This document shows positions 1-44,813 of a DNA stretch of 44,813 nt, one piece after another. The stretch lies in IMG/VR virus record IMGVR_UViG_3300037042_004684, positions 1-44,813 of that record; one strand, written 5' to 3'. Position 1 is the stretch's first letter. The number at the start of each line of letters is the position of its first letter. A model generated the notes under the pieces. The model made no database searches. It was not told the DNA's origin and worked only from the letters and a program-made list of their open reading frames with translations. Origin of the DNA: a virus. Position numbers and translations under genes: made by a program.

Positions 1-136
1 GAGGCGGTGAGGCGGTGAGGCGGTGAGGCGGTGAGGCGGTGAGGCGGTGAGGCGGTGAGGCGGTGAGGCGGTGAGGCGGTGAGGCGGTGAGGCGGTGAGG
101 CGGTGAGGCGGTGAGGCGGTGAGGCGGTGAGGCGGG
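1..136. repeat. Octamer tandem array (GAGGCGGT), left end
   Basis: Sixteen perfect tandem copies of GAGGCGGT (1-128) are followed by one variant ending in GGG. Next come an interrupting block GCGGTCCGGTGCGGT (137-151) and a decayed copy. The same array and the same interrupting block occur at 44683-44813, so the two contig ends look like one array cut in two. Copy number is probably unreliable because short-read assembly collapses such arrays. Confidence 0.97.
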
Positions 137-168
137 GCGGTCCGGTGCGGTGAGGCGTGGAAAAGAAA

Positions 169-204
169 AAAGGCCAACTTCCCAAATTTGGGAAGTTGGC
201 CTTT
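169..204 (-). terminator. Perfect palindromic terminator of the 254-1965 operon
   Basis: A perfect 36-nt palindrome with two 18-nt arms (core GGCCAACTTCCC / GGGAAGTTGGCC) and no unpaired loop. On the minus strand it is followed by a T-rich tail (complement of 161-168), fitting Rho-independent termination of the minus-strand genes ending at 254. In the RNA a few central bases must open as a loop. On the plus strand the downstream bases are less T-rich, so minus-strand use is favoured. Confidence 0.8.
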
Positions 205-253
205 GTGCTTTACGGGAAAGCTAGCGAGGCGGAAAAGCTGTTTTGCGTTTATC

Positions 254-601
254 TCATGGCGGAGAAATCAAAAGGCGAAGCTTATGAATCAACTCCTTTG
301 GTTCGCAGATAATTGGAGCGCCTCGCGTATAATCGGCAATACTTCGGTCTGTGGTCCGGGAAAAGAAGTTGCGCGGGGTGGAATAGCTTTGGCCCGTGAT
401 GAGGTTGCGGAAAGCTACGGGTTCACGGTACGAAACTAGCACCTCTGCTTTCTCGCCATAGGTGGCTACCGTGGCGCTTGCGTTAGTTCCGGGTTTTATT
501 GAATCAGGTTCAGCAAAGGGAATAGCAGACCGAACACGGTCAAGCCGTGCCTCTCGGCCCGTGCCCAATTTGGCAAAATGTGAAGAGTAGGAAAAACTCA
601 T
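254..601 (-). CDS. Hypothetical protein, 115 aa (cassette gene 2)
   Basis: No family recognised. The start codon overlaps the stop of the upstream gene (ATGA at 598-601), so the two genes are translationally coupled. The protein is basic and soluble with no membrane segment. Its middle (about residues 52-90) has a beta-rich pattern around VSYREPVAFRN and SYSTPRNFFSRTTDRS, which looks like a small folded domain. A strong palindromic terminator lies 50 bp past the stop. This gene and its partner are visibly AT-richer than the structural genes and sit between repeat arrays, so they may have been acquired as a unit. The function is unknown. Confidence 0.7.
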   Translation of the reverse strand: MSFSYSSHFAKLGTGREARLDRVRSAIPFAEPDSIKPGTNASATVATYGEKAEVLVSYREPVAFRNLITGQSYSTPRNFFSRTTDRSIADYTRGAPIICEPKELIHKLRLLISPP

Positions 602-1965
602 TTTGAGAGGATGCTGATTTGATTGAACGCTGGATTTACAAAGGCGGAGACTAGGCGGAAAGTCAGAGCCCGCAAATTTTCCACCGTTGCGCCGATTAAC
701 GGCGGAAGTGCGGGCGAAGATTTGATTTTCTCAACCTCTGCCTCTGCCTCTGCAACTTGCTTCTGTTTATCCGCAAGAAACGCCGGAAAATTGGCGTTGT
801 TTTGCTCTATTTGTGCGAGTTTTTCGGCGTAATCATGCAAAGCCCGGCGCTTTGCATCTGCGAATTCAGCCAACTTCAGGATGGAACGTCTTTCCACTTC
901 CGCCGCAAAAGCGGCTTCATCCGTTTGCGGAATGGCGGGCTTTCCCGACAATCTTTGGACTGTGTGCGTTGGCTTGCATAATTCGGCCACTTCAGGACCA
1001 AAGTCTGAAGGGTTCACCCTGTGGCAACCCGCTTGCAAGAGGGTTGCGGGTGTATCAAAGTGCCGGATTTGAAGCAAATTCACTTTTCCGTAGGGCGTAG
1101 GAAGTTGAGAGGAACACCCGGACCGCAACCAATTGGCCAAAGTGGAGAGGTTGAATGGGCAAGCAATCCCGGACGAAAGGGAAATTTTCCCTTCAGGGTC
1201 AACTGTGGCCGAGTAATTCGCCCTTTGGTCAACGTGCGTCCATACCTCATCAATAGCGGGAAAGCGAAGCCCTTCAACGTTCCAGCTAGTTCCAGCGCCT
1301 AATGCCCGGGCTTTGTTTTCAAGGTTATACTCTAGAAAAGTAGCCTCTGCTTCTTGCTGCCTTCTGATTTGGTAGTTTCTGTTTTCCAGCGCTTCGCCTT
1401 TCGCTTTTTCGGCCCTAGTTGGCCAGCTTTCCGCACCTAGCAAAGCGCCTTTGGCTTTGGACAAAGCAGACTCCGCGACAAGCAAAGCGCTTTCCCGTTT
1501 GGTGTTTTCCCGTTCAATTGCTTGCGCTCGCAAACCGGCGACGCCGTGCATTCGCCAAAAATTTTCTTTGAGCCAAGCGGACAAAGTGTCCGCTTGCTCG
1601 CCTTGACCCGGGCGGAAAAAAGACGGCAGAGGATTGCCAAAAATTGAACAGTCAAGCGCCGCAACTTCTTCCGAAGTGGGAGAGAGTTTGCGGTCAATAT
1701 ACGCCAATTTTTCCGATGGGGAAAAATAAAAAAACCGGACGTTCAGATATGAACCAACGGAAAAGAAAGAAGTGATTCGCGTCACTTCGCCATGCCTGCG
1801 AATCTCAAGCCAAGACTGACCGCTCTTCAGGGTGAAATCGCCGAAAGGAGTCTCCAAAATGCTCTTAAGCATAAAGGCCAATTTTGTATCTGTGTACTCA
1901 ACGGTTAACCCGTGGTCTGCGATATGCTTCAGGATATCTACTTTTGCTACTTGATACGTTTTCAT
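598..1965 (-). CDS. Hypothetical coiled-coil protein, 455 aa (cassette gene 1)
   Basis: No family recognised with confidence. The N-terminal ~150 residues look globular. Residues about 150-215 are charged and helical (ERENTKRESALLVAESALSK), a likely coiled coil, and a second Glu/Lys/Ala-rich helical segment lies near residues 355-425 (DKQKQVAEAEAEVEKIK). No signal peptide, membrane helix or nuclease motif is visible. The start is the first ATG after a leader containing three tandem CACAGAAA octamers (1969-1992). It is the first gene of a two-gene operon ending at the palindromic terminator. Lower GC than the late genes and its place inside the bracketing arrays suggest separate ancestry. Confidence 0.75.
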   Translation of the reverse strand: MKTYQVAKVDILKHIADHGLTVEYTDTKLAFMLKSILETPFGDFTLKSGQSWLEIRRHGEVTRITSFFSVGSYLNVRFFYFSPSEKLAYIDRKLSPTSEEVAALDCSIFGNPLPSFFRPGQGEQADTLSAWLKENFWRMHGVAGLRAQAIERENTKRESALLVAESALSKAKGALLGAESWPTRAEKAKGEALENRNYQIRRQQEAEATFLEYNLENKARALGAGTSWNVEGLRFPAIDEVWTHVDQRANYSATVDPEGKISLSSGIACPFNLSTLANWLRSGCSSQLPTPYGKVNLLQIRHFDTPATLLQAGCHRVNPSDFGPEVAELCKPTHTVQRLSGKPAIPQTDEAAFAAEVERRSILKLAEFADAKRRALHDYAEKLAQIEQNNANFPAFLADKQKQVAEAEAEVEKIKSSPALPPLIGATVENLRALTFRLVSAFVNPAFNQISILSK

Positions 1966-1968
1966 TTG

Positions 1969-1992
1969 TTTCTGTGTTTCTGTGTTTCTGTG
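1969..1992. repeat. Three tandem TTTCTGTG octamers in a gene leader
   Basis: Three exact copies of an 8-bp unit lie 4 bp upstream of the start codon at 1965. On the minus strand this gives a leader of repeated CACAGAAA without a Shine-Dalgarno sequence. The 8-bp period matches the octamer arrays at 1-136 and 2647-2928, although the sequence differs. Confidence 0.85.
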
Positions 1993-2026
1993 TTTGTTCG
2001 GTTCAGGATGAACCGAAAAAGTTATT

Positions 2027-2117
2027 CGGCGGCGTAGGCGGCGGCGTAGGCGGCGGCAACGCGGGCGGCGGCGCGGGCGGCGGCGCGGGCGGCGGCGGTG
2101 GCGGTGGCGGTGGGAGG
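2027..2117. repeat. GGC-rich low-complexity tract
   Basis: Simple-sequence DNA built from GGCGGC with TA, AAC, GC and GT interruptions, ending in GGTGGGAGGGG. The plus strand has many closely spaced G runs, so G-quadruplex formation is conceivable. An open frame across it encodes only a polyglycine tract and is not considered a gene. Confidence 0.85.
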
Positions 2118-2543
2118 GGACATGAAAGAAACCATAGGACGCATTAGTTGACTTTCAAGACCTAATTTCAAAAAGCGCGTAAGTCACTAATGCGCCAAAG
2201 GGTTAAAAAACGCTGAACACAATAACCATTTATTGTGCTACTTAGTGTGATAGGTTTTAAGCGTTGTTAGTTAGCAACTTGCAAAGTCTGCACACATAAG
2301 CACACATCTTTCTGTATCGCTGACAGAATAGATTAGGGTAAGAGGATATTTTCTGCCAGCGGGGGAACCTCGTTTTTGGTGTGTTTTTGTGTTATTGTGA
2401 ACGGTGTTACGTAAACGCTTGGTCAAACAACTTTTTATAGGTCAACTAATCTGAACACATTAATTCAGATGCTGAATTAATGTGTTCAGGGGAAAGCCCG
2501 GAAGGCGAACGGACCGCCGCAAATGGAAAAACAACGGGTTTCC
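2118..2543. other. AT-richer non-coding region with inverted repeats
   Basis: No credible gene. Three inverted repeats are visible: CACAATAA-CCAT-TTATTGTG (2218-2237), TTCTGT-N7-ACAGAA (2310-2328), and a perfect 18-bp stem with 3-nt loop (2451-2489). Two TAGTTGAC motifs occur, on the plus strand at 2145-2152 and on the minus strand at 2441-2448. AT-richness next to iteron-like repeats fits an origin or a divergent control region. Confidence 0.6.
2451..2489. other. Perfect 18-bp inverted repeat with 3-nt loop
   Basis: Arm 2451-2468 begins CTGAACACATTAATTCAG and is exactly complementary to 2472-2489, with ATG as the loop. The stem is AT-rich and has no T-run on either side, so it is more likely a protein-binding site or an origin hairpin than a terminator. 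It lies directly between a TAGTTGAC motif and the 16-bp repeats. Confidence 0.85.
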
Positions 2544-2623
2544 TAAGTGGCCGATTGCGTAAGTGGCCGATTGCGTAAGTGGCCGCTTGCGTAAGTGGCC
2601 GCTTGCGTAAGTGGCCGCTTGCG
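2544..2623. repeat. Five tandem 16-bp iteron-like repeats
   Basis: Five head-to-tail copies of a 16-bp unit: two TAAGTGGCCGATTGCG (2544-2575) followed by three TAAGTGGCCGCTTGCG (2576-2623). Length, number and exact spacing resemble initiator-binding iterons of plasmids and some phages. No Rep protein of a known family was recognised, so the role is inferred. Confidence 0.9.
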
Positions 2624-2646
2624 TAGGTAAGAGATTAAGTCAAAAC

Positions 2647-2928
2647 AGCACCGCCGCACCGCCGCACCGCCGCACCGCCGCACCGCCGCACCGCCGCCCC
2701 GCCGCACCGCCGCACCGCCTCACCGCCCCGCCGCCTCACCGCCCCGCCGCCTCACCGCCCCGCCGCCTCACCGCCCCGCCGCCTCACCGCCCCGCCGCCT
2801 CACCGCACCGGACAGCGCCGCCGCACCGCCGCCTCACCGCACCGGACAGCGCCGCCTCACCGCACCGGACAGCGCCGCCTCACCTCACCGCACCGCCGCC
2901 CCGCCGCCCCGCCGCCCCGCCGCCCCGC
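2647..2928. repeat. Octamer array (CACCGCCG/CACCGCCT/CCCCGCCG)
   Basis: Tandem octamers in C-rich orientation on the plus strand: first CACCGCCG copies, then alternating CCTCACCG and CCCCGCCG, then blocks containing CACCGCACCGGACAGCGC. The reverse complement contains TCCGGTGCGGTGAGG, the same block that interrupts the end arrays at 137-158 and 44779-44800. This array is therefore an inverted relative of the terminal GAGGCGGT arrays. Confidence 0.92.
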
Positions 2929-2945
2929 TAACTAGGCAGAATTTT

Positions 2946-3110
2946 CCTAGGGTGTTTACCCTAGGCAGAATTTTCCTAGGGTGTTTACCCTAGGCAGAAT
3001 TTTCCTAGGGTGTTTACCCTAGGCAGAATTTTCCTAGGGTGAAATCCCTAGGCAGAATTTTCCTAGGGTGAAGTCCCTAGGCAGAATTTTCCTAGGGTGA
3101 AGTCCCTAGG
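2946..3110. repeat. Six 29-bp units with CCTAGGGT hairpins
   Basis: Hairpins start at 2946, 2975, 3004, 3033, 3062 and 3091, exactly 29 bp apart. The first three are CCTAGGGT-GTTT-ACCCTAGG; the last three have a 7-bp stem with loops TGAAAT or TGAAGT. The 9-bp spacer CAGAATTTT is invariant. A sister array with the spacer in reverse complement lies at 44576-44653. Spacers are identical, so this is not a CRISPR. Confidence 0.97.
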
Positions 3111-3119
3111 CAGAATTTG

Positions 3120-3304
3120 CCGGTCTCGACCTAGAAAATGGGTCCCATCCAAACGCGCACCCACCACCTCTCCGCCAAATAGCGGATCACTTAGCCAAAG
3201 TCAACTAGCACCCCCTCCCCCAAAAAATTTTTTGCCCCATAAACAGAAAGTCAACTAAAGCATTGACTCCACCAATGCGCCCAGCATCCTAGACGCCTCA
3301 CACC
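3120..3304 (+). promoter_or_regulatory. Late-gene leader with TAGTTGAC motifs
   Basis: Non-coding stretch between the hairpin array and the first plus-strand gene. It has a small hairpin TCCGC-CAAATA-GCGGA (3170-3185), two GTCAACTA motifs (minus-strand TAGTTGAC) at 3200-3207 and 3250-3257, and TTGACT at about 3263, which could be a -35 element for the late genes. No good -10 is obvious. Confidence 0.4.
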
Positions 3305-3595
3305 ATGAAATTCCACATCACGAAACTCCTGTCGGGAAAATTCCTTCTTGAAGATCGCTCCGGCTGGTGGAGCTGGCACGACTTGGGGTTGTTTGATTCC
3401 TACAACGAAGCCACCGACCACGCCGACCAGATTGTGCTCCGCGCTCGCGCCCAGCCGGAAGTGTTCGTTTACGAACCCGACGACGAGCACCTGTCCACCG
3501 TCGAGCTGAAGCCCTTTTCGCCGACAAAACCCAAAGCCCGGTTCGTCCCCCAGCAGGAACTCGCCCCCGTCAACCCTCCGCCGTCAGCGCCCTAA
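3305..3595 (+). CDS. Hypothetical protein, 96 aa
   Basis: First gene of the plus-strand late cluster. The N-terminal half has a compact beta pattern with tryptophans (GWWSWHDLGLFDSYNEATDHA, split here as GWWSWHDLGLF and DSYNEATDHA), and the C-terminal third is Pro-rich and probably disordered. No signal peptide or membrane segment. The start is the ATG in CACACCATG; no Shine-Dalgarno is present. It is followed 3 bp later by the zinc-knuckle gene. Not recognised; small genes in front of the terminase often encode regulators or nuclease accessory factors, but nothing here proves that. Confidence 0.65.
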   Translation: MKFHITKLLSGKFLLEDRSGWWSWHDLGLFDSYNEATDHADQIVLRARAQPEVFVYEPDDEHLSTVELKPFSPTKPKARFVPQQELAPVNPPPSAP

Positions 3596-3598
3596 GCC

Positions 3599-3862
3599 AT
3601 GCCCCGCGTAGCGATCCAAGACCAGTTTAGCCACATCCCCAGCAAGCAACGCCGCTGGCAACTTCGGCGTGAAGCCGAGGGCGGGTGTCGGCTCTGCTCC
3701 GAGCGTGCCTTCAAGTGGGGCTACTGCCTGCATCACGCCCAGAAACAGGCGGAGCACACCCGAGACACCGTCAAGCTGCGAAAAATCAAGACCGTCGTGG
3801 CGGAGATAGCCCGTGGCAAGCAAGCCGCCGCCGAGCAACAGGAACGTGAAAGTCTTCTCTGA
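3599..3862 (+). CDS. Small zinc-knuckle protein, 87 aa
   Basis: Contains Cys30-x2-Cys33-x9-Cys43-x2-His46 (CRLCSERAFKWGYCLHH), a pattern expected to bind one zinc ion. The rest is highly basic and helical. HNH endonucleases often sit at this place upstream of the terminase, where they assist packaging, but the catalytic H-N-H residues are not visible, so only a zinc-binding, probably nucleic-acid-binding protein can be claimed. The gene starts 3 bp after the stop of the 96-aa gene and ends 8 bp before the terminase small subunit, so the three appear co-transcribed. Confidence 0.65.
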   Translation: MPRVAIQDQFSHIPSKQRRWQLRREAEGGCRLCSERAFKWGYCLHHAQKQAEHTRDTVKLRKIKTVVAEIARGKQAAAEQQERESLL

Positions 3863-3870
3863 TCCCCGCT

Positions 3871-4323
3871 ATGCCCGGACCCCGCTATCCTGAGCCCGTG
3901 ACCAAAGCCGAGAACCGCCTCGTGTCTTCCCGCGTCAAAGCACTCAACAACATGACCCCGGTTAAGCTGGTAGAGATTGCCCGCAACTACTCGGTCAAAT
4001 CCGTCCAGTTCCTCGCCGCGACGCTGGAGGACCCCGATATGCCTCCCGCCGTGCGGCTCCGCGCTGCGGAGATTCTGCTCGACCGTGGGTGGGGCAAGGC
4101 CGCGCAGTCGGTCAGCGTCGAGGTCCGCGACGCCAACCCCGGTGGCGTGCTCGCCCTCAGCATCATGGAGCGCGTCGCCCAGCTCAAGGCCGCAGCCAGC
4201 GTCCCCGGCACCGTCGAGTTGGAGCCGTCCGACGCCCAAGTCATCACCGACGAGGACGACGGGCTGGATCACCTCGCGGCCAAGCCCGTCGAGCCGATAG
4301 AAACTCCCGAAGACCTACTGTGA
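3871..4323 (+). CDS. terS: Terminase small subunit (probable)
   Basis: A 150-aa protein of the right size and position for the small terminase subunit, which recognises phage DNA at packaging start and regulates the large subunit. Residues about 45-78 read VKSVQFLAATLEDPDMPP then RLRAAEILLDRGWGKA, the helical AAEILLDRGWGK signature common in small-terminase-like proteins. The C-terminus is acidic (DEDDGLDH), typical of the segment contacting TerL. The stop overlaps the GTG start of the large subunit (GTGA at 4320-4323). Assignment rests on motif plus context; a general phage DNA-binding protein is the alternative. Confidence 0.75.
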   Translation: MPGPRYPEPVTKAENRLVSSRVKALNNMTPVKLVEIARNYSVKSVQFLAATLEDPDMPPAVRLRAAEILLDRGWGKAAQSVSVEVRDANPGGVLALSIMERVAQLKAAASVPGTVELEPSDAQVITDEDDGLDHLAAKPVEPIETPEDLL

Positions 4324-5705
4324 ACAAAGACTTCATCCCGTTCCCGCAGTTTTTTGAGGAGGTGTTTGTCCCGCTGAACAAACTCGAACTGCCGATCAAG
4401 CCGCTTCACCGCGACACTTGCCGCGTGTTGCAGAAAGCGTTCTTCGGCGAGCTGAAGAAAAATTGGGTCGTCATCAACGTCCCGCCCCGCGTCGGCAAGA
4501 CCAAGATGGTCGAGGCGTGGGTCGCGTGGGCGCAGGCGTATTTCCCCGACAGCCAGTTCATCCAGTGTTCCTACTCCAACACGCTCGCGGAAGCGTCGTG
4601 CCGCTACATCCAGCAAACAATGGACTCGCCTTGGTATCGGGAGCTGTTCCCGCACACGCGGCTTGGTGGCGTGAGGCAGGCCGGTGACTTCAACACCACC
4701 GAGGGAGGCCGCGTCTATGCCGACGGCGTCGGCGGATCGCTGACCGGCGTTGGCGCGGGGCTCAAGCGCCCGTGCGGCGGTGCGATCATCTTGGACGACC
4801 CGAGCAAGCCCGACGAGGCGCTGTCCCGCGTCGAGAGCGACAAACTGCGGGTCTGGTTGGAGAACACGCTGAAGTCCCGGCGCAACTCGTCGCAATACTG
4901 CCCGATCATCGTGGTGATGCAGCGGCTACACCCGGACGACCTCTCGGGATTCATCTTGCAGAATTACCCGGACGACGTGGAGCACATCAAGTTTCCCGCG
5001 CTCGTGAACGGCGAGTCGGCCATCCCCGAGACCGTCTCGACCAAAGACCTGCTCGACACCCAGCGAGTCAACCCGTTCACCTTCGCCGCGCAGTATCTTC
5101 AGGAGCCCATCATCCAAGGGGGCAATCTTATCAAGCTGGACAACTTCCGCTACTACGACTTCGAGGCACCGCCGAAGATCGAGTTGAAGATTATTACCTG
5201 CGACACCGCGATGAAGGCCCGAGAGTCGAGCGACTACTCGGTGTTGCAGTGTTGGGGCCGGAGCCTGAAGCGGGCGTTCCTGATCGACCAGATTCGCGGC
5301 AAGTGGGCACCCGCCGAGTTGCTGGCCAACTCGCGCAAGTTTTACGAGAAACACCACAAAGCAACCTCGCCGCTCTCCTACATCGCCGTCGAGGAAGCGG
5401 GCACCGGCTACGGGCTCATGTTGGAGATGCGGAAGAAAGGCATCCCCGCTCGCGGCATCACCCGGCTCACCGACAAAGTCAGCCGCGTGAAGATGGCGTT
5501 GCCCTATCAGGAGACCGGGATGGTGTTTTTGCCCAAGGGCGCTCCGTGGCTTCCGGCTTTTGAGCAGGAAATCGCCATGTTTCAGGACGACGGTAAACAG
5601 CGGCATGACGACCAATGCGACTGCTTTGCCGACGGCGTCTCCCTGCTTTTGAGCAAAGGCACGTCGATCCTGAACGTCCTTGGCACCGACCGGCGAAAAA
5701 AGTAG
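4320..5705 (+). CDS. terL: Terminase large subunit
   Basis: A 461-aa packaging motor: N-terminal ATPase plus C-terminal nuclease that pumps DNA through the portal and cuts it. Walker A is VPPRVGKT (residues 54-61) and Walker B AIILDDP (155-161). The RNase H-like nuclease shows an acidic residue in ITCDTAMKARESSDYSV (Asp295), VEEAGTG (Glu358/359) and HDDQCDCFAD (Asp430-434). The GTG start at 4320 is chosen because it overlaps the terS stop and gives the expected family length; an upstream in-frame extension is the shadow of terS. The TAG stop forms part of a TAGTTGAC motif. Confidence 0.96.
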   Translation: MNKDFIPFPQFFEEVFVPLNKLELPIKPLHRDTCRVLQKAFFGELKKNWVVINVPPRVGKTKMVEAWVAWAQAYFPDSQFIQCSYSNTLAEASCRYIQQTMDSPWYRELFPHTRLGGVRQAGDFNTTEGGRVYADGVGGSLTGVGAGLKRPCGGAIILDDPSKPDEALSRVESDKLRVWLENTLKSRRNSSQYCPIIVVMQRLHPDDLSGFILQNYPDDVEHIKFPALVNGESAIPETVSTKDLLDTQRVNPFTFAAQYLQEPIIQGGNLIKLDNFRYYDFEAPPKIELKIITCDTAMKARESSDYSVLQCWGRSLKRAFLIDQIRGKWAPAELLANSRKFYEKHHKATSPLSYIAVEEAGTGYGLMLEMRKKGIPARGITRLTDKVSRVKMALPYQETGMVFLPKGAPWLPAFEQEIAMFQDDGKQRHDDQCDCFADGVSLLLSKGTSILNVLGTDRRKK

Positions 5706-5734
5706 TTGACCAAATACTAGAAGCGTATTTGGTC
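5703..5734 (+). promoter_or_regulatory. TAGTTGAC plus ATAC-N7-GTAT operator-like site
   Basis: TAGTTGAC (5703-5710) overlaps the terL stop codon. GACCAAATAC (5708-5717) and GTATTTGGTC (5725-5734) form a perfect 10-bp inverted repeat with a 7-nt centre. A near copy, TAGTTGACCTAAATAC with a 7-nt centre and GTATT, lies on the minus strand at 34074-34101 just after the DNA polymerase gene. The pairing of a TTGAC element with a dyad suggests a promoter with operator, but no clear -10 is seen. Confidence 0.6.
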
Positions 5735-5808
5735 TCCGTTGTCGCTGCGGTTCGCATGAAGATGCAAAGGATTCCGCCTCGCAGGCTACTTGGACTGGCG
5801 ACAACTCG

Positions 5809-5863
5809 GCCCACCGGCAAAGCCTCCTCTTCAGGGAAGGATGTCCGGTGGGCTTCTTATTTC
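5809..5863 (+). terminator. Structured intergenic hairpin (possible terminator)
   Basis: GCCCACCGG (5809-5817) pairs with CCGGTGGGC (5845-5853), nine G/C-rich pairs, followed by TTCTTATTTCC. The 27-nt loop can form a small inner CTTC/GAAG stem. It could terminate the terminase transcript before the next gene or act as a leader structure. The tail is not a pure T-run, so the call is tentative. Confidence 0.45.
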
Positions 5864-5904
5864 CGCCTTGCCGTATCACCGGAACCATGACAACGCTCGG
5901 GCGA

Positions 5905-7395
5905 ATGAAATACCTCCTTCGACTGCTCACTGCATTGTTTTTCTCGGTCGGCGGCGCTCAGGCGCAGTGGACTTACAGCGGGGCCAATATGCCGAACGGC
6001 ATCGGGGCCGTCACCATTATGGGTTTGGACAACACCAACGCCATCGTGCCGCTCAAAATCAATTCGTCCGGTCAACTGATCGTTACCGGAGGCGGCGGTG
6101 GCGGCGGTGGCGGCGGTTCGATCACGCCTTTTGATCCTCAGAGTTTCCGCCTCTCCGACGGCACCAACTGGCAGCAAGCCGCGCTGGATCGCACCACCGC
6201 CGCCGCGCCGTTTGCGTTTCGGCTCTCGGACGGCACCAACTTCATCACGACACTTCCGGTTTCGATTGCTTCATCCGTAGCCGTCACCGGCACGTTTTGG
6301 CAAGCCACCCAGCCCATTTCCGCCGCGTCGCTCCCGCTTCCCGCTGACGCGGCTACGCAGACGACTCTAGCTGCGCTCAACGCCAAAATTCCCGCTGTTG
6401 GCCCAGCCAGCGATGCCGCGTCGCTACCGGTTGTTTTGAGTTTCAAAGAAACCATCGGGCCATTCACGGCGCAATCTACGGGTAACAACTTGCTCACCGC
6501 CGATGGCTCTTGGTTTGACGCTCAGGGAGACAATTCTTTTTCGGTTCAAATCATCGCTTCAGCGGGCATCTCTGCTGGACAGATTATCTTTGAACAGACC
6601 AACGACACCACGAACGCCCCCAACGGCGTGACTTTGGCCGTGGACGAACAAGGCGTCATCAACGCCAACCCCATCACCGCTGCGCTCTCGATTGCCGCCA
6701 GCACCAACCGAATGTTCAAAGGGGCCATCACCGGCAGGTATATTCGAGTCAGAATCTCGACCGCGTTTGTTGGCGGCACGGTTCGGGCAGTGGGGGCTTT
6801 TTCCCCCCTGTCGTATGCCGGTGTGACGCTCAACGTGCAACAGGCCACGGCAGCTTCTCTTGCGGTCACGGCGAGTTTAGCCGCCACGCAAACTCTTTCC
6901 ACGGTCACGACTCTCACGGGCGGCAGCGTAGCAGAAGACTCGGCAACCACAACGAGTCCGCACATTGTTGGCGCGATTGCCCGCACCGCGCTTCCCGCCG
7001 CAACCGTCGTTGCCGGTGATGCGGTGCGTAACACGTCGTCAGTTTCCGGTCAGCTTATCATGAAACCGTTCGCTGTGCGCGAGCTGGACTTTTTTGCCAA
7101 CGTAACCGTTACCACCGCCACCCAAACCGCCATCCGTGCCGCGCAGGCGGCGGGCATCCGGCAAAACGTCACGTCGATTACCTACCAGAACACCAACGCG
7201 GTTACGACAACTCTAACCATTCAGGACGGCAACACTACGTTGATTCAGGTGAGTGTCCCCGCAAGCATGACGGCTCCGGTGCAGCTTCAATTCCCGACGC
7301 CGCTGTTTGGCACCGCCGCGACGGCGCTCAACTACACCGCAGGCACGACCGCAGCAAACATCCTCCTAAACGTCACAGGTTTCAACTCCTACTAA
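5905..7395 (+). CDS. Structural protein with signal peptide, 496 aa
   Basis: Starting at ATG 5905, the N-terminus MKYLLRLLTALFFSVGGAQA is a textbook Sec signal peptide with an AQA cleavage site before Gln21. A ten-residue glycine run (62-71) follows, then two copies of a FRLSDGTNW/FRLSDGTNF segment and beta-rich, Thr/Ala-rich sequence to the end, as in phage fibre or decoration proteins. It lies between terminase and portal, a normal place for head or accessory structural genes, yet a signal peptide there is unexpected. Upstream ATGs (5848, 5887) would bury the signal peptide. The fold is not recognised; surface-exposed virion or secreted protein is inferred. Confidence 0.7.
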   Translation: MKYLLRLLTALFFSVGGAQAQWTYSGANMPNGIGAVTIMGLDNTNAIVPLKINSSGQLIVTGGGGGGGGGGSITPFDPQSFRLSDGTNWQQAALDRTTAAAPFAFRLSDGTNFITTLPVSIASSVAVTGTFWQATQPISAASLPLPADAATQTTLAALNAKIPAVGPASDAASLPVVLSFKETIGPFTAQSTGNNLLTADGSWFDAQGDNSFSVQIIASAGISAGQIIFEQTNDTTNAPNGVTLAVDEQGVINANPITAALSIAASTNRMFKGAITGRYIRVRISTAFVGGTVRAVGAFSPLSYAGVTLNVQQATAASLAVTASLAATQTLSTVTTLTGGSVAEDSATTTSPHIVGAIARTALPAATVVAGDAVRNTSSVSGQLIMKPFAVRELDFFANVTVTTATQTAIRAAQAAGIRQNVTSITYQNTNAVTTTLTIQDGNTTLIQVSVPASMTAPVQLQFPTPLFGTAATALNYTAGTTAANILLNVTGFNSY

Positions 7396-7398
7396 GGC

Positions 7399-7581
7399 AT
7401 GAGCTGGCCAGCGATCACCGTAGAGGCGTCCGATTACGACCCCTTGGTCTTCGGCTGGAATATCCAGTGTCGAATTGTCAGCGCCGACGGAAGCGTCCGC
7501 GCCGGGGTTGAATTTGTTGCTCTGCCCAGCACCGCCACGCCGCAGGAAATACTCGCCGAACTCGCAAAGAAATACCCATGA
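7399..7581 (+). CDS. Hypothetical protein, 60 aa
   Basis: A small acidic protein (SWPAITVEASDYDPLVFGWN at the start) with no transmembrane segment. It begins 3 bp after the secreted structural protein and its stop overlaps the portal start (ATGA at 7578-7581), so it is clearly embedded in the operon. No family recognised. The tight packing and uniform composition support it being real. Confidence 0.65.
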   Translation: MSWPAITVEASDYDPLVFGWNIQCRIVSADGSVRAGVEFVALPSTATPQEILAELAKKYP

Positions 7582-8981
7582 CAGCTCCCACTACCCAAGA
7601 GACGCGGCTTAATTCGTTGAACGATTTGGTTGACCAGACAACCGGGGGTTTTGGTGGGCTTCAGACGCAGACGATTGCCCAGCCTTACACGTTGGCTTTG
7701 GGCAACGCGAGCGTTCCGCTGACGCTTAACCGCATTGTCCTGTCCTACTCTTACATGACGCAGGGTTTGGTTCAAACCTTGGTCGGTCAGCCGGTGGACG
7801 ACGCTTTCCGGGGCGGCTTTGACATCACCACCGACGAGTTGGACGAGAAGGAAATCGCCCAGCTTCAAACGGCGATGAAGTGCTCGCGCAAGCGCGACCG
7901 GGGAAGCCGGTTCAAACGTCCGCTCAGTCCGGGCTCTGCGGCCAGCCTTGGGAACTCGGACATCAAAGTGGCGATGGACGTTTGCAAGTGGGCAAGGCTC
8001 TACGGCGGCTCGGGTCTTATCATCAACACCGACCAAGATTTTCGCACCCCGCTCGACGTGTCAAAGATCACCAAAGACTCGCCGTTGGAGTTTCTGGCGG
8101 CGGATCGGTGGGAGTTGATCCTGAATCAGACCAACATCTACTCGGACCGGAACCCCTGCCCGTTCAACTACTATGGCCTCCCTCTCAACTCAAGTCGTGT
8201 CATTAAAGTGCTGGGTATTGAAGCTCCCTCTTACATCCGTTTGCGTCTTCAAGGTTGGGGGATGTCCGAAATCGAGCGTTGTATTCGCGCCATCAACTCG
8301 TTTGTCAAATTTGAGAACTTGGTTTTCGAGCTTCTGGACGAAGCGAAGATCGACGTGTTCTCCATCATGGGGTTCAACGATTCGCTTCTGACCGACGAGG
8401 GCACCACGAACACGCAACGCCGGGTGGCGCTCGCCAACCGGATGAAGAATTTCCAGAACGCCCTCGTGATGGACAAAGAGGACACTTACCAGCAGAAGCA
8501 GATTTCTTGGTCGGGTCTGGCGGAGATGTGGAACGAAATTCGTCTTAACCTCTCGGCGGATTTGAAAATCCCGATGAACAAGCTGTTCGGCCAATCGGCC
8601 ACGGGGTTTGGCGGCGGGCAGGACGCCATCGAGAATTACAACTCCGTCATCGAGACCGTGCGCTACAACGCCGAACCTGTCGTGAACGAAATTGCCGAGC
8701 TGCGATGCCAACAGCTTTTCGGGTTTGTCCCGGAGGACTTGGGCCTTGCGTGGAAACCGCTCAAGATGCTGGACGGCGTGCAGGAGGAAGAAGTCAAAGC
8801 CAGCAAGCAGACCCGGATTATGGAAATGTTTACGCAGCGTCTTGTCACCGGACAGGAAGCCTCGCGGCTTTTGCGCTCGGAAAAACTTCTCGGCATCAAA
8901 ACCGAAGTCTCCGAAGGCACCCGCGACGTGGACCCGTTGCCCGACGCGCCTGCGGGCAAGGCCGAAAAAAACCGAGAATAA
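7578..8981 (+). CDS. Portal protein (DUF1073-like)
   Basis: A 467-aa protein of the portal family that forms the dodecameric ring at the head vertex through which DNA enters and leaves. Signatures of the DUF1073 portal group are visible: GWGMSEIERCIRAINS near residue 226, and IPMNKLFGQSATGFGGGQDA near residue 333 followed by an ENYNSVIE helix. The C-terminus is charged and variable, as usual. It follows terminase by two genes and directly precedes the Mu F-like head gene, the standard order. Start fixed by ATGA overlap with the 60-aa gene. Confidence 0.92.
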   Translation: MTAPTTQETRLNSLNDLVDQTTGGFGGLQTQTIAQPYTLALGNASVPLTLNRIVLSYSYMTQGLVQTLVGQPVDDAFRGGFDITTDELDEKEIAQLQTAMKCSRKRDRGSRFKRPLSPGSAASLGNSDIKVAMDVCKWARLYGGSGLIINTDQDFRTPLDVSKITKDSPLEFLAADRWELILNQTNIYSDRNPCPFNYYGLPLNSSRVIKVLGIEAPSYIRLRLQGWGMSEIERCIRAINSFVKFENLVFELLDEAKIDVFSIMGFNDSLLTDEGTTNTQRRVALANRMKNFQNALVMDKEDTYQQKQISWSGLAEMWNEIRLNLSADLKIPMNKLFGQSATGFGGGQDAIENYNSVIETVRYNAEPVVNEIAELRCQQLFGFVPEDLGLAWKPLKMLDGVQEEEVKASKQTRIMEMFTQRLVTGQEASRLLRSEKLLGIKTEVSEGTRDVDPLPDAPAGKAEKNRE

Positions 8982-9947
8982 ATGAGAAAGGTTTTGGCCC
9001 CCATAGTTGCCCCGGAGTTTGCCGCTCCCGAGGTTGAGTCCGAGCTAGTCGCCTACTTGGAAGACGTGCTGCTGACTCCGTTAAAAGACGCCTTGGCCGA
9101 ACTTCGGCAAAACTCGGCGGACCCGATTATTGCCGCGCTCAACTCGGGGCAAATCCAGTATCACGACGGGCGGTTTGTCGGAAAGTTCAACGCCGCCATC
9201 AGTCTTGCGTTGCGGACTTTTGGAGCGGTTGCCTCGGGCAACGGGTTTGAGTTGCCGCTTTCCGGCTTGCCTCTGCCGATCCGTCATGCGGTCTCGCAAG
9301 CCAAGGCACAGGCGGAGGAAAAGCACCGCGAACTTTTGTCGCTGTTGGCGTTTCTTTCCACGACGGTTTTGATCGCACCAACGGGTATCGACTTTGGGAA
9401 TACGTTTGACAGTTTTCTTGAGGACTTGCATGAGCAATTCCGTCGGTCGGTTTCTTCAGGGAGAAAAACTCCTCCTTCGGCCCCGTCGGGTATGTCTTCG
9501 CGGCTGGGGGAGGAGTTCACCTCCCGAGTGAGAAAGGCCGCGCAAAATCTTGCCGCCGCCGAAGCCCATGACCTCCGCCTCAAAATCCAGCAAAATCTCT
9601 CTATGGGGGCGAGACGTGACCGGCTTGACGCTATTGTCGAAGCGGAGCGCGGGATTCTTCTCCGTAAAACCCGGATCATCTCTGAAGCTGAGGTTGCGGG
9701 CGTTGTGGCGGATTTTACCAAGTCTCGTTGCGAAGATATGGGGATCACCAGCTACGTTTGGGAAACGATGGGCGACCACAAAGTCCGGCCCACTCGTGGC
9801 GAAGCAAACAACCATCGCGCTCTCGAAGGACGGGAATTCAGTTTTAACAACCCCCCGGTCGTTGATTCTGCCACAGGGCGGCGCTGCAATCCGGGGGAAG
9901 ATTACGGTCCTTGCCGATGCGTGGCTCGTCCGATCCTCATAACATGA
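8982..9947 (+). CDS. Minor head protein (Mu F / SPP1 gp7-like)
   Basis: A 321-aa head morphogenesis protein, a minor capsid component bound near the portal. The diagnostic C-terminal domain is clear at about residues 255-318: YVWETMGDHKVRPTRGEANN, then HRALEGREFSFNNPP and NPGEDYGPCRCVARPI. The N-terminal half is helical. The gene starts directly after the portal stop and its own stop overlaps the next start (ATGA 9944-9947). Two cysteines in GPCRC near the end match the family. Confidence 0.9.
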   Translation: MRKVLAPIVAPEFAAPEVESELVAYLEDVLLTPLKDALAELRQNSADPIIAALNSGQIQYHDGRFVGKFNAAISLALRTFGAVASGNGFELPLSGLPLPIRHAVSQAKAQAEEKHRELLSLLAFLSTTVLIAPTGIDFGNTFDSFLEDLHEQFRRSVSSGRKTPPSAPSGMSSRLGEEFTSRVRKAAQNLAAAEAHDLRLKIQQNLSMGARRDRLDAIVEAERGILLRKTRIISEAEVAGVVADFTKSRCEDMGITSYVWETMGDHKVRPTRGEANNHRALEGREFSFNNPPVVDSATGRRCNPGEDYGPCRCVARPILIT

Positions 9948-11023
9948 AAACCTCCGCGATGGAAGAGCTGGAACTGCATTACGCCGAGAGCGACCGATTT
10001 AACATCGCGGTCGAGTCCAAGACTTTTGACTGCAAATTTATCGAGCCCGGAATTGTTTCCTACCGGGACGTGGGCGGCTCCATCGAGTTGCTGCGAAAAG
10101 AAACGCTCGACCGCTGCATGGCGTCGGTTGTCGGCACTCCGTTGATCGTAAATCACACCCGGATCGACGCTTCAAACCGAATGGAGTTGGAGCACGGAAT
10201 TATTCACGATTGGAGCTACAACGCGGACGACGGTTGGTTCTACGTCAAGGGTTCGGCGGACACGGAAGAATCCAAGTCCCGGATGCGCCGTGGAGAAAAA
10301 CCATCCTGCGGTTACAAAGTGCTTGCGCTGGGGCCGGGGGGTGTGTATCACGGAATTAAATACGATGCTGAAATTTTGGAATTACAGTTCAACCATCTTG
10401 CGATTGTGGATCGCCCCCGCTACGAAGACGCAATTTTTCGTCTGAACTCTTTGGCTCAACAAACTACTCCCATGCTGTTCAAATTTCTAAAACGTCTGGT
10501 CACTCAGGAAAAGAACGCCGAAGGCGCGACCGTTGAAGCCGTCAAAACCGAAAAGCACGACATCACCTCGGAAACCGAGTTTGTGGTGAACGGTGAAAAA
10601 CTCCGGTTGAACCAACTCTTCGACACCTACCTTGCTGAGACCGCCGCCGCTTACAACGCTGGTCCCGAGGACGGCATCGAGGCGGCTGGCAAAGTCATCA
10701 CCTTCGCTGAACTCGCTTCCGCGCACAAAAAGAAACTTGACCGCGAGAACGCGGCTCAAGTTGCCGCCAAGGAAAAAGCCGAAGCTGAAGAGAAGGAAAA
10801 GACCGAACGCGAGAACTCGGAAAAAGCGGCTAAAGAAAAAGCCGATGCGGAGGCCAAGAAAGAAGCCGACGCCGAGCGCGACAACGCCATCAAAGCCGAA
10901 GCCGAAAAGAACGCCGCCGCGTTCAAGACTCTTCAGTCGGCCAACCAAGGAATTTTTGTCGAGGCTCCGACTTCATCCGGCTCTCTTGCCGAGCGCGTCG
11001 CCTTGGGTAAAAAACGCTACTAA
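9944..11023 (+). CDS. Prohead protease with fused scaffold (DUF2213-like)
   Basis: A 359-aa protein. Residues 1-170 match the DUF2213 prohead protease pattern (TPLIVNHTRID, FYVKGSADTEES, PSCGYKVLAL, NHLAIVDRPRYEDAI), which matures the procapsid. Residues about 255-330 are a long Lys/Glu/Ala coiled coil (KEKAEAEEKEKTEREN), as in scaffolding proteins. Start at 9944 chosen for the ATGA overlap rather than an upstream in-frame ATG at 9911. An internal in-frame ATG at 10472 (residue 177, LFKFLKRL) sits exactly at the domain boundary and could give a separate scaffold product. Confidence 0.85.
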   Translation: MKTSAMEELELHYAESDRFNIAVESKTFDCKFIEPGIVSYRDVGGSIELLRKETLDRCMASVVGTPLIVNHTRIDASNRMELEHGIIHDWSYNADDGWFYVKGSADTEESKSRMRRGEKPSCGYKVLALGPGGVYHGIKYDAEILELQFNHLAIVDRPRYEDAIFRLNSLAQQTTPMLFKFLKRLVTQEKNAEGATVEAVKTEKHDITSETEFVVNGEKLRLNQLFDTYLAETAAAYNAGPEDGIEAAGKVITFAELASAHKKKLDRENAAQVAAKEKAEAEEKEKTERENSEKAAKEKADAEAKKEADAERDNAIKAEAEKNAAAFKTLQSANQGIFVEAPTSSGSLAERVALGKKRY

Positions 11024-11052
11024 ATTTCACCTCAGCCTAACCACATCCTACC

Positions 11053-11547
11053 ATGCCGTTCCTCACGCAGTCCATGAATCAGTTCGCGCAAGACCCCATC
11101 TTGGGCCTTGTGAGCATGATCCCGAGCCCCAATGTGGTTTCGGCGGTCATTAACCGTGCCTCTGTTGCCACCACCATCCAAGTCGGAGACGCGGTCAAAC
11201 TGATTGACGACGTATCCGGGGCCATCACGGTTGACCGTTGCTCCGGCCCGACGGACGGCCCGGTGTTTGGCGTCATCGCCTACAACGCACGCAAGAATCT
11301 TTACTCCCCCGGTGACTTGATCGAAGTCGCCGGTCCGGCGAGCTACGTTTACCTCAAGACCTCCGCTGCGGTCGCTCGCGGGGCAAAGGTTACGACCACG
11401 GCTTCGACCACGTCGGAAGACGCCCGCGTCGCCACCGTGTCCGTTCCGGCCACGCAATACGTCACCGGCATCGCCGCTGACAAAGCCTCCGGGGCCAACG
11501 CCCTCATTCGAGTTATCGTCACCCCGTCCCTCAATAGCGGCGTCTAA
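11053..11547 (+). CDS. Head decoration-like protein, 164 aa
   Basis: A 164-aa beta-rich protein between the protease/scaffold and the major capsid gene, the usual place for capsid decoration or stabilisation proteins (DUF2190-like arrangement). The sequence alternates hydrophobic strands with Gly/Thr turns (GDAVKLIDDVSGAITVDRC, FGVIAYNARKNLYSPGDLIE). No Shine-Dalgarno; the leader is C/A-rich. Function inferred from position and composition. Confidence 0.7.
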   Translation: MPFLTQSMNQFAQDPILGLVSMIPSPNVVSAVINRASVATTIQVGDAVKLIDDVSGAITVDRCSGPTDGPVFGVIAYNARKNLYSPGDLIEVAGPASYVYLKTSAAVARGAKVTTTASTTSEDARVATVSVPATQYVTGIAADKASGANALIRVIVTPSLNSGV

Positions 11548-11567
11548 ACCCAGCAAAACCAATTCTT

Positions 11568-12701
11568 ATGAAAAGCGTCCTCTTCCGCCCCACGGGCAAA
11601 TTCGATTCGGCTGGCGTAGAAATCCGCGAGCCGATGTTCCTCTCCAACCGCCAGACGGCGGGCAAGTCGCTCTATCAAAACGGCGACCGCAACAACGCTC
11701 TCGACGTGCGCTACAACGCCGCCGCCGCGTCCGCCGAGAACGCCTCGGGCTACCAAATCTTGATCGACACGATGACGTTCATCAAGCAACAGCAGTCCAC
11801 GCAGTCGTTCTACGACTTGGGCGGCAAGAAGCCTTCGGACTTCATTCCGGTTGCTGTTGGTGATGGTTCGTGGGCCGGTAGCATCCTGACCCGCCGCACC
11901 TACCAGAACACGGGCGACTTTGAAGCCGCTCTGGTGCGCCAAGGTTCCAACAACAACCGCATCACGCAGACCGACGTTGCGATGGACTCTGTCACGCTCG
12001 ACACGTTCATCTTCAACGACGGCGTCACCTACTCGCTCGCCGAAATCGAGCAAGCATTGGTCGCGTCGAATTGGGACATCATCTCGTCCAAGCACGAGGC
12101 CCGTTTGACCAAGTGGCAGCTCGGCATCCAAGCCGTTGCGTTCTTGGGCACGCGCTCCGGCAGCATGGAAGGTCTGTTCAACAACACCCAGACCAACATC
12201 AACACCTCGTTGATTACCTCCCCGATTTACGGTCTGAACGCGGCGAACTTCAACACGTTCGTCTCGACCCTGATCCAGACGTATTTCGCCAACTCCAACT
12301 CGACCAAGTTGCCCACGCATTTCGTCATCCCGATGTCCGATTACCTCGGTCTTGCGGGCGCGTTGGTCCCCGGTTCCGCTGGCACCTTCCCGGTCCCAAT
12401 GCTGACCTACTTGGAGAACGTCTTCAAGACCGCCACCAAGAACCCGAACTTCGTGATCGAGGGCAACGCTTACGCCGACGCCAGCAACTCGAACACGCTT
12501 CGCGGCATCAACAAGTTCACCTACGCGCTCTATCGCTACGACGAGAAATCGCTGCGGATGGACATCCCCGTGGACTTCACCGTCACCCAACCTCAGACCA
12601 TCAACAACTGGCAGTTCGAGGACGTAGCCTACGCCCAAATGACCGGCGTTGGTTTCTACAAGCCACTCGAAACCCTCCTGTTCCAATACAACGGCGCTTA
12701 A
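11568..12701 (+). CDS. Major capsid protein (DUF2184-like)
   Basis: A 377-aa protein in the standard place for the major capsid protein, of HK97-fold family size. Segments such as VAVGDGSWAGSILTRRTYQN, FIPVAVGD, THFVIPMSDYLGLAG and VDFTVTQPQTINNWQFEDVA resemble the DUF2184 capsid group. It is encoded in a highly codon-biased, GC-rich stretch, as expected of a very highly expressed gene. No Shine-Dalgarno precedes the ATG (leader CAAAACCAATTCTT). It should form the icosahedral shell cut by the DUF2213 protease or assembled on its scaffold. Confidence 0.88.
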   Translation: MKSVLFRPTGKFDSAGVEIREPMFLSNRQTAGKSLYQNGDRNNALDVRYNAAAASAENASGYQILIDTMTFIKQQQSTQSFYDLGGKKPSDFIPVAVGDGSWAGSILTRRTYQNTGDFEAALVRQGSNNNRITQTDVAMDSVTLDTFIFNDGVTYSLAEIEQALVASNWDIISSKHEARLTKWQLGIQAVAFLGTRSGSMEGLFNNTQTNINTSLITSPIYGLNAANFNTFVSTLIQTYFANSNSTKLPTHFVIPMSDYLGLAGALVPGSAGTFPVPMLTYLENVFKTATKNPNFVIEGNAYADASNSNTLRGINKFTYALYRYDEKSLRMDIPVDFTVTQPQTINNWQFEDVAYAQMTGVGFYKPLETLLFQYNGA

Positions 12702-12705
12702 TCCC

Positions 12706-13050
12706 ATGCCCTCCCCTGAATCCACCGACATCCGGGTCTATAACCGTAGTTCCCGTCGTTCGTTCACGCACGGCAAATACGTCCTTGCCCCCAGCTCCTT
12801 CCTCACCGTCCCGGAGGAGCTGGGTAAAGCGTGGCTTGAAGGCTACCCAAAAGAGATTGTTGACGCCGGGGTTGCCCAAGCCGAAATCGGCGGGGCTCAA
12901 GCCGAAATCGCCAAGCTGAGAGAGACCGTGGCCGAGCTGGAGGCTAAGAAAGTCCCAGCCAAAGTTGCGGCGCAAATCGAGGCCAAGGACAAGGAAATCG
13001 CGGACCTTCGCGCTCAGTTGGAAGCCGCGAAGAAAGCAGAGCTGACCTAA
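12706..13050 (+). CDS. Hypothetical coiled-coil head protein, 114 aa
   Basis: Starting at ATG 12706, 4 bp after the capsid stop, the protein has a small N-terminal domain (TDIRVYNRSSRRSFTHG, SFLTVPEELGKAWLEGYP) and a C-terminal coiled coil (IAKLRETVAELEAKK, DKEIADLRAQLEAAKK) from about residue 60 on. An upstream in-frame extension lies inside the capsid gene and is rejected. Similar short proteins lie between capsid and connector genes in many phages; the role is unknown. Confidence 0.7.
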   Translation: MPSPESTDIRVYNRSSRRSFTHGKYVLAPSSFLTVPEELGKAWLEGYPKEIVDAGVAQAEIGGAQAEIAKLRETVAELEAKKVPAKVAAQIEAKDKEIADLRAQLEAAKKAELT

Positions 13051-13057
13051 TGATCCC

Positions 13058-13756
13058 GTGGCGTATCTCCTACCCACCATTGCGGATTTCAAAACGCAGT
13101 TCTTACGGGACTTCCCGTATGCCACTCCGCTCGTAAAGAGCGGAGTGGTTGGGGCCGGGGCTACGGTAGCCGTCAACAACGCGGGGAGCGTAGTCTCCCC
13201 GGTTATTGTCGTTCCCGGATCGGGGTTGCCGTCTCTGGTGACTCCTGTGATTTACGGCGGAGGCGGCGTCGGAGCCGCGCTGACCGCCACCGTGACCGGG
13301 GGAGTGCTGACGGCTTTGGTCGTCTCTAACCCCGGCGTCGGCTACACCACCGCGCCGTTTGTTTACCTCCCGCTCGCGGGGGACAACACGGATATGTCCA
13401 AGGTGACGGACGGCGATTTGGCCAAGAGTTTTACCTTGGCCACGGCGTTTAACATCACCCAAGCCCTGCTAGGATCGCAGGCGGCGTTTACCTACGCCTA
13501 CAACCTCCTCTCGGCGCATTATCTGTGCGAGAACGTGCTGGCGGGCAGTAGCGGGCTCTCGGGCAAAGCCGAGTGGCTGACCAAGAGCAAAGGCGTCGGC
13601 AACGTCCGCGAGGTTTACGACATCCCGAAGCGTGTGCTCAACTCGCCCTATTTGTCCAAGCTGTCGAAGACGATTTACGGAGCGCAGTTCTTGGAGCTAA
13701 TGGCTCCGCAGTTGGTCGGAAACATTGTCCACGCCCAAGGCACTACGCAGGCATGA
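13058..13756 (+). CDS. Head-tail connector (DUF4054-like) with inserted beta domain
   Basis: A 232-aa protein with GTG start. Residues 1-25 (YLLPTIADFKTQFLRDFP) and about 110-232 (helical, with FNITQALLGSQAAFTYAYNL and LLSAHYLCENVLAG) resemble head-closure connectors of the DUF4054 group. In between, residues about 26-105 form a Gly/Val-rich beta segment ending NPGVGYTTAPFVYLPL, typical of small beta-sandwich modules in phage and surface proteins. This looks like an insertion into a connector and is unusual. The stop overlaps the next start (ATGA 13753-13756). Confidence 0.72.
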   Translation: MAYLLPTIADFKTQFLRDFPYATPLVKSGVVGAGATVAVNNAGSVVSPVIVVPGSGLPSLVTPVIYGGGGVGAALTATVTGGVLTALVVSNPGVGYTTAPFVYLPLAGDNTDMSKVTDGDLAKSFTLATAFNITQALLGSQAAFTYAYNLLSAHYLCENVLAGSSGLSGKAEWLTKSKGVGNVREVYDIPKRVLNSPYLSKLSKTIYGAQFLELMAPQLVGNIVHAQGTTQA

Positions 13757-14253
13757 TTTCGGCTACGCTCTACCCAAAAGCGAACACCGTCCTGCTTAAC
13801 AAAGCCGGTCTTACCCGGCTGCGAAAACAGCTCCCAGACTTGAAAAAGCTGCGGGCCGAAGTCGGTCTTTTTGCGGATCGTTCCGCCCGCGATAACCGCC
13901 ACAAAGGGCCGGGAGTCACCGTCACCAACCCCGAGGTAGGCTTTGAACACGAGTTCGGCAACCCGGTCGCGGCTTTGCCACAACGGTCGTTCCTCTTCAT
14001 GCCTCTGGTCGGGCACATGAGTCTTGCCGGAATCAACTGGATCAAATTGCTCCGAACCTCGGGGGTAAAAAGAACGCTGGGGGTTCTTGGAAAAATCGGC
14101 GTTGAGACGGTCGAGGAGGCTTTCAATACCGGGGGTTTTGGCAAATGGCCCGCGTTGTCCACGTTTACCGTTCAGCGCAAAGTGATGAACAAAAACGTAA
14201 TTTTAACCGAGACCGAGCAACTGAGAGCGGCAGTTGAATTCCGAGTGATATGA
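13753..14253 (+). CDS. Virion morphogenesis / tail completion protein, 166 aa
   Basis: Start ATG 13753 fixed by overlap with the connector stop. The segment VGFEHEFGNPVAALPQRSFL (residues about 57-76) matches the 'EFG-x-PARPF' signature of Mu gpG-like or HK97 gp10-like proteins that complete the head-tail joint. The C-terminal helix ends with a TEQLRAAVEFRVI strand that is typical (T-x-L-R-xSI-xYRV in the family). Part of the compact connector block 13058-15135. Confidence 0.75.
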   Translation: MISATLYPKANTVLLNKAGLTRLRKQLPDLKKLRAEVGLFADRSARDNRHKGPGVTVTNPEVGFEHEFGNPVAALPQRSFLFMPLVGHMSLAGINWIKLLRTSGVKRTLGVLGKIGVETVEEAFNTGGFGKWPALSTFTVQRKVMNKNVILTETEQLRAAVEFRVI

Positions 14254-14648
14254 TCGCGCACCTCGGCATAGTTTCCGCCAATTCTAGGCCCGCGTTCGCG
14301 CTGGGAGTCCCGTCCATGCGTCAAACGCTGTTGGGTTGGATGCAGAAATTGATTTTGGTCCGGGTGCAGAAGACCGTAAAAGACTTTGAAGAAATCGAGG
14401 CTTTTACCGAAATGGTATGCTCCGGGGTGATACAGCCTTTCTCCGCGCAGGAAGTGTCTCTTTTGCCCGAGGGGCAACGCTCTTGGCGATGGTCGTGGCT
14501 TCACACCACTCCCGACGTGGCGCTTCGCACCGACGAGGTTTTCAAAATCGCCGGGATTCAATACCGGGTAAAAGGTAAAACCGATTACTCTGACTACGGC
14601 ATGATCGACTATCACCTCGTCCAAGACTACGATGGCGGAAATCTCTAA
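14250..14648 (+). CDS. Head-tail joining protein, 132 aa
   Basis: A 132-aa protein coupled to its upstream neighbour by an ATGA overlap (14250-14253) and overlapping its downstream neighbour by 17 bp. Residues about 60-125 have a beta-barrel-like pattern (AQEVSLLPEGQRSWRWSWLH, TDEVFKIAGIQYRVKGKTDY), as in phage head-closure or neck proteins. No specific family claimed. Position between gp10-like and neck terminator supports a connector role. Confidence 0.65.
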   Translation: MIAHLGIVSANSRPAFALGVPSMRQTLLGWMQKLILVRVQKTVKDFEEIEAFTEMVCSGVIQPFSAQEVSLLPEGQRSWRWSWLHTTPDVALRTDEVFKIAGIQYRVKGKTDYSDYGMIDYHLVQDYDGGNL

Positions 14649-15135
14649 ACTTCTCGCCGGATTGATCCAGTCCGAGATGCGGTTGAAGAGCGATCAAGTG
14701 ATCCTCTACAATCAGAAGTTCGACATTCCCCCTACGCAGGGCGTGAACGTCAGCGTGGCTCTGGTCAGCTCAAAAGTCTTTGGGACTTCTTCCCGCCACG
14801 AGGAAGACCCGGTTTTTGGTCTGGTGAATTCTCAGTCGATAAACACCCAAGAGACCCTGACCATCACGATTTACAGCCGAGACTCTTCGGCCCGCGAGCG
14901 TCGTTACGACTTGCTTTTTGCCTTGACCGGTGACGCGGCGCAACAGGTTCAGGAGAAAAATTCTTTCCGCATCGGTTACGTCCCCTCGGATTTTCTGGAC
15001 ATCTCCGTGGCCGAAGGATCGTCACGACTTAACCGATACGCATTGACGATCAATGTTCTTTTCGCTTATCAGAGAACTCAAGCGACCGAGTATTTTCTAA
15101 ATCCTGACGGCCCTAATTTAATCACCCAACCATGA
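14632..15135 (+). CDS. Phage neck/tail terminator protein
   Basis: A 167-aa protein that fits tail terminator or neck terminator (gp12-like) proteins, which cap the tube and bind the connector. Features include an N-terminal helix and the strands VNVSVALVSSKVFGTSSRHE, TQETLTITIYSRDSSARERR and NRYALTINVLFAYQRT. It lies directly before the sheath, the expected order, and its stop overlaps the sheath start (ATGA 15132-15135). Confidence 0.7.
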   Translation: MAEISKLLAGLIQSEMRLKSDQVILYNQKFDIPPTQGVNVSVALVSSKVFGTSSRHEEDPVFGLVNSQSINTQETLTITIYSRDSSARERRYDLLFALTGDAAQQVQEKNSFRIGYVPSDFLDISVAEGSSRLNRYALTINVLFAYQRTQATEYFLNPDGPNLITQP

Positions 15136-16262
15136 GCGTCCTTTCCATCAACAACGTCGTCACCGTTTCGGTGGCAACCTCTCCCACAGGACTAGCCGAT
15201 TACTCGGTCAACAACCTCGCCATTTTTACCAAGGAAGCCCCGGTCAACGTCGCAATCACCGCGACCGATCCGGGCATCTACCTTGACGCTGCTACCGTAG
15301 GCACCGATTGGGGCTCCGGCTCTGAAGTGTTCGCAATGGCGAACCTGATCTTCAGTCAGCAACCCAACATCCTCACGGGCGAAGGCGCGTTGATTATTTT
15401 CCCAATGGCTGCACCGGACACCCTCGCGGTCTCGGTTCCCGCTGGCTTGGACACTCAGTTTTTCGGAGGCTTCTGCTGGGCCGGTTACACCCCCAACGAC
15501 GGCGAAATTCTTGCCGCCGCCGCCGTGGTCCAGCCGCTTCGTTGCCTCATGGCGGTCCCGTCAAATCTCACCGCGTCTCTTGGCGGTTCGGCGCTGTTTG
15601 GCACGATCCAGTCTTCCGGGTTTAGCCAGTCTCGCGGCTTGCTTTACACCGCCTCGGCGGCAGCGGCACGGCGCTACGCTGCGGCCTACTTTGGTCGGCT
15701 TATGTCCACCGCCTTTTCGGGCTCGGGCACGGCTGCGACGATGCACCTTAAAAATCTGGTGGGGATCACCCCAGACACGGGTATCTCGCAATCGACGCTC
15801 AACACCTGCAAAACCATCGGCGCGGACCCTTACACCAGCTACCCGCTTCCTGCCGTGTTCAGCACGGGCGGCAACGGTTATGTGGACGATGTCTATAACA
15901 CCAACTGGCTCGTCTCAGCGTTGAAAGTGGCGGGTTACAACGCCCTCCGCACCACCAGCACCAAACTCCCACAGACCGAGACCGGAATTGCCGTTCTTCG
16001 TGGCGCTTACCTCAACGTGCTGAAGCAATCGGTGACGAACGGCTTTATCGCTCCCGGCCAATGGAACGGTCCATTCCCCTTCGGCGATCCCGAATCTTTC
16101 CAAACCAACATCAACCAGACCGGCTACTACATCTTCTCCCAGCCGGTTGCGGCGCAGTCGCAAACGGACCGGGTCGCTCGCAAAGCGCCCTTGATTCAGA
16201 TTGCGGTCAAGTTCTCGGGAGCAGTTCAATCCTCGAACGTAATCGTCCAAGTCGAAGCCTAA
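15132..16262 (+). CDS. Tail sheath protein (DUF3383-like)
   Basis: A 376-aa contractile sheath protein, which makes this phage a myovirus. DUF3383-like features: N-terminal VLSINNVVTVSVATSPTGLA, NLAIFTKEAP, a central RGLLYTASAAAARRYAAAYF helix, LKNLVGITPDTGISQSTLN and C-terminal PLIQIAVKFSGAVQSSNVIV strands that interlock neighbouring subunits. It is short compared with T4-type sheaths, as in small myoviruses. Followed by the tube gene 8 bp downstream. Confidence 0.88.
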   Translation: MSVLSINNVVTVSVATSPTGLADYSVNNLAIFTKEAPVNVAITATDPGIYLDAATVGTDWGSGSEVFAMANLIFSQQPNILTGEGALIIFPMAAPDTLAVSVPAGLDTQFFGGFCWAGYTPNDGEILAAAAVVQPLRCLMAVPSNLTASLGGSALFGTIQSSGFSQSRGLLYTASAAAARRYAAAYFGRLMSTAFSGSGTAATMHLKNLVGITPDTGISQSTLNTCKTIGADPYTSYPLPAVFSTGGNGYVDDVYNTNWLVSALKVAGYNALRTTSTKLPQTETGIAVLRGAYLNVLKQSVTNGFIAPGQWNGPFPFGDPESFQTNINQTGYYIFSQPVAAQSQTDRVARKAPLIQIAVKFSGAVQSSNVIVQVEA

Positions 16263-16269
16263 AACTACC

Positions 16270-16725
16270 ATGCCAACCGTATCACTCACCGGACAGGACA
16301 CCGTCTTTCTTGGCGGTCGGGTTTTTCTCGACTTCGCCGATGCTGACAACGCTTCGCTCACCTTTCCCAACGACATCTCGGCGGTGAAGACGGGCAAAAA
16401 CGGAAACAGTCTTTACGCGCTGAACGCGAGCGGTAAGCAGGCCGACTTGGTTCTCCGGTTGATCCGGGGTTCCGGCGACGACCTGTTCCTGAACTACCTC
16501 CTCTCGGTGCAGCTCTTTGACTTCCCTTCAATGGTTCTTTTGAACGGGCAATTTGTTAAACGCCTTGGCAATGGTAGAGGCAGAATTTCCTCGGACACCT
16601 ACCAATGCACCGGAGGCATCTTCTCCAAGCAGGTCGAGGTGAAGTCCAACTCCGAGGGCGACACGGAGCAATCCCTGTCCATCTACAACCTGAAGTTCAG
16701 CAACGCCGAGCGTAGCATCTTCTGA
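16270..16725 (+). CDS. Tail tube protein
   Basis: A 151-aa protein right after the sheath, the normal place for the inner tube subunit. Alternating beta strands (SLTGQDTVFLGGRVFLDFAD, YALNASGKQADLVLRLIRGS, KQVEVKSNSEGDTEQSLSIY) fit the tube fold that stacks as hexamers under the sheath. The TGA stop shares its A with the following ATG (16723-16727). Confidence 0.8.
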   Translation: MPTVSLTGQDTVFLGGRVFLDFADADNASLTFPNDISAVKTGKNGNSLYALNASGKQADLVLRLIRGSGDDLFLNYLLSVQLFDFPSMVLLNGQFVKRLGNGRGRISSDTYQCTGGIFSKQVEVKSNSEGDTEQSLSIYNLKFSNAERSIF

Positions 16726-17135
16726 TGAACGAAACCCTCGAACTGAAGAGCGGGCACACCGCTACTTTGGCTCTGGCGAGCTTCACCGAAGCCTCCGAGC
16801 TTCGCCGCGCTCTGGCCCGCGAAATCGCCGCCGCCCCCTTGGAGGTTGGCGGCGATCTTGCCGCAATCATGGGCAAAGACGTGGGCGTGCTCAAAAATCT
16901 GATTTGCCAGCTCCTCGCCTCCGAGGCTTTGGAAAAACAGATTTTCAAGTGCATGGCGCGTTGCCTCCTCGACGGTCAAAAAATAACGCCTCAAACTTTT
17001 GAGCCCGCAGAAATGCGGGGCGATTACCTGCCGCTGGCAGTAGAGGTCGTTAAAATGAACATCCTCCCTTTTTTCGAGGGGCTAGAATTGGCGTCGTTAA
17101 TCCCGTCAAAGGGACCGAGCGAAGACCCCAAATAA
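16725..17135 (+). CDS. Tail assembly chaperone, 136 aa
   Basis: Located between tube and tape measure, where tail assembly chaperones lie. The N-terminus ETLELKSGHTATLALASFTE and the following helical region are typical of such chaperones, which coat the tape measure protein during tube polymerisation. At the end the frame reads GAC CCC AAA TAA (17124-17135) with a four-C run, and the -1 frame continues openly into the 55-aa downstream gene, so a frameshifted longer form like gpG-GT of lambda is possible. Confidence 0.72.
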   Translation: MNETLELKSGHTATLALASFTEASELRRALAREIAAAPLEVGGDLAAIMGKDVGVLKNLICQLLASEALEKQIFKCMARCLLDGQKITPQTFEPAEMRGDYLPLAVEVVKMNILPFFEGLELASLIPSKGPSEDPK

Positions 17136-17143
17136 GGTCTGAA

Positions 17144-17311
17144 ATGCCAGAGGAAACTCTGGCTGCTCTTCGGCTGTCCAAAGAAGGATTTGGTCGTCCA
17201 GACGAAATTCTGGCGATGCCCGTTGACTTGGTCATCGACGCCTTGACCTACTCTCAATTTCTGGTGGAGTATTCCGAAACGCATTACGCCCTGAACAAAC
17301 CCGACCAATGA
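17144..17311 (+). CDS. Small tail chaperone partner, 55 aa
   Basis: A short gene from ATG 17144 to TGA 17311, encoding PEETLAALRLSKEGFGRP, DEILAMPVDLVIDALTY and a C-terminus ending LNKPDQ. It lies in the -1 frame of the chaperone gene, 8 bp after its stop, and its stop overlaps the tape measure start (ATGA 17308-17311). Size and position match the second-frame (T-like) half of a tail assembly chaperone pair. It may be made on its own, by frameshift fusion, or both. Confidence 0.75.
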   Translation: MPEETLAALRLSKEGFGRPDEILAMPVDLVIDALTYSQFLVEYSETHYALNKPDQ

Positions 17312-18507
17312 AAATCGCCGAACTGTTTGTAGCTCTCGGGATTCAAGTCGAAGGCGGTGGAAAACTGGACGAGGTGGATCGCGCTTTGAACCGCACGGCG
17401 ATGAGCGGGGCCAAAACCGCGCTTTCGATGGCCGCGCTTACGGCGTCGTTTCTCGCCATGCTCAACGCTTCGGCCAAAGCCGCCGTGGCCCTAAACAACT
17501 ACGCTACGGCGACCGGGCTTTCCACCGACGAGCTGCAACGCTGGCAACGTGTTGCCGCCACCACCAGCGTCCCCGTGGATGATGTTGCGGCGACTTTGAA
17601 GGGGTTGCAGGAGACCGCCGCCAAGATCATGCTCGGCGGTCCCGCGTCGGGCATTTGGGGGCTTCTTGGCATTACCCCCCACGACAACCCTGCGGCGATT
17701 CTCGACAAAGCCCGCATCGCTCTAAGCCGAATCAAGGATGTTGGGTTGGCTCGGCAACTGGCTAATCAAATCGGACTGAGCGAAAATATGTTCCGACTCC
17801 TCCGGGCCTCGGACGAGCAGATGCAGGAGTCCGACAAAGGGCTAGTTGTAACCACCGAGCAGATTGACGCGCTGCGGCGGTTGTCTCAAGCGTGGGCACT
17901 TTTCCGCTACGACTTGGCGGCTTCACGCACGCAGTTCTTTTCCCGTTTTGCTCCGGCTTTTGAAAAAGGGATCAAGTTCATGGGAGTGCTTTTGCGGGAA
18001 TTTATCGACCTGTTTGCTGGCAGTAACGGCTTGATCGGGTTGCTTGGCGCGGCAGTCGTCGCCATCGTGGCTTTTCAAGGTCCGGCAATCGCCGCAGGTC
18101 TGGCCGTCGTCGGCGCGTGGGCTCCCGTGCTGTTGCTATTTGCCGCGTTGGCTCTGGCCATTGACGACGTAGTCACCGGGTTGACCGGGGGCGACGGCAT
18201 TTTCAAACGGATGGGCGAGAGCATTGGCGAATGGTTGTCCAAGTTTGAAACCCTGTTGGACATCTTCAACTGGATGTCCCAGACATCAAGCAAGACGGCC
18301 TTGCCCTCGGGCGAGACCCCGTCCGACCTTGGCGGCGAGTTCTCCATTCCCGGAGCGATGAAGACAAACAACACGTCCACCGTAAACTCGCCCATCACCG
18401 TAAACGTCTCCGGTAATGCCGACGCCACTACGGTAAAGAAAATCACTTCCGCCGTGGACAACAGCGTCAGCGAAGCCTATCGCAGTTCGCCAATTTACGG
18501 TTACTAA
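17308..18507 (+). CDS. Tape measure protein (short)
   Basis: A 399-aa protein with the layout of tape measure proteins: N-terminal domain (LFVALGIQVEGGGKLDEVDR), Ala-rich helices, GLSTDELQRWQRVAATTSV, and hydrophobic segments at about 228-290 (LIGLLGAAVVAIVAFQGPAI, VLLLFAALALAIDDVVTGL). The C-terminal part is Asn/Thr-rich beta sequence. Tape length sets tail length; at 399 residues the tail should be short. It follows the chaperone pair and precedes the baseplate genes. Confidence 0.85.
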   Translation: MKIAELFVALGIQVEGGGKLDEVDRALNRTAMSGAKTALSMAALTASFLAMLNASAKAAVALNNYATATGLSTDELQRWQRVAATTSVPVDDVAATLKGLQETAAKIMLGGPASGIWGLLGITPHDNPAAILDKARIALSRIKDVGLARQLANQIGLSENMFRLLRASDEQMQESDKGLVVTTEQIDALRRLSQAWALFRYDLAASRTQFFSRFAPAFEKGIKFMGVLLREFIDLFAGSNGLIGLLGAAVVAIVAFQGPAIAAGLAVVGAWAPVLLLFAALALAIDDVVTGLTGGDGIFKRMGESIGEWLSKFETLLDIFNWMSQTSSKTALPSGETPSDLGGEFSIPGAMKTNNTSTVNSPITVNVSGNADATTVKKITSAVDNSVSEAYRSSPIYGY

Positions 18508-19319
18508 TGGCCAAGAACATCGTTACCTCTACGCGGGCCAGCCTGTTTGACCCGATCAAATCGCTGTCGAGTTTGGAACAGCAGGCGATTGTCCTTCCGC
18601 AGAATCCTCCTCCGGGGATGGGCGGGTTCCTATTCGACATTTCTTTGGACGACTCAGTCGATCTTGTCTCTGAAATCACGGATCATTTTGTTGAGCAAAA
18701 CAGCGCGATTCAGGACAACATCGCGTTGAGGCCCGAGACAATTACCGTCAGCGGTTTGGTCGCTGAACTGAGTTCTGCTTACCTCAACTCGACGCAAATG
18801 GCGGAAAAGATTGAAGACCGCCTGCCTAATTTTCCCGCGTTTGAGCCTGAGTTTTCTCCTGCGGCGACGTTGCAAATCGGAGCGGACGACGACCTCGCGG
18901 AGTCTGACGCGCTTGGGCAGACCAGCGCGGGATCGCTTTACGAATACTACTTTGCCCGCTCGCGGAATCAGCCCGACCTCACCAAGCAGAATAACGCTTT
19001 TCAGTATTTCAATCAGCTTTGGCTTGCCCGCCAAATCTTCACCGTGGAAACGCCTTGGGGCATTTTCACCGACATGGCGATCCAGACGCTTCGTGCCGAG
19101 CAGGACGAGAACACCCGCTACGTTTCAAATTTCACGATCACCTTTAAGCGGATTCGCTTTGCCCAAGAAATCACCATCAACGCCGGTCAACTCGCAGGCC
19201 GAGCGGCTACGGACATAAACACGGTATCGGAAAAAGGGGGACCAAACATTCAGCAGGTTACTCCCGAGAGCAAAAAATCAATTCTGGCCCGCGCTTTGGA
19301 CGCCTTCCGTAACCCATGA
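18507..19319 (+). CDS. Distal tail / baseplate protein (Dit-like), 270 aa
   Basis: Directly downstream of the tape measure (TAATG overlap). The N-terminal part, LFDISLDDSVDLVSEITDHF then VEQNSAIQDNIALRPETITV, matches Dit-like phage tail proteins that form the hub platform at the end of the tube. The central part has QIFTVETPWGIFTDMAIQTL and the typical VSNFTITFKRIRFAQ strands. The stop overlaps the next gene's start (ATGA 19316-19319). Confidence 0.78.
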   Translation: MAKNIVTSTRASLFDPIKSLSSLEQQAIVLPQNPPPGMGGFLFDISLDDSVDLVSEITDHFVEQNSAIQDNIALRPETITVSGLVAELSSAYLNSTQMAEKIEDRLPNFPAFEPEFSPAATLQIGADDDLAESDALGQTSAGSLYEYYFARSRNQPDLTKQNNAFQYFNQLWLARQIFTVETPWGIFTDMAIQTLRAEQDENTRYVSNFTITFKRIRFAQEITINAGQLAGRAATDINTVSEKGGPNIQQVTPESKKSILARALDAFRNP

Positions 19320-22276
19320 AACTCGTAACCGGATTAAACGATCAACCCAACCAGCAACTCAGTCTGGTTCTTGCCGACGGCACCACGGCCACGCTGACCC
19401 TGATTTTTAAGACCCAGCAAGCGGGTTGGTTCTTTGACCTCACTTGGGGGAATTTTTCCGCGTTCGGCCAGCGGCTCGTCACTAGCCCAAATGTCCTGCG
19501 GCAGTATTCCGGGCTGATTCCTTTTGGGCTTTTGGTGATTAGCGACAACGAACTCGACCCGGTAAACATTCGGTCGTTCGTCACCGTATCAAAACTCTAC
19601 CTGCTTGAAGGCGTTGACCTGACCGACGTGGAGACGTTGTTTTACAACGCTCCGGTTGCCGCGCAACTCCCCGAGGCGATTAGCTCCGAGGGTGTTACTC
19701 CGATCCTTCCTGCCGAGTGGGGTCCAGCGGGCGGAGATTTGGTTGGCACCTACCCGAACCCCACCGTGCGCGGGTTGCTTGGTTTGGCTATCGGCTCCAT
19801 TGCCATTGGCCAATACCTCAAGCGCGTTTCTGGCGGCTTTCAAGGCGACAACCCGACGGGAACCGGCGACGTAGTTGGCCCCGCGTCGTCTGTGGACGGG
19901 CAGTTTGTTCTCTTTGATGGCGCGACCGGGAAGTTGATTAAAAGCGCCGGGGCGACTCCGGTAGCGGCACCTTCCGGTCCCGCTGGCGGAGATTTGGGCG
20001 GCACCTACCCGAACCCCACCGTAACGGATGACTCGCACGATCACACGCCCGGAGTAACGATCCCCGCATACCCAACCACGCTTCCGCCAAATGGCGCTGC
20101 TGGCGGAGATTTGGGCGGCACCTACCCGAACCCTACCGTAACGGATGACTCGCACGATCACACGCCCGGAGTAACGATCCCCGCATACCCAACCACGCTT
20201 CCGCCTTCCGGCGCTGCTGGCGGAGACCTCCAAGGTTCTTACCCAAACCCTACGGTTCTTGATTTGTCGGGAGTGCGATCCGTCCGCACTTCGCCCGTAG
20301 GTTATGCAACCGGGGGGTCGGTTCAAATTCGGTTTGAGTTGGGGGCCTACGATTACATCCCTCTTACGGTAAACGCTTCGTTTTCACCCAGCGGTTCTAG
20401 CGGCTTGGCGGCGGGTCGCAGACAAACCCTCGACCTATTCAATACCACAGGGGCGTCGCTTACGTTGACTTGGCCGGGATCGTGGAAAGTGGTAAACGGG
20501 GCTCTTCCTACATCTATCAATGCCGGTCAATCTCTCCGGGTGGAGCTGAATTGCGGCGGGGCTACCGAAGCGTCTATCCTTGCGGGTTACTCGGTCAGTC
20601 CGGGAGGCGGGGGCGGCGGAGTCCCGGTTGGCGGCGTCAAGTATGCCCGACTCGCCAAGAACAGCGCGACGAATTTTGACGTGGGTTGGTATGGGCCAGA
20701 GCATTTTAACGTCCAAGATTTCGGGGCCATCGGCAACGGGGTAGCCGACGACACTGCCGCAATTCAAGCGGCGGACAGTGCCGCAAATACCGCTCGTGGG
20801 ACGGTGTTTTTTCCTGCGGGGACTTTCAGGACTACGGCAAGTTTTACGTTGCTGTCCCCGTGCAAATTTGCCGGTGGGTCATTGACCATTGCTGCGGCGA
20901 CTCGCGTGGACTTCAACTACGCGATTGACGCCCCCCGTCAGCAAATTTTTTACGGGGCGGGAACCGTAAGGTTTATTGCTCAAAGCGCCCGTTGCCCCGT
21001 CGAGTGGTGGGGGGCCGGATCGGGGGTTGCTTCAGGCGACGACTCTCCGGCGATTCAAGCTGCGGTTGACGCCTGCCGGTATTACTCAAACGGAATCAGT
21101 ATCGTAGTTGTCTCTCGCTCGTATTACCTTCGCACCGTCATCACCGTCCTATCAAATTGCGTTTTTGACAACGAGGAGACGGGGACGTTTTTCCCTTCGA
21201 CGGTCTCGCCGGATAACCGAGGAATTTTCTTTTCCGGTTTTTGGAACGCCAATCGAACAAGCAACCTTCCTAATTTTTCCGGTTTTACGGTCTATGCTTT
21301 GCGGGTCGAAGTTAGTTGCTTATACGCAAAAATCGGTTTGATCGACGGGGTTTCTGCTACCGGAGACGGCATAGCTTTAGGAAGCAACACGATTGGCCAA
21401 GGTCCGCAGGTAAACATTTTTGACGTGGGGTATATCGCCAACTGCAAAAGCGCGATCCGAATTTACTGCACGCTAAACACCGAAGTCCTAGCTGACGTAG
21501 CAACTATTGAAGGCAACGAGTTTAACGTAAATTTCGTCAATCAGTGTGTAAACGGCGTGGTCTTTGATTCGCTGGACGACTACACGCTTACTGCGCCACC
21601 CGCCGCTTACACCCTCGGAAGCGCGTGGGACTGCAACATCTTTACCATCCAAGCCCTTGACGCTCGGCCCGGAGCCAGCCGTGCGTTTTGGTATCGCGCA
21701 ACCGGAACACAATACTCCGCACAGACCTTTCGCGTTCCAGCGTGGTTTGGAAATTTTACCTCAGCCGGAATTTGGATTGATTCTACTAAAGCCGTAAAAA
21801 GCGAATTTGAGCTGGCGGTCCGAGTTGGCGAGCAGATGACTTCGTATTCTCAATTTAATCTTCGCGGCTTAGGAAACCGGGTAAAACTTATCGGAGGCGG
21901 GGGAAACATTTTTGGAAATACTTTTCCGATGGACGTGTTTAACGCCACCACTGCAAGCAACACCCGATCCAGTTTTAACGTCATCGGCGGAGTCCCAACG
22001 CCAATCCCAAGAAATCGCATACGCTTAAATTGCCCGCTACCCGCCAATGTTCTAGCTGGAGACCGTCAGGCTTTTTACGCTTACAGCCCCTTGGTCGATG
22101 GGTATTCAAACCGGCTTCGGGTTGAAATGCTTACCTCAAGCGGGTTTATCGTCAGTCAGCTAAAAGACAACAGCAACTCGGTAGCTAATGAAATACTGAT
22201 CGAGCTTCAAAACGTTAATCAAGTCACCGCCCTAGCGGGTCTGGTAATAGAGTTGTGGTTGGAAGTGATGGACTGA
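19316..22276 (+). CDS. Baseplate plug fused to beta-helix tailspike, 986 aa
   Basis: Residues 1-115 resemble the baseplate plug of the Pam3-type simple baseplate (LSLVLADGTTATLTLIFKTQ, AGWFFDLTWGNF, RLVTSPNVLRQYSGLIPFGL), normally a protein on its own. A linker follows with three GGDLxGTYPNPTV repeats, two of them in exact 117-bp DNA repeats (19984-20217). From about residue 462 comes a pectate-lyase-type beta-helix start (NVQDFGAIGNGVADDTAAIQ, GTVFFPAGTFRTTASF), as in tailspike depolymerases that degrade surface polysaccharide. The rest is beta-helix-like with no obvious autoproteolytic end. The fusion would put a receptor-degrading enzyme on the plug. Catalytic residues cannot be assigned. 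Confidence 0.82.
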   Translation: MKLVTGLNDQPNQQLSLVLADGTTATLTLIFKTQQAGWFFDLTWGNFSAFGQRLVTSPNVLRQYSGLIPFGLLVISDNELDPVNIRSFVTVSKLYLLEGVDLTDVETLFYNAPVAAQLPEAISSEGVTPILPAEWGPAGGDLVGTYPNPTVRGLLGLAIGSIAIGQYLKRVSGGFQGDNPTGTGDVVGPASSVDGQFVLFDGATGKLIKSAGATPVAAPSGPAGGDLGGTYPNPTVTDDSHDHTPGVTIPAYPTTLPPNGAAGGDLGGTYPNPTVTDDSHDHTPGVTIPAYPTTLPPSGAAGGDLQGSYPNPTVLDLSGVRSVRTSPVGYATGGSVQIRFELGAYDYIPLTVNASFSPSGSSGLAAGRRQTLDLFNTTGASLTLTWPGSWKVVNGALPTSINAGQSLRVELNCGGATEASILAGYSVSPGGGGGGVPVGGVKYARLAKNSATNFDVGWYGPEHFNVQDFGAIGNGVADDTAAIQAADSAANTARGTVFFPAGTFRTTASFTLLSPCKFAGGSLTIAAATRVDFNYAIDAPRQQIFYGAGTVRFIAQSARCPVEWWGAGSGVASGDDSPAIQAAVDACRYYSNGISIVVVSRSYYLRTVITVLSNCVFDNEETGTFFPSTVSPDNRGIFFSGFWNANRTSNLPNFSGFTVYALRVEVSCLYAKIGLIDGVSATGDGIALGSNTIGQGPQVNIFDVGYIANCKSAIRIYCTLNTEVLADVATIEGNEFNVNFVNQCVNGVVFDSLDDYTLTAPPAAYTLGSAWDCNIFTIQALDARPGASRAFWYRATGTQYSAQTFRVPAWFGNFTSAGIWIDSTKAVKSEFELAVRVGEQMTSYSQFNLRGLGNRVKLIGGGGNIFGNTFPMDVFNATTASNTRSSFNVIGGVPTPIPRNRIRLNCPLPANVLAGDRQAFYAYSPLVDGYSNRLRVEMLTSSGFIVSQLKDNSNSVANEILIELQNVNQVTALAGLVIELWLEVMD
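19984..20250 (+). repeat. 117-bp direct repeats inside the tailspike gene
   Basis: Two nearly identical 117-bp (39-codon) units at 19984-20100 and 20101-20217, followed by a partial third unit to about 20250 that has diverged. A more degenerate relative of the unit start lies near 19729. They encode GGDLGGTYPNPTV, DDSHDHTPGVTIPAYPTTLP and similar. Such repeats can expand or contract by recombination and change the length of the spike stalk. Confidence 0.95.
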
Positions 22277-22279
22277 CCG

Positions 22280-23143
22280 ATGAAGTTCTTTCCCGAATAC
22301 GAACTCAAGGTTGAGACGGCGACCAGAAACAACGTGTCGGTGGCTCTGCCCTACTCGGCGGAGTTCACCGTCTCGCGGAACTCTCTCGCGGCGGCAAACA
22401 CGGCTTCGTTCAAACTCTACAATCTCAAGCAGGACACCCGGAACCTGATCTTCCACGACGCCTTCGACGTGCTCACCCGGAGAGCCGTTCAATTCTTCGC
22501 GGGCTACAAAGGGTTTGTCCCGCTGATCTTCAACGGCACGCTGCTCTCGGCCCAATCCTACCGGGTTGGTTCCGACATGGTCACGGAAATCAACGCGCAA
22601 GACGGCGCGTTCCAGATGGTAAATGGTTTCGTGTCCACCACCCAAGTTGTCGGTAAGACCGACGCCCAGCTTCTTCGGTTGCTGTCGGAAAACCTCCCGC
22701 AGATTCAGGGGACTCCTGTGGTTGGAGATTTCCCAAAAGTGTCCTCCCGTGGCACCGTTTTATTTGGCAACACTTGGAATCTGATTCAGGAAATCAGCGG
22801 GGGGCAGGCGTTCATCGACAACGGCGAGGTCCGAGTCATAAAACAGAACGAGTATGTGCGATCTTCCGGTTCCGAAATCCCGGTGATAAACTCGTCAACG
22901 GGATTGCTTGAATCCCCCCGCCGCAGCACGGGCAACCTCTACGTCGAGGTAAACTTGCTGTTTGAGCCCCGGATGACCGTCGGGCAGTTGATCCAACTGG
23001 ATTCGGGCACAAACACAGTTTTCAACGGCACCTACAAAGTAGTCGGATTTTTCCACACGGGAATAATTTCTCCCACTGTGGACGGGGCTCGCACAACTCG
23101 CGCTTTCCTTTACAAAGGCAACGTCCCTTTCAAAGCGGTATGA
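22280..23143 (+). CDS. Baseplate hub protein (gp27-like), 287 aa
   Basis: Position and beta-rich pattern fit the baseplate hub that follows the tube and carries the spike. Examples are YSAEFTVSRNSLAAANTASF, TASFKLYNLKQDTRNLIF and MTVGQLIQLDSGTNTVFN with a C-terminal NGTYKVVGFFHTGIISP strand, all common in gp27/gpD-like hub proteins. The order plug, hub, spike, wedge, J matches small myovirus baseplates. Stop overlaps the spike gene start (ATGA 23140-23143). Confidence 0.75.
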   Translation: MKFFPEYELKVETATRNNVSVALPYSAEFTVSRNSLAAANTASFKLYNLKQDTRNLIFHDAFDVLTRRAVQFFAGYKGFVPLIFNGTLLSAQSYRVGSDMVTEINAQDGAFQMVNGFVSTTQVVGKTDAQLLRLLSENLPQIQGTPVVGDFPKVSSRGTVLFGNTWNLIQEISGGQAFIDNGEVRVIKQNEYVRSSGSEIPVINSSTGLLESPRRSTGNLYVEVNLLFEPRMTVGQLIQLDSGTNTVFNGTYKVVGFFHTGIISPTVDGARTTRAFLYKGNVPFKAV

Positions 23144-23763
23144 GCGAATTTTTATCCAGCATCCCCGAACCGGACCTGACCACGTTGTTGCGGCAACATC
23201 GGCAGGAAATCTTCTCGTCGCTTAACTGCCACCAAGTAGGCACCATCGTATCGTTCGATGCGACCAAGCAGTCCGCTTCCGTGGAGTTGTCCGTCTTGCG
23301 GCTGGCCGGGGGTGAGATTGTAGCCTACCCAAAGTTGGTGGATTGCCCGGTGTTCGTGCCCTCTGGCGGCGGCGGACGGCTATCGTTTCCAATAGTGGCC
23401 GGGGACCGTTGCCTTGTCCTCTTCAACGACCGAAATCTGGACCTCTGGTTCGCCTCGGGGCAGACCGGCGTTCCCAACTCGCCGCGTTGCCATTCCCTCG
23501 CGGACGGTCTGGTAATCGTGGGTTTTCGTCCGGCGTTTTCGCCTTTGCCCGGTTACTCCATGACCGACGCCGAACTCAGATATGAGACGGGCACAATCAG
23601 CGTGGCGGACAAACTTCGTCTCGCCAATGCCGATACAAACTTGAAAGCTGTCCTAGATTTGGTAGTAACCGCGATGACGGCGCTGAATCTTAAAACCGGA
23701 CCCAGCGCCGCCACCCAAATCGCCGCAGCTTCAACCGCCATCGCCCAACTCCTTAAACCATGA
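23140..23763 (+). CDS. Baseplate spike protein (Gp138 N-terminal-like)
   Basis: A 207-aa protein with an OB-fold like N-terminal domain: HQVGTIVSFDATKQSASVEL, PKLVDCPVFVPSGGGGRLSF, PIVAGDRCLVLFNDRNLDLW, as in the Gp138/gp45-type central spikes that puncture the outer membrane. The C-terminal quarter is helical and Ala/Thr-rich. Located between hub and gp25-like wedge; stop overlaps the next start. Confidence 0.85.
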   Translation: MSEFLSSIPEPDLTTLLRQHRQEIFSSLNCHQVGTIVSFDATKQSASVELSVLRLAGGEIVAYPKLVDCPVFVPSGGGGRLSFPIVAGDRCLVLFNDRNLDLWFASGQTGVPNSPRCHSLADGLVIVGFRPAFSPLPGYSMTDAELRYETGTISVADKLRLANADTNLKAVLDLVVTAMTALNLKTGPSAATQIAAASTAIAQLLKP

Positions 23764-24119
23764 CCTTCCGAGCCCTTGATTCTGACGGAGATTTCGTGTG
23801 GGGCCAAGGCCGGTCGAGCTACCTTACGAAAGGCGACGCGGTGAACCTCAACATCCGAACCCGGCTTTACTGCTGGCTAAACGACTGTTTCTACCGGATG
23901 GACTTTGGGATCGACTGGAAAAACTTGCTCGGAAGCCGCAACCCGGTTGCCGAAACGGGGATCATTGTTCAGACCCGGCTCATGGTGGCACAGAGCTACG
24001 GTCTGGTTCGTATCAACTCGGTCAATACCTCACTTGACCGGGCTACCCGCAAGCTGACAGTCCAGTTCAACATCGACACGTTCTTCAGCAAAAAACTTTC
24101 TCTTCCGGTGACTTTCTAA
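23760..24119 (+). CDS. Baseplate wedge protein (gp25/gpW-like)
   Basis: A 119-aa protein of the size of gp25-like wedge proteins, with LNIRTRLYCWLNDCFYRMDF, GIDWKNLLG, and VRINSVNTSLDRATRKLTVQ segments. These proteins contact the sheath and start its assembly. Placed directly before the baseplate J-like gene, the canonical order. Confidence 0.82.
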   Translation: MTFRALDSDGDFVWGQGRSSYLTKGDAVNLNIRTRLYCWLNDCFYRMDFGIDWKNLLGSRNPVAETGIIVQTRLMVAQSYGLVRINSVNTSLDRATRKLTVQFNIDTFFSKKLSLPVTF

Positions 24120-24120
24120 A

Positions 24121-25320
24121 ATGCCAACCAACGCCATCGGCCCGTCAGGGCTTACGCTTCAGACTTACACGGAAATCGTCACGGAAATCCTCGACGGGGC
24201 GACCGACTTTCCGGGTATGCGGGCCATCTATGGCGCGGACATCAACGTGGACCCCAACTCGCCCGACGGCCAGATGGTCAACATTGTGGCTCTGGCCAAG
24301 ACCGACGTGCTGGGGTTTCTCCAACAAATTTACAACTCGTTTGACCCGGACAAAGCCGTGGGCGTCTCGCTCAACTCCCGCTGCGCGATCAACGGTATCG
24401 CCCGTCGGGCCGGAACCCGCACGTTGCAAGACGTGGACGTGACGGTGTCCCAAGCCCTGACCTTGCAAGGGCTCGACCTTTACCCGACAGCCCCTTTCAC
24501 TGTCGCAGACGGATCGGGAAACCAATACCAGCTCCAAGTCACGCAGAGCCCGGCAAGCCCCGGCGTAGTCACCGCTCAGTTCCAAGCGGTTTTGCTGGGG
24601 CCGGTGCAGTCTGCCGCCAACACGATCACGGTCCCGGTCACGATTCAGCTCGGTGTGTCCTCGGTCAACAACCCGACAATTTACACCTCGCTTGGCGCGG
24701 CGGAAGAAACCGACTACTCTCTGCGGATTCGTCGTCAGCAATCCGTTGCGTTGCCCAATCAGGGCTACATCGACGGGCTAATTTCCGGGCTGATAAACAC
24801 CGCAGGCGTAACCGAGGTAAAAGTGTTTGAGAACGCCACGAGTTCCCCGGACGCCAACGGCACAAACCCGAACACGATTTGGTGTCTGGTTCTCGGTGGC
24901 ACCAATCTCGACGTGGCTACCACGATCTACCGCAAGCGAAACGCCGGTTGCGGGATGCGCGGGGGCATTGCGGTTCTGGTTCCGCAGCTCGACTCAACAA
25001 ACATGACGATCCGGTTTGACCGACCGATTGACCAAAACTTGTTTATTTCTTTCGACGTGTCGGCGCTTTCCGGGTTGGTGGATGACAACTATATCCGCCA
25101 ACAGATTTTGCTTCTGCTCGCTTACAACATCGGCCAATCGGCGGACGTAACCACGATTGTCGCCCTCGTCCGTCAAATCTCTCCTAACGCCCAAGTGGTC
25201 AATCAGGCGGTTGGTTTGACCTCGTCGCCTGCGAGCGCGTTGGTGGCAACCACAGCGGTAAATTACCGCTTCGTCATCGCTTCTACCCGAATCAGAATCA
25301 ACGGTGTTTACGGACCGTAA
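24121..25320 (+). CDS. Baseplate J-like protein
   Basis: A 399-aa wedge protein of the baseplate J family (T4 gp6-like). Seen: ADINVDPNSPDGQMVNIVAL near residue 40, LNSRCAINGIARRAGTRTLQ near 80, and GAAEETDYSLRIRRQQSVAL near 193, all family hallmarks. It forms the baseplate periphery that changes shape at sheath contraction. Follows the gp25-like gene by 1 bp. Confidence 0.92.
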   Translation: MPTNAIGPSGLTLQTYTEIVTEILDGATDFPGMRAIYGADINVDPNSPDGQMVNIVALAKTDVLGFLQQIYNSFDPDKAVGVSLNSRCAINGIARRAGTRTLQDVDVTVSQALTLQGLDLYPTAPFTVADGSGNQYQLQVTQSPASPGVVTAQFQAVLLGPVQSAANTITVPVTIQLGVSSVNNPTIYTSLGAAEETDYSLRIRRQQSVALPNQGYIDGLISGLINTAGVTEVKVFENATSSPDANGTNPNTIWCLVLGGTNLDVATTIYRKRNAGCGMRGGIAVLVPQLDSTNMTIRFDRPIDQNLFISFDVSALSGLVDDNYIRQQILLLLAYNIGQSADVTTIVALVRQISPNAQVVNQAVGLTSSPASALVATTAVNYRFVIASTRIRINGVYGP

Positions 25321-25323
25321 TCC

Positions 25324-26241
25324 ATGACCCTTCGAGACACGGCTAATTTATACTGCGACCTTCTGCTTTTGCAGTATAGGACCAAGTCCAAAGCGCGGGC
25401 CAACATCGCCATTTATGTGAAGCAATTCTTGGGCGATATGCTCGCTTCGGAATTGGATAAAGCCTTCGACGTAAACACGGCCACGGGGCCGCAACTGGAC
25501 GTGATCGGCAAATACGTCGGTGTCCCGCGCAACATCGGCGTGTCGCTTTCTCCGCAGCCGTTCTTTGGTTTTTACGACATCAATGCGGCGATCAAAAACC
25601 TGAACGGCTTTCAGGACTCCATCTCTCGGGCAGTCAACTCAGGAGCGATTTTCTACCAAACCAACTTCGTCGGCACCTCCCGAGTGGACTTGAGCGACGC
25701 GGCTTATCGTTTGGTTTTGAACTTAAAAATCGCTCTCAACCAAAACTATTCGTCCTTGGCGGACATCCAGCAATACCTCTACGACAATTTGAACGGCGTG
25801 TTCTCTTTGACCGACAACGCCGACATGACGCTGACCTACAACCTGCTCTCGCCCCCGCCGATTGACCCGCAAGTTTTGACCCCCTATCTGCCGCGCCCAA
25901 TGGGGGTCGGGGCTACTCTGGTCGTCCCTACGTCCACGGCGGCTCCGTCAACTTTGACCCAAGTTCAGTCCACCATATTTCCTCCGGTCAATTTTACCAT
26001 CACCACTTCTGCAACCACGGCTACGCCTTCGCCTGCCGGTCCGGCGCTTTATCTCTGGGAGCAAGTGTCCGGCGATCCCATCGAGATTGTCAGTCCGTTT
26101 ACCCCGGCAACCCAATTCCGGTTTACGTTCAACGCTTGGGCGACCAAGACGGCAACTTTCCGTTGCCGGGTCACGACTCTGCCGGGGGCGTTTGTTTCTT
26201 TCACCAACAACGTGGTTGTAACTATCACGGCAATGATCTAA
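25324..26241 (+). CDS. Baseplate protein (DUF2612-like) with C-terminal Ig-like domain
   Basis: Residues 1-200 resemble DUF2612-type baseplate proteins that follow gpJ (FLGDMLASELDKAFDVNTAT, GPQLDVIGKYVGVPRNIGV, and YLYDNLNGVFSLTDNADM). Residues about 205-305 form an extra Ig- or PKD-like module (PALYLWEQVSGDPIEIVSPF, and FRCRVTTLPGAFVSF), probably for surface attachment. This protein likely connects the wedge to the tail fibres downstream. Confidence 0.75.
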   Translation: MTLRDTANLYCDLLLLQYRTKSKARANIAIYVKQFLGDMLASELDKAFDVNTATGPQLDVIGKYVGVPRNIGVSLSPQPFFGFYDINAAIKNLNGFQDSISRAVNSGAIFYQTNFVGTSRVDLSDAAYRLVLNLKIALNQNYSSLADIQQYLYDNLNGVFSLTDNADMTLTYNLLSPPPIDPQVLTPYLPRPMGVGATLVVPTSTAAPSTLTQVQSTIFPPVNFTITTSATTATPSPAGPALYLWEQVSGDPIEIVSPFTPATQFRFTFNAWATKTATFRCRVTTLPGAFVSFTNNVVVTITAMI

Positions 26242-26254
26242 CTCCGTAACCACA

Positions 26255-26980
26255 ATGCCACGACTACCTCGCAAAGACCAAAAGATTTTTGGCGGCTCGC
26301 TTACCGCTTCCGGCAACGTGGCGCAAGTCGGCTCGACCGTCACGGGCACTCCGGTTTACTCGACGGATTTGGACACGATCCAAGCGCTGTCGGCCTACCT
26401 CAACGGCTTCTCTTCGCAGATTGTAAACGGCACCGCTTCGCCGGTTCTGCAAGAGTTTAACGCCTTGCTTCGGATGCTGACCCAGCAAGTCGCCTACGGG
26501 TTTCAACTCGGGGTTCCCGAGTGGAACTCGGCTACCGAATACCACACCGGGTCGGTGGCTCAAGACGGAGCCGGAGTCTTATACGTCAGTTTGACCAACA
26601 ACAACGTGGGAAACATCCTCACGGACACAAATGATTGGGAGCCTTACGCCAACCGGGTTTTGAGAAACCCCCGCACGGCTAAAGCGTGGGTCACTTTCAA
26701 CGGGACCACTGCCGCGCTTTACGACGACTTCAACGCAGGCACCGTCACAAAAATCGGAACCGGAAATTACCTGATTACCTTCGATACTCCGCTCGACTAC
26801 TCGAACTACGCTTTTGCTCTGTCTTGCGCTCAAGACGACACGATTTTGGAGACGGTGCAATGCACCCGGTTTAGCGGCGATACCCGGACTCAAACCCAGC
26901 TTCAAGTTCGCACCCTCAACACTAAAACTTCAGTTGGAACCGACGTTCCTGAAGTCAGCGTTTTGGTCTTCGCAAATTGA
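26255..26980 (+). CDS. Tail fibre protein with ChiC-like module, 241 aa
   Basis: Residues about 80-135 contain VPEWNSATEYHTGSVAQDGA followed by GVLYVSLTNNNVGN and NDWEPYANR. This is the pattern of chitinase-type carbohydrate-binding modules often found in tail fibres and baseplate accessory proteins. The C-terminal half is beta-rich. An adhesin function is inferred. It ends in TTGA, overlapping the TTG start of the next gene. Confidence 0.72.
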   Translation: MPRLPRKDQKIFGGSLTASGNVAQVGSTVTGTPVYSTDLDTIQALSAYLNGFSSQIVNGTASPVLQEFNALLRMLTQQVAYGFQLGVPEWNSATEYHTGSVAQDGAGVLYVSLTNNNVGNILTDTNDWEPYANRVLRNPRTAKAWVTFNGTTAALYDDFNAGTVTKIGTGNYLITFDTPLDYSNYAFALSCAQDDTILETVQCTRFSGDTRTQTQLQVRTLNTKTSVGTDVPEVSVLVFAN

Positions 26981-27639
26981 ACTCTATATCCCTACGTTTA
27001 GCTCTGACCACGCGGTCGGCTCCCCCGGTTGTGCCGGTGGACGTAAACACCGGATTTGCTCCGGGAGTTTGGCGCGGCGAAGACTGGCAGTTCCAGTTGG
27101 CGGTCTTCAACCCGCAAGGCGGAATCCAAGATTTGTCCAACCTGACAATGTTTCAGGTCAGCGTATTTCCCGCGCCGATACCTCCTCGGGATTTGGGGAC
27201 AAACTACTCTTACGCGCCCTACACGCAGCTCCCGTTTCCCTCAAGCTACCCGGCCCCGATCTTAAACAAAACCGTGCTTGCCGCGCAGTTCGACAACCCG
27301 GTTTTGTCGGTTCAGGATTGGGAGCAAGGCCAAGCCCAAGTAACGGCAGATTTTTCGTGGCTCGACACTTCTTCGCTCAACCTCGGAGGCAAAGAATACG
27401 CCGATTTTTGGCTAGTCCTCCAAGGGTTTACCGGGACCAACAAGTTGACCTACGGCGCGACGCCGTTGCGGGTATTTGAATCGGGACTCCAAGGTGTCTA
27501 TCTCCCCAATCAAATCGCGCCCCTGACCGTCCCGCTTTACACCACGCTCCTCGTCCAGCCAAACCAACAACTCCTCTTTTCAACCACCATTTCAATAGAA
27601 GGCTTGGTGGATGTTGAGGGTCAACTTGTCCAATTATGA
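26977..27639 (+). CDS. Hypothetical structural protein, 220 aa
   Basis: TTG start overlapping the previous stop (TTGA 26977-26980). The sequence is beta-rich, aromatic- and proline-rich (FAPGVWRGEDWQFQLAVFNP, YSYAPYTQLPFPSSYPAP), as in receptor-binding or fibre-attachment proteins. The N-terminal ~90 residues have the shape of a phage tail-fibre-associated beta sandwich domain. No family named. ATGA overlap with the next gene. Confidence 0.65.
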   Translation: MNSISLRLALTTRSAPPVVPVDVNTGFAPGVWRGEDWQFQLAVFNPQGGIQDLSNLTMFQVSVFPAPIPPRDLGTNYSYAPYTQLPFPSSYPAPILNKTVLAAQFDNPVLSVQDWEQGQAQVTADFSWLDTSSLNLGGKEYADFWLVLQGFTGTNKLTYGATPLRVFESGLQGVYLPNQIAPLTVPLYTTLLVQPNQQLLFSTTISIEGLVDVEGQLVQL

Positions 27640-28124
27640 GTTCCGCATCCTTCTCACTGCTTCAAGGCGATCCGACCACTTGGGGCCTGCCCCCGGTAGG
27701 TAAAACTTTCATGGGGATAAACGCCTCTGGGCAACTTGTCCTCAAGCAAAACAACGGCACCATCACCCCGGTCATCTCGTCCGGCCCCGGAGGCGATGCC
27801 CTTAGTAATTCTGTGGGCACAACCACGATCAACCCAACGGCGGGTAATTTTTCCGCTCTGGTAAACGTGTCGGGCTCGGCCCGTCGAGTCCCAATCGTGC
27901 TGGCTACTGCCGGACTACTGGACTGGCAACAGCTCGACCTCCGAGTAGATTTTCCTGCTTTGGACAATCTCTTTATCGACATCTACAACACCGCCGTTTC
28001 CGGTCCGCCGCTGTCCACTTTTCAAGCGGCTACGGGTTCCGGCATCACCTCCGCCCTCTGGCAGTTCCGCGCCCAAAGCGGCGCATGGGTCATTCTCTCC
28101 AACCAAGTCCCTGCATCCTCATGA
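27636..28124 (+). CDS. Hypothetical tail protein, 162 aa
   Basis: Gly/Ser-rich with GKTFMGINASGQLVLKQNNG near the start, a pattern common at the beginning of tail fibre and tail tip proteins. The C-terminal half reads LDNLFIDIYNTAVSGPPLST and the tail WQFRAQSGAWVILSNQVPAS. No catalytic motif. Embedded between overlapping starts and stops (ATGA at both ends), so part of the tail-fibre operon. Confidence 0.62.
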   Translation: MSSASFSLLQGDPTTWGLPPVGKTFMGINASGQLVLKQNNGTITPVISSGPGGDALSNSVGTTTINPTAGNFSALVNVSGSARRVPIVLATAGLLDWQQLDLRVDFPALDNLFIDIYNTAVSGPPLSTFQAATGSGITSALWQFRAQSGAWVILSNQVPASS

Positions 28125-30793
28125 AAAAACTAATCCTATTTCTTGCTCTGGCGTCCTCGGTTTTTGCCGTCAACGTCAACGTCCAAAAAGACTCCGTCAC
28201 CCAAGACCTGACCGGAAATCTTTCCGTCCCCAGCTCCCTTGCGCTCACCGTCAAAAGCGGCGGGTCTTTGGTAGTCGCCTCTGGCGGCACGGCTACGTTT
28301 CCGGCCAACTCAATCGCGTGGTCAGCCCTCACTGGCAAGCCAACCACGATTGCCGGTTACGGCATCACCGACCCGCTTGTTTACACGAGCGGGAGCTACG
28401 CCGATCCGTCTTGGATCACTTCGTTGCTTGCCACCAAACTGACCGGCACGATTGCAGCAGGGCGGCTTCCGGCTTTCACGGGCGACGCTACCAGCACCGT
28501 CGGCACTTCGGCGCTGACGCTTGCCACCGTTGCGGCTGGCGGAACAGTAGGCTCGGGCACGCAAGTTCCGGTAGTCACTTTTAACACCAAAGGTCTCGTC
28601 ACCGGAGTCACCACCACCGCACCGACTCCCGCTTGGAGCAACGTCACTGGCACGCCCTCAAGCGCTTCTGGCTACGGTATCGCCAATGGCGCGGCGATTG
28701 ACGCGCTGGGGGCGGTTGCCGCCAACGGCGCACTCACCCGCACCGCAGCAAACACCTACGTTGCCCGCACTCTCACCGGCACAGCAGCGGAGCTGACCGT
28801 GACCAACGGGGATGGCGTTGCAGGCAACCCAACAGTCTCGCTTCCCTCTGCGCTCACCTTCACCGGCAAAACGGTGACGGGTGGCACCTTCACCTCGCCT
28901 ACGCTGACCACGCCTACAATTGGCGACGGCACCGCCGCCGCCCCCTCGCTCACATTCACGAGCGACACTAACACCGGTCTGTATCGTCCAGCAGCAGACA
29001 CAGTAGGTATCGCCGGTGGCGGCAACGACGTTGTGCGGCTGACCGGCGTAGCGAGCGCGTTAGATTACTTAGAAATTAAGAACGGAACCGGAATTGGCGC
29101 TCCACTTCACCTTCTCGCCTCTGGCACAAGCGCAAACATCGGCGTGCATTTGCAGCCGAAAGGGACCGGGCTTTTCACAATCAGTGACGGCACCGATTTC
29201 AACAAAGGAATCCGCTTCCGCAGTTCATCCAGCGCAGCCAGCGCGGTGACTTTGATTGATGCCGTCTCGACGGCGGGACGGGTCATCACCTTGCCAGACA
29301 TCACCGGCACGCTTGCGACCTTGGCGGGCACGGAGGCTCTGAGCAACAAGACCATCACGGCGTCCGCCTTCAACGGCACGGTGGGAGCTACCACGCCGAG
29401 CACGGGCGCGTTTACGACGCTTTACCAAGGTGCGTCCGGCGCTCAGGGCTTGAATGTCGGCTTCAGCGGAGCAGCGGGCCAAGGCTTCACCCTCCGCGAC
29501 ACAACGAACAGCCGCACCTATTTCATCACGACGGAGACGGCGACCGGCCTGCAAATTAACAGCGGGGCAAATCCGATTACGCTTGTCGGCAACACCAACG
29601 TCACCGGCGCGTTGAGCGCGACGGGCTCCATCACCACCACGGCAGGCAGCTTTTTTGGTGTCGCCGGGACTTACAATCTTTCGGCTGGTGCGGAGGGATT
29701 GGTTTTTGGAAGCGCAACGGCGGCAATCCTTCGGGCACCGGCTGGCACATCAAGCCTCCGCGTCGGTAACACCGATATTGTGAGTGCGTCCTCAAGCGGA
29801 GCAGCCGTCACCGGAGCGTTGAGCGCGACGGGAATACTTAGCGGACCCGGCTTTCGGGCTTCCAAAACAACGGCGTCAAGTGGTCTAGTAAAAATCCAAG
29901 ACGAGGGTGCGAATACATACAACGTCATCGCATCTCGAAACAATGCGGACTCGGCTGCGCTACCGCTTGATTTTCAAGCGACAAATTTTGCTTTTAATGG
30001 AGCGGTCGATGTTAGAGGCAATTTGACCGCTGGCGTATCGGGCACCGGCACGAACATTTTAATTAAAGAATACTCCGCTGGCGCGCAGCGTAACTGGGCC
30101 ATCCGTGATGACTTTGGTATTGATCGTCTTCGATTCTCACGCGGCTCTTCCGATCAAGTTTTTTGGGATGTGCTCAAGGTTGCGGCAAGCGATCAGACGG
30201 GAAATCAAATTTGGTACACCCACGGCGCAGAGCGGATGCAGTTGTCTTCCACCGGCCTAGCTGTCACCGGCCAAATTGGCAACTCGTTCACCGGGGCAAA
30301 CGGCCAATATGCGCTCTCATCGGACAACACGAGCAGCGCAAATTTTCATGTGTTTTACAACAGCGCCTCGGTCGCAATCGGTTCGATCAACCGCGTCACG
30401 ACCACCAACGCCGTCAGCTACAACACGACCTCCGACCGGCGCATCAAAGAAAATTTCGGCCTGCTCACCGATTCTGGCCGACTTATCGACTTGCTCACGC
30501 CGCGCACGTTCGACCGCAAAGACGGCACCGATGATGACCGCAAGGGCTGGCTCGGCTTCGTGGCGCAAGAAGTCCACGCCGCCGACCCCGTGTTTGCCCG
30601 CATCGGCTTTGTGACCGTAGGCGACGACGACCCAACGGAAGTCACGAAAACCTGGGGCGTCAGTTCTTCGCCCATCGATGCGCTCCTTGTCGCAGAACTC
30701 AAATCCCTCCGCGCCCGCGTCGCGCAGTTGGAGGCTCAAAACGAGTCTCTTGACGCCCGCATGGCCGCAGTTGAAAAACTCTTGAAAAAATGA
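28121..30793 (+). CDS. Tail fibre with S74 chaperone domain and signal peptide, 890 aa
   Basis: From ATG 28121 the N-terminus MKKLILFLALASSVFA is a predicted Sec signal peptide, unusual for a virion protein. A long Thr/Gly-rich repeat region follows (TGTIAAGRLPAFTGDATSTV, GGTFTSPTLTTPTIGDG), typical of trimeric fibres. The C-terminal ~120 residues are an intramolecular chaperone auto-processing (peptidase S74) domain: SDRRIKENF with Ser771 and Lys776 five residues apart, as in the catalytic dyad of endosialidases. A trailing coiled coil (LRARVAQLEAQNESLDAR) follows. Autocleavage before Ser771 would release the mature fibre. Start chosen by ATGA overlap. Confidence 0.9.
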   Translation: MKKLILFLALASSVFAVNVNVQKDSVTQDLTGNLSVPSSLALTVKSGGSLVVASGGTATFPANSIAWSALTGKPTTIAGYGITDPLVYTSGSYADPSWITSLLATKLTGTIAAGRLPAFTGDATSTVGTSALTLATVAAGGTVGSGTQVPVVTFNTKGLVTGVTTTAPTPAWSNVTGTPSSASGYGIANGAAIDALGAVAANGALTRTAANTYVARTLTGTAAELTVTNGDGVAGNPTVSLPSALTFTGKTVTGGTFTSPTLTTPTIGDGTAAAPSLTFTSDTNTGLYRPAADTVGIAGGGNDVVRLTGVASALDYLEIKNGTGIGAPLHLLASGTSANIGVHLQPKGTGLFTISDGTDFNKGIRFRSSSSAASAVTLIDAVSTAGRVITLPDITGTLATLAGTEALSNKTITASAFNGTVGATTPSTGAFTTLYQGASGAQGLNVGFSGAAGQGFTLRDTTNSRTYFITTETATGLQINSGANPITLVGNTNVTGALSATGSITTTAGSFFGVAGTYNLSAGAEGLVFGSATAAILRAPAGTSSLRVGNTDIVSASSSGAAVTGALSATGILSGPGFRASKTTASSGLVKIQDEGANTYNVIASRNNADSAALPLDFQATNFAFNGAVDVRGNLTAGVSGTGTNILIKEYSAGAQRNWAIRDDFGIDRLRFSRGSSDQVFWDVLKVAASDQTGNQIWYTHGAERMQLSSTGLAVTGQIGNSFTGANGQYALSSDNTSSANFHVFYNSASVAIGSINRVTTTNAVSYNTTSDRRIKENFGLLTDSGRLIDLLTPRTFDRKDGTDDDRKGWLGFVAQEVHAADPVFARIGFVTVGDDDPTEVTKTWGVSSSPIDALLVAELKSLRARVAQLEAQNESLDARMAAVEKLLKK

Positions 30794-30898
30794 TCCGAGC
30801 AATCCTCGCCTTTATCCTCCCGGACATTGGAAACCCGCGAGAGGATGAAGGCCAAAACTTTGTGCTATAAAAATCTCGCCACCCAGCACTTAGCCAGT

Positions 30899-30912
30899 AA
30901 ATCCCTAGGCAG
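30899..30912. repeat. Solitary partial copy of the 29-bp hairpin unit
   Basis: AAATCCCTAGGCAG matches 3042-3055 of the left 29-bp array over all 14 bases. It lies upstream of the holin-like gene at 30937 in the 143-bp gap after the tail fibre, which holds no gene and only a weak TATAAA-like sequence at about 30876. Confidence 0.5.
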
Positions 30913-30936
30913 TTAAACAACCACCTCGTCTTACTT

Positions 30937-31116
30937 ATGAAATCTTGGAAAACAACTCTCGGGGGTATCATCCTCGCTCTTGCTCCGGTAATGAAAAACG
31001 TGCTCACGCCTGATTACCATTGGGTCAGTGAAGCCCTCCTCGCTCTTGGCGGGTTGATCGTCGGCGTTGCCGCCCGCGACAACGGCGTCTCGTCCGAGCA
31101 AGCTGGCCTGAAATAG
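30937..31116 (+). CDS. Holin-like small membrane protein, 59 aa
   Basis: A 59-aa protein too short for many gene finders. Two hydrophobic stretches ([15 protein letters not shown], residues about 9-23, and [15 protein letters not shown], about 32-46) separated by a polar loop HWVS, and a short charged C-terminus. This hairpin-TM topology fits a class II holin or an antiholin. It sits at the start of the lysis cluster after the tail fibre. Function inferred from topology and context. Confidence 0.6.
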
Positions 31117-31124
31117 CCCCAGCG

Positions 31125-31364
31125 ATGGGTTACGCCGCAGCTTTCCTCTTGGCCTTAATCAAGGGATTGCCTGCGGCGGAGTCCTTGCTGACACAGTTGC
31201 TCTCCCTCTATGTTGCTTGGAAGACCGAACAAAACATTGCCGACGAGCACGCTAAAAATGCTCGCAACGCTTTGCTTGTTGCCCGTGCTTCTGTCGGGGT
31301 GCGCGACCTCTGCGAGACTTGCCCTGCCCGTAACGCCGGAGGACAACACCTTGAGGCTAAGTAA
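31125..31364 (+). CDS. Small membrane protein, inner spanin-like, 79 aa
   Basis: The N-terminal ~35 residues are hydrophobic (GYAAAFLLALIKGLP, SLLTQLLSLYVAW), followed by a charged helical region (KTEQNIADEHAKNARNALLV). A single membrane anchor plus a soluble helix is how inner spanins look. The lipoprotein gene at 31258 begins inside it in another frame, the classical Rz/Rz1 arrangement. The start lies within the palindrome CCCAGCGATGGG. Could also be a holin. Confidence 0.55.
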   Translation: MGYAAAFLLALIKGLPAAESLLTQLLSLYVAWKTEQNIADEHAKNARNALLVARASVGVRDLCETCPARNAGGQHLEAK

Positions 31365-31467
31365 ACACCCTCAATTTCAAGCCGCTGCGCGAGTCGCACC
31401 GGCTTTTGTTTTGGAGACCTTTGAGACCATCACCCGGCTTGAACGCCAAGCAAGTTTCAATCCATGA
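31258..31467 (+). CDS. Outer spanin-like lipoprotein, 69 aa (overlapping frame)
   Basis: From ATG 31258 the N-terminus LATLCLLPVLLSGCATS is a lipoprotein signal with lipobox LSGC, giving a mature protein acylated at Cys15. The body is short and fairly charged, as in Rz1-like outer spanins that fuse inner and outer membranes at lysis. Its first 107 bp overlap the end of the 79-aa membrane protein gene in a different frame, like Rz1 within Rz. An upstream start (31210) would hide the signal. It ends in an ATGA overlap with the next gene. Confidence 0.65.
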   Translation: MLATLCLLPVLLSGCATSARLALPVTPEDNTLRLSKHPQFQAAARVAPAFVLETFETITRLERQASFNP

Positions 31468-31706
31468 CACCGGAAGAAAGTCTCGCCATCCGTGACAGCT
31501 TAAAACGAATCGAACGGTCGCTTTTGGGCGATCCTGACATGGGACACCGGGGTTTGGTTGACCGGCTCTCGGCCAATGAAGCGGAGATAAAAGAGACCAA
31601 GGCAATCGTGGACGGCTTGGACCGGAAACTCCTCAAATGGGGCGGAGTCGTCACCGGGATAAGTTTGGCCGTTTCTTACTTCAAAAACGGTTGGTTCGGC
31701 AAATGA
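31464..31706 (+). CDS. Coiled-coil membrane-anchored protein (holin-like), 80 aa
   Basis: Residues 1-55 are a charged coiled coil (EESLAIRDSLKRIERSLLG, NEAEIKETKAIVDGLDRK), followed by one hydrophobic segment (WGGVVTGISLAVSYFK) and a short tail. This layout resembles XhlA-type proteins and some small holin partners. It is the last late gene and overlaps the opposite-strand lysozyme gene by 31 bp tail to tail. Confidence 0.6.
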   Translation: MTPEESLAIRDSLKRIERSLLGDPDMGHRGLVDRLSANEAEIKETKAIVDGLDRKLLKWGGVVTGISLAVSYFKNGWFGK

Positions 31707-32038
31707 GCCCGGACCTTGGCCCAATATCGGTCCGTTGACCTTTTGCGGTGTCCCTCTGGACCACCGTTCCAAATCCGGGCGTAGTCTTCGGCCCTAGGTT
31801 TTCTCCCCAAGCGATCTTCTGAAGCGTAGTGCGCGAGGTAGGCCCCGGCGATTTCCTTGGCCTTGGCGGGGTCAAAAGCGTCTAAGTGGGTCCAGCGGCT
31901 TCCCGTAAGCCGATTCACGTCCTGAACGACGCAGGCGTGTATCTGAAGCACGCCGTAAGCCTTCCCGCCATCACCGATGGCCAAGGACCGTCCGCCGCTC
32001 TCGACCATAGCCAGCGCGGCGAGAAGTCCGATCATCAT
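31676..32038 (-). CDS. Lysozyme-like endolysin (SLT fold), 120 aa
   Basis: Start ATG 32038 overlaps the helicase stop, giving a 120-aa protein. Catalytic Glu13 sits in ALAMVESGGRS, followed by GKAYGVLQIHA (residues 26-36) and RIWNGGPEGHRKRSTDRYW near residue 90, the signature layout of soluble lytic transglycosylase or lysozyme-like endolysins that cut peptidoglycan. There is no signal peptide, so export needs the holins. It lies on the minus strand at the end of the early operon, apart from the plus-strand holin/spanin genes. Confidence 0.8.
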   Translation of the reverse strand: MMIGLLAALAMVESGGRSLAIGDGGKAYGVLQIHACVVQDVNRLTGSRWTHLDAFDPAKAKEIAGAYLAHYASEDRLGRKPRAEDYARIWNGGPEGHRKRSTDRYWAKVRAHLPNQPFLK

Positions 32039-33342
32039 GCTCGGAGCAACCGCAGGTTGTTCAGCAAGGCCAGCATCTCGCCTTGAGCCTCGCCCCGGCA
32101 CCGCAACGTCTCAATGACGGCTTCGTCAATCGTGTCCGGGCAAATCAGCCGGTAGATCAACGGTTGTTTCTTCTGGCCCTTGCGGGCCACGCGGGCGTTC
32201 ATTTGGTCGTAAAGTTCCCGACTGTGGTTCGGGGAGAACCAGACGATCACCCGGCCCCCGTCCTGCATATTCAGCCCGTGGCCCATCGAACGGGGGTCCA
32301 CGGCCAGCACGGGGATTTCGCCCGAGTTCCAAGCCGTCTCCAAATCGCCGTCAAACTTGGAAGCGTCCACCGCGCCGGTCTCCGCGCAAATCCGTTCGCG
32401 CTCGTGGATGAAATTGCAGACCACCAACACCGGCTCGGCCTTGTGCGTGTGCAGCACGCGCTTCAAAGCCTTGATCTTCTCGTCGTGGACCCGGATGACG
32501 GTTCGATCCTCCCGGTAAACTTGACCCCCGGTGAGCTGAAGCAACTTGCCGGTCAACACCGCCGCGTTGACCGCGACCACCTCGGAGTCCCCGAGCATAA
32601 GCAACAGGTCGCGTTCCATCGTCTCGTAATCCCTTTGGGCTTGGTCGGGCAACACGACTTCGATGTCCTCGACCACCGTGTCCGGGAGGTCCAGAAAATC
32701 GGAAGCGCGAAGCGTGATGCACAGGTCGGAAATTTTGTTGTAAACCTGCTCTTCCGCTCCGGGCTTGGGCGTCCACTTGTAGCCCATATAATCCGAGGTG
32801 AAGTAGGTTTGCTGGAATTGACTGAAGCTCGGCCCCAGCCGTTTGCCGTCGTCCAGCAGGCGGATTTGCGCGAACAGCTCCAACAGCGAGTTGGGTCGGG
32901 GCGTTCCGGTCAGTCCGATCCGGCGATGCTTTTTCAGCAGGGGTCGGAACGCCTTGATCCGCTTCGACTGCGGATTCTTGGCGCGGGTCAGCTCGTCAAA
33001 AATCACGCACGAACAGAAGTCCAGCGAGTCGAGTTTCTGCAACTGCTCGTAGTTGGTGACGTAAAGCCCGGACCGGCCCGACGGTTTTTGCCCGGTCAAA
33101 ACCTCGGGCTTCATCCAGCGAAATTGATCCCACTTCGCTGTCTCGTTGGGCCACGTCATCCGGGCGACCCTCTTGGGCGCGACCACCAACGCGGCAAGCC
33201 CGCCGTCGAGAATGTGGTCGTTGACCGTCTGAAGCGTGGCGGAGGTCTTGCCCAATCCCATCGACACAAACGCCGCCGACCGCTCGTTGCGGTTCATAAA
33301 CTCGATAAGAGTTTTCTGATAGGGTTCGGGGTTGTAGATCAC
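32035..33342 (-). CDS. SNF2-like SF2 helicase/ATPase, 435 aa
   Basis: An ATP-dependent DNA translocase of superfamily 2. Motif I MGLGKT (residues 28-33), motif II FDEL (115-118, a DEL variant of DEAH), motif III LTGTP (144-148), and C-terminal motif VI (YDQMNARVARKGQKK, about 375-390, with the Q-x-R-R-x-GQ pattern). Compact for the family; phages often encode such proteins next to a VRR-NUC nuclease for recombination or replication fork processing. The GTG start overlaps the VRR-NUC stop (GTGA 33339-33342). Confidence 0.88.
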   Translation of the reverse strand: MIYNPEPYQKTLIEFMNRNERSAAFVSMGLGKTSATLQTVNDHILDGGLAALVVAPKRVARMTWPNETAKWDQFRWMKPEVLTGQKPSGRSGLYVTNYEQLQKLDSLDFCSCVIFDELTRAKNPQSKRIKAFRPLLKKHRRIGLTGTPRPNSLLELFAQIRLLDDGKRLGPSFSQFQQTYFTSDYMGYKWTPKPGAEEQVYNKISDLCITLRASDFLDLPDTVVEDIEVVLPDQAQRDYETMERDLLLMLGDSEVVAVNAAVLTGKLLQLTGGQVYREDRTVIRVHDEKIKALKRVLHTHKAEPVLVVCNFIHERERICAETGAVDASKFDGDLETAWNSGEIPVLAVDPRSMGHGLNMQDGGRVIVWFSPNHSRELYDQMNARVARKGQKKQPLIYRLICPDTIDEAVIETLRCRGEAQGEMLALLNNLRLLRA

Positions 33343-33632
33343 GGGATAAAATTATGCACAAAAGCGTCGTCAATTAACTGACACGCCAGCTCGACCGAAT
33401 CGGCCCACTCCGCCTGAACCCCCTCGTTGCGGATTCGACTCAGCTCGCGCTCTTGCAACGGCGTGGGTTTTTGGCCCGGACGTTTCAGTTCTAGGAACAG
33501 CACTTTGCACCCGCCCATGATGATCCGATCCGGGACGCCGCGATGCGCCGGAGACGAGAACTTGTAGGTCAGCAACCCCCGCGTTTTGCAGTGGGCAACC
33601 ACTTTCTTTTCGATGGCCGATTCAGAAATCAT
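33339..33632 (-). CDS. VRR-NUC domain nuclease, 97 aa
   Basis: A single-domain PD-(D/E)xK nuclease of the VRR-NUC type. Key residues: Asp35 in HRGVPDRIIMGG, Glu48-x-Lys50 in VLFLELKRPG, and Gln60 in TPLQERE. These stand-alone enzymes are structure-specific (Holliday-junction-like) nucleases and are commonly paired with SNF2-like helicases in phages, as here. Start ATG 33632 overlaps the preceding 57-aa gene by 11 bp. Confidence 0.9.
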   Translation of the reverse strand: MISESAIEKKVVAHCKTRGLLTYKFSSPAHRGVPDRIIMGGCKVLFLELKRPGQKPTPLQERELSRIRNEGVQAEWADSVELACQLIDDAFVHNFIP

Positions 33633-33795
33633 GTTCGCGGTCGGCTAGGCAGGCTTCTAGGGCGTCAACTTCGGCTTTGAGCCGGGTGATGTGCTCGTCC
33701 ATGCGAGTGACGCAGCAAACCAGCGCCTCGGGGTCTCGGGAGGCTACTGCCTCTTTTTCCGCGTCGGTAAGATTGGGCAAAAGTGTTGGTTTCAC
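33622..33795 (-). CDS. Small coiled-coil protein, 57 aa
   Basis: A 57-aa protein starting at GTG 33795, which overlaps the stop of the 88-aa gene (GTGA 33792-33795). A longer upstream extension (33951) would overlap that gene in another frame and is rejected. Sequence: NLTDAEKEAVASRDPEALV then RMDEHITRLKAEVDALEAC, an acidic helical coiled coil. Unrecognised. Confidence 0.6.
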   Translation of the reverse strand: MKPTLLPNLTDAEKEAVASRDPEALVCCVTRMDEHITRLKAEVDALEACLADREHDF

Positions 33796-34058
33796 AGTAG
33801 CCCCCGGATTCGGTCTTTCACTCGCCAACGGGACAAAGAGCCAAGCCGCGACGCCAGCCGTTCGAGGATCGACAGACGGGCTTGGCCCGACAGTTCGATC
33901 ACGATTAACCTTTGCAAGTCGGGCTCGTTCACCTTCGGAGAATAGAACCACTTGGCGAGCACGGGCCAGCCGGAGAGGTAGGGAGCCAGCCGGTCGGAGT
34001 CCGCTTGGGACACCTTGACCGGCAGGTCGAAGATTTGGAATTTTTTCGGGACTTTCAT
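33792..34058 (-). CDS. Hypothetical protein, 88 aa
   Basis: A basic protein (KVPKKFQIFDLPVKVSQADS, LSILERLASRLGSLSRWRVK) with a predicted helix-turn-helix-like C-terminal half. It begins 40 bp after the DNA polymerase stop, behind the TAGTTGAC/ATAC-N7-GTAT site, so it may head a sub-operon with the nuclease and helicase. Its C-terminal segment IELSGQARLSILERLASRLG could bind DNA; this is a guess. Confidence 0.62.
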   Translation of the reverse strand: MKVPKKFQIFDLPVKVSQADSDRLAPYLSGWPVLAKWFYSPKVNEPDLQRLIVIELSGQARLSILERLASRLGSLSRWRVKDRIRGLL

Positions 34059-34073
34059 AGTGCGAATTAGGCG

Positions 34074-34101
34074 AATACTAAAAACGTATTTAGGTCAACT
34101 A
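34074..34101 (-). promoter_or_regulatory. TAGTTGAC plus ATAC-N7-GTAT site after the polymerase gene
   Basis: On the minus strand: TAGTTGAC (34101-34094, its TAG being the polymerase stop), then CTAAATAC, a 7-nt centre and GTATT. AATAC (34074-34078) and GTATT (34086-34090) are complementary with a 7-nt spacer. It parallels the site at 5703-5734 base for base over most of its length and lies upstream of the gene at 34058. Confidence 0.6.
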
Positions 34102-36081
34102 TTTCTTGTAGTAGGGCGCTTCCTTGGCCTCGAAGACCAGCGGGAGACCCTTGGCCCAAGCGGGAAGGGACGTAAACGCCGAGACAAAGTCGGCCAGCGG
34201 GCGGGTCTTCTCGGCCAAGGCTTGATCGTGGACCAGCATAAACGGCGGGCACCCGCGCTTCTCGGCTTGGAGTGAGCCGTGGGCAATCAGGTCGGCGGCA
34301 ATGGCCTGAATCTCGTTCTGAAAAATCAGCGAGCCGTGCAGCTTCACCCGGCCCCAAGTGTTGCCCGCAATGTTGCCGTAATAAGTGATTTCCAAAAACC
34401 GATCCTCGCGGAACGTCTTCCCCTCCGCCATCGCGGCTTTCTCTTCTGGCGTCGGCGGACGGCGGTTGATTTCGATGTGCGGGAACGCCAGCGAGCGCCC
34501 GGAGGGCAACTTCAGCAACAGATACTTGATCCCGGCAATCGTGCGGCAGGACAACGGGCCAAACTCGGCTCCGGGATAGGTGATTGCCTCCCGCGCCCAA
34601 CCGTCGAGCTGATACCACCGGGCCACAATCTCTCGGTGCGTGGGCCGGTAGTATTCATGGATGGCGCGAAACGCGATGTCCTCGCTCACGGTAATCCCCC
34701 AATTCGCACAGGTGCGAATGAAGCCGTCCACCCCGAGCCCATACTGCGCGGCCAACTCGACTACTTTTCCGAAGTCCCGGCGCGGGTCTTTCTTGCTCAA
34801 CAGCTCTTCCAGCTCGTCGTAAACAAACGCGACGGCGCGGAGGTAAAGGTCTTTGCCGTCGGCCCAATCCTTGAGAATGTCTTTCTGTCCGGCCCGCCAG
34901 CACGCGACGCGACCCTCGATGGCGTTGTAGTCGCCGTCGAGCACGCCGTTGCCGATGAAGTTGCGGACGACGCCGGAGATGGCTTCGAGCGGATCGCCGT
35001 AAACCAGACTCAGCTCTTCGCCCGTAATGCCGCGACCGATACGCTGGAAAACCTCGTCGGTAAACCCTTTCATCCAGCGCGGCGGTTTCTTGAAATTCTG
35101 CGGCTGGATCAACCGGCCCGACCAACGCCCGGTCGAAGCTCCGTAGTAAAGATGCGTCCCCCGGATGCGCCCGTCGGGGCAAACACAGTCGAGCATCTTC
35201 GCCACCTTGGCCGTGGCCGCGTATGAAGTTTTTCGATACAACTCGATCACCCGCGCCGCCTGCGGATTGGGCGCGACAAATTGGTCCAGCGTGTCGGCCT
35301 GCATATCGTCCAGCTTGCAACCGAGGCTCTGAAGCAAGGCCAGCACCTTTGCCCGCTGTCCGGGCTCCAAGCCGGTCAACTCCCGGAACTGGACCCCGAC
35401 CTCGCCTGTGGACTGTTCGATGATTGCCTGCGCGTTGCGAAGCGCCGGGACGTTGACCGGGATGCCGCGCTCGTTCATGCGGAGGTCGAACAGGAAGGTG
35501 TCCAACGGCCCCTCGCGCAGCTCGAACGCCTTCAGCTTGCGGTGAATCGCCTTCTCGGTCCGAACGTCCTGTTTGCAGTAGTCGCCGAACGCTTTGAACT
35601 TCTCGGGGAAATCGCTGGGCTCGTTGAACGTCCCGTCTTTCTTCGGCACGCAGAAGAAACGAATCAGCGCCGCGCCGCCCTTGTCCTTTTGTTGGGTCAG
35701 ACCCAACACCTCGGCGCACTTCTCCAAACTTGACGGCAGACCCGCCTTGCGGGCCATCGCGGCGGTGCAACGCCACTGGCGAAGCTGGATGGGGAACCCG
35801 GAAGTTCGGCCTTTGCCCCACACCATCGCCGCCTCGAACGGGGCGTTGTGAGCATACGTCAACGGGTTCTCGCGCTCTATCCTCGCCAGCAGCGCGTCGG
35901 CTTCCGGGTCTCCCTCCATTCCTTCGATGCGGAAGTCGGGGTTGACCCACAGATACACTTCGCCGTCGTCCTCGCTTACGCCCGCCATGAGGATGCGTGT
36001 CGTCCTGTCGGCGGCGTAGCGATACGCCCCGACCTCTTTCAAGTCGGCGGCGGAACGTGTTTCAAAGTCGAGGTGGATCAT
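34099..36081 (-). CDS. Family A DNA polymerase with 3'-5' exonuclease, 660 aa
   Basis: The phage replicative polymerase. The N-terminal DnaQ-like exonuclease has MIHLDFETRSAADL (Asp5, Glu7), THAHNAPFEAA-like NAPFEAAMV near residue 98 and DYCKQDVRTEKA near 195. The polymerase domain has motif A DGDYNAIEGRVACW (about residue 380), a finger helix near RRDFGKVVELAAQYGLG (about 440), and motif C MLVHDQALAE (about 613). There is no 5'-3' exonuclease domain. Located mid-operon between the HNH gene and the small 88-aa gene. Confidence 0.93.
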   Translation of the reverse strand: MIHLDFETRSAADLKEVGAYRYAADRTTRILMAGVSEDDGEVYLWVNPDFRIEGMEGDPEADALLARIERENPLTYAHNAPFEAAMVWGKGRTSGFPIQLRQWRCTAAMARKAGLPSSLEKCAEVLGLTQQKDKGGAALIRFFCVPKKDGTFNEPSDFPEKFKAFGDYCKQDVRTEKAIHRKLKAFELREGPLDTFLFDLRMNERGIPVNVPALRNAQAIIEQSTGEVGVQFRELTGLEPGQRAKVLALLQSLGCKLDDMQADTLDQFVAPNPQAARVIELYRKTSYAATAKVAKMLDCVCPDGRIRGTHLYYGASTGRWSGRLIQPQNFKKPPRWMKGFTDEVFQRIGRGITGEELSLVYGDPLEAISGVVRNFIGNGVLDGDYNAIEGRVACWRAGQKDILKDWADGKDLYLRAVAFVYDELEELLSKKDPRRDFGKVVELAAQYGLGVDGFIRTCANWGITVSEDIAFRAIHEYYRPTHREIVARWYQLDGWAREAITYPGAEFGPLSCRTIAGIKYLLLKLPSGRSLAFPHIEINRRPPTPEEKAAMAEGKTFREDRFLEITYYGNIAGNTWGRVKLHGSLIFQNEIQAIAADLIAHGSLQAEKRGCPPFMLVHDQALAEKTRPLADFVSAFTSLPAWAKGLPLVFEAKEAPYYKK

Positions 36082-36082
36082 T

Positions 36083-36502
36083 TCAGAAATCGGCTGGCTC
36101 GCTCACGTCATGGCGGTGCGAGATGTTGGCTTCGTAAGTCATCGGGCGAATGTTGTCGGCCCGGTAGGGTAAAAATCGGTTGATGCGGTCCACGGTCAGG
36201 CTCTCGGGCTCTTTGCCCCGACGATGCGCGTAACCCGTGCGAGCGCAGAACTCTTCAAACTCCGAAAACGTCAGCTCAAACCCGATGCCCCGTTTGCGGG
36301 CGGAGCACCGGAGATTGGCAAAAGCGTAGGCGACCGGATTGGCCAGCCGCTTACGCCTCGAATGACACGTCAAACAAATCGCCCGACGTTGCCCCACCTC
36401 CGCCAATCGCTGACAGCGATACATGATGCAGAGACCGCGCTGACGCTTACGCGCCTGCGCTTCCTCGCTCAGAGGCAATGAGAGGTAAAGGTGGGGAAAC
36501 AC
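36083..36502 (-). CDS. HNH-family endonuclease-like protein, 139 aa
   Basis: The C-terminal half has LTVDRINRFLPYRADNIRPM then TYEANISH (Asp105, Asn108, Asn117), the pattern of HNH nucleases seen as SxDRIDNxxGYxxDNxRxxT. Four cysteines (25, 30, 43, 46) form a zinc-binding pair upstream (CIMYRC, CLTC). Such genes are often homing-type mobile genes beside polymerase genes. The start is GTG 36502; the upstream neighbour's stop is 8 bp away. Confidence 0.75.
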   Translation of the reverse strand: MFPHLYLSLPLSEEAQARKRQRGLCIMYRCQRLAEVGQRRAICLTCHSRRKRLANPVAYAFANLRCSARKRGIGFELTFSEFEEFCARTGYAHRRGKEPESLTVDRINRFLPYRADNIRPMTYEANISHRHDVSEPADF

Positions 36503-36510
36503 GAGGACGA

Positions 36511-37041
36511 TTAGGTCAGGTTTTCATCCTCAACAGCGGTGAAGTCCTGCTCCGGCGAACGAGTCTTCTCGCCAAACGGGTCTCCGTCCTTGACAAACTG
36601 GATGTTCCCCAGCGAAGCGTTGACGCGCTTGCCGTATTGGTTGTCCTGCGCCCAGAGACGGACGACGGCGTTGACGTAGCAACCGGCGTAAGGCCGACCG
36701 CTTTCAGGCGTCAACTGTTCGAGGTTCCGGTCCACCACGAAGAAGGACTTCTTCTCCGAGCGGGCGGACACGAACATCACGTCCTCTCCGTAGCCGTCCA
36801 CGTCGGGCTTTTCCCCGCCGTCACGCAGACAGGTCTTCGGGGGAGTTTTTCCCTTCAGCTCTGCCTTCACGACTTTGGCGATCCCTTCTTTCATGGCGGC
36901 GATGTCCGCTTTGTTTGTCTCTTTGTCCAAGAGGTAAACCGCGCTGAACGCGGGCTTGCTCCCCTCGAACGCCCGCGCCTCGAACAGCTCGGGGAAGGAC
37001 AGGCGGACATTCTTTAACTTAACGATTACTGGCTCACTCAT
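36511..37041 (-). CDS. ssDNA-binding protein (DUF2815-like), 176 aa
   Basis: A DUF2815-type protein, the T7 gp2.5-like single-strand binding group: VIVKLKNVRLSFPELFEARA at the N-terminus and a central OB-like beta region (FFVVDRNLEQLTPESGRPYA, GCYVNAVVRLWAQDNQYGKR). The C-terminus is acidic (DFTAVEDENLT), as in SSBs that recruit partners. Start ATG 37041 preceded by AAGGA, one of the few Shine-Dalgarno-like sequences here; a longer upstream frame runs through the tRNA and is rejected. Confidence 0.85.
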   Translation of the reverse strand: MSEPVIVKLKNVRLSFPELFEARAFEGSKPAFSAVYLLDKETNKADIAAMKEGIAKVVKAELKGKTPPKTCLRDGGEKPDVDGYGEDVMFVSARSEKKSFFVVDRNLEQLTPESGRPYAGCYVNAVVRLWAQDNQYGKRVNASLGNIQFVKDGDPFGEKTRSPEQDFTAVEDENLT

Positions 37042-37070
37042 TTTGGTATTTCCTTGTTTTTGGTTTTCTG

Positions 37071-37098
37071 TTTGTCCCTCCCGGAATGGGTGGGAAAA
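37071..37098 (-). promoter_or_regulatory. 28-bp leader repeat, copy A
   Basis: An exact 28-bp repeat of 44156-44183, starting TTTGTCCCTCCC and ending GGGTGGGAAAA on the plus strand. On the minus strand TCCCACCC and GGGAGGGA can pair (7 of 8) around a 5-nt loop. It lies between the tRNA and the SSB start, so it is in the SSB leader; could be an attenuator, a processing site or a binding site. Confidence 0.7.
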
Positions 37099-37099
37099 T

Positions 37100-37200
37100 T
37101 GGTGGGCGCGGCAGGATTTGAACCTGCGCCTGACACATACCGGATTGCCCGCTTTTATCAGGATTATGGCTAGTTTGGCGGCACATTCCGCCACGCGCCC
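37100..37200 (-). tRNA. Atypical tRNA, anticodon unassigned, CCA encoded
   Basis: On the minus strand a 7-bp acceptor (GGGCGCG / CGCGCCC) with A73 and an encoded CCA (37102-37100). A canonical T arm GCAGG-TTCAAAT-CCTGC precedes it. After the acceptor TGGCGGAAT resembles leucine tRNAs. However the D region folds as GGCGG/CCGCC with no GG in the loop, and 66 nt separate acceptor and T arm, so the gene is 101 nt. No anticodon arm with U33 and good pairing was found; candidates are CTGATAA (GAT) at 37155-37161 and an AAA loop. It may be class II, contain an insertion, or be decayed. Confidence 0.65.
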
Positions 37201-37205
37201 AAAAG

Positions 37206-38384
37206 TTATACTAACACCTCGGTCGCGTCCAATTTCTCGAACTCGATTTTCGGCATAAGCGCCGGACGTTTATCCGACTCGGGGACCAGCGTGGGCTTCC
37301 CCTCGGGCTTCACGATCAACGCGGCAAACTTGTTCTCAAACTTGGTCGAAAGTTCGATCCCTTTCAACAGCTTCTCCGCTTGCGCGGGCGAGATAAGTTC
37401 CGACGGCGGGTTGGTCTGCTCGGCGGAGAGGTGATTGCGAAGCAGTTGCTTCGCCGCGTCCTCATCCGCCCACTGGCGATTCGATTTCCCCTCGACCAGC
37501 TTCAGACCGATGACGGGAGCACCGGCCAGCAAATCTTCGCGCTCTTTGTCCTCGATGTCCTCCAACCACGAGACGAGCTGTTTCTTGACCAGCAGGACGC
37601 GGACGCGCTGCTCGCGTGTCATTGTGCCTGCCAGCGGCATCGGCTGGGCCGGATCGGAGGGCAGCTCGCCCGTAACCCACGCCGACCGGGCCGCGCAGAT
37701 TTTCTTCACCGGGCAGAACTGGCAAGCCTCGGCGTCGGGAGTGTAAAACTCGTTGTCGGGAAACGCTTGAATCGTGGCAACGGCATCTTGGATCGCCATG
37801 CAGAACAGAGCCAAGTTGCCCCGAGTCGTCTTCCACTCCCGGACCGGCACCGGGTCGTTGCGGTCGCGGGGTTGGTAGATATACAACTCGACCGGCGTGT
37901 CCGAAGGCACGTCGTCGGCCAGCTCGACCTCGCGGATGGCGGACTCGGCGTAAATCCCAAGTTGCTTGTTCTCGAAGGCGTAAACCCCGACCCCTGCTCC
38001 ATACTTCAGGTCAACGATGATTACCTTAATCACCCGACCGCTCGCGTCGCGGAAGATCAAGCACACGTCAATCGTGCCGTGCTCGTCTTCGGAGTAGAAC
38101 AGCGAAACGCGGATTTCAGACCGCAACTCGCCGCCCAAACCGAGGACGAACGCGCAGAACTCTTCCGCGTAAACCCGCATCTCTGCGGGGCACTCTGGGC
38201 TCTTGCGGGAAGTCAGGATAGACGAGACTACCTCGTGGGCCAACGTGCCTTCGGAGGCGTATTCTGAAGTGTCGTCGTCGGGGATCAACCGTGCCGCCCG
38301 AGCGCGTCGCACCGCGCCGGTCGAGGCTAGGCACTTCGTCCACCGTGAGGCGGACGAAGGCGACAGTTTGGCGTGGGCGCTCAT
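37206..38384 (-). CDS. DUF2800 Cas4-like PD-(D/E)xK nuclease, 392 aa
   Basis: A DUF2800-type protein related to RecB/Cas4 nucleases. Nuclease residues are Asp106 in HGTIDVCLIF and Asp125-x-Lys127 in VIIVDLKYGAG, followed by QLGIYA (141-146). Cysteines 221, 224, 230 (CQFCPVKKIC) plus Cys18 fit a 4Fe-4S cluster as in AddB/Cas4. Likely processes DNA ends in phage recombination. Start ATG 38384 overlaps the previous stop (ATGA). Confidence 0.85.
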   Translation of the reverse strand: MSAHAKLSPSSASRWTKCLASTGAVRRARAARLIPDDDTSEYASEGTLAHEVVSSILTSRKSPECPAEMRVYAEEFCAFVLGLGGELRSEIRVSLFYSEDEHGTIDVCLIFRDASGRVIKVIIVDLKYGAGVGVYAFENKQLGIYAESAIREVELADDVPSDTPVELYIYQPRDRNDPVPVREWKTTRGNLALFCMAIQDAVATIQAFPDNEFYTPDAEACQFCPVKKICAARSAWVTGELPSDPAQPMPLAGTMTREQRVRVLLVKKQLVSWLEDIEDKEREDLLAGAPVIGLKLVEGKSNRQWADEDAAKQLLRNHLSAEQTNPPSELISPAQAEKLLKGIELSTKFENKFAALIVKPEGKPTLVPESDKRPALMPKIEFEKLDATEVLV

Positions 38385-38848
38385 TTGGCCAGCTCTTCGT
38401 TGAGGGCTTTCCACACGTTGTCTTCGTGCTCCGTGCCGACGGCGGAGGATGCGCCACCGGAGAGGTTGAACTTGGCTTTGATTTCCCGCAGAATGTGAAT
38501 CTTGCCCGCGTCGAGGAGTTTCTGGGCGAGGGCGATGAACTCGGGCTTGCCGGGTTTGACGACGGCAGGGGCCGCAGCAGGAGCGGGCTTGGTCTCCGCA
38601 GCGGGAGCCGGGGGCGGAGTATCTGCGCCCTTCATTGCCTCGACTGCCGTAATGGCAGCTTCGGATTGTTTTTGGGACTGAGCAAGGACCACTTCCGCAG
38701 CAGGCGCGGCGGCGGTCGTCTCTTTGGCCTTGCGGCCTTTCTTTGGCTCGGTCTCGGCGACGGGAGCGACAGCAACGCCCTTGAGCGCCGCCGTGTTTTC
38801 GTTGAGCGCTTTGATAAGCGCGTCGATCTGTTCGTGTATGTTGTTCAT
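38381..38848 (-). CDS. Ala/Pro-rich hypothetical protein, 155 aa
   Basis: An N-terminal helix (NIHEQIDALIKALNENTAAL) and a C-terminal folded segment (PEFIALAQKLLDAGKIHILR, EIKAKFNLSG) are joined by a long Ala/Pro/Lys-rich linker (residues about 28-100). It precedes the DUF2800 nuclease and overlaps it by four bases. It may be an oligomerising adaptor for the nuclease or the SSB. The minus-strand leader has no Shine-Dalgarno. Confidence 0.6.
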   Translation of the reverse strand: MNNIHEQIDALIKALNENTAALKGVAVAPVAETEPKKGRKAKETTAAAPAAEVVLAQSQKQSEAAITAVEAMKGADTPPPAPAAETKPAPAAAPAVVKPGKPEFIALAQKLLDAGKIHILREIKAKFNLSGGASSAVGTEHEDNVWKALNEELAK

Positions 38849-38861
38849 GGGAGGAAAAGGG

Positions 38862-38991
38862 TTTCTTTAGCCGCGCTGAGGGTGTCTCTATTAACCCACA
38901 AGACCGCGACTTACCGGGCGTTATTTGGCTATTTTCGGCTTACTAATTCCGACGAGTTACTTTACTCCAAGGCGCAAGGCGGCTAAAGAAA
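38862..38991. other. Long-range inverted repeat in a 143-bp leader
   Basis: TTTCTTTAGCCGC (38862-38874) is complementary to GCGGCTAAAGAAA (38979-38991), 13 bp, with 104 bp between. It spans the gap between the 85-aa gene and the 155-aa gene on the minus strand. It could bring the ends together in RNA or mark a regulatory loop. Nothing else is recognised in this gap. Confidence 0.6.
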
Positions 38992-38992
38992 A

Positions 38993-39250
38993 TCAGACCA
39001 GCTCTTCGGCTGGGGTTACGAGTGCGTAGCAGGGTTTGAGGTCGGGCCAGTCCATGATGATCTGGACGAGGTCTTGGCCGCGATAGACGCGGTGCGATCC
39101 TTCCGGGCCTGAAGCCTGAAGATTGGTGGCGGCGACGTAAGCCGAAACCGGCTCGATCACCTCGCATTTGACCCGGAGGGTCCAGTTGGCGAGCTGGGTT
39201 TTCTGGATCGAAACCAGCTCGTTGAAATCGTGTCCGTGGCGGTCTTTCAT
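38993..39250 (-). CDS. Hypothetical protein, 85 aa
   Basis: Start ATG 39250. Sequence begins KDRHGHDFNELVSIQKTQLA and contains EGSHRVYRGQDLVQIIMDW. It looks like a compact beta/alpha protein without membrane segments, unlike any family I can name. It lies behind a TTGAC-containing promoter-like site and ahead of the 38862-38991 inverted repeat. Confidence 0.55.
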   Translation of the reverse strand: MKDRHGHDFNELVSIQKTQLANWTLRVKCEVIEPVSAYVAATNLQASGPEGSHRVYRGQDLVQIIMDWPDLKPCYALVTPAEELV

Positions 39251-39255
39251 GGGAA

Positions 39256-39293
39256 TACCAATACTCTTTTAGTCTTTTTGCGGGGGCGTCAAC
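39256..39293 (-). promoter_or_regulatory. TTGAC promoter-like site upstream of the 85-aa gene
   Basis: On the minus strand TTGACG (39292-39287), a 15-nt gap and TAAAAG, then GTATTGGTATTC. The ATAC-type motif appears here as a direct repeat rather than an inverted one. It fits the intergenic TTGAC sites at 34094 and 44236, but the -10 is weak. Confidence 0.35.
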
Positions 39294-39314
39294 AACTAAA
39301 ACGAAAAAAGTTTT

Positions 39315-41711
39315 TCAGAGCAAAGTCGCCCGCTGATGCGCGATTTCAACGGCGTCCACCGAAGCACAGTTGCCCCAGAGTTGATGGTAGTCGCCGTCGA
39401 TGCGCGTGCGGGCGATCTTCGTCCATCCCAGCTCGCGCAACACCGCCGCAAGGGCTTGGTCGGTAAACTTCGGCAGGTTGGTCGAGTCCATCGCGGCCCG
39501 CAGGCAGGACATCGAAAGAATGTCCGGCTGAACCAGCGGGCCGGGCGTGTCGGCAATCGCCTGCGAGACGGAAGCCTGAAGCGGCGACGCGGCGTTGATC
39601 GCAAATTCGCGCAGATACGGCGTGATGACGGCGCGGCCCTTGGGCGAGAACAACGGGCTGAGTTTGTAGTTGCGGAGGTAGGACAAAAGCCCGCCCGCGT
39701 TCTGCGACAGCATGGAAAACAACTTCGTGAAATACTTTTCTCCGCCCATGCGCGAAACGGCGTCGGGAGTTTGTAGTTTCGATTGCACTACAAAGTAGCG
39801 GCGGTCGGAGTCGGTGATGGCGAGCGCGTCCTGATAGTTGGTAAACATGAGGTAGTTCGCGTTGTTGGGGACCATCACGGAGTCCTCGCGCATCCGACGC
39901 ACCGACACGAGTTCGTCGGTGATAAACGGCTTCAGTTTGTCCATCACCGCATGACGGTTCGATCCGATGATGCGGACCTCTTCCATGACGACGAGTTGCT
40001 GACCGTAGGCCCAAGCCGTGTATTTGTCCTCCATCACGAGTTGCGCGGAAACTTTGGTGACGTTGCGCCGACCGAGGACCGCCGACATCGCGGCGGCGAG
40101 GAACGATTTGCCCGCGCCTTGCGCCGACTGGATCAGCGGAGCCCAATTCACTTTCTCGCCCGGTTGCTGGACTTGGAACGCGAAGAAGGATTGCAGAATA
40201 TCCCGGTAATCCGACTCGGCAAAAAGATTTTCAAAATGCCGCGACCAGACCTCGCCCGCTTCGTCGGCGCGGCTGTCGTCAACTTTCAGGTGCGACGGTC
40301 GGTAAACATTTACGTAGGGAATCCCCTCTTCCTGAAAATGCCGTTTGCGCTTCGGCTCGTAGCGCAAGCCCTCGACGGCGGGAACGCTCAAAACTTTGAC
40401 CGCAAAATCCGTTGCCTTGTAACTCGTCTCGCCGGTCTCGGGGGCGGTGTAAAGCGTGTTGAAAACCTCGGGGGAAAACTTGCGGCCCGTGTTCAGGTGA
40501 TAAAACACGTTCTCGGACGTGACGAAGACCAGACCGTCCGCCCACTTGGGTCTCTCGTCCGCACCGGGCTCGTGCTTGGCAATTTCCCGCTTCAGGTCGG
40601 TGACGCTTATCGGCATCCCGCGCTTGCCCAACTCCGAGCGGAGTTTCCCGACCAAAAGTTTTTTCTCCAGACTCCCGAGCGCGGCCCCGGCCTTTGCCAC
40701 CAACGCCGTGCCTTTGTCGATCAGCTCTTCCGTCGAGGGGTTCGACGCAAGCCAGTCCTGAACCTCTTTGCTCGCCCGCTCCGCCAGCTTGGTCGAGGAC
40801 CAGCCCGCGACGGACGCACGGCGCAACACCGACCGGAGAGTCAGCGGGGTGCGGTTGGGGTTTTCCTTCAGAGTTGACCAACGATACGCCGTCTCCTCCG
40901 CGTCCTCGTATTTGCTCCCCTTGGCGCTCCACTCGTCCCAAAGCGTGTAACCCTCCTCGCCGAACTGATGCTTCAACCCCATCGCGGTCTCAATCCATTC
41001 CTGCATCGTGCAGTCCGGGTCGAGGAACGTCAGAGCCTCGCGGGCGTCGTCCAGCTCGACGCCTTCGACCCGCTGGCGCAAATGCTCAAAACCCGTGGGC
41101 TCTGAAACGTGCTGGACGGGAGTTGTCCCCGCGTCGGCGTCCGGGTCAATGTCCGCAGACATAAGCGGCAAACCCTCAACGGATGACACCAGCTCGCCGG
41201 GTTCCTCCCCGGCGAAAATCGTGGGCCAATACATCGGTTGCACCGGCACCTGCGACTCGGAGTTGACCGAGTCAAGCCCGAGCAACTTGGCAATGTGGGC
41301 GACGGCGGCGGAGTAAAGCGTCAGCGGCAGGCGATCCGCCGCAACCAGCACGCGCAGGCGGGGCGAGTCGGCGGTCGAGCTGGCGGTGTGCCAGACGGCA
41401 AAGCTGAAGCCCTGAAGACCGACCCACTTCTGGGCCAGCAAGTCGTCGGCCTGCTTCGGATCGTCCACGTCGAGGGCGACGAGGCTCGCGTGACTCGCGT
41501 GCTCCCCGCGCCGGGGCGACGGCGAAGCGCGGAACGCGGCAGGCACGACGAACTTGGTCTTTTTGGCCGCACCCTGCTCTTTCTTCGGCAAGGCATGATA
41601 CTGCGCCCGCGTGATGGACAGGCGGGTCGGCTCGGCCAAAGCCGCGACCAACTCGGGAAAATTCTTAAACGTGGCGACAACTTCGCCAAGATTCGTGCCG
41701 GTGAAAATCAT
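39315..41711 (-). CDS. Primase-helicase (AEP-like plus DUF5906-like), 798 aa
   Basis: The replication initiator enzyme. The N-terminal primase part has ASLVALDVDDP (residues 76-86, acidic metal-binding motif) and SPRLRVLVAAD (116-126). A PriCT-like region follows (CTMQEWIETAMGLKHQFGEE, about 234-253). The helicase has Walker A AQGAGKS (530-536), Walker B LVVMEEV (573-579), and LMFTNYQDALAITDSDRRYF downstream, as in VirE/DUF5906-type SF3-like helicases. Both primer synthesis and unwinding in one chain. The HTH gene precedes it with ATGA overlap. Confidence 0.88.
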   Translation of the reverse strand: MIFTGTNLGEVVATFKNFPELVAALAEPTRLSITRAQYHALPKKEQGAAKKTKFVVPAAFRASPSPRRGEHASHASLVALDVDDPKQADDLLAQKWVGLQGFSFAVWHTASSTADSPRLRVLVAADRLPLTLYSAAVAHIAKLLGLDSVNSESQVPVQPMYWPTIFAGEEPGELVSSVEGLPLMSADIDPDADAGTTPVQHVSEPTGFEHLRQRVEGVELDDAREALTFLDPDCTMQEWIETAMGLKHQFGEEGYTLWDEWSAKGSKYEDAEETAYRWSTLKENPNRTPLTLRSVLRRASVAGWSSTKLAERASKEVQDWLASNPSTEELIDKGTALVAKAGAALGSLEKKLLVGKLRSELGKRGMPISVTDLKREIAKHEPGADERPKWADGLVFVTSENVFYHLNTGRKFSPEVFNTLYTAPETGETSYKATDFAVKVLSVPAVEGLRYEPKRKRHFQEEGIPYVNVYRPSHLKVDDSRADEAGEVWSRHFENLFAESDYRDILQSFFAFQVQQPGEKVNWAPLIQSAQGAGKSFLAAAMSAVLGRRNVTKVSAQLVMEDKYTAWAYGQQLVVMEEVRIIGSNRHAVMDKLKPFITDELVSVRRMREDSVMVPNNANYLMFTNYQDALAITDSDRRYFVVQSKLQTPDAVSRMGGEKYFTKLFSMLSQNAGGLLSYLRNYKLSPLFSPKGRAVITPYLREFAINAASPLQASVSQAIADTPGPLVQPDILSMSCLRAAMDSTNLPKFTDQALAAVLRELGWTKIARTRIDGDYHQLWGNCASVDAVEIAHQRATLL

Positions 41712-41899
41712 TTTGAAACAAGTCGGGCGGTTTTGAGCGCAGCACGGTAACGCGCCTGAAGCTCGGGGGTGGCAACGTGAAGACCGGCTTCGACGTTGGC
41801 TAGGTAAATCGTGCTGAAGCGAAGCGCACGGGCGAGAATCGACAACTGAACTTTTGCCTTGATCCTCTCGTCTTTCAGGAGTTGGCCGGGAGGTTTCAT
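41708..41899 (-). CDS. HTH transcriptional regulator (Cro/C1-type), 63 aa
   Basis: A small Cro/CI-like helix-turn-helix protein: residues about 5-45 show GQLLKDERIKAKVQLSILAR and ALRFSTIYLANVEAGLHVA, matching the HTH_3 spacing with a YLANVEAG recognition region. No oligomerisation domain follows, so it would act as a minimal repressor. It may bind the ATAC-N7-GTAT or CCCAGCGCTGGG dyads, but that is untested. Coupled to the primase gene by ATGA overlap. Confidence 0.75.
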   Translation of the reverse strand: MKPPGQLLKDERIKAKVQLSILARALRFSTIYLANVEAGLHVATPELQARYRAALKTARLVSK

Positions 41900-42351
41900 G
41901 GCTTCATTGCGGCGTGGAAAGCATTGTCCTTGAGCCGCTCCACCTCAGCGCGGAGGCGTTGAGCCTCCATGCAAGCGGTGTCGCAGACCGTTGTTTCGCG
42001 GGTCACGTCAGCTTTTAGTTGCTCGTTCTCGGCGCGGAGGCGGGCGAGTTCGGACAAAAGCCATGCGACAAGCTTAGCGAGATCAGGCCACGTCTCAGAG
42101 TGCTCGGGGTGTGCGTCCTGCCACATTTTGATTCCGCGTAGATTGGCGGAAAACATTAGGTCGAATGCCGCCTGCTTAGCGGCGCACTCCGCCTTCGCGG
42201 CGGCGAGTTCAGCAAGCACGCGGCGGATGTCGGCGGCGTGCTCCCTCATGTCGGAACCGGCGAGTGTTACGGATTCTTTAACGTATTCACAGGCTAGGGC
42301 AACGGCAAGCAAGCCGTCATCCGTGCGCGGCGTGGCGGTGGGGATGCTCAT
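41896..42351 (-). CDS. Hypothetical coiled-coil protein, 151 aa
   Basis: Helical with an N-terminal segment (TDDGLLAVALACEYVKESVT), a mid segment with HSETWPDLAKLVAWLLSELA and a C-terminal coiled coil (LARLRAENEQLKADVTRETT). No membrane segment or enzyme motif. Flanked by ATGA overlaps. The type is common among small early phage proteins of unknown function. Confidence 0.6.
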   Translation of the reverse strand: MSIPTATPRTDDGLLAVALACEYVKESVTLAGSDMREHAADIRRVLAELAAAKAECAAKQAAFDLMFSANLRGIKMWQDAHPEHSETWPDLAKLVAWLLSELARLRAENEQLKADVTRETTVCDTACMEAQRLRAEVERLKDNAFHAAMKP

Positions 42352-42665
42352 TTGCGGGCCTTTCGTTTGCAGGGGATGCCTGCGGCGGCGAGGGCGGCGC
42401 TAACTGCATCTCTGTAAATCTCTTGGTTGTCCCAATGCAAATTTCCCCAAGTTTCGTCATCTTTGCGGTTGCACATCGCCTTTGCAGCCCGCTCCACAAT
42501 ATCCTCCACGTCGTCCAGCGGGATGACGGCGACCCGGATGGGTTTGGCGCAGCCTGCCGCCATAGCTTCAGCCTGCGAGCGTGCGGCGTGAATCAAGGGG
42601 CTATTGAATCCGGCGATGTGATAATAATTCGCCCACATCACGCGGGGCTTAGGTTTGGTCTTCAT
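42348..42665 (-). CDS. Hypothetical protein, 105 aa
   Basis: A basic, compact protein with KPRVMWANYYHIAGFNSPLI near the start, VAVIPLDDVEDIVERAAKAM in the middle, and Lys-rich C-terminus. Coupled on both sides by ATGA overlaps. No family recognised. Confidence 0.6.
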   Translation of the reverse strand: MKTKPKPRVMWANYYHIAGFNSPLIHAARSQAEAMAAGCAKPIRVAVIPLDDVEDIVERAAKAMCNRKDDETWGNLHWDNQEIYRDAVSAALAAAGIPCKRKARK

Positions 42666-42808
42666 TTTTTAATCTCCACTTGCGCCCGCAGTCGGGCATT
42701 TTCCGCCATTAGGTAAAAGTGCCGCTCCTCGGCCAGCGTCAAGCGTGCCTCTAGGTCGGCTATCATCGCGGCCTGAACCTCGGTTGGAGTTGGGTCTGTG
42801 GCTTTCAT
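42662..42808 (-). CDS. Small helical protein, 48 aa
   Basis: A very short gene from ATG 42808 to TGA 42662, overlapping the next gene by ATGA. It encodes TPTEVQAAMIADLEARL and AEERHFYLMAENARLRAQ, an acidic coiled-coil helix ending in KK. Supported by the coupled overlap and by lack of any other gene in this stretch. Confidence 0.55.
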   Translation of the reverse strand: MKATDPTPTEVQAAMIADLEARLTLAEERHFYLMAENARLRAQVEIKK

Positions 42809-42822
42809 GTTTTTGAGTTGAG

Positions 42823-42834
42823 CCCATCGCTGGG
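42823..42834. other. Palindromic CCCATCGCTGGG element
   Basis: CCCATCGCTGGG, extended to GCCCA-TCGC-TGGGC, followed by a T-rich stretch on the plus strand. It is the reverse complement of CCCAGCGATGGG at 31118-31129 and related to the palindromes at 43693-43704 and 44273-44315. It lies in the short gap between the 48-aa and 158-aa genes. Confidence 0.5.
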
Positions 42835-42852
42835 CGGGTTTTGGTTGTGGTT

Positions 42853-43029
42853 ATGAAATTTAACTACTCGATCCCGATGCCTTCCGCTCCGAGTCACCGC
42901 CAGAATCAGGCGATGATGCGGGAGAACAAGAACCAGCACGCTGTTGCGCTTGGGAAAATGACTTCTCCAGAGAAGGCGAAAGCGGCAAAGATAAACGGAC
43001 AGAAGGGTGGGAATCCGAAGGACTTTTAG
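42853..43029 (+). CDS. Possible small basic protein on the opposite strand, 58 aa
   Basis: From ATG 42853 the frame encodes FNYSIPMPSAPSHRQNQAMM, NKNQHAVALGKMTSPEKA and AAKINGQKGGNPKDF. The basic Lys/Gly-rich end resembles small DNA-binding or ribosome-like proteins, more protein-like than the opposite Ser-rich frame. It lies wholly within the 3' part of the minus-strand 158-aa gene, so one of the two readings is probably incidental. No Shine-Dalgarno. Confidence 0.35.
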   Translation: MKFNYSIPMPSAPSHRQNQAMMRENKNQHAVALGKMTSPEKAKAAKINGQKGGNPKDF

Positions 43030-43336
43030 GCACCGCAAGCCAGTGGGTGTAACGCTCGGCCCCGTTGCCGTTGTCGGGGTAGAACCGACCGGCGCTGATG
43101 AATCCCGAGAGGGCTTCGTATCTGCCCGCCAGCATCGCAATGACTCGGGTGTATTCGCTCGGAGCCGTCTCCGGGGTCTGCCACTGTGGTTGTTTGCGGG
43201 TCAACACCTCTTTGGTGTTCAGGCATTTTGACGCCGGTTCGGTCTTCGCAGATATGGCGCTGAACGAAACGACGGTGAACTCTCCGGGAGTAATCTCGCG
43301 GAGGACTAATTTATACTCGCGGAATTTGGGCTTCAT
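42860..43336 (-). CDS. DUF551-like small early protein, 158 aa
   Basis: Residues 1-105 read like a folded domain ending in YPDNGNGAERYTHWLAVPKS, a pattern similar to DUF551-type phage proteins. The C-terminal ~50 residues are Ser-rich low-complexity (PSVRLSLPLSPSLEKSFSQA) and are antisense to the plus-strand 58-aa frame. Start ATG 43336 fixed by overlap with the gene upstream. Function unknown. Confidence 0.6.
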   Translation of the reverse strand: MKPKFREYKLVLREITPGEFTVVSFSAISAKTEPASKCLNTKEVLTRKQPQWQTPETAPSEYTRVIAMLAGRYEALSGFISAGRFYPDNGNGAERYTHWLAVPKSPSDSHPSVRLSLPLSPSLEKSFSQAQQRAGSCSPASSPDSGGDSERKASGSSS

Positions 43337-43674
43337 TTGATTTTTCCTTGGGCTCTGAGGATTGCGATGATGATTTTGTTGCGGATGTTTTCCGATCCGG
43401 GCCACGACAAAGCCACGGCGAGGACCGTTCTGGCCTCGATCAAAGCGTCCAGCATTTGCGGCGCTGCGGCCACGAGATGCGCCCGCTCGGGCGGGCCGTC
43501 TCGCATTTGGCAAATGATCGCGCCGGAGGACAGACCCCAAGACTCGTCGCGGGGGTCGTGACCGTAGCTCAACTCCGCGTCGCTCGTGACGACGTAGCGG
43601 TGGTCGTGGAACGGGTGTTTGCCCGCGTGTTGCGGACAAGGCATGATTTTCCAAGTTTGGGCTTCGGGTGTCAT
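43333..43674 (-). CDS. Hypothetical early protein, 113 aa
   Basis: Start ATG 43674, 4 bp after the 152-aa gene; a longer upstream frame overlaps that gene and is rejected. Contains MPCPQHAGKHPFHDHRYVVT (Cys and three His, maybe a metal site), LSSGAIICQMRDGPPERAH, and AAAPQMLDALIEARTVLAV, a C-terminal helix common in small phage proteins of unknown function. ATGA overlap with the downstream gene. Confidence 0.62.
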   Translation of the reverse strand: MTPEAQTWKIMPCPQHAGKHPFHDHRYVVTSDAELSYGHDPRDESWGLSSGAIICQMRDGPPERAHLVAAAPQMLDALIEARTVLAVALSWPGSENIRNKIIIAILRAQGKIK

Positions 43675-43678
43675 AAAA

Positions 43679-44137
43679 TTATTTCCATTGCGCCCAGCGC
43701 TGGGTGATTTCTTCACGGTTAAAATACCTCGGGTATTCGTCCAAGTTGATAAAGCCGTAATACTCCCCGACCGTGCGCCAAGCCTGCGCCCGTTGGAGCG
43801 GGTCTTCGGAAGTAAACTGCCCGGTGATGTCCGCGACGCTCTGGCCGGTGAATGACGCCAACTCCTGCAAATCCTCGACCGAGCCAAACCAAGCGGCTTT
43901 GCCGGGATGAAACCGATTGTCTGAGATAAACCCCTCGGGGTGCAGGGTGCAGGTGTCGCATACGATCCGGCGAACCTCCCAGACTTCCCGGCCCGTGTCT
44001 TCGGGCGTTTCAAGCAACTCGCACTCGGGGGCGTAAACGCCGGTTTCGTCAACGAACACGGCGTAGCCGCCGTGCTCAATCGGGTTGGCGTCGCCCAAAT
44101 TGGCGACGAATTTCCATACAGGTTGTTGGCTCTTCAT
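43679..44137 (-). CDS. Hypothetical early protein, 152 aa
   Basis: An acidic protein containing GGYAVFVDETGVYAPECELL, ETPEDTGREVWEVRRIVCDT, and ADITGQFTSEDPLQRAQAWR. It begins downstream of the 28-bp leader repeat (copy B) and the 44208-44241 dyad, so it is probably the first gene of a controlled early transcript. Cys residues (CDTCT) may bind metal. Its last codons overlap a CCCAGCGCTGGG palindrome (43693-43704). Confidence 0.65.
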   Translation of the reverse strand: MKSQQPVWKFVANLGDANPIEHGGYAVFVDETGVYAPECELLETPEDTGREVWEVRRIVCDTCTLHPEGFISDNRFHPGKAAWFGSVEDLQELASFTGQSVADITGQFTSEDPLQRAQAWRTVGEYYGFINLDEYPRYFNREEITQRWAQWK

Positions 44138-44155
44138 TTTGTTTCGGTTTTTGGG

Positions 44156-44183
44156 TTTGTCCCTCCCGGAATGGGTGGGAAAA
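44156..44183 (-). promoter_or_regulatory. 28-bp leader repeat, copy B
   Basis: Exact duplicate of 37071-37098. It lies 18 bp upstream of the start of the 152-aa early gene (44137) on the minus strand, like copy A upstream of the SSB gene. The near-palindromic centre could form a hairpin in the leader RNA. Confidence 0.7.
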
Positions 44184-44207
44184 ATACTTAATTAGTCTTA
44201 CTCTGCC

Positions 44208-44241
44208 GATACGGATTTAGTATCTCCTTGCCGTTGTCAAC
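44208..44241 (-). promoter_or_regulatory. TTGACA and GATAC-N7-GTATC early promoter-like site
   Basis: On the minus strand TTGACA (44240-44235) is followed 15 nt later by TAAATC inside GATAC-TAAATCC-GTATC (44208-44224). The same ATAC-N7-GTAT spacing appears at 5714-5728 and 34075-34089. A -35 plus operator dyad ahead of the early operon is the simplest reading. Confidence 0.5.
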
Positions 44242-44272
44242 AGGTGTTTCGTTTTATTTTTTAGCCAAGGGG

Positions 44273-44315
44273 AGCCCAGCGCTGGGCTCTTTACCCCTCA
44301 GCCCAGCGCTGGGCT
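44273..44315. repeat. Two 16-bp palindromes AGCCCAGCGCTGGGCT
   Basis: Two copies at 44273-44288 and 44300-44315, starts 27 bp apart (roughly 2.5 helical turns). The core CCCAGCGCTGGG also occurs at 43693-43704. The second copy overlaps the stop of the 78-aa gene (TGA 44300-44298). No T-run follows on either strand, so a protein-binding site is more likely than a terminator. Confidence 0.85.
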
Positions 44316-44534
44316 CTCCTGATTCTCCCCGAGCGTGGCGGCGAGCTGGCGTTGGTAACACGGAACACAAACGGTGAGACGAACGGGGAGCGACGTGCGG
44401 GCGGCAAGCGCAACGGCTTGGGCCTTGTCCGGGCATCGGTCGCACACGCGAACGTGGGCAAACGTGCCGTGCAGGCTGGCGGCGTAGCCAAGCCACGCGG
44501 CGGGGAAAGCGTGGGGGTCGAGGTTCGGTTTCAT
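44298..44534 (-). CDS. Small zinc-ribbon-like protein, 78 aa
   Basis: Two cysteine pairs, Cys31-x2-Cys34 (VRVCDRCPDKAQ) and Cys56-x2-Cys59 (VCVPCYQRQL), make a zinc ribbon. First gene of the early minus-strand cluster, just inside the hairpin array. The start ATG 44534 is chosen over overlapping frames because it preserves both Cys pairs. The function is unknown; a transcription- or DNA-binding role is possible. Confidence 0.6.
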   Translation of the reverse strand: MKPNLDPHAFPAAWLGYAASLHGTFAHVRVCDRCPDKAQAVALAARTSLPVRLTVCVPCYQRQLAATLGENQESPALG

Positions 44535-44575
44535 AGGGGCGGGAGGATCGGACGAAAAGAGGTAGGCAATTTCTT

Positions 44576-44653
44576 CCTAGGGTCTTCACCCTAGGAAATT
44601 TTTGCCTAGGGTCTTCACCCTAGGAAATTTTTGCCTAGGGTCTTCACCCTAGG
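44576..44653. repeat. Three 29-bp hairpin units, right array
   Basis: Hairpins CCTAGGGT-CTTC-ACCCTAGG start at 44576, 44605 and 44634, exactly 29 bp apart, with spacers AAATTTTTG (twice) and then AAATTTCTG. The stem and 29-bp period match the left array at 2946-3110, but the spacer is in reverse-complement orientation (left spacer inverted reads AAAATTCTG). The arrays are thus inverted relative to each other. Confidence 0.96.
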
Positions 44654-44682
44654 AAATTTCTGCCTATTTCGCCCGGTGCGGT

Positions 44683-44813
44683 GAGGCGGTGAGGCGGTGA
44701 GGCGGTGAGGCGGTGAGGCGGTGAGGCGGTGAGGCGGTGAGGCGGTGAGGCGGTGAGGCGGTGAGGCGGTGAGGCGGTGCGGTCCGGTGCGGTGAGGCGG
44801 TGAGGCGGTGAGG
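44683..44813. repeat. Octamer tandem array (GAGGCGGT), right end
   Basis: Twelve GAGGCGGT copies (44683-44778), an interrupting block GCGGTCCGGTGCGGT (44779-44793), and two and a half further copies up to the last base. The end overlaps the start of the window in phase when four bases (GAGG) are shared, consistent with a circular molecule cut in this array. Confidence 0.95.

Follow-up and report, generated by a model that had tools for sequence, protein, structure and literature searches.

The window, the whole stretch of DNA analyzed here, is the 44,813-nucleotide viral record IMGVR_UViG_3300037042_004684 and represents a contractile-tailed phage. Its rightward genes encode TerL (phrog_38), the portal, the major capsid protein, the tail sheath and the baseplate wedge, and its leftward genes encode a polymerase, an Enc34-type SSB, a DUF2800/PDDEXK exonuclease and a primase-helicase. 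A tRNA-like Rfam match of 37 bits, unseen by ARAGORN, lies close to where the SSB gene starts (37103 to 37200, minus strand). Repeats take up the divergent junction at which the leftward early and replication operons meet the rightward terminase/late operon (Table 1). A blastn search matched the junction to no known phage. Since the host-linked relatives nearest to the window by portal include MAGs of an uncultured Opitutae member (71%), of an Opitutia member and of an Opitutaceae member, the phage probably infects Verrucomicrobiota/Opitutae; one comparable portal match was found in a MAG labeled Rhodospirillales.

Table 1. Features of the junction and of selected genes in the window
Feature	Position	Strand	Remarks
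Left octamer array, (GCGGTGAG)n, first part	44673-44813	+	reaches contig end
Left octamer array, second part	1-152	+	contig opens inside array; copy number a lower bound
Cassette terminator, intrinsic, perfect 16-bp stem	169-204	-	closes cassette
Cassette gene 2, P0002, 115 aa	254-601	-	weak match to phrog_5643 (unknown function)
Cassette gene 1, P0001, 455 aa	598-1965	-	orphan; predicted largely helical, low confidence
33-codon Ala-rich ORF (MSPPTATATAAARAAARAAARVAAAYAAAYAAE)	2022-2123	-	just upstream of P0001
39-bp perfect palindrome, 18-bp arms, 3-nt loop	2451-2489	.
Five 16-bp iterons, TAAGTGGCCGCTTGCG	2544-2625	.
Right octamer array	2648-2928	-	inverted relative to left, more heterogeneous
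Right hairpin/dyad array, 6 x TAGGG-N6-CCCTA, 29-bp period	2946-3110	+
Conserved block CTAGAAAATGGGTCCCATC	3131-3149	+	candidate packaging recognition/cleavage site
Two AGTTGACTTT motifs	3201-3256	-	oriented leftward, past the block and ahead of the first late ORF; comparable repeats in relatives
Probable terS-position ORF	3871-4323	+	weak matches only, to families of unknown function
terL	4089-5705 as listed	+	homology from about 4263
63-aa ORF	41708-41899	-	weak HTH_31 match under Pfam cut-off; upstream of primase
Left hairpin/dyad array, 3 x CCTAGGGT-CTTC-ACCCTAGG, 29-bp period	44576-44653	-	about 42 bp upstream of first leftward early ORF

Anatomy of the junction and its cassette

The gene order at the junction is the same in the relatives G007, G020 and G315, with primase, exonuclease, SSB and polymerase running one way and terL, portal, major capsid, sheath and baseplate genes the other. 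An earlier note on this DNA had drawn the region on a circular map. The ends of the window contig overlap by 20 nt only, all of it octamer repeat. Nevertheless, their adjacency on a circle is well supported at the level of synteny, because G020 and G315 share the gene order on both sides with the end-joined window and G007 opens at the corresponding place, within an octamer array of its own. The ends of G020 close on a unique overlap of 99 bp, and the sequence of G315 runs straight through the junction; G004 also begins in an array. As the window contig starts within the left octamer array and its end overlap is all repeat, that array may exceed the length shown. Oppositely oriented terL pieces at the start of L002 (positions 1 to 1056) suggest that this assembly end is chimeric or inverted, and an 18-bp repeat, AGCGTTGCCGTAAACCCG, is present in 14 copies within a leftward early ORF of G315 (L093:3661-3916).

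The left octamer array is composed of runs of 12.8, 3.1 and 16.9 exact GCGGTGAG units with two TCCGGTGCGGTGAGG interruptions, and the right one contains GCACCGCC, CCCCGCCG and a 23-mer bearing CCTCACCGCACCGGA three times. The two octamer arrays are 87 to 90% complementary over 110 to 141 nt and the two hairpin arrays 83 to 89% over about 100 nt. Outward from the cassette, the order on either side is octamers, hairpins and operon start. The repeats listed in the earlier note were all recovered at about the same coordinates, and the opposite orientation of octamers and hairpins that it described was confirmed by complementarity of 83 to 90% over about 100 to 140 nt. The block that it had reported as common to both arrays proved to be TCCGGTGCGGTGAGG, which is exact in both, with two plus-strand copies (at 141 and 44783) and three reverse complements (at 2798, 2832 and 2855). 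Octamers of the form CAGAAACA (1967 to 1995) also immediately precede the start codon of the cassette's first gene, and G007 likewise has AACCAGAA octamers right before that of its own first cassette gene (L022:6695-6748).

The cassette is an orphan gene pair, AT-richer than its surroundings. For P0001, searches of Pfam, PHROGs, NCBIfam and PADLOC gave no match, nor did those of phages, plasmids and 236 genomes from the class to which the relatives belong, and an AlphaFold model built without an alignment (mean pLDDT, 43) was not interpretable. The P0001/P0002 cassette is missing from the relatives, and no second copy was found anywhere. The corresponding place in G007 holds another pair, a phrog_2554 protein and a 67-aa ORF, transcribed in the same direction as in the window. 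The description of two unrecognized AT-richer genes with a perfect terminator held for the terminator, with its 16-bp stem; the gene count may be three if the Ala-rich ORF is included.

A conserved dyad and a terminase-proximal block

The hairpin core, allowing at most one mismatch, was seen nine times in the window, against 0.02 expected from shuffles. In 598,556 bases of related sequence, the strict TAGGG-N6-CCCTA dyad matched 11 times, always in the junction (window, 9; G007, 1; G020, 1), and no TAGGG/CCCTA pair was found in the same bases at spacings of 4, 5, 7 or 8. A relaxed form occurs twice in the G315 junction. By chance, about 0.05 strict and 0.3 relaxed dyads are expected per whole genome. 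TAGGG is the only half-site among the 1,024 possible 5-nt sequences that gives an N6 palindrome in both the G007 and the G020 junctions. A palindrome of fixed spacing is kept at the same place in the window, G007, G020 and G315; the AT-rich L085 group lacks the dyad. A search of IMG/VR with the exact hairpin and its CCTAGG ends gave six matches, none of which had the related TerL.

The halves of the dyad are kept and the loops vary, with no compensatory change seen. Because conservation of the halves goes beyond mere pairing and their centers lie 11 bp apart, about one helical turn, a protein operator is suggested rather than an RNA structure. The units do fold as single-stranded DNA, so they may have a structural role as well. 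Divergent phage operator regions are palindromic and are bound by dimeric HTH repressors. The junction resembles them in that a palindromic dyad, its half-sites separated by roughly one turn, is repeated between divergent modules. It differs from them in the tandem 29-bp amplification flanking an accessory operon and in that the regulator is only a weak candidate. The 63-aa HTH-like ORF is perhaps that regulator; a weak syntenic match to it was found in G007 and none in G020 or G315. Sigma-70-like promoters were in no excess over shuffles in the junction.

A second conserved element, CTAGAAAA-GGGTCCCAT, precedes the terminase genes in the window, G007 and G004. A blind scan for this pattern in 2.9 million contigs of IMG/VR matched only G007, G004 and a newly found contig, L078, which then proved to encode TerL (47%) and portal (46%) proteins of the same family. 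Degenerate forms are present in G020 and in the L042 group, in the latter between terS and terL. In G007, G004, L031 and G315, AGTTGA-type repeats separate the block from the late genes or occupy the equivalent position; L078 bears a different, 49-bp repeat. In the known phage 1N2-2, which has a related TerL, the block is absent from the first 700 bases of the record. A tmRNA gene detected by Rfam (RF00023, 96 bits) and not reported by ARAGORN lies between terL and portal of G007 (40233 to 40532, minus strand; L022:233-532).

A conserved sequence thus adjoins the terminase genes in related phages, as would be the case for a packaging site. The lambda cosB region holds three TerS binding sites (PMC4669245). 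The arrangement in the window is reminiscent of lambda cosQ-cosN-cosB in that a cleavage-like block adjoins the terminase genes and is followed by short repeated motifs before the first late gene. Unlike at lambda cos, the block of the L042 group sits between terS and terL, and the contigs continue through the block instead of ending there. No physical end was seen, and headful (pac) packaging therefore fits at least as well as cos. Avoidance of GGGWCCC was rejected as a cleavage-site signature, as this motif was not rarer than the Markov expectation. As a separate observation, GGWCC (AvaII-type) is depleted genome-wide, with 73 observed and 125 expected in the window, 42 and 110 in G007, and 48 and 120 in G020, which possibly reflects restriction avoidance.

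Short-period arrays recur in the junction

A search of related contigs for the pairing of hairpins with octamers, which the earlier note had proposed, returned the dyad and, often, short tandem arrays at the same junction, with other repeat letters. The units are CGCTGCCA and AACCAGAA in G007, GGCTACCC and its reverse complement (about three copies each) in G020, and the heptamer CGGGCGA in G004. These sequences are unrelated between relatives; what recurs in the same junction is the period of 7 to 8. Relatives with one array and no kept orientation were to count against the scheme of paired arrays, and half of this was found: G007 has a single long octamer array and no inverted pair, which means that the inverted pairing is not conserved. 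In G020, a short inverted octamer pair surrounds the dyad.

Exact period-7/8 tandem arrays numbered 11 in 301,824 bases of related DNA, and 11 of 11 were inside the junction, although several came from one genome and they are not 11 independent events. None was present in 245,331 bases of controls, a set picked by convenience and unmatched for composition. The arrays are similar to bacterial short tandem repeats in their period of 7 to 8, their non-coding location and their occurrence in both orientations, but they are confined to one junction rather than dispersed. Such dispersed repeats are exemplified by L058, a prophage-like contig of Opitutaceae, where GAGTAGC heptamers and decamers of the CGACTGCAAT type occupy many gaps between genes and run in either orientation (positions 6900 to 9851). 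At the same junction, an end of G316 consists of 26 C (L083:1-26), which may be a poly-G sequencing artifact. Two other accounts of the repeats were discarded. A G-quadruplex role was dropped by inspection, as G-richness does not keep to one strand among relatives and is lacking in the 5'-UTR octamers, and an origin from the host genome was rejected, as among 286 genomes of the relatives' class the hairpin occurs in one and the octamer array in none.

Interpretation of the junction

With a probability of about 0.58, we consider this region to be a divergent early/late control junction with an operator, a probable packaging-start site, slippage-expanded repeats and an accessory cassette. TAGGG-N6-CCCTA would be a palindromic operator, probably bound by a phage-encoded dimeric regulator, and this putative regulator would set the balance between the leftward early and replication genes and the rightward terminase and late genes. 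The operator appears to have been amplified in the window phage, so that it now stands before both operons. The CTAGAAAA-GGGTCCCAT block, followed by short repeats in several relatives, is probably the site that the terminase recognizes or cleaves (pac or cos). We infer that the octamer arrays are period-8 expansions that arose repeatedly at this site with different letters, most likely by replication slippage. The octamers and hairpins on the right have the appearance of the left block copied in inverted orientation; an inverted duplication would fit, because both sides are partly inverted copies and both have GAAG-loop hairpins when read in the same sense. The cassette between the arrays makes most sense as an accessory early operon that ends in a terminator of its own.

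The junction might instead be a replication origin, in which iterons, 39-bp palindrome and hairpins would serve as initiator or fork-loading sites. Iteron-type origins of plasmids and phages combine tandem iterons with a Rep-like initiator. The window has tandem 16-bp iterons together with a palindrome in an AT-richer stretch, its replication genes are read outward from the junction, and its hairpin units fold as single-stranded DNA (z scores of -3 to -4). However, no initiator homolog was recognized, P0001 being an orphan and neither it nor P0002 matching any initiator family. In addition, iterons and palindrome were not noticed in the relatives, and the conserved dyad is single-copy in two of them. 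The GC-skew plot, which the earlier note had suggested as a check for an origin, follows gene direction without a separate sharp switch. An origin role is possible, if rather unlikely. Among the functions that the note had offered (origin, packaging start or segregation site), a cis-acting hub fits an early/late junction beside the terminase with conserved cis elements, and a regulatory and packaging hub is the likelier reading.

It is also unlikely that neutral microsatellites, shaped in part by short-read assembly and without function, account for the arrays, in a region where only ordinary intergenic sequence is selected. The unrelated repeat letters, the contigs that break within arrays and leave copy number a lower bound, the possibly artifactual poly-C end and the spread of the L058 heptamers over many intergenic gaps would all agree with neutrality. 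Yet every period-7/8 array of the relatives falls in one small region, and four phages keep the dyad there, which argues that the junction as a whole is not neutral. At the other extreme, the arrays may be kept as a sequence-independent element whose period, not letters, is selected, for example a spacer that codes by its length for the distance from early to late promoters, or a hot spot of recombination at which accessory early cassettes are exchanged; we regard this as a long shot. The mobile or invertible cassette raised by the earlier note, with the inverted arrays as ends at which recombination flips or moves the two genes, is very improbable: inverted repeats of about 88% over more than 100 bp do flank an AT-richer orphan pair with its own terminator, and G007 has a different pair at the same place, but no integrase, invertase, transposase or recombinase was found among the ORFs scanned, P0001 was found nowhere else, G007 has one long octamer array, and its cassette genes point the same way as those of the window.

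Short arrays of near-constant period and unrelated letters, recurring at one site, break the short-read assemblies of such phages. The lineage is linked to uncultured Opitutae, and no close cultured relative was found here. Its early/late meeting place is now defined, with two conserved cis elements open to direct testing.
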